IMG/VR virus record: IMGVR_UViG_3300042515_001796
Coordinates: 1 to 32,726 of that record
Length of the DNA stretch: 32,726 nucleotides
From: a virus
Direction: 5' to 3' (one strand)
The translations under genes and the position numbers were made by a program. Each line of letters begins with the position of its first letter. Positions within the stretch are counted from its first letter, which is position 1. The notes under the pieces were generated by a model. The model saw only the letters and a list, made by a program, of their open reading frames with translations. It searched no databases and was not told the origin of the DNA. Shown here in pieces: positions 1 through 32,726 of this stretch.

Positions 1-66
1 AGTCGTGCGATACCCCACGGTCTTGACCCAAAGAATTTGTTTGATTGCTGCCTCGGCATCAACCAC
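1..66 (-). CDS. 5' end of a partial gene, truncated by the window edge
   Basis: Directly after the HNH stop codon a GTG opens a frame that runs out of the window with no stop; its residues (DAEAAIKQIL and so on) look like coding sequence. An ATG at 57-59 opens a different frame, so neither start is certain. A terminase small subunit or another packaging gene commonly follows an HNH gene in phages, but 22 codons cannot show that. Confidence 0.35.
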   Translation of the reverse strand, partial: MVDAEAAIKQILWVKTVGYRTT

Positions 67-1032
67 TTACAGCATAACCAACTGAAGCGATGTGCCTCGC
101 TCTACTCTGTCCAGCTTGCGTCGATTGTCTTTGCGCCACAGTGGTTGCAGATTTGTGTAGTGACACATCTGTAATCGCTGCAACGGATCGCGCACATCGA
201 ACCGCGATGCGGGGATGATGTGGTCAATCTCCCATGCCGTTCCGTGGTTTTCCCAAGACATTCCCGGTAGGAACTGCCGCTCAACGTGCTTGCGCGCCTG
301 CCATCGGGTGCAGCCAAGCTCCGGTATGTATCGCTTACTGCGAGGCGTTGCTTGCTTCAATCGGTTGCTGTGCGCCCGTATGCGCGCCCGCTCGCGCCAC
401 TCTGGGTCTGTCGCCCGCTTGGTCGCTTGCCACAGATAGCCCTTGATCCGGTTGCGGTAGCGCCCAACCACATACCACCCATGCCAGCAATCCATGACCC
501 CCGACCATTCCTCGCGCCATGCTGTCGATAGGGCCACCCTCATGCGATGCGCTTCTTGTTTGGCTTGGCGCTCCCGCATTACGGCGGGGCGCTTAACCTC
601 GGCCACCCGCTTTGATGTGGCCGACATAATGCGCCTTGGGTCAAAGCCCGTCCTGCGGCGGCGATGCAGAACATACGACTTGGTAGTGCCTACCAGTTCC
701 GCCGACTTACTCGACTTAATGGGAAGAAGGTCATGGCATTGCAGGCACGGCTCAATCGCGGCCCCACGCTCATAAAGCCCTTTGTGCCGCAGCACCATGT
801 TGTAGCGGCAGGCGCATCGCTCGTTGCAGAACTTCTTCTCCCGGTTCCCCCGGCGGCTTACCTCAAATCCGGCCCCGCAATGCAGGCACGTTCCTTTGAT
901 CGGCGGCAATGGTTTCGGCCCCCGCTTGCGCGGGTAATACCACCAGAACTCAACCCCACTTGGTTGTTCAATATCGCGCCATTCACCGCGTTTGGGCGCG
1001 TTGACAGCGCCCGACAAGCAAGCATTTCCCAT
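67..1032 (-). CDS. HNH endonuclease
   Basis: A 321-aa protein with two parts. The N-terminal half has a zinc-finger-like block (CLHCG near residue 50, then CNERC about 20 residues on, and CLQCH near 97). The C-terminal part carries an HNH nuclease signature: EIDHIIPASRF, then a tail with NLQPLWRKDNRRK, giving the metal-binding His pair and Asn of the beta-beta-alpha-metal fold. HNH proteins beside terminase often help cut concatemers at packaging, and this gene lies at the distal end of the early operon where terminase would follow outside the window; a homing-type nuclease is the alternative. The ATG start is preceded by TTGACA with a 13-nt spacer and sits just below a 9-bp hairpin. No GGAGG-type ribosome binding site is convincing, only G-rich sequence. 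Confidence 0.85.
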   Translation of the reverse strand: MGNACLSGAVNAPKRGEWRDIEQPSGVEFWWYYPRKRGPKPLPPIKGTCLHCGAGFEVSRRGNREKKFCNERCACRYNMVLRHKGLYERGAAIEPCLQCHDLLPIKSSKSAELVGTTKSYVLHRRRRTGFDPRRIMSATSKRVAEVKRPAVMRERQAKQEAHRMRVALSTAWREEWSGVMDCWHGWYVVGRYRNRIKGYLWQATKRATDPEWRERARIRAHSNRLKQATPRSKRYIPELGCTRWQARKHVERQFLPGMSWENHGTAWEIDHIIPASRFDVRDPLQRLQMCHYTNLQPLWRKDNRRKLDRVERGTSLQLVML

Positions 1033-1051
1033 GCCCGCCCCGTGGTGTCAA
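1033..1051 (-). promoter_or_regulatory. TTGACA start-associated motif (spacer 13), HNH gene
   Basis: Minus-strand TTGACA at 1046-1051. Unlike the other copies it lies in the loop of a 9-bp hairpin, whose 3' arm occupies most of the spacer. Confidence 0.5.
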
Positions 1052-1065
1052 CGATGCCACGGGGC
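1037..1065 (-). promoter_or_regulatory. Hairpin with TTGACA in its loop, upstream of the HNH gene
   Basis: GCCCCGTGG (1037-1045) and CCACGGGGC (1057-1065) are perfect inverted arms around an 11-nt loop. The loop contains the minus-strand TTGACA (1046-1051), 13 nt from the HNH start codon. No T-tract follows on either strand, so this is not a standard terminator. A translational control hairpin is an inference. Confidence 0.55.
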
Positions 1066-1072
1066 TTACATT

Positions 1073-1264
1073 TTAGACCGCCGCGACCCCTTGCTCTTGC
1101 TCCTTTGCCCTGCGCCTGCGCGCATCCTCCCTCGCCACCGCATCAAGCAACTGGAATGTCGCCATGCCCTTCAGTGCCTTCACGATCTTGCTGTATTGCC
1201 TCCCTCCCCGCCCGACATTCCTGCCGAGATACTTATGTCCGCTCTGCCTGTATGCCTCCCTCAT
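1073..1264 (-). CDS. Small basic phage protein, unknown function (63 aa)
   Basis: The start MREAYRQ is fixed by an ATGA overlap with the stop of the gene upstream. The protein is Arg/Lys rich with a C-terminal stretch REDARRRRAKEQEQ, suggesting a helical nucleic-acid-binding tail. No family is recognised. It belongs to the chain of coupled early genes. Confidence 0.6.
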   Translation of the reverse strand: MREAYRQSGHKYLGRNVGRGGRQYSKIVKALKGMATFQLLDAVAREDARRRRAKEQEQGVAAV

Positions 1265-1449
1265 TTCCCCGCCCTCCGGTATTCCCTCACATCCCGCTCC
1301 AATAACCACCGCAAGCACTCGCCCCCGTTGCCTACGTCCTCGACCTCGACGCACAGGTCAGAGCAAACCCCGTTGTCTTGGAGCGTGTTTATAACGAGGC
1401 GCGGGTCAAGTCCGTGAGCCTCAACAAGCGCTTTGAGCGTTTGGCTCAT
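1261..1449 (-). CDS. Small acidic phage protein, unknown function (62 aa)
   Basis: Starts MSQTLKALVEAHG and is linked by ATGA overlaps at both ends (1446-1449 upstream, 1261-1264 downstream), which supports real translation. It has a short N-terminal helix and two cysteines (VCSDLC). I do not recognise the family. Confidence 0.65.
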   Translation of the reverse strand: MSQTLKALVEAHGLDPRLVINTLQDNGVCSDLCVEVEDVGNGGECLRWLLERDVREYRRAGK

Positions 1450-1739
1450 AAACCAAGCAAACGCCTCTCTTTCTCGGTTAACTTGGCAATAGCCGAGGCA
1501 TAAGCCTCTTTGCGAATTTGCTGTTCAACCCACTTTTCTTGTTTGGTTTCCCACCAAAAAACAGCGGCATCCGTTTGGTCGCTCGCCAATACGCCTTTAG
1601 GCACGATTACGTCTGCACACGTTATGTTTGCAACCTGTTCGCATTTGCAAACAAGCTCATGTCGAAGCAAATCAATATCCTGCATGATTTCCGCAATTTT
1701 GATTGCGGTAATGTTTTCTTGCTTAGGCTTTTTCTTCAT
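1446..1739 (-). CDS. Hypothetical early protein, charged helical (97 aa)
   Basis: The chosen start is MKKKPKQ, four bases after the upstream stop and preceded by GGTGAA at close range; starting further upstream would run deep into the neighbouring gene. The protein has a Lys-rich N-terminus, a helix with CKC, and a C-terminal helix ending TEKERRLLGL. The DNA here is visibly more AT-rich than its neighbours, which may mark a recent acquisition. No family is recognised. Confidence 0.65.
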   Translation of the reverse strand: MKKKPKQENITAIKIAEIMQDIDLLRHELVCKCEQVANITCADVIVPKGVLASDQTDAAVFWWETKQEKWVEQQIRKEAYASAIAKLTEKERRLLGL

Positions 1740-1743
1740 AAAT

Positions 1744-2259
1744 TCACCACGCATACTCCGGTTGCATTGCCGCATCCTTCGGCCTCTCCAACGTCAGCGT
1801 CTCCCAAGCCCGCAGCGGCCCCCGATACCACCAAGCCGCCCGTCCCTCGCCCTTCTTGTGCCATTCGTCCTTGGTCGCCTCGTAGCCGTATATCCATCCC
1901 CGCACGGCAAATCCCCGCATCGGGTCAACCACGACCAGCACATACCGCCGCCCCGGATCGTCGTTGTCGCGCAGGATCAAGCTCCCGTTAAGGTGCGGGG
2001 TTGACCGCACTTCGATGTCCTCGCCAACGTCCGCTTGATTGTGAAACGTGTTAATCGCCGGGAGGAATGTGCGGGAGAATTTCCGACCGACAACCAACTC
2101 GGCAAGGATGCCGCCTACGTCACGTGACATGACCTCGACGAAATCGCTCTGGTAGGTCGTGGCGTTGTTCATCCCGCCAACCCGCGCCTCCAGATAGCGA
2201 AGCTCGGCAACCTTGACGGCCTCCATGAGCGTGGCGAGGCGGAAGGGGCGAAGGGTCAT
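1744..2259 (-). CDS. Hypothetical protein, possible PD-(D/E)XK-like fold
   Basis: A 171-aa protein that overlaps the upstream gene by ATGA. Around residues 75-110 it has an acidic-then-strand pattern (DVGEDIEVRST, then LILRDND and YVLVVVD) that resembles the D...(D/E)xK core of restriction-endonuclease-like folds, with Arg in place of the Lys. The C-terminal part is Trp-rich (DEWHKK, AAWWYRGPL). Its position among recombination and replication genes fits a DNA-processing role, but the fold call rests on a visual motif only. Confidence 0.6.
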   Translation of the reverse strand: MTLRPFRLATLMEAVKVAELRYLEARVGGMNNATTYQSDFVEVMSRDVGGILAELVVGRKFSRTFLPAINTFHNQADVGEDIEVRSTPHLNGSLILRDNDDPGRRYVLVVVDPMRGFAVRGWIYGYEATKDEWHKKGEGRAAWWYRGPLRAWETLTLERPKDAAMQPEYAW

Positions 2260-2483
2260 TTCTTTTTCCTCCGCAGTCGTTCGCGCGCTTTTTCATATTT
2301 GAACTCCAACTCCGCTGCTACTTGGCTACAAATGCGGAAATCGCGCAAAAGACTAGCCGCGTTACAGACCGCCTCGTCCCGCTCTCGTTCTAAACGCCGC
2401 GCAAAATCGGCAGGAACGGTCGCGCAACTATAAAAACCTATCGCGCCAACCGCCAATTTGTCGGTTTCCGGTGTTTCGCTCAT
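2256..2483 (-). CDS. Small coiled-coil early phage protein (75 aa)
   Basis: Begins MSETPETDKLA and carries ADFARRLERERDEA, a pattern seen in many short phage early proteins, followed by a long charged helix ending RERLRRKKK. ATGA overlaps the gene downstream and 4 bases overlap the replication-like gene upstream. The role is unknown; the helix suggests oligomerisation or a partner-binding role. Confidence 0.65.
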   Translation of the reverse strand: MSETPETDKLAVGAIGFYSCATVPADFARRLERERDEAVCNAASLLRDFRICSQVAAELEFKYEKARERLRRKKK

Positions 2484-3409
2484 GCCGCCACCCCCACCCC
2501 CGCTATGCGTTGCCGCATTTCGCTGATGCTTGCCTTGAGCGCCCGCACCTTTGCCATCGGTTCCGCTTTGAGACGGCGTTCGAAGCTGTCCTCGACCTGT
2601 TCCTTGTTCGATGGGTTAGCTTGGATGCGTTCGATTTCCTTGCTCGCTGCGTCAATGCGCTGTTGCGTGGCCCACACGCTCTCTGGCGCAGCTTTTCCGT
2701 TCCCGTTGGGTCTTCCTGCCCCGTTGCCCCTCCGGGCGCGAATCTGCGAGGCTCGCGCCATCATGTTCGCCTGCCACTTGACGATGGGATTGCCGCGATA
2801 GTCCGTCCACTGGCCGTAAGGGGTGATTGGTCGGGATTCGTTGTCGTGCCAAATCTCCGTTGCAATATCGGCTTCGACTCCGATCTTTGCCGCTTCCGCT
2901 AAAAACTCTGCAAGGGCGGGGGTCGATTCGACTTTTTGCAAGCTACCCTCTTCCTTTCCATTACATTCCTTTCCATTCCCTTCCTTTCCCTTCCGTTCAA
3001 GGTGTGCTTCAAGCACTCCTTCAAGATGTGCTTCGCCGCTTGCTTCAAGGTGTGCTTCATTTTTGCTTCGACGGCGGGCTTTTCCCGACCGCTTTCCGCC
3101 TAATCGGCCTGCCTCACGGCGGGACTGAACCTCGGCCTCCTTGTCGGACGGGTAGAACGTCACGACAAGGGCTTCACCCTCCCATTGCCACAGATCACAC
3201 TCCTCGCGGACTTCGGCCAAGGTCACGCCAGCGGTTTGCTGCCACTGGCGGTCTTTCCATCCCGCGCAGCCTTCGATGGTTCCCCCGTTTTCCTGCTCGC
3301 AGCAGTAGCACAAGAGGTTAAGCCATGTGCCACGCTGCGTTGGCTCGCTCCCGATGTATTCCGGGGCGCGCAGGGTCGAGGTTTTGAGGTTGAGGTAGAT
3401 CATAGCCAA
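2480..3409 (-). CDS. Replication-initiator-like phage protein
   Basis: A 309-aa protein. Residues 1-95 (MAMIYLNLKTSTLR...GTWLNLLCYCCEQENGG...WQQTAGVTLAEV) resemble the winged-helix N-terminal domain of phage replication O/DnaD-type proteins. A low-complexity hinge follows, made of three 8-residue repeats beginning EAHLE and a KEGNGKE-type stretch. The C-terminal half has a long charged helix. Such hinge repeats are common in phage initiators between the DNA-binding and helicase-loading domains. The gene overlaps a HTH gene by 10 bases. The role (origin recognition or helicase loading) is inferred from architecture and from neighbouring recombination genes; no helicase gene is visible in the window. 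Confidence 0.65.
   Translation of the reverse strand: MAMIYLNLKTSTLRAPEYIGSEPTQRGTWLNLLCYCCEQENGGTIEGCAGWKDRQWQQTAGVTLAEVREECDLWQWEGEALVVTFYPSDKEAEVQSRREAGRLGGKRSGKARRRSKNEAHLEASGEAHLEGVLEAHLERKGKEGNGKECNGKEEGSLQKVESTPALAEFLAEAAKIGVEADIATEIWHDNESRPITPYGQWTDYRGNPIVKWQANMMARASQIRARRGNGAGRPNGNGKAAPESVWATQQRIDAASKEIERIQANPSNKEQVEDSFERRLKAEPMAKVRALKASISEMRQRIAGVGVAA
2996..3067 (-). repeat. Three tandem 24-bp repeats inside the replication gene
   Basis: Three imperfect 24-bp units (starting at 2996, 3020 and 3044) keep the frame and encode EAHLEASG, EAHLEGVL and EAHLERKG. A purine-rich strand (GGAAAGG/GGAAGG runs, 2949-2995) follows on the coding side. In-frame repeats of this kind often sit in phage initiator hinges; repeated copies could also act as origin iterons. 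Confidence 0.8.
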
Positions 3410-3678
3410 TACTCCGCGATGCGTTTACCGCTCGGCGTCTCCACCATGCGACTTTTCACATCGTGTCCGATGCGGCGAAGTTCCTGCACCCGTGCCGCCA
3501 GCCGCGAGCAACCGAAAAGGTGCTGCGCCTCAAAGTGCGTGATCGGGTGATATGGGTTTTCCTTGAGGTGCCGCAGGATCGCGTCCCGCTGGCTCGGTTT
3601 GCTATGCATCTCCTCGGCTTGATCGGCCTCGTCCACGTTGGTGCAGTAGTTGCCCCACAGTTCGGGTTGCCATGTCAT
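3400..3678 (-). CDS. Helix-turn-helix protein (HTH_39-like)
   Basis: A 92-aa protein; the start MTWQPELWGNY is set by an ATGA overlap with the upstream gene. Its C-terminal 65 residues (QRDAILRHLKENPYHPITHFEA, then FGCSRLAARVQELRRIGHDV and RIAEYWL) match the helix-turn-helix fold found in small phage proteins (Pfam HTH_39). The first helix, the recognition helix (SRLAARVQELR) and a short beta wing are all visible. It probably binds DNA, perhaps near the replication origin in the following gene or as an early regulator. Confidence 0.75.
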   Translation of the reverse strand: MTWQPELWGNYCTNVDEADQAEEMHSKPSQRDAILRHLKENPYHPITHFEAQHLFGCSRLAARVQELRRIGHDVKSRMVETPSGKRIAEYWL

Positions 3679-3857
3679 TGCTTGCGCCCTCCTATTTCCC
3701 GCAGCTTCGCGGTTGCGCTCTGCAATTCGCGGCTGGTCGATTCCAACTCCCAAGCCAACCGCTCGCAGTGCTCCTTGAGCCAATTCATGTGCGAGGCAAT
3801 CGGCGCGTCATCCTCCGGGGCGAGGCCGTCACAGGCTCGACGTTCGGCGGCGGTCAT
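3675..3857 (-). CDS. Small coiled-coil protein, unknown (60 aa)
   Basis: Starts MTAAERRACDG and has ATGA overlaps at both ends (3854-3857 and 3675-3678). The second half is a heptad-like helix (NWLKEHCERLAWELESTSREL). The function is unknown; the short coiled coil suggests a partner protein. Confidence 0.6.
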   Translation of the reverse strand: MTAAERRACDGLAPEDDAPIASHMNWLKEHCERLAWELESTSRELQSATAKLREIGGRKQ

Positions 3858-4234
3858 ACGGCCACCCCCCACTTTTCCGGTGCGGATTTGAAGTCGCTCC
3901 ATTCCGGTTTGTCTTCGCCCCATTCACGATCTACCCACGCCCGCCAAAGCGGGTGTGAGAAGCCCGGATAATCGGGGTGGAAGATAATCGGGCAGGGCGG
4001 CGAGACGTTGCGCGCCTTCGGCAACCACGCCCCGCCTTCCCCGCCGCACACTTCGCACGTGTTCGTCGGGATGTAGCCGCGATAGGCCATGCTCGGCGTC
4101 TCGCCGTTCAAATGACCGCGCTCGGTCGGCTCGTTGTCCCGGCTCATGTCGATTCCGGCCCCGCCGCAATAGTCGCACGGGAACCATGTGTCGCAGTCTT
4201 GCCGTTTCCGGCCTACGATTCGGATGAAGCCCAT
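3854..4234 (-). CDS. Zinc-ribbon-like hypothetical protein (126 aa)
   Basis: Two CxxCGG knuckles (CDYCGGAG near residue 20 and CEVCGGEGG near 60) look like the CxxCxGxG zinc-binding repeats of DnaJ-type proteins, here in a small stand-alone protein. The C-terminus is Trp/Pro rich (PLWRAWVDREWG). It starts three bases after the SSB-like gene ends, so the two are probably co-translated. The role is unknown; binding of nucleic acid or of a protein partner is plausible. Confidence 0.65.
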   Translation of the reverse strand: MGFIRIVGRKRQDCDTWFPCDYCGGAGIDMSRDNEPTERGHLNGETPSMAYRGYIPTNTCEVCGGEGGAWLPKARNVSPPCPIIFHPDYPGFSHPLWRAWVDREWGEDKPEWSDFKSAPEKWGVAV

Positions 4235-4237
4235 AGG

Positions 4238-4516
4238 TCAAAACGGATCGTCGCCCTCCGGTTCGTTGTTGCGGGTGGTGGCGTTGCCGCTGGCCCCTTG
4301 CCCGATGTAGCGCCAGTTGCCGATGATCGGCCCGCGCTCGCCCGCATCGCGCTTTTCCTTCGTCACGCCCTGCACGACGAAGCCGTCATCCCCGTAGTCG
4401 CTCGCCCCGTCCTTGTTCGGGATGAGGATAGCGTCGAGGTAGGTTCCTTTTTTCCCGGCGTAGAGATCGTCTTTGCTGATTTTCTTTACGTCGATTTTGA
4501 CTGCGATTTTGCTCAT
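4238..4516 (-). CDS. SSB-like protein with acidic C-terminal tip
   Basis: A 92-aa protein with a beta-rich N-terminal part (KIAVKIDVKKISKDDLYAGKKGTYLDAILIPN), a disordered linker and the C-terminal tip EGDDPF. The tip resembles the acidic DDxPF tail with which bacterial SSB recruits recombination and replication partners. It is about half the length of a classic SSB, and I see no convincing full OB-fold signature, so this could be a divergent phage ssDNA-binding protein. It sits next to the ERF annealing protein, which has a similar tip. The leader immediately before the ATG has two overlapping AACACAGAACA copies instead of a ribosome binding site. Confidence 0.6.
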   Translation of the reverse strand: MSKIAVKIDVKKISKDDLYAGKKGTYLDAILIPNKDGASDYGDDGFVVQGVTKEKRDAGERGPIIGNWRYIGQGASGNATTRNNEPEGDDPF

Positions 4517-4533
4517 GTTCTGTGTTCTGTGTT
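4516..4533 (-). repeat. Double AACACAGAACA motif at a start codon
   Basis: Two overlapping copies of the 11-mer (4516-4526 and 4523-4533, minus strand) run into the ATG of the SSB-like gene. Further copies lie at 5079-5089, at the start of the ERF gene, and at 6838-6848, in the leader of the small membrane-protein gene. The function is unknown. Confidence 0.55.
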
Positions 4534-4552
4534 CGTGTTGTGGTTGTGCCGA

Positions 4553-5092
4553 CTAAAACGGAATCTCGTCATCGTCGGCGGGATTGATTGCCGCCACCGC
4601 AGCCTTGCCGTTGCTGCGAGGGGTCGTAGCCTCGTCCGTCATGCGGGGCGCTGGTCTTGCGGGCGCTCGGTATGTGGTGGGCTTGCTTGCCGCGTTGCCG
4701 TCATCGTCCTCGGCAGCGATGCCGCAAGTCGCCATAAGCGAGTAACGGCGCGCGTAGGTCAGCGCGCTCCCGTAGCCCTGCGGGTCATTCTTGCTGGCCG
4801 GAACGTGGAGCAATCCGCCGCTCAACGTCTCGCCGCTGGTGTGAATGAGGATCGTTTCAATCGTCACGCCGCTCTCGCAGATGTGCGTCCGCTGGACAAG
4901 CGCGATGCCGTGTTTGTGAAGCGCGTCGATGACCGCCTCGACGCAGGCGTCCAATCCCGCGTATTTGCTTTTGAAATGCGGGTTGGTGTTGGTCTTTAAG
5001 GCGGGGCCGAAATCGGCCTGCGCCTTGACAAATGCGGCGGCGATGGATTTACCTACGCCTCGCACTTCATTGGATGCTTGTTCTGTGTTCAT
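4553..5092 (-). CDS. erf: ERF-family single-strand annealing protein
   Basis: A 179-aa protein matching the ERF superfamily of phage recombinases. The diagnostic segments are visible in order: KSIAAAFVKAQADFGPA, then NPHFKSKYAGLDACVEAV, GIALVQ, TILIHTSGETLSGG, and DPQGYGSALTYARRYSL with GIAAEDDDGN. These proteins form rings that anneal complementary single strands during phage recombination and genome circularisation. The C-terminus ends DDDEIPF, an SSB-type acidic tip. It lies between the SSB-like gene and a resolvase-like gene, forming a recombination module. The 11-mer AACACAGAACA follows directly on the start codon. Confidence 0.9.
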   Translation of the reverse strand: MNTEQASNEVRGVGKSIAAAFVKAQADFGPALKTNTNPHFKSKYAGLDACVEAVIDALHKHGIALVQRTHICESGVTIETILIHTSGETLSGGLLHVPASKNDPQGYGSALTYARRYSLMATCGIAAEDDDGNAASKPTTYRAPARPAPRMTDEATTPRSNGKAAVAAINPADDDEIPF

Positions 5093-5142
5093 GTGTGCAA
5101 ATCGCGCCGGGGGGTTGCCGCCTCCCGGCGTCTTTGTGTGGG

Positions 5143-5511
5143 TTAAGTCCCGCCTGCCCTTGCCTCCTTTAGCTCGGTTTCAAGACGGGAAATCTTTTGG
5201 CGCAGGCCGAGGTAATGACCCATCGACAAGTAAGCCATCCACGGTTGCCCGTTGCGCTTCCATGCGATGACAGGTTCCTTTAGCCCTGCGTCCTTGGACG
5301 CTTGATCGTAATACGACCGGAGAAATACCTCGCACCGCTTCACTTCAAAATGCGTGTCGGCCAATTCCTCGCAAACCACATCGGGCGCGGTCAATCCGCC
5401 ACGGCAAGCCGTCTGCACGCCACGGCGGGCGGACGCAAATCCATGCTCGCGCAGTAGCTCGGCAAATTCGCGCTCTCCACGCTTGCCCTTCTCGCGGCTC
5501 ATGCGGCTCAT
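5143..5511 (-). CDS. Holliday junction resolvase-like PD-(D/E)XK nuclease
   Basis: A 122-aa protein of the size of Hjc-type resolvases. It shows KGKRGEREFAELLREHGF (conserved Glu), then ARRGVQ, APDVV (the motif Asp), and HFEVKRCE (ExK), followed by QASKDAG and PVIAWKRNGQPW. This is the typical order of the family that cleaves four-way junctions in phage recombination and replication. The C-terminal helix (QKISRLETELKEA) may dimerise. It is linked by ATGA to the gene upstream and sits immediately before erf in the transcript. Confidence 0.85.
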   Translation of the reverse strand: MSRMSREKGKRGEREFAELLREHGFASARRGVQTACRGGLTAPDVVCEELADTHFEVKRCEVFLRSYYDQASKDAGLKEPVIAWKRNGQPWMAYLSMGHYLGLRQKISRLETELKEARAGGT

Positions 5512-5687
5512 TTCTTCCGCCTCCCCTTGCGAAGCACTTCCGCCGCCGCTTTGTAAAAATCGCGCTCGGCTTCGACTTGGGCCAGCTTGGTCAACAGCAT
5601 GACGATGCTCTCGGCCATGCTGTCCTCGGCGGAAGGAACGGGGCCAATCGTCACGTTCCCCACAACGATGTGATCAGCCCCGCTCAT
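5508..5687 (-). CDS. Small early protein, unknown (59 aa)
   Basis: Start MSGADHIVVGNVTIGP, fixed by ATGA overlaps at both ends (5684-5687 and 5508-5511). A short strand-like N-terminus is followed by a helical, basic C-terminus (VEAERDFYKAAAEVLRKGRRKK). The longer in-frame extension upstream lies inside the neighbouring genes and is not used. The function is unknown. Confidence 0.6.
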   Translation of the reverse strand: MSGADHIVVGNVTIGPVPSAEDSMAESIVMLLTKLAQVEAERDFYKAAAEVLRKGRRKK

Positions 5688-5944
5688 AGTTCTATCGCCT
5701 CCAGTTCCGCGCGGCGCAGCTTCGCCAGTTGAATTTCGGCATCGGCTTCGTCGGCCCACGACTGAAGTTGCTTCCGCATGTCCAAGTTGTCCTTGGACAA
5801 AGCCACAGCCGCCCTGTGCAGTTCTTCGATCTCCCTGTCCTTGGCCTCGCCCTCCATTTGCCTGCGATGAAGTTCTTCGCGCAGCGCGCAAACCTCGGCG
5901 CGCAACTGGTGGATGAAATCCTCGGCTTCCATTTCGTGACTCAT
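5684..5944 (-). CDS. Coiled-coil early protein (86 aa)
   Basis: Almost the whole protein is a predicted coiled coil (FIHQLRAEVCALREELHRRQ, then DREIEELHRAAVALSKDNLDM). It is joined to both neighbours by ATGA overlaps. No family is recognised; it probably scaffolds or oligomerises with the small proteins around it. Confidence 0.65.
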   Translation of the reverse strand: MSHEMEAEDFIHQLRAEVCALREELHRRQMEGEAKDREIEELHRAAVALSKDNLDMRKQLQSWADEADAEIQLAKLRRAELEAIEL

Positions 5945-6309
5945 GGATTCCTCCCGCAGTTATGTTTAACGGTTTGCGCCCAACACTCGCGCATGGGCTT
6001 GCCCCACCCCACCAAGTCGGCCCAATACTGCCCTTGCCGATCATCCAGAAAGAACTGGCGCAACTGCTGGTGGTCATTCGGCCCGCGCATGTGTGCGATG
6101 CCGACGAACTGACGTTGAAGCGAGCCGTCCTTGTTCAGCCGAATAGATTTCGGCCAAGGCATGCAGCGCCCGGTCTGCGTGATGATGCCGAAACGGCAAA
6201 GCGTGGCGAGGTCTTCCATGCTTTGCTGCAACAAGCGCCAGCCGAGTTCGACCCAGCCGTCATTTTGCTGCGGTGTTAAGGCCACGGGTTGAAGGGAGTG
6301 GGGCTTCAT
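5941..6309 (-). CDS. Hypothetical early protein (122 aa)
   Basis: The start MKPHSLQPVALT is chosen because its ATG overlaps the stop of the 35-aa gene upstream (ATGA, 6306-6309); longer starts would cover two upstream genes. Residues QQSMEDLATLCRFGIIT and QLRQFFLDDRQGQYWADLVGW are well-formed helices. I do not recognise the family. Confidence 0.6.
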   Translation of the reverse strand: MKPHSLQPVALTPQQNDGWVELGWRLLQQSMEDLATLCRFGIITQTGRCMPWPKSIRLNKDGSLQRQFVGIAHMRGPNDHQQLRQFFLDDRQGQYWADLVGWGKPMRECWAQTVKHNCGRNP

Positions 6310-6413
6310 CGAAGACTTTTGGCAATAAGCTCCACGAACAGCACCAAGCCGATGGCGATTCCGGTCAACAGAAGCATGGCGGCAATCGCGCTTTCCGGGG
6401 GGTCGTGTCTCAC
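6306..6413 (-). CDS. 35-aa single-span membrane protein, GTG start
   Basis: A GTG start at 6413 overlaps the upstream stop as GTGA, and its own stop overlaps the next start as ATGA, so it fits the coupling chain exactly. The product reads MRHDPPESAIAAM followed by one transmembrane segment (LLLTGIAIGLVLFVELIA) and a short basic end. It is too short for most gene finders. The role is unknown. Confidence 0.55.
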   Translation of the reverse strand: MRHDPPESAIAAMLLLTGIAIGLVLFVELIAKSLR

Positions 6414-6580
6414 TTGGCGAGTCTCCTGCGAAGGTTCGCCAAGGCTTTGCGGACACGACTCTCAAGCGACGGCTTGCGGCCATCGCACAGGCGGTCCATA
6501 AGTCGCCCCAGCGCCAGCGGCTGAATGCACGGCAGCGCGCCGAGGTTGTCGTTGTGACGAAAGCGGGGGTCGATGCTCAT
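6410..6580 (-). CDS. Small basic protein, unknown (56 aa)
   Basis: Starts MSIDPRFRHNDNLGALP; ATGA overlaps the upstream membrane-protein gene (6577-6580) and GTGA overlaps the next gene. The C-terminus is strongly basic (KPSLESRVRKALANLRRRLAK), suggesting a nucleic-acid or membrane-surface contact. No family is recognised. Confidence 0.6.
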   Translation of the reverse strand: MSIDPRFRHNDNLGALPCIQPLALGRLMDRLCDGRKPSLESRVRKALANLRRRLAK

Positions 6581-6825
6581 GCCGCCTCCTTCAATTTGCT
6601 GTTGAGGTAACGCTTGCGACCGACTTTGCGCGGGTCAACCTTGCGATAGCGCAGGCGCGGGGGCTTTTCGTTAAGACTGTCGAGCAGTCCCTTGATGCGC
6701 CGATCCGCGAAATCGCGCTCGGCGCTGATTGCCGTGGTCGCGCCGACTTGGTAGCCGCCGATCCACGCCATTGCGACAACGCCCATTGCCGCGAGCGTTG
6801 CGATGATGATGGTGAGGTAGTCCAT
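6577..6825 (-). CDS. Small membrane protein with basic C-terminus (82 aa)
   Basis: The start MDYLTIIIATLAAMG gives an N-terminal transmembrane segment (LTIIIATLAAMGVVAMAWIGGY) followed by a cytoplasmic, Arg/Lys-rich tail (RLRYRKVDPRKVGRKRYL). The leader has no ribosome binding site but is A-rich and holds one AACACAGAACA copy. Possible roles are superinfection exclusion or membrane anchoring of early proteins; neither is shown. Confidence 0.6.
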   Translation of the reverse strand: MDYLTIIIATLAAMGVVAMAWIGGYQVGATTAISAERDFADRRIKGLLDSLNEKPPRLRYRKVDPRKVGRKRYLNSKLKEAA

Positions 6826-6847
6826 GTTGTTTTTGTTTGTTCTGTGT

Positions 6848-7417
6848 TTATTTGATGGAGAATCCAGCGGTGATGCTTGTGACACCGCCAGCCGCCACAC
6901 ATGAGCCAGCCCAAGTCACAGACATTTGCGCCTGCGGCTTAATGAATGACTCGAAAATTTCCCAGTTGTCGCACTTGTCGCCAATAGACCAACGGAGGGT
7001 TGAAACTCCGCGCGCAAGCAGTTCCTCAAGCAACCAGAAAACAAAGCAGTCGTGTTCGTCCACATACATGGCAAGAACATCAAAATCCCCTCGCTCGTAT
7101 TTCGTGTAGCGCGCGCCGTAGTCCTTGGGATTGGCCGCGCAAGAAGGCTTGCCGCTGCCTATGATAATCTTCCACTTTCCATCCCGGTGCTGATACACGC
7201 CCTTCTTGATCTGCACGGACAGCGGGCGATTGGGCGGGCGGAAAATAATTACATCTGCGGGGGTTGAATGTCCGTGCGGCGTAAAAACGTGCCATCCGTT
7301 GCGCTTGGCTCGTGGCAGAAATTCCAGTTCTGAAATGTCACCCGTATCGCATGACTCGGAGCCATCGGCCTCGCGGCGAGGCGTGTCGTATTCAGCAAGA
7401 TCGAAAAGGGCGTCCAT
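6848..7417 (-). CDS. PD-(D/E)XK family endonuclease
   Basis: A 189-aa protein with the compact motif order of this family: GDISELEFLPRAKRNGWHVF (conserved Glu in a helix), THGHSTP..., PADVIIF (motif II Asp), then LSVQIKKG (Gln-x-Lys, the E/QxK position). Next come a basic strand region (DGKWKIIIGSGKP), YTKYERGDFDVLAMYVDE and FWLLEE. This resembles PDDEXK_5-type nucleases. It comes early in the operon, before the recombination genes, and could attack host or competing phage DNA or process recombination intermediates. The C-terminal 25 residues are hydrophobic and uncharged, which is unusual. Confidence 0.75.
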   Translation of the reverse strand: MDALFDLAEYDTPRREADGSESCDTGDISELEFLPRAKRNGWHVFTPHGHSTPADVIIFRPPNRPLSVQIKKGVYQHRDGKWKIIIGSGKPSCAANPKDYGARYTKYERGDFDVLAMYVDEHDCFVFWLLEELLARGVSTLRWSIGDKCDNWEIFESFIKPQAQMSVTWAGSCVAAGGVTSITAGFSIK

Positions 7418-7422
7418 GTCTT

Positions 7423-7623
7423 TTATCGGTTAGCCGTTGCAACACGCTTGTCCCGCCACCACGCCTCGAAACTCGGTTTGACGATCTCCCATCCGCCCCG
7501 CTTGCCGCGCGGCATCATCGCCAAGAAAGCGCCCTGCCGCGCGAACTGGCGAATCATGTAAAGCGAATACCCCGTCATCGCGGCGGCATCAGCGGGGCGG
7601 ATGATGTGATCGTTGTTTGTCAT
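7423..7623 (-). CDS. Excisionase-like helix-turn-helix protein (66 aa)
   Basis: Start MTNNDHIIRPADA, set by the ATGA overlap with the RHH gene upstream (7620-7623). The sequence IIRPADAAAMTGYSLYMIRQFARQG, then a turn with PRGKRGGWEI and FEAWW, fits a small MerR/Xis-type winged helix-turn-helix. Being second in the early operon and near the integrase, it may be the directionality factor for excision; control of early transcription is the alternative. Confidence 0.6.
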   Translation of the reverse strand: MTNNDHIIRPADAAAMTGYSLYMIRQFARQGAFLAMMPRGKRGGWEIVKPSFEAWWRDKRVATANR

Positions 7624-7853
7624 ACACGCTGACGTTGCATCAAACATTCGATGCCCTCGCGCAGAACGCGGGAGACGTTGTTATGTCCCTGCGTCTTGGC
7701 GCGCTTGAGTGCCCAGACGTAGAGGGATTGCGGGATGGAGATGGATTTTTTGATCGTGGGTGTGTTGTGTGTTTTCACGCCCAAGATTTTCGCACGGAGG
7801 CCACGGACATCCGCTGTCCCTGCCCCTTGCTTTTTTGGTGCTACCGTTGGCAT
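7620..7853 (-). CDS. Ribbon-helix-helix regulator (Arc/CopG-like), early operon leader
   Basis: A 77-aa protein. Residues from about 34 (IKKSISIPQSLYVWALKRAKTQGHNNVSRVLREGIECLMQ) have the strand-helix-helix layout of RHH repressors: alternating KKSISIP for the DNA-contacting ribbon, then two helices, with a SRVLREGI second helix. The N-terminal 30 residues are a basic, flexible arm. It is the first gene of the leftward operon and lies back to back with another RHH-type gene over a repeat-rich control region, so it is a candidate autorepressor or lysis-lysogeny switch component. Confidence 0.7.
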   Translation of the reverse strand: MPTVAPKKQGAGTADVRGLRAKILGVKTHNTPTIKKSISIPQSLYVWALKRAKTQGHNNVSRVLREGIECLMQRQRV

Positions 7854-7992
7854 GGGTAGGTGAATACCCTACTGGTCATACTGGTAGCAAGGATTATTTT
7901 TAGGGTAGGGCGAAATTTTTTACCCCGCCCGCCGCACTTGATTTTTAGCGGCTGTAGTAGGACGTTTCCCTTGCTCACGAACGCACACAGAT
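7854..7992. promoter_or_regulatory. Divergent control region with clustered operator-like repeats
   Basis: This intergenic stretch separates the two divergent RHH-type genes. It holds a direct repeat TACTGGT (7870-7876 and 7879-7885, 9-bp period) and two inverted pairs of GGGTA/TACCC (7854-7858 with 7865-7869, and 7903-7907 with 7921-7925). RHH dimers typically bind short repeats at about one helical turn. On the minus strand, TTGCTA (7884-7889) lies about 18 nt upstream of TATTCA and could be a promoter covered by the direct repeats; this is weak. No clear rightward promoter is visible. Confidence 0.6.
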
Positions 7993-8199
7993 ATGAAAGC
8001 AAAACCCAAAAAAGATCGGGCCGTTAAGCTGTCAGTCAGCTTGCAGCCCAAGCACATCCAGTTCATTGAACAAAACCTCGGCATCTTTGGCACCACCAGC
8101 GGGGCCATCACCCGCGGCCTTGATGAACTGATTGCCCGCGTGGCCGAAGACCCGGACGTTTATACGATCAAACCCGTGCTACCCAAGGGCTTCAAATAG
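7993..8199 (+). CDS. Ribbon-helix-helix-like small regulator (68 aa)
   Basis: Begins MKAKPKKDRAVKLSVSLQPKHIQFIEQN, with a basic arm, a strand (VKLSVSL) and a helix, then TTSGAITRGLDELIARV as the second helix: the RHH layout. It diverges from the leftward RHH gene across the shared operator-like region, and its 3' end overlaps the integrase gene tail to tail by 8 bases. This suggests one protein sets each direction, as in a two-repressor switch. There is no ribosome binding site in its leader. Confidence 0.65.
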   Translation: MKAKPKKDRAVKLSVSLQPKHIQFIEQNLGIFGTTSGAITRGLDELIARVAEDPDVYTIKPVLPKGFK

Positions 8200-9205
8200 C
8201 CCACCAAGCCCGCCAATCGGCCAAGGCGGCAGGCACGGCATAGACCCGCTGCACCATTGCGGGCGAGGTGTGTCCCATTTGAAAGGCCGTTAGTGGGGCC
8301 GACTTGCACCGGGCCAAGTGATAGGTAGCGAACGAGTGCCGCAGGCAGTTATCCGGCCAGCCATCCGGCCCAAGCACGGGCGCGGCCATCCGCCGCCGAT
8401 GAGCGTGCAGCGTCTCCTTGGCAACCGGGATGATGTTGCCCGTCTTGCCTCGGAAGAACTTCGCTCGCCTCGTCAGCGGCTCGGTAAAGTCCACGATCCT
8501 CTGGTCAAAGCCGCCGACCGCTTGCTTGATGGCATCGGGCGGCACATGGATTTGCTTGGTCTTGTGGTCGATATTCTCCCACCGCATCCGGCAGACCTCC
8601 TCCGTCCGCAGTCCCGCGAAACCGCCAAGCAAAAGCAAGGCGCGCAAGTAGTCGGCCATCTCCAACTCAAGCAGTGCAGTCATTTGGGCGGGGGTCAAAA
8701 TCTCCCGCCCCGGCTTTGTCTTCGGGGTCGGCACCGCCGTCACGGGGTCATGCGGGATCAAGCGATTGGCAAAAAGGTAGCCAAAGAACATCTTGCAGTA
8801 GCGGTAATACATCGCCTGCGTGTTGCCGTTGGTGCTGCGGGCTTTGATCCATCGCCGCAGAGCGGCGGCTTCGATCTCGCCCGCAGGGCCACGAAACGCT
8901 TTGCCGAAAGCCTTTTCAAAGATGGCGAGTTTTTGCCGATGGCTGTCGCTCTGCGGGTCGGCCTCGTTGACGAACATTCGCAGCGCCCCCATGACCGTGA
9001 GGCCGTCTGGCTGGCGCAGTGCTTGCGTGCCTTTCTCCTGCACCTTGGCCGTCAGCTTTGCTCCCTCGGCCCATGCCAATTCCTCGGCCACGAAGAACCG
9101 CCGCACCCGTTTTCCGTGGGCAAAAAAGTCGCAGCACCACGGACTTTCGGCCCTTCCCGCGACCTTGCGGACGCGAAAGCGGACGGGGTTAATGTTGCGA
9201 CTCAT
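8192..9205 (-). CDS. int: Tyrosine recombinase / phage integrase
   Basis: A 337-aa protein from the chosen start MSRNINPVRF (an upstream ATG at 9265 would add 20 residues). An N-terminal arm-binding part is followed by a SAM-like core-binding domain (about residues 65-150) and the catalytic domain. Catalytic positions are visible: Arg in FAGLRTEEV (R200), Arg in CLRHSF (R289), His in MGHTS (H312) and the nucleophile Tyr in QRVYA (Y322). The first His of the usual HxxR box is Asn here (NCLR). It integrates or excises the phage; the tRNA-Ser 3' fragment and repeated arm-type motifs just upstream mark its site. Confidence 0.92.
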   Translation of the reverse strand: MSRNINPVRFRVRKVAGRAESPWCCDFFAHGKRVRRFFVAEELAWAEGAKLTAKVQEKGTQALRQPDGLTVMGALRMFVNEADPQSDSHRQKLAIFEKAFGKAFRGPAGEIEAAALRRWIKARSTNGNTQAMYYRYCKMFFGYLFANRLIPHDPVTAVPTPKTKPGREILTPAQMTALLELEMADYLRALLLLGGFAGLRTEEVCRMRWENIDHKTKQIHVPPDAIKQAVGGFDQRIVDFTEPLTRRAKFFRGKTGNIIPVAKETLHAHRRRMAAPVLGPDGWPDNCLRHSFATYHLARCKSAPLTAFQMGHTSPAMVQRVYAVPAALADWRAWWAI

Positions 9206-9214
9206 TGCAGTGCT

Positions 9215-9448
9215 TGTGCCACAAGTGCCAAAATATGGCACCGAAAAGCCAACATTGCAAAACATTAACCACAGACAACCAAAGACAAGGCAAAGTCACA
9301 AGTGCTTGATACGTGCCACTTTCTACAGAGAAAATGGCGGAAGGGGAGAGATTTGAACTCTCGGTGAGGTTTCCCCCACGCTCGATTTCGAGGTGAGGGG
9401 TTGTCTCTAATGGTCAACGCTTTACAAAAGCTGTGCCAACAAGTGCCA
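9215..9448. other. attP: attP region: arm-type repeats around a tRNA core
   Basis: TGTGCCACAAGTGCCA (9215-9230) and TGTGCCAACAAGTGCCA (9432-9448) are near-identical and flank the tRNA fragment; a third ACAAGTGC copy is at 9298-9305. They look like integrase arm-type binding sites on the two sides of the crossover core. Phage genes continue on both sides, which is what an unrecombined attP should look like. Confidence 0.7.
9335..9392 (-). tRNA. 3' fragment of tRNA-Ser(CGA), attP core
   Basis: Read on the minus strand, the segment contains the anticodon loop CTCGAAA (anticodon CGA at 9388-9390), the 3' half of the anticodon stem (TCGAG) and a 6-bp long variable arm with a GAAA loop. A T arm GAGAG-TTCAAAT-CTCTC, the acceptor 3' strand CCCTTCC, discriminator G and an encoded CCA follow. 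The 5' half is missing: no GGAAGGG strand and no D arm occur upstream, and the two inner anticodon-stem pairs are broken. This is the part of a host tRNA gene that phages carry in attP to restore the gene after integration. Confidence 0.85.
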
Positions 9449-9473
9449 GCGTTGGCGGTTTCTGTAGGGCGGT

Positions 9474-9494
9474 TTGACATACGCCGCGCCTTCA
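9474..9494 (+). promoter_or_regulatory. TTGACA start-associated motif (spacer 15)
   Basis: TTGACA at 9474-9479 lies 15 nt before ATG 9495. It is the only plus-strand copy that precedes a plus-strand gene, and it supports 9495 as the start of the metallophosphoesterase. Confidence 0.5.
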
Positions 9495-10235
9495 ATGGCA
9501 GCGATCACGCGGCGGTGGAAAAGGTGGATGGCGGTTTCCTGCACGCACGGCCATCTGGCCGACTCAAAGGCCACCGGGGCCATGCTCAAATTCCGTGAGG
9601 CATACAAGCCTTCGACGGTCCTGCATCTTGGTGACTTCACCGACATGGCCGCGCTCCGTGCCGGGGCAAGGCGTGACCCCGATGACCCCGACCGCGCGGA
9701 ATCGATGGCGGATGACTTGCTCGCTGGCCTGTCCTTCCTGCGCGAGCTTGAGCCGACAGTAATCCATTTGGGGAATCACGAAGACCGTCTTTGTGGCCTC
9801 GCTCATAGCGGCAATGCCGTGGTGAGCTACGCGGCGGGGCAAGTGCTCGCGCGCATTGATGACGCCGCCAAGGAAATGAAGGCGCGAGTCGTGCCGTATG
9901 CGGGGCTGCGCCCGGAAGCCTGCACGCAACTTGGCGATACGCTGTTTTTGCATGGCGTCCTCTACAACGTCAGCGCAGCCCGCGATCACGCCGAAGCCTT
10001 GGGCATGAATTGCGTGTTCGGGCATACGCATCGCGTCATGCAAGAAGCTGGTCGCTGCCAGCGTCCCGTAGTCGGCTACAACATCGGCTGCGGCATTGAT
10101 CTTTCGGTCGGCTATGCCAAAGGCAGGCGGCAGACCCTTGGATGGGCTCACGGATTTGCCTTTGGTGAGTATTGCGACACGGCCTGCACGGTTAATCTCG
10201 TCACGCTTTCCCCCCACTACCGCCTCCCGCTATGA
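9495..10235 (+). CDS. Calcineurin-like metallophosphoesterase
   Basis: A 246-aa protein from ATG 9495; ATG 9528 is an alternative with a purine-rich leader. The metallophosphoesterase motifs appear in order: SCTHGH, LHLGDFTD (GD), GNHEDR (GNH-E), a strand LFLHGV, and FGHTHR (GHTH). The first metal-binding Asp of the usual D-x-H is Cys here, while the His is kept. Such phage enzymes are predicted to hydrolyse phosphodiesters, from DNA ends to nucleotides, but the substrate cannot be read from sequence. It heads a plus-strand operon in which all four genes overlap by ATGA. It lies between attP and the lysis module, so it may be an accessory or lysogenic gene set. Confidence 0.8.
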   Translation: MAAITRRWKRWMAVSCTHGHLADSKATGAMLKFREAYKPSTVLHLGDFTDMAALRAGARRDPDDPDRAESMADDLLAGLSFLRELEPTVIHLGNHEDRLCGLAHSGNAVVSYAAGQVLARIDDAAKEMKARVVPYAGLRPEACTQLGDTLFLHGVLYNVSAARDHAEALGMNCVFGHTHRVMQEAGRCQRPVVGYNIGCGIDLSVGYAKGRRQTLGWAHGFAFGEYCDTACTVNLVTLSPHYRLPL

Positions 10236-10489
10236 AGTCGAAACTTTCGACCACCCAACCCGACGCCGATCTCGCCGCATGGTGCGCTGCCCTTGTCCCA
10301 GACAATGTGGACAAGGTTCCGGCGGGATGGATGACTTGCGCCGAACTTGCCGACAAGCTGGGCAAGACCAAGGACACCGTGAGCGGCCAGCTTTCCGTGG
10401 CCGTGCGCGCAGGCCGCGCCGAGATGAAACGGTTCCGAATCTTCACCAACCGGGGCGCTTATCCGGTCCCGCACTACAAGCTGAAATGA
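10232..10489 (+). CDS. Helix-turn-helix protein (85 aa)
   Basis: MTCAELADKLGKTKDTVSGQLSVAVRAG is a clear HTH with recognition helix KDTVSGQLSVAV, followed by a short beta wing (EMKRFRIFTNRGAYPVPHYKLK). It overlaps both neighbours by ATGA. It is a likely DNA-binding regulator of its own operon or of the nearby attP/integrase region; the target is unknown. Confidence 0.7.
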   Translation: MKSKLSTTQPDADLAAWCAALVPDNVDKVPAGWMTCAELADKLGKTKDTVSGQLSVAVRAGRAEMKRFRIFTNRGAYPVPHYKLK

Positions 10490-10803
10490 AAACAAAGCGG
10501 CCAACCCTGCGCTTCAAATTGGACGGCGCGTGGTGGACCGTGCACGTCGGTCGCCCTCCTGACAAAGAAAAGCTCGACGGCTGTTGCGTTTACAAGAAAC
10601 GCCAAATTTGGCTGCATCCAGACGCCGTGGCGGGCGATTTGCTTGGCATCGTGACGCACGAATTGACGCACGCCGTGATCCCGCCAACGGACGAGACGCA
10701 TGTCCGCGACTTGGAGCGGCTTGTCTGCGTGGTCACGCGGTGGGCTGCAAAAACCTTTTGCGGCGGCAAAATCCCCATCGGACAGCACCGCCGGGACAAA
10801 TGA
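10486..10803 (+). CDS. HExxH zincin-like metalloprotease (105 aa)
   Basis: The start MKTKRPTLRF is fixed by ATGA with the HTH gene. The core motif is VTHELTHAV (HExxH, residues 58-62), with further acidic/His residues in DETHVRDLE that could give the third zinc ligand. The N-terminal half is beta rich (TLRFKLDGAWWTVHV, CCVYKKRQIWLHP), resembling SprT-like or small phage zincins. Such domains can be real proteases or structural metal sites; the catalytic HExxH is intact. The substrate is unknown. Confidence 0.65.
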   Translation: MKTKRPTLRFKLDGAWWTVHVGRPPDKEKLDGCCVYKKRQIWLHPDAVAGDLLGIVTHELTHAVIPPTDETHVRDLERLVCVVTRWAAKTFCGGKIPIGQHRRDK

Positions 10804-10946
10804 CCTTTTGGCCGCTTCTTGCCTGCACCGGGCTCTACGTCCTCACAGCGGCAGGCTTTCTGCGCGACGGCAACGGGCCGATGGCCGTGGCCTTTGGCGG
10901 GTATGCCCTAGCGAACGTCGGCTTTCTTTGGATGACTTGGCGATAA
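10800..10946 (+). CDS. Two-span small membrane protein (48 aa)
   Basis: ATGA overlap at 10800-10803. MTFWPLLACTGLYVLTAAGFL and GPMAVAFGGYALANVGFLWM are two transmembrane segments joined by a short charged turn (RDGNG), a layout like a small holin or superinfection-exclusion protein. The stop codon lies inside the first arm of the terminator that ends the operon. Confidence 0.6.
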   Translation: MTFWPLLACTGLYVLTAAGFLRDGNGPMAVAFGGYALANVGFLWMTWR

Positions 10947-10970
10947 CCTGTCGAAAAATGACAGGTTTTT
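10945..10970 (+). terminator. Rho-independent terminator of the plus-strand operon
   Basis: AACCTGTC (10945-10952), loop GAAAAAT, GACAGGTT (10960-10967), with a T run to 10970. The 8-bp stem is perfect and the T-tract is on the plus strand. Confidence 0.85.
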
Positions 10971-10972
10971 GC

Positions 10973-10992
10973 ACACGTTGCGGCCAACGTGT
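10973..10992. other. Second hairpin between converging operons
   Basis: ACACGTTG (10973-10980), loop CGGC, CAACGTGT (10985-10992), then TTAA. It may back up the first terminator or face the oncoming late transcript; the T-tract is short. A further inverted repeat TTCGACA/TGTCGAA lies at 11000-11006 and 11027-11033. I see no gene between 10971 and 11078. Confidence 0.5.
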
Positions 10993-11078
10993 TTAAGGCT
11001 TCGACATATCGCCAACTCTTCGATTTTGTCGAATAGTTCAAGCCACGCTTAGACTACCGCGCAGACTGTGTGCGTTTG

Positions 11079-11151
11079 GGGCGGGGCCGGGCATTGAACC
11101 CGCATGGGCCGCGTCTGATACACCATACGGTGCTCGCTACGGCGCCCCGCC
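11079..11151 (-). tRNA. Degenerate tRNA-like element
   Basis: Exactly 73 nt. The acceptor stem GGCGGGG/CCCCGCC is perfect (7 bp) with discriminator C, and the T arm has loop TTCAATG with a 4-bp CGGG/CCCG stem. The middle is 41 nt, the right length for class I. But the D arm has only two pairs and the anticodon stem is poor: canonical numbering gives anticodon UCA with A instead of U at position 33, while a shifted fold gives CAG. CACC-GTAT-GGTG is a strong alternative hairpin. It may be a decayed tRNA or a tRNA mimic. No CCA is encoded. Confidence 0.45.
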
Positions 11152-11155
11152 AAAG

Positions 11156-11296
11156 TTAAGCCAGCAGCATAGCCAAACGTCTCACAAAACGCCGCAGGCT
11201 GAACCGCCGCGCACGGCGATTCGGACTGATGCGCTCGACGTAGCCGATGCCGCCGCCAACTGGCGGATAGACAAAGCCAAAATCATTGCTTCGCAT
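11156..11296 (-). CDS. Small very basic protein (46 aa)
   Basis: The best Shine-Dalgarno I found in the window (AAAGGAGG, 6 nt before ATG 11296) decides this start. The product begins MRSNDFGFVYPPVGGG and ends in an Arg-rich helix (RRARRFSLRRFVRRLAMLLA) that could be amphipathic. It ends 5 bases before the tRNA-like element and is the last gene of the late operon. A longer frame in the same place (ATG 11313) ignores this ribosome binding site. The function is unknown; lysis timing or nucleic-acid binding is possible. Confidence 0.6.
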   Translation of the reverse strand: MRSNDFGFVYPPVGGGIGYVERISPNRRARRFSLRRFVRRLAMLLA

Positions 11297-11317
11297 GGTG
11301 TTCCTCCTTTCATGTTG

Positions 11318-11917
11318 TTACCCCTGCCAATCTGCGTTCTTTCCGCGAACGTCCACATGGCAAAACGTGCGGTAGCGCCCAATGCCGCCACGAAATAGCC
11401 CCTCCGAGCGCATTTGATTTAAGATGCGATGCAACGTGGCGGGCGAGCCAGAGAGATCAAGCGCCCCGCCCCTCATGTGGATGCTGGCGCTGGCTCCGCC
11501 GATAGCGCGGTTGTAGGCCGCGTTGCGGTAGGCCGAGTTGATCCGTAGCCCCTTGCCCAGCCTGTGCCGCGCCTCGTCGGCAACCTTCGTTACGGCCAGC
11601 AAGGACGGCCACAAGCTGCGCGGCGGGTCCGTGTTTAGTTGCAGCTTGGCATCCCGCGCGCCCCGATAAAACACTTCGTCAGCCGTGAAGTAGCGCACGC
11701 CATGCTCATCGAGCAGCTTTTGAAACTCTTCTTTTGCCGTGCGCGGCCTCGCGCTTTTCGGCTTCGCGGTGGATGCGGGTGTGCGCGGCGGCAAGGACTT
11801 CGGCAAGATCGGTGAGTGACAGCTTTCGCACCAAAGCAAGGGCGATTGCGCGCCTGTCGTCGTCGGGCCACTTGGCAATGCCGCGAATAAGTTCTTCAAC
11901 CATTGAGTCAGTTTCAT
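11318..11917 (-). CDS. Peptidase M15-type endolysin
   Basis: A 199-aa frame. The catalytic part is residues 60-199: KEEFQKLLDEHGVRYFTADEV, then LRINSAYRNAAYNRAIGG, SIHMRGGALDL and FCHVDVRG. This gives the SxHxxGxAxD and HxD zinc/catalytic pattern of M15 D,D-/L,D-endopeptidases that cut peptidoglycan peptides (H147, D154, H187 in this numbering). The first 60 residues are a Pro/Ser/Thr/Lys-rich linker and overlap a second open frame (11706-11903), so the true start is uncertain; ATG 11917, a TTG within the linker, or GTG 11698 are candidates. It follows holin-like and lipoprotein genes, as expected for a lysis cassette. Confidence 0.82.
   Translation of the reverse strand: MKLTQWLKNLFAALPSGPTTTGAQSPLLWCESCHSPILPKSLPPRTPASTAKPKSARPRTAKEEFQKLLDEHGVRYFTADEVFYRGARDAKLQLNTDPPRSLWPSLLAVTKVADEARHRLGKGLRINSAYRNAAYNRAIGGASASIHMRGGALDLSGSPATLHRILNQMRSEGLFRGGIGRYRTFCHVDVRGKNADWQG
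11706..11903 (-). CDS. Possible 65-aa overlapping lysis-region protein
   Basis: ATG 11903 opens a frame encoding MVEELIRGIAKWPDDDRRAI, then ALALVRKLSLTDLAEVLAAA and a charged helical end. It looks like a genuine helical protein yet lies almost wholly within the N-terminal part of the endolysin frame. Either the endolysin starts later and this is the true gene here, or both frames are used. It has no transmembrane segment, so it is not a classic embedded holin or Rz1. Confidence 0.5.
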   Translation of the reverse strand: MVEELIRGIAKWPDDDRRAIALALVRKLSLTDLAEVLAAAHTRIHREAEKREAAHGKRRVSKAAR

Positions 11918-11926
11918 TGTTCGTTG

Positions 11927-12106
11927 TTAAAATTCCACCCGCCCCCGCACCCCGATGAACGACAGTCCCCGGCGACCGAAGCGGACGACAGGCTGAAGCG
12001 AAGTGAGCAGGCGTGTGAGCAGGGGCCGCGTGTCAGATCGCGTGGGCTTGGTGAAGATTGCGCGCAGGACTTCGCCGTTGATCGTCACCACGGGGCGGCG
12101 TCTCAT
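11927..12106 (-). CDS. Small basic protein, unknown (59 aa)
   Basis: Start MRRRPVVTINGEVLRAIF, set by the ATGA overlap with the lipoprotein gene (12103-12106). It is rich in Arg and beta-branched residues (LSFIGVRGRVEF). It may be a small lysis-region or virion-associated protein; no family is recognised. Confidence 0.55.
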   Translation of the reverse strand: MRRRPVVTINGEVLRAIFTKPTRSDTRPLLTRLLTSLQPVVRFGRRGLSFIGVRGRVEF

Positions 12107-12321
12107 TCGGGGAGGATGATCTTGTCGGCATCGATGGCCGCTTTCGCTTCGACTTCTCCCCACGGACGCCAGAAGGTCACGAACCAGACTTGTTTCTGAA
12201 AGTCCGCTCCGCCCGTCATGCGCCAGCCCGACTTAGCCAAGGGCAAGCCCTCGCCCTTCATGTCGGGCATCGTGGCACAGGAAGCGCAAAACAACGCCAA
12301 GACAACGCCGATGTGGCGCAT
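12103..12321 (-). CDS. Small lipoprotein of the lysis module (72 aa)
   Basis: MRHIGVVLALFCASCATMPDM is a short lipoprotein signal with the acylated Cys probably at position 15 (CASC, a relaxed lipobox) just before ATMPD. The mature part is about 58 residues (WRMTGGADFQKQVWFVTFW). Its start overlaps the holin-like stop as TAATG. An outer-membrane lipoprotein beside a holin and endolysin suggests a spanin-like role, but it is not Pro-rich like Rz1 and no inner-membrane partner with a coiled coil is seen. Confidence 0.65.
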   Translation of the reverse strand: MRHIGVVLALFCASCATMPDMKGEGLPLAKSGWRMTGGADFQKQVWFVTFWRPWGEVEAKAAIDADKIILPE

Positions 12322-12497
12322 TACTTGCCGTCCTTGCGAAAGACTTCCCAGACGCCGATGGCCGCGATGACGAGAGCCGCCACGGAACTCCATTCCTCCG
12401 GCGAGAGCTTCCAGCCTGCGGCGGCGGCAAGCGTAGCCAGCCCGGCCCAAGTGGATTTTTCGCGCAGTTTTCCGAGTGCCGTATTAAGCAAGTTCAT
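12321..12497 (-). CDS. Holin-like membrane protein (58 aa)
   Basis: The sequence starts MNLLNTALGKLREKSTWAG and has a hydrophobic stretch LATLAAAAGW, then the segment WSSVAALVIAAIGVWEVF and a charged end RKDGK. Size, topology and position before the lipoprotein and endolysin fit a small holin or antiholin. The start has TTGACA 13 nt upstream; GGCGAGGG lies nearer the ATG but is not a clean Shine-Dalgarno. It is too short for common length cut-offs. Confidence 0.65.
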   Translation of the reverse strand: MNLLNTALGKLREKSTWAGLATLAAAAGWKLSPEEWSSVAALVIAAIGVWEVFRKDGK

Positions 12498-12516
12498 GCC
12501 CTCGCCGGGGTGTCAA
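12498..12516 (-). promoter_or_regulatory. TTGACA start-associated motif (spacer 13), lysis module
   Basis: TTGACA on the minus strand at 12511-12516, 13 nt before the holin-like ATG. It heads the lysis gene set after the tail-fibre genes. Confidence 0.5.
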
Positions 12517-12567
12517 AGCCTGCCTGTTCGCCATTCTTGAATAAAAAAGGCACCACGATTTCTTTCT

Positions 12568-12598
12568 AAAAAGCGAGAGCCGCCCGGCGAGGAGCGGC
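12568..12598 (-). terminator. Possible weak terminator ahead of the lysis genes
   Basis: The 5-bp stem GCCGC/GCGGC (12579-12583 and 12594-12598) is followed on the minus strand by six bases and then five T. The stem is short and the T run is displaced, so termination would be partial at best. Confidence 0.3.
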
Positions 12599-12631
12599 CC
12601 CGCGTCCGTTAGCCGAAGCACCCGGAGGAGA

Positions 12632-13006
12632 TTAGTTTTGCAAACCCGCCACAGCCTCCCCGCTCGCCTCCGCAAAGCTCGCCTGCGGCTGGCCGAAAGC
12701 CTCCGCTGGTGCGGGTGTCGGGGATGCGGCCCAAGAAAGCATGACGCCTTCAAGCCATGTCTTGCAGGCGGTCATCTTCGGGCCGAGGGGCTTGCCTGCT
12801 TGGAGCAGGGCCATCTCAAAACGCTGGAGGGCGAGCGTCTGGTAGGGCGAGAAGTATGCGGAGACAGCCTGCTCTGCGGTCAAAAGCGCGGGCACCTCCA
12901 CCACTGGCTCTGGCGTGAAAACTTCCCACCCCTTGCGGACAAGGTTGTCGATGACGCTCTGGTCGGTTTCGGTGCGGGTCTGGGATTCGTAGCGGAGATG
13001 GGTCAT
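12632..13006 (-). CDS. Hypothetical protein after the tail-fibre genes (124 aa)
   Basis: MTHLRYESQTRTETDQSVIDNL, then VRKGWEVFTPEP, has the size and position of small fibre-associated or chaperone-like proteins encoded behind phage tail fibres. The C-terminus is Ala/Pro-rich and may be flexible. It starts 5 bases after the LamG-like gene stops. The function is not assigned. Confidence 0.65.
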   Translation of the reverse strand: MTHLRYESQTRTETDQSVIDNLVRKGWEVFTPEPVVEVPALLTAEQAVSAYFSPYQTLALQRFEMALLQAGKPLGPKMTACKTWLEGVMLSWAASPTPAPAEAFGQPQASFAEASGEAVAGLQN

Positions 13007-13011
13007 GGCGG

Positions 13012-13764
13012 TTAGTTGCAGGAATGTTTGAAAGCAAAAGCGTTAGCGTGTTCGCACCGCTTGCGAAGAGGCGATTCCATGTTGATGCCGAAGATGCCAA
13101 CAAAGCCAATATCGACCGAGGACAGTTGTGTGCTGTTTGATCTGCCGCCGATGCCGACACTGGATAAGCGGCCAAGGGCCGCGTTGCCTCCAGCCGTTCC
13201 TTGGACAATAGTTTGTAAAGTGCCATCGCGGGAAAACGTGTAGCTGTCTTTGTTGTTTGATGTTCCGCCGTTGTAAGTAATTACACAAAGCGCATAGGCT
13301 CCAGCAGCGACATCAACGCCTTGCGACGGATCAATAACGCTTGTTCCGTTGTCGGCCCAGCCAATCCAATTCAATCCAGCGTCCGCCCCGTTTGAAGAAC
13401 CTGCGTCGATCTGGGCCACACGCACATAGTCTGGCACTTCAATGATTGTCCGAATGTCGTTAGAAGCGGTTCTTTTAATATACAAAAACGCAGTAGCCGC
13501 CACAGGCGAAGAAATTGTGATCTCGTTGCGCGTCAGCACATCGTTGGACCCATCAAAGCGCACGACACCGTTGCCGCCCTGTTCCGCTGTCTGAAATTTT
13601 GGGCGATTGGCGGAAGTGGCTTGCGAAACATCGTTGCCGCCTCCACTGCGATCTGACCAAGGACTTACTTCGGTGTCATCGCTCTGGTGGATGTAGCGGC
13701 TGTCCAGAACAAGCCTGGCTTTTTCAACTGCGCCGAATTTGAAGTGTCTGTGCCGCGCTCTCAT
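13012..13764 (-). CDS. Laminin-G/jelly-roll tail protein
   Basis: A 250-aa protein from MRARHRHFKFG, two bases after the fibre gene ends. The pattern LVLDSRYI..., SPWSDRSGGGNDVSQ, then GGNGVVRFDGSNDVLT and ATAFLYIKR is that of concanavalin/LamG-like sandwich domains found in phage tail fibres that bind surface glycans. The remainder is beta rich with Gly/Asn/Ser turns. It is probably a receptor-binding or fibre tip component working with the large fibre directly upstream. Confidence 0.72.
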   Translation of the reverse strand: MRARHRHFKFGAVEKARLVLDSRYIHQSDDTEVSPWSDRSGGGNDVSQATSANRPKFQTAEQGGNGVVRFDGSNDVLTRNEITISSPVAATAFLYIKRTASNDIRTIIEVPDYVRVAQIDAGSSNGADAGLNWIGWADNGTSVIDPSQGVDVAAGAYALCVITYNGGTSNNKDSYTFSRDGTLQTIVQGTAGGNAALGRLSSVGIGGRSNSTQLSSVDIGFVGIFGINMESPLRKRCEHANAFAFKHSCN

Positions 13765-13766
13765 GG

Positions 13767-16415
13767 TCAATTGAATATAATCTCCACGCCAAGCAGGCGG
13801 GCGTCTACGGCAAGGGTGTCTTCGGACACATCGCGGGAGATGGTGAATTGTATCGGCGTATTTGCGGCGGGTGTGCCGCCGATGGTGCAGGCCGAGGTCG
13901 CGGAGGTGATGTGCATATCGTTGGCCGCGATCAGCGTGTCGTTGACTGCCTGCTTGGTTCCCGCCGCCGTGTCGAGCGCATCGTCGTTGGCAAAGGCGCG
14001 TCCTTGGATAGCCCATTCAACCGTTCCGCTGCCACTTGCCGCCGTCCAATAGAACCGCGCCGTGATGGTGCCGTTGTTGTAGTTGGACGGCATGACCACC
14101 AGCGCATCGGCAAATTCGTCCGATCCAGTGTCGAAAAGTAACTCGTCGAAGTTTTGGTCGTTGGTCGTAGTCTCGCGGGAATCGACGCCGCATCCTGCGG
14201 TGGTCTTGGGAATCCATGCGGAGGCGGGAATCCAGAGGTTTGTTGCGCCGCCAGATCCACCGCCCGAAGCCGCCGCCCACTTCACTCCCAAAGTCTCAGC
14301 CGAATCGACCGTAAGAACATGGCCGTTCGTGCCGCCCACAGGGAGCCGTGCAACGGTGTCTGCCGCCGAGGCCACGATGAGATCGCCTTTGGCGTCTACG
14401 ATGGTCGGGGCGAGGACATTCGTTGAGCCTGTGCCGACAGGGAGCCGCGCAACGGCAAGCGTCCCGCTGGAAATGTTGTCGGCGTTCGTCGTGTCAGTAG
14501 TTGCCGAGGCGGCCAGGCCCAAAGTAGTCCGCTGTGCCGCTGCGTCTGCGTCATCAAGCAGAGCCTTGCCCGCTGTCGTGATGTCGCCGCCGAGCTTGGA
14601 TGTTCCGACTGCGCCCGAATCAATCGTCCATGTCGCGCCCGATGCGCTGACGGTGATGTCGCCCTTGTCGCCGTCTGTGACGCCTGCGCCCGTTGCCGAC
14701 AACTCTCCCGCCGAAAGACTCAAGCCCAAGCCGATTTGGATCTCCTCGACAGCACCCGTGCTGGCTGTTGTGCGTCCGAGGATGCGGGCGGTCGCTTGGG
14801 TTAGGCCAGAGGTGGTGATGGCTCCTGCCGCTACCGCGCCAACATCTCCTGCGGTGGTTGGGATGTCTGTAACGACTGCGATAGTTCCCGACTGGTCGGG
14901 GATCGTGAGGGTTACGTTATCTGTAAGCTGCTCTTGAACATCTATTGTCGCAGTATATAGCCCTTGCTCGTCAACAAGTTTGGCGCTTGCCATAAAGATG
15001 TTGGCAAGATTGCCACCACTTCGCTCAATGCGGACATTGGGGTTGCTGCCTTGCAAAAACATTTCGCCGCCGCGAAGACCAAGCAGCGCTTCATTGTTGC
15101 TTTCGTCCGTAACGGAAATGTAGGGAGTATCATTGCCGCCAGTATGTTGAAATGTTAGCTCTTGTGATTCAAATTCAATGATGTCGATTGATGCGCCGTT
15201 TAGCGAAACTAATGAAACACCATTGCCATCATTAACAGCGAGTTGAGAAAAAGACGGAATTGGGTCTGATCCGCCCGCAACCCCGCCCGAAAGCGTGAAG
15301 CCCGAGCCGTTTTCGGGAATCTGCGACCCATCGCCCCAAATCAAAGTAGCTTGATTGGAGGGATTGGCCGAGTTCCACGCAGACAGGCGGTTAATTATCG
15401 ACTGAGAGCCATTAAATGTAAGCGTGATGCTGTTGCCTGCGGTTCCAGCGGCGTTTGCGCGAACAAGAACGGGCGTGGACATCCCTGCGACTTGGACGCT
15501 GGAACTGGCCTTGACGCCCGCCGCATGGCTGGCCGCATGAGCCAGTGTTGAGCTCGGTGTCCTCGCATCACTCAACCGCGCATCGTTCCCCTCGCAAAAG
15601 CTCCCTGCCGCCGTGCCGAATGAACCCGCCTCGACGACGCCGCTTGTGCCCGTTTTGAGCGGGAGGTTGGCGGTGGTGCCGATTTTGCCGTCGTTGGTTA
15701 GGTTGCCGTGGGTGTGGTTTCCTACCGCCACATCGTTGGCCCCTGTGCCGACATTTTTGCCAGCGGCATCTCCGCTCAGGGTCGGGTTGATGCGCTGCCC
15801 GACAACCGCCTCCCATTGGTCGCCTGTCAGACGATCCCACGACGAGGGTGCGGGCGATGTTTGGCCTACTTCAACGCTCCACGAAGTGACTTGCCACGGC
15901 GTTGTCGTGTTTTGCGCCGAGGAATAAATGTCGTCGGAGTTGTAGGACACCATCCAAGCTGCTCCGTCCCAATAAATGAAACTGTCCTTGTCTTTGTAGT
16001 AGATGCCCTTGCCGCCAAAAAACCCGCCGTAGACGTAGACGCCGTTTGTGTTGGCGTTGCCCGCATCCAAGATTTCCAGACCTTGAAAGAATACGTCTGC
16101 CGCTTCGTGGGTGTGGTTAAGGGCAGCAACCGCGACTGCTCCCGTGGCCCCGTTCACGCTCGTGACGGCCCCCGATTCGTTGCCCCATGCGGGGATGCCG
16201 TTGGCGACTTTTAGAACTTGACCGCTGGTGCCGATGGCGAGGCGGGCGTTTTGGCCGCTTGATGCCCGGTAGAGCGTGTCCCCTGTTGTCGTCAGCGGCA
16301 GGCCCGCGACATCGCCGGGGTCGCCCTTGGGACCGACTGGCCCTTGCGGCCCCTGTTCGATGACCTTGATTACCTCGGTCGCCGCGCCCGTGCGAATTGT
16401 AATCGTTTCGCCCAT
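13767..16415 (-). CDS. Large tail fibre protein with collagen-like segment
   Basis: An 882-aa protein. A short N-terminal attachment region is followed by a collagen-like triplet run (GPQGPVGPKGDPGD, near residues 22-35), then a long repetitive beta-rich shaft with recurring Gly/Ala/Thr/Asn modules such as KGDLIVASAADTVARLPVG and repeated TTAG/TLAVARLPVG elements. The C-terminal part (ANTPIQFTISRDVSEDTLAVDARLLGVEIIFN) is a compact beta end. This is the typical architecture of a trimeric side or tail-tip fibre that carries host-binding domains. It is the largest gene of the window. Confidence 0.85.
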   Translation of the reverse strand: MGETITIRTGAATEVIKVIEQGPQGPVGPKGDPGDVAGLPLTTTGDTLYRASSGQNARLAIGTSGQVLKVANGIPAWGNESGAVTSVNGATGAVAVAALNHTHEAADVFFQGLEILDAGNANTNGVYVYGGFFGGKGIYYKDKDSFIYWDGAAWMVSYNSDDIYSSAQNTTTPWQVTSWSVEVGQTSPAPSSWDRLTGDQWEAVVGQRINPTLSGDAAGKNVGTGANDVAVGNHTHGNLTNDGKIGTTANLPLKTGTSGVVEAGSFGTAAGSFCEGNDARLSDARTPSSTLAHAASHAAGVKASSSVQVAGMSTPVLVRANAAGTAGNSITLTFNGSQSIINRLSAWNSANPSNQATLIWGDGSQIPENGSGFTLSGGVAGGSDPIPSFSQLAVNDGNGVSLVSLNGASIDIIEFESQELTFQHTGGNDTPYISVTDESNNEALLGLRGGEMFLQGSNPNVRIERSGGNLANIFMASAKLVDEQGLYTATIDVQEQLTDNVTLTIPDQSGTIAVVTDIPTTAGDVGAVAAGAITTSGLTQATARILGRTTASTGAVEEIQIGLGLSLSAGELSATGAGVTDGDKGDITVSASGATWTIDSGAVGTSKLGGDITTAGKALLDDADAAAQRTTLGLAASATTDTTNADNISSGTLAVARLPVGTGSTNVLAPTIVDAKGDLIVASAADTVARLPVGGTNGHVLTVDSAETLGVKWAAASGGGSGGATNLWIPASAWIPKTTAGCGVDSRETTTNDQNFDELLFDTGSDEFADALVVMPSNYNNGTITARFYWTAASGSGTVEWAIQGRAFANDDALDTAAGTKQAVNDTLIAANDMHITSATSACTIGGTPAANTPIQFTISRDVSEDTLAVDARLLGVEIIFN

Positions 16416-16419
16416 GTGA

Positions 16420-16782
16420 TTAGCGGGTGATTTCGCGACTAACTACTGCGCGGCCTTCCATAAGGCGGCGGACGGCCCCGGATGGGTTCACGACTTCCAA
16501 GTCGTAAAGGTAGGTTGCCGCAGTGATGGTCGCTGACGAGATGGCCGAATAGGAAAGGCCGATCACACCATTGCTCAACGCGGTCATGGTGCTGGTCGCG
16601 GTCGATAGCGAAACGGTGGGCGATGCGGCCTCTGCGGTTGTCCTCAACATCATGCGGGCCGACCATCCGCTAAGATTCACGGGCTCGCCGTCTGATTCCC
16701 AAAGCAGCGTTGTGTCCCATGTCTGGCCTTGCGGCAAACAGAGATCAACTTGCGCCGGGCACTTGCCGTAGAGGTCGCTCAT
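16420..16782 (-). CDS. Small beta-sandwich tail/baseplate protein (120 aa)
   Basis: LPQGQTWDTTLLWESDGEPVNLSGWSARMMLRTT is a pattern seen in short phage baseplate-upper-like proteins, followed by Ser/Thr-rich strands and YLYDLEVVNPSG. It sits directly before the large fibre and may form its attachment point on the tail tip. AAGGA lies about 9 nt before the start, so this gene has a plausible ribosome binding site. Confidence 0.65.
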   Translation of the reverse strand: MSDLYGKCPAQVDLCLPQGQTWDTTLLWESDGEPVNLSGWSARMMLRTTAEAASPTVSLSTATSTMTALSNGVIGLSYSAISSATITAATYLYDLEVVNPSGAVRRLMEGRAVVSREITR

Positions 16783-16964
16783 TTGTTTCGATCCTTCCAG
16801 ACTTTGCGTGCGGACATCGCCGCGACAAACAGGCCGAGCGCCAAGGCGGACAGGCGCATCCCCGTTTCAAGGTGCGGCAAAAGCGAGACGATGACCGAGC
16901 CGAGCGAGGTGGTCACGCCGACGAAGGGGCGAGAAAGGAAGTCGATGGGGTCGTGCAGGCTCAT
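16779..16964 (-). CDS. Small membrane protein within the tail operon (61 aa)
   Basis: Linked by ATGA overlaps on both sides. A hydrophobic stretch at about residues 35-52 (GMRLSALALGLFVAAMSA) is followed by a basic end (RKVWKDRNK). It could be a second holin or a membrane protein used in DNA entry. Its location among fibre genes, away from the lysis module, is unusual. Confidence 0.6.
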   Translation of the reverse strand: MSLHDPIDFLSRPFVGVTTSLGSVIVSLLPHLETGMRLSALALGLFVAAMSARKVWKDRNK

Positions 16965-17824
16965 TGGTAATACGGAACGCGCACCGAGTTGGTGCCGACA
17001 AAGAATTGAATCCAGCCAACGATGGTGTTGGTGCTGCTGGGTGTTGAGGCGTTCGTGGCGAAGCCTACCGGGCGGTGCATGAGGGTTGCCCCCGTGTTGG
17101 TGTCGATCAGCGTGGCGACCTTGTTGGTGGGATTGATTGAGTAGATGTCGGCCTCGATCGCGTTGGTGTTGGTGGCCGAGCGGGCAGATGGGCCGATCAT
17201 CGCCAATGCGTTGTAACCAAAGACCGAGAACACGGCCACGCCGTTGCCGTTTGTGTTGGTTGAACGAAAACCAAACTGCGCCGAGCGGTTGGTGGCCTCT
17301 GCCGTGCCGACGCGGAACAAGGTTTCGTTGGAGATCGTTGTGTTGTTGCTGGCGATGAGGTTGGCGAGGCCGAGGAAGGGTTCGTTGTTGGTGCGGTAGA
17401 TGAAAAGAATCCCGTTGTTAGTGGCGGTCTGGTTGGTGATGGCGATGTTGCCGTCCGAGGTGATGTTGCGAAATGCGACATTGTTGGTGGCTCCGAGAGC
17501 CAAGTTGGTGCGGGTGGCGGCGGCCACGCTTGCCGAGTTTGTTCCTTGAAAGACAATCGGGAAATAAAACTCCATCGGCCCCTCAAAAGCAACGGCGGTT
17601 GCCTCCATGCGTATAACGTCCGAATCGAAATAAATAAAAGCGTCAGATCCCACCGTGGCAGACTCAATGCGGTCTGTGCGGATCGTGTTGGTAAAAGTCA
17701 ACACGTTGGTTCCCGAATACATTACCCGCCCGTTTGTCGTGTTATACATCAACGACTTCAGCGTCTGTCCATAGCCCGTGGCGCAAAGTGCGGCGAATAA
17801 GAGGGTAAGAAAAAATCGTTTCAT
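16961..17824 (-). CDS. Tail-operon protein with Sec signal peptide (287 aa)
   Basis: The chosen start MKRFFLTLLFAALCATGYGQ gives a textbook signal peptide (basic n-region, hydrophobic core, likely cleavage before QTL). The mature protein is an Asn/Thr-rich, beta-repeat domain (GRVMYSGTNVLTFTN, SVAAATRTNLALGATNNVAF, NTNTGATLMHRP). Virion proteins are normally assembled in the cytoplasm, so an exported product in the tail operon is odd: it may be a surface adhesin, an exclusion factor, or a fibre whose N-terminus only mimics a signal. No ribosome binding site is visible. Confidence 0.7.
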   Translation of the reverse strand: MKRFFLTLLFAALCATGYGQTLKSLMYNTTNGRVMYSGTNVLTFTNTIRTDRIESATVGSDAFIYFDSDVIRMEATAVAFEGPMEFYFPIVFQGTNSASVAAATRTNLALGATNNVAFRNITSDGNIAITNQTATNNGILFIYRTNNEPFLGLANLIASNNTTISNETLFRVGTAEATNRSAQFGFRSTNTNGNGVAVFSVFGYNALAMIGPSARSATNTNAIEADIYSINPTNKVATLIDTNTGATLMHRPVGFATNASTPSSTNTIVGWIQFFVGTNSVRVPYYQ

Positions 17825-17829
17825 ATCGT

Positions 17830-18924
17830 TTACAGTTTGGTTGTTGTCACTACACCGTTGGCGTCCACGGAGAGCGCCCATGTGCCGCCACTGCCATCGG
17901 TGAAGTTGAGAACGGCGGTCGTGCCACCCGCTGGGAGCGGCACGGGCGAAGTTGAGTCAATAATGTCATTGCTGATGGCCGCTCCGGTCGCATAAGTCTG
18001 CGTGCGCCCGCCGCCCGACACCTCGACTTCCATGCGAAGGTTGCTGGTGTTGCCTGCGGAAATGAGCGAGGCGACTTCGTTGGTGTTAAAGGAAAGCGCG
18101 CCAGCCAGTCCCGGTGCAGCGGCAAGGGTGGAAGAAACAAGCAGGTTGGCAAAATTGATGTTGCCCTGCGAATTGGCAAAGGTCAGCACGATGCCCGTGC
18201 CGTAGGAACCGCTGGCAAGGATTTGCGGTTGGCTGTCGAGCACGATGCCCGCCGCGATAAAGGCCGCCTCAACCGCGCTGGCAGTAACCGGCGGCTCGAT
18301 GACGGGGGTGCTAATCGCGGGCAAGGTCGCCGTGCCGCCGCCGCTTGTGACGGCTGCGGCGATGGGATCAGCTTGGGGCGCGGTGGCGATGCGAAAAGTG
18401 TCTGGCGTTCGCCCCGTAACAAAGTAGGTGCTATTGGCGAACGTGCTGCCGCTAATGGTGAAAGACGACAGGGCGACGGTTTGGCCGTTGAGCAGACCGT
18501 GGTTTGCTGCCGTGAAGACACCTGCCGAAACGCTGGACACGGTGACGGCGCGGGATGGCAAGGTAAAAAAGATGCCGCCCTCAGTCGGGGTGTTGCCCGC
18601 GAAAGTGACGCGCTGCACTTCGTTATTTCCGCCGCCGCCATTGGTCACGGAAGTAATGCTCGCCGTGATGCTTGTAGAAATCGCCGTCCAACTCGTCGCA
18701 AGGGCGGCGGGAGCCGTCAGCCCCACGGCCAATTTAACTGTATTTGCCGAATAATCGATCCCCGTGTAGGGCTGCTGCGCGTCTCCAGTCGGTTCTAAAA
18801 AATAAAGCTCGATGCCTTCGACGTCCTCTTGAAAAAAAGCCGTGCTAGACGCGGGCAAGGCGCGGTCAATCCCGCCAACAAAAGCGCGGCTTTGGGTGTC
18901 CAAATAAAAGCGGCGGGCCTGCAT
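17830..18924 (-). CDS. Tail protein, baseplate/fibre-type (364 aa)
   Basis: MQARRFYLDTQSRAFVGGID is followed by beta-rich, Ala/Thr/Ser-rich sequence with YFVTGRTPDTFRIATAP, a repeat-like element common in phage tail and adhesin proteins, and a C-terminal strand region ending VDANGVVTTTKL. It lies between tail-tip genes and fibre genes, which suggests a structural part of the tail tip. TTGACA precedes the start by 16 nt, together with a G-rich AAGGA-type stretch. Confidence 0.65.
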   Translation of the reverse strand: MQARRFYLDTQSRAFVGGIDRALPASSTAFFQEDVEGIELYFLEPTGDAQQPYTGIDYSANTVKLAVGLTAPAALATSWTAISTSITASITSVTNGGGGNNEVQRVTFAGNTPTEGGIFFTLPSRAVTVSSVSAGVFTAANHGLLNGQTVALSSFTISGSTFANSTYFVTGRTPDTFRIATAPQADPIAAAVTSGGGTATLPAISTPVIEPPVTASAVEAAFIAAGIVLDSQPQILASGSYGTGIVLTFANSQGNINFANLLVSSTLAAAPGLAGALSFNTNEVASLISAGNTSNLRMEVEVSGGGRTQTYATGAAISNDIIDSTSPVPLPAGGTTAVLNFTDGSGGTWALSVDANGVVTTTKL

Positions 18925-18946
18925 CCTGTCCTTCCCCCTGTGTCAA
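18925..18946 (-). promoter_or_regulatory. TTGACA start-associated motif (spacer 16)
   Basis: Minus-strand TTGACA at 18941-18946. The spacer is purine-rich, with GGGGGAAGGA, so this site could combine the motif with a weak Shine-Dalgarno. Confidence 0.45.
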
Positions 18947-18955
18947 AGGGCGCGA

Positions 18956-19183
18956 TTAGGCTTGGTCCGCGCGGTCGCAGCATCCGCTAATGCGCGCGCG
19001 GTTCGGCGGATGGGCGCGGAGGGTGCCTGCATCAAATGCGGCTTTGGCCTCTGGCGTGTTCAGCTTTTGGCGCAGGCACTCAAGGCAGTTGCCGATGTAT
19101 GGCGATCCGCCAAACCAGCCGAGCGCGCAATGGATTGGCCCCCGGTCGCGGACGCGGGTCGCGTGTGGGCAGTCGAGTTTCAT
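18956..19183 (-). CDS. Cys-rich small protein (75 aa)
   Basis: Contains CPHATRV, then HCALGWFGGSPYIGNCLECL and GCCDRADQA: seven Cys and two His that could bind a metal or form disulfides. ATGA joins it to the Cys-rich 246-aa gene upstream. It lies in the tail-tip region. No family is recognised. Confidence 0.65.
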   Translation of the reverse strand: MKLDCPHATRVRDRGPIHCALGWFGGSPYIGNCLECLRQKLNTPEAKAAFDAGTLRAHPPNRARISGCCDRADQA

Positions 19184-19920
19184 TCAGCAGCAACCACGCA
19201 CTGACCGCTTGTTCCGTAGCTGCCTGCGGGCGAATTGTAAGGGCCGTCTCCCGCCGTGCGGAATCCCGCATCGCTTAATTGCCAGAGGATGCGCCCCATA
19301 CCCAATTCCTGTGCCTGTGCTTGGGTGGCGTCGCTGCGGTAGAAAAGAGTGCCGTTTACCTCCCCTCCGCTGCGAGAACGCCACACGCACAAGCCCTCCC
19401 GATAATAGGTTTTGGTTGTGGAGCCGCTGTCGGTGGTGCAGGTGGCTGTGTAAGAGTCCGAGAAGTTGTCGGTTGGGAATGAATCGTTTGGCAGTTGTTG
19501 TAACGGCCAGTCGGGGCCGTCCAATGGCCCATAATTATACAAAAGGCACTCTTGTTCAGCCCAGTCTTGAGCATCGGCCCACGTTCCTGTCTCAGTTTGA
19601 ATTTGCAAAATCCAGACAATAGGGTTTGCGAGCAAGCGATACGGCTTGCCGTCAATAGACTCCCCGCCCCCGCTTGCCACACCTTCATAAATGCCCTCGC
19701 CGCTTTCGGTCAGCGTCAGAAGAACTGTGTATGAAAACGCCGTCGAAACAAAAATCAGCGTTTGCGGCAAGTCTTGCCGCGCATACAAAATATTGAGTCC
19801 TTCAGCCGGATACGGGCAACAAAAGTCTGGTATGGTAACACAGCACGAACAACTGACCCGCGTGGTGCCCTCGGTCGTTTTTAAGATTACCCGACCTTGA
19901 TTGAGCTTGACCGTTGCCAT
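19180..19920 (-). CDS. Tail-tip region protein with Cys cluster (246 aa)
   Basis: The N-terminus carries a tight cysteine cluster (SCSCCVTIPDFCCPY, five Cys within 12 residues), followed by a beta-rich body with many aromatic residues (DWAEQECLLYNYG, GTLFYRSDATQ). The cluster suggests metal binding. In lambda-type tails the gpL tip protein holds an iron-sulfur cluster, and a comparable function is possible but unproven here. It is encoded directly before the other Cys-rich gene. No homology is recognised. Confidence 0.65.
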   Translation of the reverse strand: MATVKLNQGRVILKTTEGTTRVSCSCCVTIPDFCCPYPAEGLNILYARQDLPQTLIFVSTAFSYTVLLTLTESGEGIYEGVASGGGESIDGKPYRLLANPIVWILQIQTETGTWADAQDWAEQECLLYNYGPLDGPDWPLQQLPNDSFPTDNFSDSYTATCTTDSGSTTKTYYREGLCVWRSRSGGEVNGTLFYRSDATQAQAQELGMGRILWQLSDAGFRTAGDGPYNSPAGSYGTSGQCVVAAE

Positions 19921-19923
19921 AGC

Positions 19924-20193
19924 TCACTCGTCTTCGCACTCTTCGGTGTCGAGCCAAGTCAGCTTGCCGTTGACGGCAGCCAGAACAAAAGTGCCATTGC
20001 CGGGGGGCGGCCAATACGTTGGATTGATCAGCCAGCCGTTATCTTCGCGTTTCACGATGTAGGGCTTGCTGTCGCCGTCCCAATCTTTCGGATAACACTT
20101 TTCAAAGTTCCGATCCAACTTGCCCGCCGAAATGCGATACGGCGGGTTCGGTGGCGAGCCCTGCAAGTCGTCTTTGAATTTTTCTAGAGCCAT
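19924..20193 (-). CDS. Small tail-tip region protein (89 aa)
   Basis: MALEKFKDDLQGSPPNPPYRI, then NGWLINPTYWPPPGNGTFVLAAVNGKLTWL, is Trp/Pro-rich with a strand-turn-strand layout. The start overlaps the previous stop as TAATG. It probably assembles with the neighbouring tail-tip genes. No family is recognised. Confidence 0.6.
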   Translation of the reverse strand: MALEKFKDDLQGSPPNPPYRISAGKLDRNFEKCYPKDWDGDSKPYIVKREDNGWLINPTYWPPPGNGTFVLAAVNGKLTWLDTEECEDE

Positions 20194-20861
20194 TAGCGTT
20201 GCACGGCTTGAGCGGTGGCGGTAAGCGCGTAGCGTTTCACGGGGCCAACGGGCGTGATAGTCAGATCGGTTATCACGTCCACTTTGAAAGTGTCGCCCGC
20301 AAAAACGATAACATTGTCGGTGCGTGCAATGTCGCGGCTTCGATTGCGGATGTTTTTGATAGTGGGCGCAAGGCGCGGGTTAGACGAGCTCCCCATTGAT
20401 GACCAGACCACCGAAAGGCTTTGCGCCGTATAGTCAAACGTCTCTGTAAAACCAAAGGTTCCCAAAAATGGCGTGCCTGTTGTGTTGCCCTGCGCCGCGC
20501 CCGTTCCGGTGCCGCTGTAGCTTCTCTGGCTTTCCTTGATCGACACATTCCGCCGCTGGTCAAGGCTGCTGCCAACATACACCGCGCGCAGGTAGCCGAT
20601 GCCTTTGTCGGTCGTCGTGTCTAAAGAGTTGAGATACACATTGTTCGTTTCCAGCGGTAACGCGGCGGCATCGGCAGGGAGCGGCACGGGCGGCGGTTGC
20701 TCCATGCGAAAGCGAAACAAATTGCGCGGCAAGGCGGTGGCAAGGCAGGCGAAGTTCATGCCGATTTCCACAAAGCCGTCCTCGGCCACGCGGGTCGTGT
20801 GGGCCTGCAAAACCAAGCCACCGTTATTGAAGTCGGGATTGCTGCGGATGATGAAGCTCAT
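20193..20861 (-). CDS. Tail protein following the tape measure (222 aa)
   Basis: A beta-rich protein with an N-terminal strand region (MSFIIRSNPDFNNGGLVLQAH) and a C-terminal IVFAGDTFKVDVITDLTITPVGP. It is the first gene after the tape measure gene (gap of 4 bases), the place of distal tail or minor tail proteins (gpM/gpL-like) in lambda-like tails. The assignment rests on position. Confidence 0.6.
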   Translation of the reverse strand: MSFIIRSNPDFNNGGLVLQAHTTRVAEDGFVEIGMNFACLATALPRNLFRFRMEQPPPVPLPADAAALPLETNNVYLNSLDTTTDKGIGYLRAVYVGSSLDQRRNVSIKESQRSYSGTGTGAAQGNTTGTPFLGTFGFTETFDYTAQSLSVVWSSMGSSSNPRLAPTIKNIRNRSRDIARTDNVIVFAGDTFKVDVITDLTITPVGPVKRYALTATAQAVQR

Positions 20862-20865
20862 GGCA

Positions 20866-23127
20866 TTAAGTTCCCAAGACTACTTGCGGCAGCCTTTCCT
20901 CCATAGATGACTTGAATTCCGACAAAGTGCTTTGAATGGTCTGCAAAATGCCTGCATCCGAGTCTCCTCCTCCGCCTCCGGGCGGGCGGCTTTTTTCGCG
21001 CATGGCTTCTTCCTCGGCTTTGCGCTCTTCGGGGGTTTTGGCTTGGTCTTTCAAATTCAGACCATACTTGTTTGCTAATTCTTTTTCCTTTTCGGCCATG
21101 CGACGATCCACTCGCGCGCGCAACCTTTCGGCGGCACCAAACATTCCGCGATCTTCAAAACCCTGCGCGCGATCCAGCGGTTGCCGCATCTTGTTATTAA
21201 GCCGAGCAAGATCGGCTCGAATGCCCGAGGCAACCTTGTCCACGCTGAATTGCTCTGCGGTGCGCTCGATGGCAAGGCCCGTGCTGCTGAGACGGCTGGT
21301 TGCGGGGTCAAAGCGCACGGATTGCTCGCCGCGCTCGGCCAGCGCGCGGCCATAATCCGTTGTCGGGTCAAAGGCGCGAGGGGCGGCACCGCCTCCGCCG
21401 CCCCGTGTGCCGTGCTTGGCTTGGGCGGCTGCAAATTCTGCATCAATCTGGCTTCCCTTATTTGTAGGCGTCGAGCCGCTCGCCGGGGCCGCAGACGTTG
21501 TTGCGTTGGCTGCCAATTCCGCGTTTTCGCGCATGTTCGCTCCCAAGGCGGCCATTTCCGCATAACGCTCTTTCATGCGCTTTGTAGCTTCTTCTGAGCC
21601 AAGCAGATTTACTTCTATTTGATGCGTTTTTTGAATTGCTTCGTCCATGCTGACGAGCAACGCATCGCCTAACTTTTGCCCAGCCTCGCCAAGTTTTTCG
21701 CCTCCGCGAATCGCAGTGTTTTCCAAGGCCGTGCGCGTTTTTTCCAGCCAGTTGCCTGTTGCCTTGTCGTATTGAAAATTAAATTCGTGCGCCGTGTCTC
21801 TAAATGTGTCGGTAAGCCCTTTTGCGAGGTTGTTGGCAATAAAGCCAACCGGATCAATCATGGCGCGACCAAATCCGGTTGCAAACGAAGTGACGACTTC
21901 CATGAGTTTGCCCAACAACTGCTCGCTTGACATCTGCGAAACCGACTCCCACAGGCGGGCGAAAGCCTTAACGCCCTCGTCAAAAGCTGTAATCAAGCCA
22001 AGTTGAAGCGAAGTCCACGCCAACATGAACGCTTGCCCAAACACATCGCCGATACGTTTGGGCACATCGTTATCAAGCAAGGCTTGCAATGCGTTTCCAA
22101 AACCGCTGACCGCAGTAAGAAACGCGCTCATTAGCGTATCTCCGACTACGCGAGCAAAATCGGTCATATTAGCCAGTGCCAGTTTGAACATTTCTGAAGG
22201 AGCCGTATTAAGCAAGCCGCGCAAGTAATCAGCGCCGGATTGCGCCATTTCCATAAACTTTGGCAGCCAGTTGGTCGTAAAGTTTGCCATTGTCTCAGTA
22301 ATGGCAGGCGCCAGCACGTTGCGGACGTAATCGGCAACGGCCTGTATTTGCGGCGTAAGCCCCTCGATTATTGGTTCGGCGAAAGCGCGCAGGGCTTTGT
22401 TTATTGCGTCTTGCAAACCCTCCAGCGTGGCGTTCCACGTAGTTGATTGCCGCTGCATTTCGCCGCTAAACTTGGAAGTCGCTTCGGAAATCAAATCAAA
22501 TGCCCGCTTTGTTCCGACCCCTTCTTCCGCAAGCAATTTTAATTTTTCCGCTGCTTGCGGGGTAATAACCCCAAGCTCTACCAGTCGCTTGGTCTGGTCG
22601 CCCACGGCTGTTCCGCCTTGAGCCAGACCGTTATACAAGCGCCCCAACACTGTTGCCATGTCCTGTATGGGCTGGCCCGTGGCGCTCGCTGTATCGCCAA
22701 CCATCCGCAACCCCTCGCCAGTCGAGAGCGCGCCCTGCGTAAGCGTCTCCAGCGTTTGCGAGGCTTGCACGATGCCGGGAAGATTGAACGGCGTGGCGTC
22801 CATGAATCGCTCTAATTCTCCCATGCGCGCTTGTGCTTTTTCTGTCGTTCCGAGCAGGGTTTCAAAGCGGCGCTCAAACTGTTGGAATTCGCCTGCCTGC
22901 TCAAACGCGCGGCCCATCCCTTCGGCGGCGGATTTGATGCCGACAAAGGCGGCCACGCCAGCCGCCAGCTTGACGCCAAGCCCTGCAAAAGTGCTGCCGA
23001 TGCCAGACGCGCGCTCGTTAAACTTGTTGACCGCCGAATCAAATCCCCCCAGCGACTTTTGCAACTTATCTACAGTTGTAGAAAAGTTGCTGTCCTTGGC
23101 TTTGAAATCAGTAGTTACAGATGCCAT
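20866..23127 (-). CDS. Tail tape measure protein
   Basis: A 753-aa protein, fairly short for this family, implying a short-to-medium tail. Features: an N-terminal coiled region (FKAKDSNFSTTVDKLQKSLGGF), a conserved segment GVAAFVGIKSAAEGMGRAFEQAGEFQQFERRFETLLG, then DATPFNLPGIVQASQTLETL and VGDTASATGQPIQDMATVLGRLYNGLAQGG, which are hallmark phrases of phage tape measure proteins. Amphipathic helices follow, and the C-terminal part is Ala/Glu/Lys-rich. It lies downstream of the frameshifted chaperone gene as usual, with one gene between. It sets tail length and is ejected with the DNA. Confidence 0.9.
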   Translation of the reverse strand: MASVTTDFKAKDSNFSTTVDKLQKSLGGFDSAVNKFNERASGIGSTFAGLGVKLAAGVAAFVGIKSAAEGMGRAFEQAGEFQQFERRFETLLGTTEKAQARMGELERFMDATPFNLPGIVQASQTLETLTQGALSTGEGLRMVGDTASATGQPIQDMATVLGRLYNGLAQGGTAVGDQTKRLVELGVITPQAAEKLKLLAEEGVGTKRAFDLISEATSKFSGEMQRQSTTWNATLEGLQDAINKALRAFAEPIIEGLTPQIQAVADYVRNVLAPAITETMANFTTNWLPKFMEMAQSGADYLRGLLNTAPSEMFKLALANMTDFARVVGDTLMSAFLTAVSGFGNALQALLDNDVPKRIGDVFGQAFMLAWTSLQLGLITAFDEGVKAFARLWESVSQMSSEQLLGKLMEVVTSFATGFGRAMIDPVGFIANNLAKGLTDTFRDTAHEFNFQYDKATGNWLEKTRTALENTAIRGGEKLGEAGQKLGDALLVSMDEAIQKTHQIEVNLLGSEEATKRMKERYAEMAALGANMRENAELAANATTSAAPASGSTPTNKGSQIDAEFAAAQAKHGTRGGGGGAAPRAFDPTTDYGRALAERGEQSVRFDPATSRLSSTGLAIERTAEQFSVDKVASGIRADLARLNNKMRQPLDRAQGFEDRGMFGAAERLRARVDRRMAEKEKELANKYGLNLKDQAKTPEERKAEEEAMREKSRPPGGGGGDSDAGILQTIQSTLSEFKSSMEERLPQVVLGT

Positions 23128-23133
23128 TTAGTT

Positions 23134-24039
23134 TTAATCTGATGCGGTATCTGCTTGAAGCTGCCGTTTCAACTCGGCGCGGATCGTCTTGTTCATGTAT
23201 TTGACGAAGTTATCGCGCGCCCGATTGAGCGCCTTCATTGTTTCGTTAGCGGTTAGGTTCTGGCTAGTCCACGGCACTTTGTTAGTCATGCGAACGCCGG
23301 GGTTCCCTTTGTCGCGGCTGTTGTCTTGAATTGAGCCAGTGCGCCCGGAGGCGTGGCGCGTTACCCACGCCGGGATGCCGGAAGTCAAAGATTGTTTTTG
23401 ATTGAGAGGAATTTGTTCAGCGCAAGAAGCCCAGCCAGATTTGGCGATACCAACGCGCTTTTTGACCTTGTTGATGTAAGTGCCAACCGCGCCCTTGCGG
23501 CCCCCCAGCACCATATACATGCGCCCTTCGCGTTTTTTTACTTTTCTGCGCGGACCACTCCGAGCCTGTTGATGCAAGGCTGGGTCCACTTCATCAATAA
23601 CGCCTTGCCAGTTAAAATCCTTCGCCAGCTTCCGCAGTGCCTTTCGATTGTTGCTTGCAATGTAAGTCTCTACCCGCGCCAAAAAGCTCGATCTGGCGCG
23701 GGCAGCATTGAAGCCGCCCTTGGATTTTGCCGCTCGCTTTTCGTAAGAGCGCATGGCGGCCTCGGTTAATCCTTGGGCAAATCCCCCGGAGTCTGGAGCG
23801 TAGAACACCTTGCTGATGTCCACCTCGACAGCTTTTTCTCCCAATGCCTTTGCCCCCTTGCTTTCGCTCTTTCCTTCGGCGTTTTTTCCGCTGTAGGGTT
23901 GCGTTGAGTTGGCAAGATAAACGCAAGCCAAACGCGCAAATTGCCGCACCGCACCGGACGCCTCGCGCCCGACGACCTGTTGAAACTCACGCAGCTTGCC
24001 TCGCAAGTCTCCTGCATCAGTTATTGCGGTCACTTTCAT
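23134..24039 (-). CDS. Minor tail protein between chaperone and tape measure (301 aa)
   Basis: A basic protein. The N-terminal MKVTAITDAGDLRGKLREFQQVVGREASGAVRQFARL resembles HK97 gp10-type tail-completion domains (helix against the tube). A Lys/Arg-rich linker follows, then a C-terminal helix MKALNRARDNFVKYMNKTIRAELKRQLQ. Its start lies inside the -1 frame of the chaperone gene. The role is inferred from location. Confidence 0.55.
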   Translation of the reverse strand: MKVTAITDAGDLRGKLREFQQVVGREASGAVRQFARLACVYLANSTQPYSGKNAEGKSESKGAKALGEKAVEVDISKVFYAPDSGGFAQGLTEAAMRSYEKRAAKSKGGFNAARARSSFLARVETYIASNNRKALRKLAKDFNWQGVIDEVDPALHQQARSGPRRKVKKREGRMYMVLGGRKGAVGTYINKVKKRVGIAKSGWASCAEQIPLNQKQSLTSGIPAWVTRHASGRTGSIQDNSRDKGNPGVRMTNKVPWTSQNLTANETMKALNRARDNFVKYMNKTIRAELKRQLQADTASD

Positions 24040-24268
24040 CGTTGGCGAGGGCGGTTCTTATCTGTTGAGCAATGTCCACCCGCCCCGGCTGCGGCCCGTC
24101 CTCGCGCATGGGCGCGGACCAGACGCGCGCGAGTCCTTCGCGCAAGTCGTGCAAGAGAATAATTTGAAGCCCGAAGGCGAGCGGCAAGCGGCGGTTGATG
24201 AAGTCGTAAGACCAGCCCGTGTGTTTAGCGATCAGAGCTATGTAGATCGCTTGCCAGCACGGGCTGGC
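24017..24268 (-). CDS. -1 frame extension of the tail chaperone (T part, 83 aa)
   Basis: This frame is open from the slippery site to a TGA at 24017-24019 with no ATG or GTG start in its first half; the first ATG comes late. Residues WQAIYIALIAKHTGWSYDFI, then RRLPLAFGLQIILLHDL, look like the conserved C-terminal part of phage T-domain chaperones. Fusion to the 156 zero-frame residues gives a protein of about 239 aa. Confidence 0.78.
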   Translation of the reverse strand, partial: ASPCWQAIYIALIAKHTGWSYDFINRRLPLAFGLQIILLHDLREGLARVWSAPMREDGPQPGRVDIAQQIRTALANDESDRNN

Positions 24269-24735
24269 TTTTTTCCCGGCATTGACGAGGCCGCGAGCGG
24301 CGATTGCGAGGATGCAGCGGACTGGTTTTGCGCGGCAAAATACTCTTTGACCATGCCTTCAATGATCGGAAGCGCTTCGGTTAAAGTCGCCGGACTGTTA
24401 AGCGGGCCGCGCAGCATCGCGCGCACGTTGACCTTGAAGGCGGCGTCATTCCAAATAGTCTCGGCAACCTCGTCCTCGTCGCCTGCGTGGATGTAAACAA
24501 ACTCGGCAGTTGACCAGACGGGGTTAGAATTTGTCGGGGCCACGCCGCCCATGATTCCAGCCATAAAGAAATTCTTTACATGCCACAGGTAAGTAAACGT
24601 CTCGCTAGTCAGCGGACGCAGCGTTAAATCTCCGAGCTTGCGACCGCCCGGAGTCGTGGCGCGCGTCAGCAGTTCGGTGCGGGTCGGGCCATCGTCGAGA
24701 ATTTCCTCGTCAGGCATTAGGTCGTTGTCGTTCAT
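24238..24735 (-). CDS. Tail assembly chaperone, G-like (165 aa)
   Basis: MNDNDLMPDEEILDDGPTRTELL, then GDLTLRPLTSETFTYLWHVKNFFM and IWNDAAFKVNVRAML, is typical of the G-type chaperones that bind the tape measure protein before tube assembly. Near the end the codons GGA AAA AAG form the slippery heptamer A AAA AAG, after which zero-frame translation goes on for only nine more residues to the stop. The gene position (tail tube, one gene, then G, G-T, minor tail, tape measure) matches long-tailed phages. Confidence 0.8.
   Translation of the reverse strand: MNDNDLMPDEEILDDGPTRTELLTRATTPGGRKLGDLTLRPLTSETFTYLWHVKNFFMAGIMGGVAPTNSNPVWSTAEFVYIHAGDEDEVAETIWNDAAFKVNVRAMLRGPLNSPATLTEALPIIEGMVKEYFAAQNQSAASSQSPLAASSMPGKKPARAGKRST
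24253..24274 (-). promoter_or_regulatory. Programmed -1 frameshift site (A AAA AAG + hairpin)
   Basis: A AAA AAG (24274-24268, minus strand) is in the zero frame of the chaperone gene. The perfect hairpin GCCAGC-CCGT-GCTGGC (24253-24268) begins at the last base of the heptamer. The heptamer is the same as in E. coli dnaX. The spacer is shorter than usual (0-1 nt), so the hairpin may partly unwind or act after the slip. Confidence 0.75.
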
Positions 24736-25175
24736 AGGCGTGATTGTAGATTTCGGATGTCTTGTTCGGTTGCGTCCTCGCGGACAAAGCCCATCATTCC
24801 CGCGCCGTGAATTGCGACCATGCGAGGCGTGGCTTTAACGATCATCAAGGCAATGTCGCGCCACGCGGCGTTGATGTAGGCCGTTTTGACCGGATCGGGT
24901 TCCTCGCTCAACTCGCGCAGCCAAGTGATGCGGTTTTGTAAATCGGCGGGCGTGTCGGTGCCGGGGTCTTGCTCTTCGATCTTAAACCATTGCACGGCGT
25001 GCTTGCCGCAGTCCCCCGGCTCAAAGAGGAAGGTGACCACCGTGCTGCCATCGCGGCGAACTTGGCGTGTGCAGGGCGGGCGTTGCAGCGTTTCGCCCAA
25101 AGAAAGGAGCGCCGTAGCGAGGCGCGTGGAGGTTGTGACGAATACTTCGCCGCCCTTTTCCGTGTCAGTAGTCAT
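24732..25175 (-). CDS. Hypothetical tail-region protein (147 aa)
   Basis: MTTDTEKGGEVFVTTSTRLATALLSLGETL, then GKHAVQWFKIEEQ and DLQNRITWLRELSEEPDPVKTAYINAAWRDIAL, lies between the tail tube and the chaperone. Its stop overlaps the chaperone start (ATGA). It is likely a tail assembly component. No family is recognised. Confidence 0.65.
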   Translation of the reverse strand: MTTDTEKGGEVFVTTSTRLATALLSLGETLQRPPCTRQVRRDGSTVVTFLFEPGDCGKHAVQWFKIEEQDPGTDTPADLQNRITWLRELSEEPDPVKTAYINAAWRDIALMIVKATPRMVAIHGAGMMGFVREDATEQDIRNLQSRL

Positions 25176-25187
25176 TTGTGATTTTGG

Positions 25188-25212
25188 ACGGCGGGATTTG
25201 CGCGCCCGCCGT
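25188..25212. other. Intercistronic hairpin after the tail tube gene
   Basis: ACGGCGGG (25188-25195) and CCCGCCGT (25205-25212) are perfect arms with a 9-nt loop. There is no T-tract on either strand. It may limit transcription or stabilise the abundant tail-tube message. Confidence 0.5.
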
Positions 25213-25230
25213 GGCGCGTTGAAGGGAAGG

Positions 25231-25611
25231 TTATCCGGTGATCAGCGGGTATTGGCTGGCATCGACCGAGAAAGCCGCGAAGGCTTCGCTCGTTTGCGAG
25301 CGGGTCGTGCTGTTGACCAAGACCGAGCCGGAAGTGATTCCGTTGGCGCTGGTCGTGTTGTTGATCGTGAGCGCCACGCCGGGGGCCGCGAGGCCGAGGC
25401 CCGTGGTCAATCCATTGGCAACGCCTTCGATGGTGATTGCCGCCATCGGCTTGTAGTAAGAAACGGCCACGACATCGCCTTGATCGTTGGTTAGTTCGAC
25501 CTTTTCGCGTGAAGTCGTGCGGGTGAAAGAATTGATGATGATGCCAGTTTCCGCTGTGCAGCCGAAAACAACGGCGGCAGACGAGGAAGAGGTAATGGTG
25601 ATCGCGGGCAT
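25231..25611 (-). CDS. Major tail tube protein (126 aa)
   Basis: MPAITITSSSSAAVVFGCTAETGIIINSFTRTT, then REKVELTNDQGDVVAVSYY, is a beta-rich sequence of the right size and position for a tail tube subunit: after the tail terminator and before the chaperone. The Ser/Thr/Ala-rich composition and the strand with QGDVV (a common tube-protein hairpin) agree. It is expected to be one of the most abundant virion proteins. The start is marked by TTGACA with a 13-nt spacer. Confidence 0.7.
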   Translation of the reverse strand: MPAITITSSSSAAVVFGCTAETGIIINSFTRTTSREKVELTNDQGDVVAVSYYKPMAAITIEGVANGLTTGLGLAAPGVALTINNTTSANGITSGSVLVNSTTRSQTSEAFAAFSVDASQYPLITG

Positions 25612-25630
25612 ACCTCGCCGCGCCTGTCAA
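25612..25630 (-). promoter_or_regulatory. TTGACA start-associated motif (spacer 13), tail tube gene
   Basis: Minus-strand TTGACA at 25625-25630, three bases after the stop of the tail-terminator-like gene, so it cannot be there because of coding constraint. Confidence 0.55.
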
Positions 25631-25633
25631 CCG

Positions 25634-26131
25634 TTACACCAGACGCGAAACGTGGACGCTAAATCGGTAGCTGCGGACGGCGTGACGCTCTTGACGGCTA
25701 AACTCCATCGACCCTTGCCGAACCAAGCCGTGCCAAGTGACCGAGGCGCGAGAGCCTTGCAAGACGGCCAGCAGTTGCGGGTCTTCGATTAAGGCCACGC
25801 AAGCCGACCAAAGCTGATCGGTAAATTCCTGCGGCGGTTTGTCGCACTGCTCCTCGTCTTGATCCGCGAGGGTTAGCTGACTGACTGTGACTTCGACTTC
25901 GTAAACGTCTCCGGTCGGGATCGACTCGCGCAAGCGGGCCGCGCGGATGACGATGGCGGGCAGTTCAAGATCGTCGCCGCTATCGCCGCGCGCCACGGTA
26001 ACGCCTGCCATGCCGTAGCCGCGCAGAGTAAAGCTAAACGTGTCGGCCACGCATTTCTCGACCGCCTCCTCCAAAGGTTCCGGCGCACGGCGTTTGATCG
26101 ACTGATAACTTAGCGGGACGGACTCTGGCAT
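25634..26131 (-). CDS. Tail terminator-like protein (165 aa)
   Basis: PLEEAVEKCVADTFSFTLRGYGM, then GDDLELPAIVIRAARLRESIPTGDVYEVEVTVSQLTLADQDEEQ and RSYRFSVHVSRLV, fits the small alpha/beta proteins that cap the finished tail and join it to the head (gpU-like). It overlaps the head-closure-like gene by 22 bases. The assignment rests on position and fold pattern. Confidence 0.65.
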   Translation of the reverse strand: MPESVPLSYQSIKRRAPEPLEEAVEKCVADTFSFTLRGYGMAGVTVARGDSGDDLELPAIVIRAARLRESIPTGDVYEVEVTVSQLTLADQDEEQCDKPPQEFTDQLWSACVALIEDPQLLAVLQGSRASVTWHGLVRQGSMEFSRQERHAVRSYRFSVHVSRLV

Positions 26132-26433
26132 GAGAATATGAGTTCTTGCCCATCTTGGGCGCGTTCAATGCTGATAACGCGGTAGGTTTTGGTGACGCCT
26201 GCCGACAACACCGTCAGCTTGCTCCCGACCTTGACCGCGCGGGTGTCGGTCGTGGACTTCACGTGCAGGCCGATGTCGCGGGAGGGCAGGAATCCGCCTT
26301 CGGCAATGTCGCTGCCGACCGTTCCCTGTGTGACCGCCGCGCTAAACGTGGACGAACCGAAAGTCACCGTTGCGGGCAAGTCCGCAATGATGCTGTCGAG
26401 TTCGGTAGCGAGCCGCGCCGTGTCGAGGGCCAT
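26110..26433 (-). CDS. Head-tail connector/head-closure-like protein (107 aa)
   Basis: MALDTARLATELDSIIADLPATVTFG..., then FLPSRDIGLHVKSTTDTRAVKVGSKLTVLSAGVTKTYRVISIERAQDGQELIF, is a small beta-rich protein with the head-closure layout (SPP1 gp16/HK97-like). It is the first tail-joining gene after the glycosylation cassette and carries TTGACA 13 nt before its ATG, within the last codons of the preceding gene. Confidence 0.6.
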   Translation of the reverse strand: MALDTARLATELDSIIADLPATVTFGSSTFSAAVTQGTVGSDIAEGGFLPSRDIGLHVKSTTDTRAVKVGSKLTVLSAGVTKTYRVISIERAQDGQELIFSCQSPSR

Positions 26434-26452
26434 GCTACGGCTACACTGTCAA
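26434..26452 (-). promoter_or_regulatory. TTGACA start-associated motif (spacer 13) inside the upstream gene
   Basis: Minus-strand TTGACA at 26447-26452 is read as the codons for Leu-Thr at the very end of the GT31-like gene, so the motif is kept inside coding sequence. Confidence 0.55.
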
Positions 26453-27085
26453 GGCTTCGTATAGCCTACTAAAACTGACCCGATCCTTTACGTGAACGGA
26501 TACCGTGTCCCTCAAATCAATCTTGTCGATAGGTGCTCCGGGGCCGTGCATATTCACAATGCTGCACCAGCGGATTGCAGCCATATCGGCCAAAATCGCA
26601 AGGCTAACGTCACTAAACATTGTATGCCGGGGCCAAGGCATGGACACAGAGCGCAATGCTCGCAGGGCTAAAGCAGAGACAATTATCCCGCAGCCGCCAT
26701 GCGCGTGCAGAATGACCGTGTTTCCCACGGGCGCGGGTCCGATGTGTCCGCAGATCACCGCTTCTTGTTGCGGAAGGACCGCAAGAATGGATGCCAGATT
26801 CGGCAAATTGAACCACGTATCGTCGTCTGCAATAACAAACCAGTCGGCCTCGTTTCCTGTATTGCGTTGAAGCACGGCCCAGACTTTGTCGTGGCACGAA
26901 TCATAATCATCGTGATCGCACACTCGCGTTACGGGGATGTCGTCCACAGGATCAAACCCGCCAAGCAACGTTACCGAGCAAGCCGGGTATTCGCGCAAAA
27001 TCATGGCGCATGTTGTTTGCCACAAATCGCGGGTTCGCGATTCGTGTAAGCTGCGGCAGACTAAAAAATTAAAAGAACACTTCAT
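26441..27085 (-). CDS. Fringe/GT31-like glycosyltransferase (214 aa)
   Basis: Start MKCSFNFLVCRSLHESR, ATGA-coupled to the GT2 gene. The DxD-type metal/nucleotide-sugar site is WFVIADDDTWFNLPNL (residues 82-97), followed by HAHGGCGIIVSALALRAL (the GG-G acceptor loop) and FSDVSLAILADM (a late acidic catalytic region). This order is that of Fringe/GT31 galactosyl- or N-acetylglucosaminyl-type transferases, a family best known from eukaryotes. There is no transmembrane anchor, so it would act in the cytoplasm, probably on virion proteins. The DNA is less GC-rich than the neighbours. Confidence 0.78.
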   Translation of the reverse strand: MKCSFNFLVCRSLHESRTRDLWQTTCAMILREYPACSVTLLGGFDPVDDIPVTRVCDHDDYDSCHDKVWAVLQRNTGNEADWFVIADDDTWFNLPNLASILAVLPQQEAVICGHIGPAPVGNTVILHAHGGCGIIVSALALRALRSVSMPWPRHTMFSDVSLAILADMAAIRWCSIVNMHGPGAPIDKIDLRDTVSVHVKDRVSFSRLYEALTV

Positions 27086-27657
27086 TTTTGCAGGGTGGTC
27101 TTGCCGCTGTCGAAGTTGTAGCGGTGCAGGATTTGCGGGATGTGCGCTTCTGTCTCGGCCTCGGCCCAAAGGTGGCGCAGCCAAAGGATGTCTTCATTCC
27201 TTCGCACTTGTGGCACGGCATAAGCGCAAGCCAGTTCCCGCCGCCAGACGCACCAGAACCACGGCGGGCGCTTGGTTACTGCTCCGGGGCGGAAGGGTTC
27301 GACCTCATGGCCGAGGCGGCAGTTGATGCGACCCGTCTCGCCATCGACGTTGGCCCACTGGTCAAAGGTGATTACGTCCTTGTCGTGCGGGATGTTAGCG
27401 AGGACGAGTTCAAAGTAGCCTTCGCAGAGCGCATCATCGTCATCAAGGAAGGTGATATACTTGCCCCCTGCTGCGCGCAGGAGCTTGTTGCGGGCCTCTC
27501 CGATGCCGCACAGGAGGTTTTCCCGCAGCATTACTATCTCGACGTTGCGACCCTTCACGCGAGCCTCCAGCGACCGGAATAAGGCATTAGCTTCCTGCTC
27601 CCGCTCGGTGATGGTCGGGATAAGGACGGACAGTTCGGGTGTCGGTGCGCGCTTCAT
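27082..27657 (-). CDS. GT2-family glycosyltransferase (191 aa)
   Basis: ELSVLIPTITERE... is the GT-A nucleotide-binding start, then NVEIVMLRENLLCGIGEARNKLLRAAGGKYITFLDDDDAL (DDDD at 72-75, the metal-binding DxD) and RNEDILWLRHLW (the late acidic ED). It adds a sugar from a nucleotide donor. ATGA coupled on both sides, so it is made with the GT31-like and FkbM genes. Confidence 0.85.
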   Translation of the reverse strand: MKRAPTPELSVLIPTITEREQEANALFRSLEARVKGRNVEIVMLRENLLCGIGEARNKLLRAAGGKYITFLDDDDALCEGYFELVLANIPHDKDVITFDQWANVDGETGRINCRLGHEVEPFRPGAVTKRPPWFWCVWRRELACAYAVPQVRRNEDILWLRHLWAEAETEAHIPQILHRYNFDSGKTTLQK

Positions 27658-28253
27658 CGTAGGAAAATCACGTTTTCGGCGTTCATCGCGGCGACCCGGA
27701 AGGAGGCGGGCATTGCAATCTCTTGCGCGCCGTCATGCTCCAGAACCACGGCCTTGACTCCGAAACGGTCAAAGTCGAATGCGCTGGCGATTTGCGCGCT
27801 GGTTCCTTCGGTGTCGATGCTCACAAGGTCAATTTGCGGAGGCAGTAGCCACATGAGTTCGGTCATGCTGATCGTCGCGGCGGTCATGGCAATGTGCTTG
27901 CCGCTCACGCGACCCGCCCATTTATCCGGATGCCATGTCTCGGTGGTGCTTATCGCGCCGTCATTCTCCGCATCCTTGGGCATCAGCCATACCGATGCGG
28001 GCGGCCGCGCGTTAATCGTCACGGCCCCGGCGACGATGCGGATGCGAGGGTTGTCTTTGTAGGATTCGATCAAATCGACCAGCCCGTAAGGCGACATCTC
28101 GACCATGACGCCAGACCAGCCGCGCTCAATCAGCGCGCGAGTGTTGGAGTGGCGGGTCGGATGAAATGCGCCGATCTCCAAAAATGTGCCGTCTGCCTTG
28201 TCGCCAAAGTTGTCGAGCAAGACCGCTTCTTCGTTGTTCTGTGAATAGCTCAT
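27654..28253 (-). CDS. FkbM-family methyltransferase (199 aa)
   Basis: YSQNNEEAVLLDNFGDKADGTFLEIGAFHP is the FkbM SAM-binding start (SQ-E-V-L, then FLEIGA), followed by NTRALIERGWSGVMVEMSP and LVSIDTEG (motif with catalytic Asp/Glu). These enzymes O-methylate sugars, often the outer residue of glycans. Set between glycosyltransferases, it probably caps the same glycan. The ATG is ATGA-coupled on both sides. Confidence 0.85.
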   Translation of the reverse strand: MSYSQNNEEAVLLDNFGDKADGTFLEIGAFHPTRHSNTRALIERGWSGVMVEMSPYGLVDLIESYKDNPRIRIVAGAVTINARPPASVWLMPKDAENDGAISTTETWHPDKWAGRVSGKHIAMTAATISMTELMWLLPPQIDLVSIDTEGTSAQIASAFDFDRFGVKAVVLEHDGAQEIAMPASFRVAAMNAENVIFLR

Positions 28254-29938
28254 GGGTGGCGGGCTTGAAAGATTGCTTTGGCCCTTTCGTATTCGGCTGG
28301 GTCGTTGCCGCGCTCGTAGGTCGCGTCCATTTTCACCTTGTCGTTAAAGAACGGATGATGGTGGTGGATGACGATGTGCGGGGCTTCGATGATTGCCCCG
28401 GCCTTGGTCGCGGTTGCGGTCAAATCGTTGTCGGAATAGACGTTGCGATATTCCCCGTGGAACAGTCCGTGAATGTCGTGCCAGCGGCGGGTAACGATGG
28501 CGCAAGTGATTAATCCGTCCGTGCGGTTGCCGTCCGAAACGCGCAGCACTTTGGGCGAAAAGATGTCGCCGCCTAACGCATCAACAATGAGGCGATCCCA
28601 GCCGAGCGGCGGCTCAAAGTCATCGGCTATCTGGATGAGCACATCACCGGAAGCGGCATCGGCGGCGGTGTTCCATGCGCCGACCGAGTAACCCCTGTCG
28701 GAGATTACGGCCCGGAACCGCGTCAGCTTTTCGTCCGTCTCTTTATCGTCCTCGTCTATGGCGAAGATATGCTCAACGGCCATCGGGTTTGTGGCGCGGG
28801 AAACCCACAGATTCATTGCCTGTATTGCTTGCGACCAGCGGCCACGGGTGGCGTGCAACAAAGAAATGCGGGGCTTGCCGCCGTCTTCCAGCATCTTTTC
28901 TTCGATCTCCGCAGCCTTGGCCTCGTCGCCATTGGCGCGATGCGCCCACGCAAGAGTAGCAAAACCCTTCCATCCGTAGATTTCCGGGCGGTGCGTCCAT
29001 TCGTAGATTTTCGGTTCCTTGATTGTTAGGCAATGCTCGGCAGTCTTGACCGCTTCGGCGGTTTGCCCCGCGTCCATCTGCAAGAGGGCCAGCAAGTGAT
29101 GCGCCTCGCGCCGGGAGTCGCAGAGCTTGATAGCGCGTTGCAGCAAGTCCTGTCCGTGTTCGTTTTTCTCGGCCAGCATCGCAAGATTGAGCAGGACTTC
29201 GTAGCGATAAACTCCATCGAGGTTTTCAAGGCGCAGGGCTTGCAGACCGTATTTGACCGCCTCTTCGCGCTTGCCGAGCAGGAAGAACTCGTAGTGCAGA
29301 TAGAAAGCGATGTGCTGCGTCTCTTGATAGCGCCAGAGCAGGATGTTGAGGTTGCGTTCCTGTGATCCGGTCTTGGCGTCGAGCGGCTGGTGAACAATGC
29401 GGATGTCCTTGCGGACGCGCACTTGCAGGGTGTCCTTGTCTTTGTCCTCCGTGACCGGGATGCACTTTTCGTGAACCCCGTTGAACCATGCCGCCGTGCC
29501 GCGACGGAACAGGCGCTCGCGCAGGACGGACTTGCAGTGCTGCGGCAACTCATACTCGGCCAAAATCCAATCCTCTTTGGTATCGGTGCAGGCTTGCTTG
29601 ATTGTCTCACCCATCCCTTCGGGCAGGGTATCGTCGCAATCCATCCACATGAACCACTCGGCGGGTGTTACTGCGGCCAACCGGAAGGCTTCATTACGGG
29701 CGGCAGCAAAATCGTCCACAAAAGGCCACGATGCGGTCGCGGGGCTGTTGTGATATTCCCCGACAATGCAACCGCGCTCACGGGCAATCTGAAGCGATTT
29801 GTCGGGCTTCTGGCCCCCGATGGCACGCACGACAATAACGGTGTCGCTGACGGTGAAGGCGCTATCCAGCGCCCGCCCCATGATCCCCTCTTCGTTGCCG
29901 CATATGAGGCATACGGCGACCTTCGACTGAATTTGCAT
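28250..29938 (-). CDS. Double-domain glycosyltransferase with TPR middle (562 aa)
   Basis: The N-terminal GT2 domain (residues 7-165) has VAVCLICGNEEGIMGRALDS, FAAARNEAF and the DxD site WMDCDDTLPEG (D100, D102). Helical TPR-like repeats follow (about 205-340; KREEAVKYGLQALRLEN, then REAHHLLALLQMDAG and WKGFATLAWAHRANG). The C-terminal part (about 360-545) is a second GT-A-like domain (PRISLLHATRGRWSQAIQAM, then DVLIQIADDFEPP). Two transfer domains on one TPR scaffold suggest a processive or sequential glycan builder that holds a protein substrate. It opens the cassette directly after the capsid terminator; TTGACA lies 16 nt before its start, with a CTGCC/GGCAG hairpin in the spacer. Confidence 0.8.
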   Translation of the reverse strand: MQIQSKVAVCLICGNEEGIMGRALDSAFTVSDTVIVVRAIGGQKPDKSLQIARERGCIVGEYHNSPATASWPFVDDFAAARNEAFRLAAVTPAEWFMWMDCDDTLPEGMGETIKQACTDTKEDWILAEYELPQHCKSVLRERLFRRGTAAWFNGVHEKCIPVTEDKDKDTLQVRVRKDIRIVHQPLDAKTGSQERNLNILLWRYQETQHIAFYLHYEFFLLGKREEAVKYGLQALRLENLDGVYRYEVLLNLAMLAEKNEHGQDLLQRAIKLCDSRREAHHLLALLQMDAGQTAEAVKTAEHCLTIKEPKIYEWTHRPEIYGWKGFATLAWAHRANGDEAKAAEIEEKMLEDGGKPRISLLHATRGRWSQAIQAMNLWVSRATNPMAVEHIFAIDEDDKETDEKLTRFRAVISDRGYSVGAWNTAADAASGDVLIQIADDFEPPLGWDRLIVDALGGDIFSPKVLRVSDGNRTDGLITCAIVTRRWHDIHGLFHGEYRNVYSDNDLTATATKAGAIIEAPHIVIHHHHPFFNDKVKMDATYERGNDPAEYERAKAIFQARHP

Positions 29939-29960
29939 CTGCCCCGTGGCAGACTGTCAA
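29939..29960 (-). promoter_or_regulatory. TTGACA start-associated motif (spacer 16), glyco cassette
   Basis: Minus-strand TTGACA at 29955-29960. The spacer contains a 5-bp hairpin CTGCC-ACGG-GGCAG that would bring the motif closer to the ATG. Confidence 0.5.
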
Positions 29961-29967
29961 TCAAACG

Positions 29968-29992
29968 AAAAACCCCGCCCTTTCGGGCGGGG
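29968..29992 (-). terminator. Strong Rho-independent terminator behind the capsid gene
   Basis: CCCCGCCC/GGGCGGGG (8-bp perfect stem, 4-nt loop; minus-strand loop GAAA) followed on the minus strand by five T. It separates the major capsid gene from the glycosylation cassette. Confidence 0.9.
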
Positions 29993-30018
29993 TCTTAGTG
30001 AACACACAGAACAGTCGT

Positions 30019-30981
30019 TTAGGCGTAGCTGGTGTCGATGCCGATGGCGCAGGAAGTGTCGATCAGCTTCTCAGCCGTGTTGTGGCGAGCGCGGATGACG
30101 TTGCTGCGGCGGGCTTCGTCGCGGTAAGTTTCCGTGACCAGCGGGGTCGGGCTGTCTTCGCTCCAGAGGAGGGTGCGGCCCAAACCGCCAGCGGTGAACT
30201 CACCAGCGCCGAGCTTGGCGACGACAACCTTGGAGTTGCCCCAGATGAAGGAACCGGAATAGCTCTGACCTTTCTTCGCGCCGTTACGAGCGCCACGACC
30301 GATGAGGACGCGAGACACGTTGAGGGCGGCGGCAACTTCCTCGGCGGAAGCAGGACGAACCTGCGCCACGTTTTTGACGGGGCCGAAAAGGTTGTTGAGA
30401 AGTTTGGTGCTGCGGCGGATGCGGTTGAACACCGGGAGAGAAAGGATCACCGTGTCGGCAACCACGTTCTTCTTGGCGAGTTCCGTCATCGCATCGTCAA
30501 CGTCCTTGGCGATATCGAGGGTGTCGATTGAGCCAGCGGTGTAAGCGGCATTCGCGCTGATGGCGCTGATGCTGGAACCGAAAACGAGGTCGGCAACGCG
30601 CTGCTCATGCGAGATGAGCAAGCTGTTGTTGAGGAACGCGGCGCTGGACACTTCAACGTCGAAGTAACGTCCAAGGTCAGCGGCAGTCTCGTCGGGCAGA
30701 AGCTCTTCGAGTTCGTAGCTGGTCGTGGCGTAGGTGTCGCTGGTGAAGCGGCGGGTGACGCGCGAGCGAGCCGCACCGGGATCAGTCTTGAGCGCGTCGA
30801 CGTTGTAGGCTTCGCCGCCGCCGAGTTCGATTTTCAGATACTCACCGGAGCGAGCAGCAACCGAATAGACCGGAAGCACTTCAAGGCCGATGAACGGGAG
30901 GGAGGCGGAATTAGACTGCGCCTCAAAAACCGCTTGCGAGATTTCCGCGCGGGGCAGAGCGTTGGAGTTTGTGTAAGCCAT
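30019..30981 (-). CDS. Major capsid protein (HK97-type fold)
   Basis: A 320-aa protein of typical length. Segments MAYTNSNALPRAEISQAVFEAQ, LPFIGLEVLPVYSVAARSGEYLKI, SYELEELLPDETAADLGRYFDVEV, VDDAMTELAKKNVVADTVILSLPVFNRIRRS and SEDSPTPLVTETYRDEARRSNVIRARH fit the phage HK97-type major capsid family (gpE-like branch), including the late domain with YRDE...RARH. It sits after the decoration-like gene and before a strong terminator, matching a very highly expressed gene. No leader ribosome binding site is obvious. Confidence 0.88.
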   Translation of the reverse strand: MAYTNSNALPRAEISQAVFEAQSNSASLPFIGLEVLPVYSVAARSGEYLKIELGGGEAYNVDALKTDPGAARSRVTRRFTSDTYATTSYELEELLPDETAADLGRYFDVEVSSAAFLNNSLLISHEQRVADLVFGSSISAISANAAYTAGSIDTLDIAKDVDDAMTELAKKNVVADTVILSLPVFNRIRRSTKLLNNLFGPVKNVAQVRPASAEEVAAALNVSRVLIGRGARNGAKKGQSYSGSFIWGNSKVVVAKLGAGEFTAGGLGRTLLWSEDSPTPLVTETYRDEARRSNVIRARHNTAEKLIDTSCAIGIDTSYA

Positions 30982-31000
30982 AGTGGTAGGTCGTTAGTTG

Positions 31001-31354
31001 TTAGAAGCTCTTGACGGGAACCGCGACCTCGATGATGTCGTTGGTCGTGCCAGCATTGATGGCAAAGCCGACAGTCACGCCGCCAGCCGAGGCCACGGTG
31101 CCAGCGGCAACCGCGTGAACCACCGCGCCAGCAGCAACGCCAGCACCGGAAACGGTGGCGAGGTAGGTCGGGTTGAAAAGTTTGACGCCCACCACTTGAG
31201 CCGCCGAAGCGTCATCTTGGGTGAACCCGATAGCCGCACCGTTGGTGGCGGCGACAACTTCGTTTTCGGTCGTGTGAAGACGAACGAGGCGGAAGGCGCT
31301 GATCGCCGCGTTGGCGACGAAAGAGCGGTTTGTTGAATCAACTTGGGATGCCAT
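31001..31354 (-). CDS. Capsid decoration-like protein (117 aa, DUF2190-like)
   Basis: MASQVDSTNRSFVANAAISAFRLVRLHTTENEVVAATNGAAIGFTQDDAS, then VKLFNPTYLATVSGAGVAAGAVVHAVAAG, is the Ala/Gly/Val-rich small beta pattern of head decoration/stabilisation proteins, normally encoded between protease/scaffold and capsid genes, as here. Confidence 0.78.
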   Translation of the reverse strand: MASQVDSTNRSFVANAAISAFRLVRLHTTENEVVAATNGAAIGFTQDDASAAQVVGVKLFNPTYLATVSGAGVAAGAVVHAVAAGTVASAGGVTVGFAINAGTTNDIIEVAVPVKSF

Positions 31355-31367
31355 AGGAGTTAGTTAG

Positions 31368-31814
31368 TTAGAGAGTGCGGATGCCGCTGTTACGGGCAGC
31401 GAGGAAAAGTTCAGGGTAGCGGGCGATGACGGCCTTCGTAGCGGCGGAACCGGAAAGACCTTCGGCCTTCACGACTTCAAGGGCTTCGGAGAAGTTGGTC
31501 GGCTCTTTGACCTCTTCGGTCTTGGCCTCGACGGGAACCGCAACGGCCACGGGCTTTGCGCCGAAATTGGTGACGAGCGATTTGATCTCCGCGAGTTCGG
31601 CGGCGAGCTTGGCGCTCATGTCTTCCTTCTCTTCGTCTTCGGATTCGGGCATCTCGCCGTCTTCCATCTTCGGGGCTTCCTCGTCTTCCGGCTTGTATTC
31701 CAGCGCGGCAAACTTGGTGGTGGCCTCAGTCATGAAAGCCTCAAACGCGCTCAACTTGTCGTTGATCGGCGCGAGGGCAGCGGAGAGGGCTTCGGCAAAT
31801 TGCTTTTCGTCCAT
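31368..31814 (-). CDS. Scaffold protein from an internal in-frame start (148 aa)
   Basis: ATG 31814 begins MDEKQFAEALSAALAP, exactly where the scaffold part starts, and is preceded by TTGACA (31829-31834) at 14 nt. Lambda makes Nu3 scaffold from inside gene C in the same way. The acidic EDEEAPKMEDGEMPESEDEEK region and the helical C-terminus fit a scaffold core. Separate translation is inferred. Confidence 0.65.
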   Translation of the reverse strand: MDEKQFAEALSAALAPINDKLSAFEAFMTEATTKFAALEYKPEDEEAPKMEDGEMPESEDEEKEDMSAKLAAELAEIKSLVTNFGAKPVAVAVPVEAKTEEVKEPTNFSEALEVVKAEGLSGSAATKAVIARYPELFLAARNSGIRTL

Positions 31815-32303
31815 AGCCTTTTTCTCGCTGTCAACCTTAACGCTAAACAGCCCCGTGGGATTCGCGGCGGGAGCATCAACCAAATCGGCGCTGTAAATCT
31901 CCGTGCAGCGGGCAAAGACAATATCGTTGTCGCTCTCTTCGTGTTCGCCCGTGAAGCTGATCGAAAGACCGAAGGTGTCGGGCATAAGCTCGGCCATCTC
32001 CAAGATGCGAGCGGTCGCATCGTGATTCTTGAGCAGGAACAAATCGGCGCGTAGCTGATCGCCGTCGATGCGGAAGTTCTTCAGTGTGCCAACGATTTCG
32101 TTGAATCCGGTGTAGTGATCCGTCTTCACCTTCAACCCACCCGCGTAAGTCTCGGCAGCGGCTTTTACTTCAACCAACGTCTGCGCGTCGATTTGCAGTC
32201 CGTGGCCTTTGGCTTCGCCAACCGTAATGACGCTAACGTCGGAGATGGTCGCAGCCTGCGCGTCGATCTGTCCTTGCAGAACAGCGAAGTCGGTCTTGGT
32301 CAT
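31368..32303 (-). CDS. Prohead protease with fused scaffold
   Basis: A 311-aa protein. The N-terminal 160 residues form a protease domain: VGEAKGHGLQIDAQTL, LKVKTDHYTG (H63), IVGTLKNFRIDGDQLRADL, ILEMAELMPDTFGLSISF (S114), then RCTEIYSADLVDAPAANPTGLFSV. The His and Ser match the prohead-protease catalytic pair. The C-terminal part (from residue 164, MDEKQFAEALSAA) is acidic, helical scaffold-like sequence. Such fused protease-scaffold genes mature HK97-type heads. TTGACA precedes both the full-length start (13 nt) and the internal start (14 nt). Confidence 0.85.
   Translation of the reverse strand: MTKTDFAVLQGQIDAQAATISDVSVITVGEAKGHGLQIDAQTLVEVKAAAETYAGGLKVKTDHYTGFNEIVGTLKNFRIDGDQLRADLFLLKNHDATARILEMAELMPDTFGLSISFTGEHEESDNDIVFARCTEIYSADLVDAPAANPTGLFSVKVDSEKKAMDEKQFAEALSAALAPINDKLSAFEAFMTEATTKFAALEYKPEDEEAPKMEDGEMPESEDEEKEDMSAKLAAELAEIKSLVTNFGAKPVAVAVPVEAKTEEVKEPTNFSEALEVVKAEGLSGSAATKAVIARYPELFLAARNSGIRTL
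31815..31834 (-). promoter_or_regulatory. TTGACA motif (spacer 14) before the internal scaffold start
   Basis: Minus-strand TTGACA at 31829-31834, inside protease coding sequence (Val-Asp-Ser codons) and out of frame with it. An AAAAAGG stretch lies nearer the ATG. Confidence 0.55.
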
Positions 32304-32322
32304 TCCAAGTTCCGACTGTCAA
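32304..32322 (-). promoter_or_regulatory. TTGACA start-associated motif (spacer 13), protease gene
   Basis: Minus-strand TTGACA at 32317-32322. A G/C-rich hairpin (CGGGGG/CCCCCG region, about 32330-32352) lies just upstream and may be a weak terminator of the preceding gene; no other gene is seen in 32304-32397. Confidence 0.5.
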
Positions 32323-32397
32323 AAGGTGGAGGCGGGGGGCTTTCACCCCCGTGCCAGATCCCGCAGGATCGGTCGAAGCAATCGCCCCCGTTAAAGT

Positions 32398-32726
32398 TTA
32401 GCCTTCATCGTCATCGACGGCATCCATCTGTGCCGCGCGGGCCGCAGCCCATGACGCGCCCGCATCGCCGCCCCACAAGGCCCATGCGATACGGCCAGCA
32501 GACGGATAACCGTCCTGCCCCGGCTTAAATCCTTCGCCCTGCTTATCGACTTCGTGACGGGCAAAATAGCTATTCATGCGGCGGATCGTGTCCGGTGAAA
32601 GATTGGCGCGGTTCATCAAGTCACGCGCGCGGGCTACTCCGACTTCCGTTCCGCCGCGTCCGTATTCCTCGCGCCACTCAAGGCCGCGCTTGGCCTCGAC
32701 CGCGAGAGCGGCGGTTGGCTTGAAAT
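32398..32726 (-). CDS. Partial head-module protein (C-terminal part)
   Basis: The frame is open to the window end, so the N-terminus is missing. Visible are AALAVEAKRGLEWREEYGRGG, then VGVARARDLMNRANLSPDTIRRMNSYFARHEVDKQGEGF and PSAGRIAWALWGGD. This recurring block is found in phage head-region proteins encoded near portal and protease genes. It is probably a head morphogenesis or portal-associated protein; the exact role is not recognised. Confidence 0.7.
   Translation of the reverse strand, partial: FKPTAALAVEAKRGLEWREEYGRGGTEVGVARARDLMNRANLSPDTIRRMNSYFARHEVDKQGEGFKPGQDGYPSAGRIAWALWGGDAGASWAAARAAQMDAVDDDEG

Follow-up and report, generated by a model that had tools for sequence, protein, structure and literature searches.

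A probable virion glycosylation operon with a constant SunS-type enzyme and exchangeable outer enzymes behind the capsid gene of uncultivated phages

The window (the whole stretch of DNA that was analysed, 32,726 nt, positions 1 to 32,726 of the IMG/VR virus record IMGVR_UViG_3300042515_001796) belongs to an uncultivated bacterial virus and contains four open and intact cassette genes, designated A to D, at 26441-29938 on the minus strand, with the capsid gene on one side and probable head-tail genes on the other. Most likely, the products of this operon coat the virion with a sugar chain varying between strains, namely an oligosaccharide attached to one of the phage's own virion proteins. The position of the genes, their conservation and the relatives of the encoded enzymes suggest an acceptor in the virion, namely the capsid, the decoration or the tail-tube protein. 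A methyl-capped glycan on the virion had been proposed in an earlier note on this DNA and stays the best reading, with the virion protein as its presumed acceptor. Glycosylation of phage virions has been proven in a few mycobacteriophages. If the present proposal is true, a sugar coat would belong to the regular and diversifying equipment of a large lineage of uncultivated phages; the core gene, whose place is as well conserved as that of the capsid gene, and the swappable outer enzymes would then offer natural combinations for probing the purpose of this coat.

On the minus strand (Table 1) the major capsid gene is preceded by a protease/scaffold-like gene and a decoration-like gene (the latter at 31001-31354) and followed by A, B, C, D and small conserved genes; the tape measure gene lies further down. 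All four cassette frames are open at the place behind the capsid gene where the earlier note had put them, and its suggestion of translational coupling was borne out by an ATGA overlap at each of the junctions A/B, B/C and C/D. The start of gene D was taken as the ATG at 27085, which is most likely the true one; with the listed TTG (27184) as its start, D would share 100 nt with gene C. The dN/dS values of the cassette genes (0.10-0.17) are close to that of the capsid gene (0.16), indicating purifying selection on all of them. A degraded LPS locus of host origin, which had been named beforehand as a refuting case, was rejected, as all genes are intact and under purifying selection. The gene at the downstream edge, HT1, has no family match in Pfam or PHROGs, and its head-tail role is suggested by its position. 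The NCBIfam search gave no useful gene names.

Table 1. Features of the capsid-to-HT1 region of the window (strand and coordinates as in the window).
Feature	Coordinates	Strand	Details
Major capsid gene	30019..30981	(-)	320 aa; phrog_1005, E 4e-24; 251 relatives by capsid alignment scan
Intrinsic terminator at the capsid/cassette boundary	29969..29996	(-)	12-pair stem and T run; kept in 28/28 clade-1 loci examined
TTGACAG element at the head of the cassette unit, 22 nt upstream of A	29954..29960	(-)	TTGACA before A in 28/28 loci
Gene A: GT2 domain, TPR region, second GT domain; fixed core enzyme	28250..29938	(-)	562 aa; PF00535, phrog_13126, phrog_14945
Gene B: FkbM-like methyltransferase; exchangeable slot 2	27654..28253	(-)	199 aa; PF05050 just under cut-off
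Gene C: GT2 glycosyltransferase; fixed in clade 1	27082..27657	(-)	191 aa; PF00535, E 2e-10
Gene D: Fringe/GT31-like glycosyltransferase; exchangeable slot 4	26441..27085	(-)	214 aa; PF02434 over cut-off
TTGACAG element of the next unit, 19 nt ahead of it, within the 3' end of gene D	26446..26452	(-)	23/23 loci, with any slot-4 gene
HT1, conserved gene bordering the cassette downstream; by position a probable head-tail gene	26110..26433	(-)	at the edge in every locus reaching that far

The conservation of gene A was examined in scans driven by the capsid protein only. They gave 70 distinct capsid sequences, and for 65 of these 600 nt or more of downstream sequence was available. Duplicate loci were removed on the basis of the capsid DNA alone, and the IMG/VR contigs may be fragments. 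Gene A follows the capsid gene directly in all 65 of these loci and lies between the capsid gene and HT1 in all 46 distinct loci that reach HT1. When loci found through A itself are added, the counts become 95/95 and 71/71, respectively. The constancy over the 65 loci, like the purifying selection noted above, speaks against chance as the cause of the arrangement. A capsid locus devoid of A was never found, and the cassette as an optional insert was rejected; this also answers the question of the earlier note, for which a synteny search of the capsid-to-connector interval had been suggested. Its picture of a four-gene block inserted as a whole does not hold either, as A is fixed throughout the lineage and C is fixed in the clade of the window, while the methyltransferase (MT) and Fringe slots exchange independently. 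The corresponding capsid scans of GTDB gave a single 3.5 kb contig binned as Thermoleophilia, which is too short for naming a host.

These loci cover three clades, and outside the clade of the window the capsid protein and A have about 52% and about 48% identity, respectively, to the copies of the window. In the window's clade (clade 1) both A and C are constant. The partners of A in clade 2 are a DUF5672 protein and a protein of 217-253 aa that has no Pfam match, and collagen-like and PATR-repeat proteins are encoded immediately behind HT1. By eye, the 217-253-aa protein looks GT-B-like. In clade 3 A is followed by a second A-like protein, the C-terminal part of which matches PF13578 slightly under the cut-off.

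Protein A consists of a GT2 catalytic domain with a DxD motif (PF00535 at residues 11-109, E 1e-7), followed by TPR helices (weak TPR models at about residues 278-308, under their cut-offs) and by a second glycosyltransferase (GT) domain at residues 357-550 (phrog_14945, E 3e-15); the first two of these elements form the architecture of SunS. Its best solved relatives by sequence profile are SunS (E 1.6e-8) and GmaR (E 5e-8). A Foldseek search with the AF2 model (pLDDT 77, with a weak domain-to-domain placement, pTM 0.44) likewise gave SunS/ThuS as the best match (E 5e-14), followed by chondroitin polymerase. The catalytic-type residues DCDD 100-103 and DD 439-440 are invariant. No match to A at E 1e-5 was found among 50,697 phage records. 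SunS is a peptide S-glycosyltransferase acting on a bacteriocin and GmaR acts on flagellin, whereas acceptors are not established for many GT2-TPR proteins. What distinguishes A from SunS/ThuS and GmaR is the second GT domain and the location within a head operon.

The names that the earlier note had given to the products of A, C and D agree with Pfam and PHROGs, and that of B had to be softened. Protein B is named FkbM-like because the copy of the window scores under the cut-off of PF05050 (E 6e-4, 20.5 bits against 22.7), although this is the sole family matched by its homologues (8/8); its catalytic-type residues DTEG 147-150 are kept. Protein C has invariant DDDD 72-75 and ED residues, and its best profile matches in the PDB are chondroitin synthase and polypeptide GalNAc-transferase 1. 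Protein D matches the Fringe family PF02434 with 26.4 bits at a cut-off of 21 and keeps the catalytic-type residues DDD 87-89. Profile matches of D were also obtained to beta-1,3-glucosyltransferase (E 2e-5) and C1GalT1 (E 0.005), and Foldseek matches, coming from a poor AF2 model (pLDDT 60), to CHSY3/CHPF, Manic Fringe and C1GalT1.

Within the clade of the window the two positions next to C are exchangeable. Slot 2, between A and C, is occupied by the FkbM-like MT, by an unrelated PF13578 MT or is empty; slot 4, between C and HT1, harbors Fringe, a 305-aa PF13524 glycosyltransferase, an MT together with a Fringe-like gene on the opposite strand (locus L004), or is empty. Nine of the 12 combinations of the two slots occur in 24 loci. 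In the pair L005/L016 the nucleotide identity is 92.6% for C and 95.5% for Fringe versus 69.8% for A and 81.6% for HT1; in L023/L010 it is 96.3% for the 305-aa alternative GT versus 83.4% for C and 76.0% for HT1; and in L004/L020 it is 99.2% for B versus 90.7% for A. Such values indicate that the slot genes travel between phages independently of their flanks. On the protein tree of the capsid module at least 8 changes of state are required in slot 2 and at least 7 in slot 4, these counts being approximate because the tree comes from a short search and some of its forks are unresolved. Exchange is bordered by the ATGA overlaps and, on the HT1 side, by a common AAGCC(A)TTGACAG...TAGCATGGC sequence. 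The inverted Fringe-like gene of L004 was considered as a phase switch; this was rejected, since no long inverted repeats flank it.

The earlier note had the cassette enzymes made together with the capsid. This timing appears too strong a claim, since the cassette is split from the capsid unit by a conserved terminator and by a start element of its own. The strong terminator-like hairpin with its T run, situated between the capsid gene and A, is found in every clade-1 locus examined (Table 1), with compensatory changes of the stem in L016 and L032. On the coding strand of 12 clade-1 loci, 71 of the 74 TTGACA hexamers sit 19-22 nt before the ATG of an open frame, while the median for other hexamers at 19-22 nt before such an ATG is 2%. 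TTGACA is as constant in front of the protease/scaffold gene (34/34) and of the tail-tube-like gene (22/22; at 25231-25611 in the window) as it is before A and HT1, and in clade-1 loci it was never seen before the capsid gene, the decoration gene, B, C or HT2. Judging by the terminator and these TTGACA boundaries, A-B-C-D presumably constitute one expression unit of their own, apart from that of the capsid. The element of HT1 overlaps the 3' end of the last cassette gene, whichever gene fills the slot, and this explains the shared LT(V/E) ending of C, Fringe and the 305-aa GT. TTGACA as the -35 box of a sigma-70 promoter was rejected, as the -10 box would land within coding sequence.

From these data the following scheme may be proposed, in which the order of reactions is suggested by the nature of the enzymes. 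Protein A, as a soluble two-domain enzyme of SunS/GmaR type, would initiate the glycan at the side chain of a protein; its C-terminal domain may attach a second sugar. Protein C would then extend the glycan, D or its replacements would add a branch or a terminal sugar, and B or its replacement would methylate the terminal sugar. Since A and C are kept while the outer enzymes are exchanged among related phages, the core of the glycan is expected to be constant and its outer end to vary between strains. The sugar donors would be nucleotide sugars of the host. In 16 related records of 32-43 kb, which may be incomplete, the GT2 matches of each record are gathered in a single short stretch. A search of these records for NTP-transferase (sugar-nucleotide) genes gave nothing, which argues for host-made donors. 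A further and more tentative proposal, which we consider possible yet somewhat less than probable, is that the region is a "virion glycotype" locus: A, as an initiator fixed since ancient times, would be tied to the capsid gene and the outer enzymes would be reshuffled at the ATGA and TTGACA edges, the coat thus diversifying combinatorially like a bacterial serotype locus.

The same enzymes could instead alter the surface of the host, acting on LPS, capsule, S-layer or pilus either in lysogens or at a late stage of infection and serving as a block of superinfection or as an aid to release. Glycosyltransferases of surface conversion are usually found in lysogeny regions, whereas the present operon sits among head genes, and the relatives of A act on proteins. 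Moreover, unlike the gtr serotype-conversion clusters, the cassette contains neither the flippase GtrA nor the bactoprenol GT GtrB nor a membrane GT family (Pfam, PHROGs). This alternative appears unlikely, even though serotype conversion by phage GTs exists (PMC4691112) and the phage may be temperate, as suggested by an integrase gene at 8192-9265 (no match to the integrase was found among phage records). As a limit on the main reading, a place beside the capsid gene can be retained for reasons of expression alone.

Glycosylation of the phage DNA at hypermodified bases, known for other GT-carrying phages (PMC12619734), is very improbable here. A thymidylate-synthase-type base-modifying gene occurs in 0/16 of the related records (32-43 kb, perhaps incomplete), which argues against it; no such gene was found among the scanned ORFs of the window, and neither a soluble GT2-TPR enzyme of protein type nor the place among head genes fits this possibility. 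It is also unlikely that the acceptor lies outside the head and tail tube, being a tail-fibre protein or a host protein. The collagen-like and PATR-repeat proteins of clade 2 would be plausible acceptors of this kind; however, the clade of the window retains A without having such genes at that place, so these proteins are not the common acceptor. The preferred reading is a glycan carried by a head or tail-tube protein.

The principle of such a modification is already known. According to Freeman et al. 2023, as cited in two later papers (PMC12363180, PMC12619734), the capsid and tail-tube proteins of Che8, Corndog and Myrna are glycosylated by phage-encoded GTs; the modification was shown experimentally there, whereas here it is proposed from the genes. 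The location, where the earlier note did not recognise the set of enzymes, has a precedent as well. Cluster J mycobacteriophages (Omega, LittleE, Thibault) carry 8-10 genes in the same capsid-to-connector interval, among them several GTs and SAM methyltransferases, the targets of which were left open by the authors (PMC3706429). Further likenesses are one GT with two catalytic domains and MTs that differ between the phages. LittleE gp15, encoded immediately behind the capsid gene, has about 30% identity to C over nearly its full length; A, B and D gave no comparable match to cluster J genes. In contrast to the present loci, the cluster J genes belong to other phages and hosts and include a kinase and a metalloprotease-like protein, with neither a SunS-type GT2-TPR enzyme nor Fringe reported in the text consulted (PMC3706429). 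In the present lineage every locus examined has A, and each slot is exchanged independently. As far as our searches went, the new features are the invariant SunS-type core, the exchange of slots and the lineage itself. The chlorovirus PBCV-1 encodes the synthesis of a capsid-protein glycan that ends in O-methylated rhamnose (PMC4691112). Being a virus of eukaryotes and producing part of its sugar nucleotides itself, it differs from what is proposed for the present phages, but it resembles them in the methylated terminal sugar suggested here, and the model of D also matches the GT domain of its A64R protein.

The TTGACA element precedes the first gene of every unit in the window and in the clade-1 loci (those of the window's own clade), and in 71 of the 74 coding-strand copies from 12 clade-1 relatives a start codon lies 19–22 nt downstream of it. 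It is likewise present in the diverged clades 2 and 3. The element does not match a sigma-70 promoter, the -10 box of which would sit within coding sequence; it may be either a promoter of another type or a translation element. No evident Shine-Dalgarno sequence was seen in the window before the capsid (30981) or decoration-like (31354) genes, and such leaders may hint at the translation-start type of the host. The capsid ATG is preceded by leaders such as ctaacaactaacgacctaccact.

Features of the window and of related capsid loci
Feature	Position	Remark
TTGACA element, window	32316-32322, 29954-29960, 26446-26452, 25624-25630	(-); counterparts in clade-1 loci
HT1-HT2 interval proteins, clade 2	L083 11533-14103; L064 8878-9729	further clade-2 loci
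Slot 4 content, L004	8900-10172	methyltransferase + Fringe-like gene, latter on opposite strand
ERF recombinase, window	4553-5092	
PD-(D/E)XK nuclease, window	6848-7417	
Integrase (PF00589), window	8192-9265	

In clade-2 phages the interval between the small conserved genes HT1 and HT2 encodes a protein with collagen-like repeats, highly variable in length, frequently together with a PATR-repeat protein. Either could be a fibre or decoration protein, and either could serve as an acceptor for the glycan. In slot 4, the exchangeable place of the Fringe/GT31-like gene D, the relative L004 carries a Fringe-like gene 52% identical to D; long inverted repeats flanking it were sought at this locus and not found. 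Judging by its integrase gene, the window phage may be temperate.
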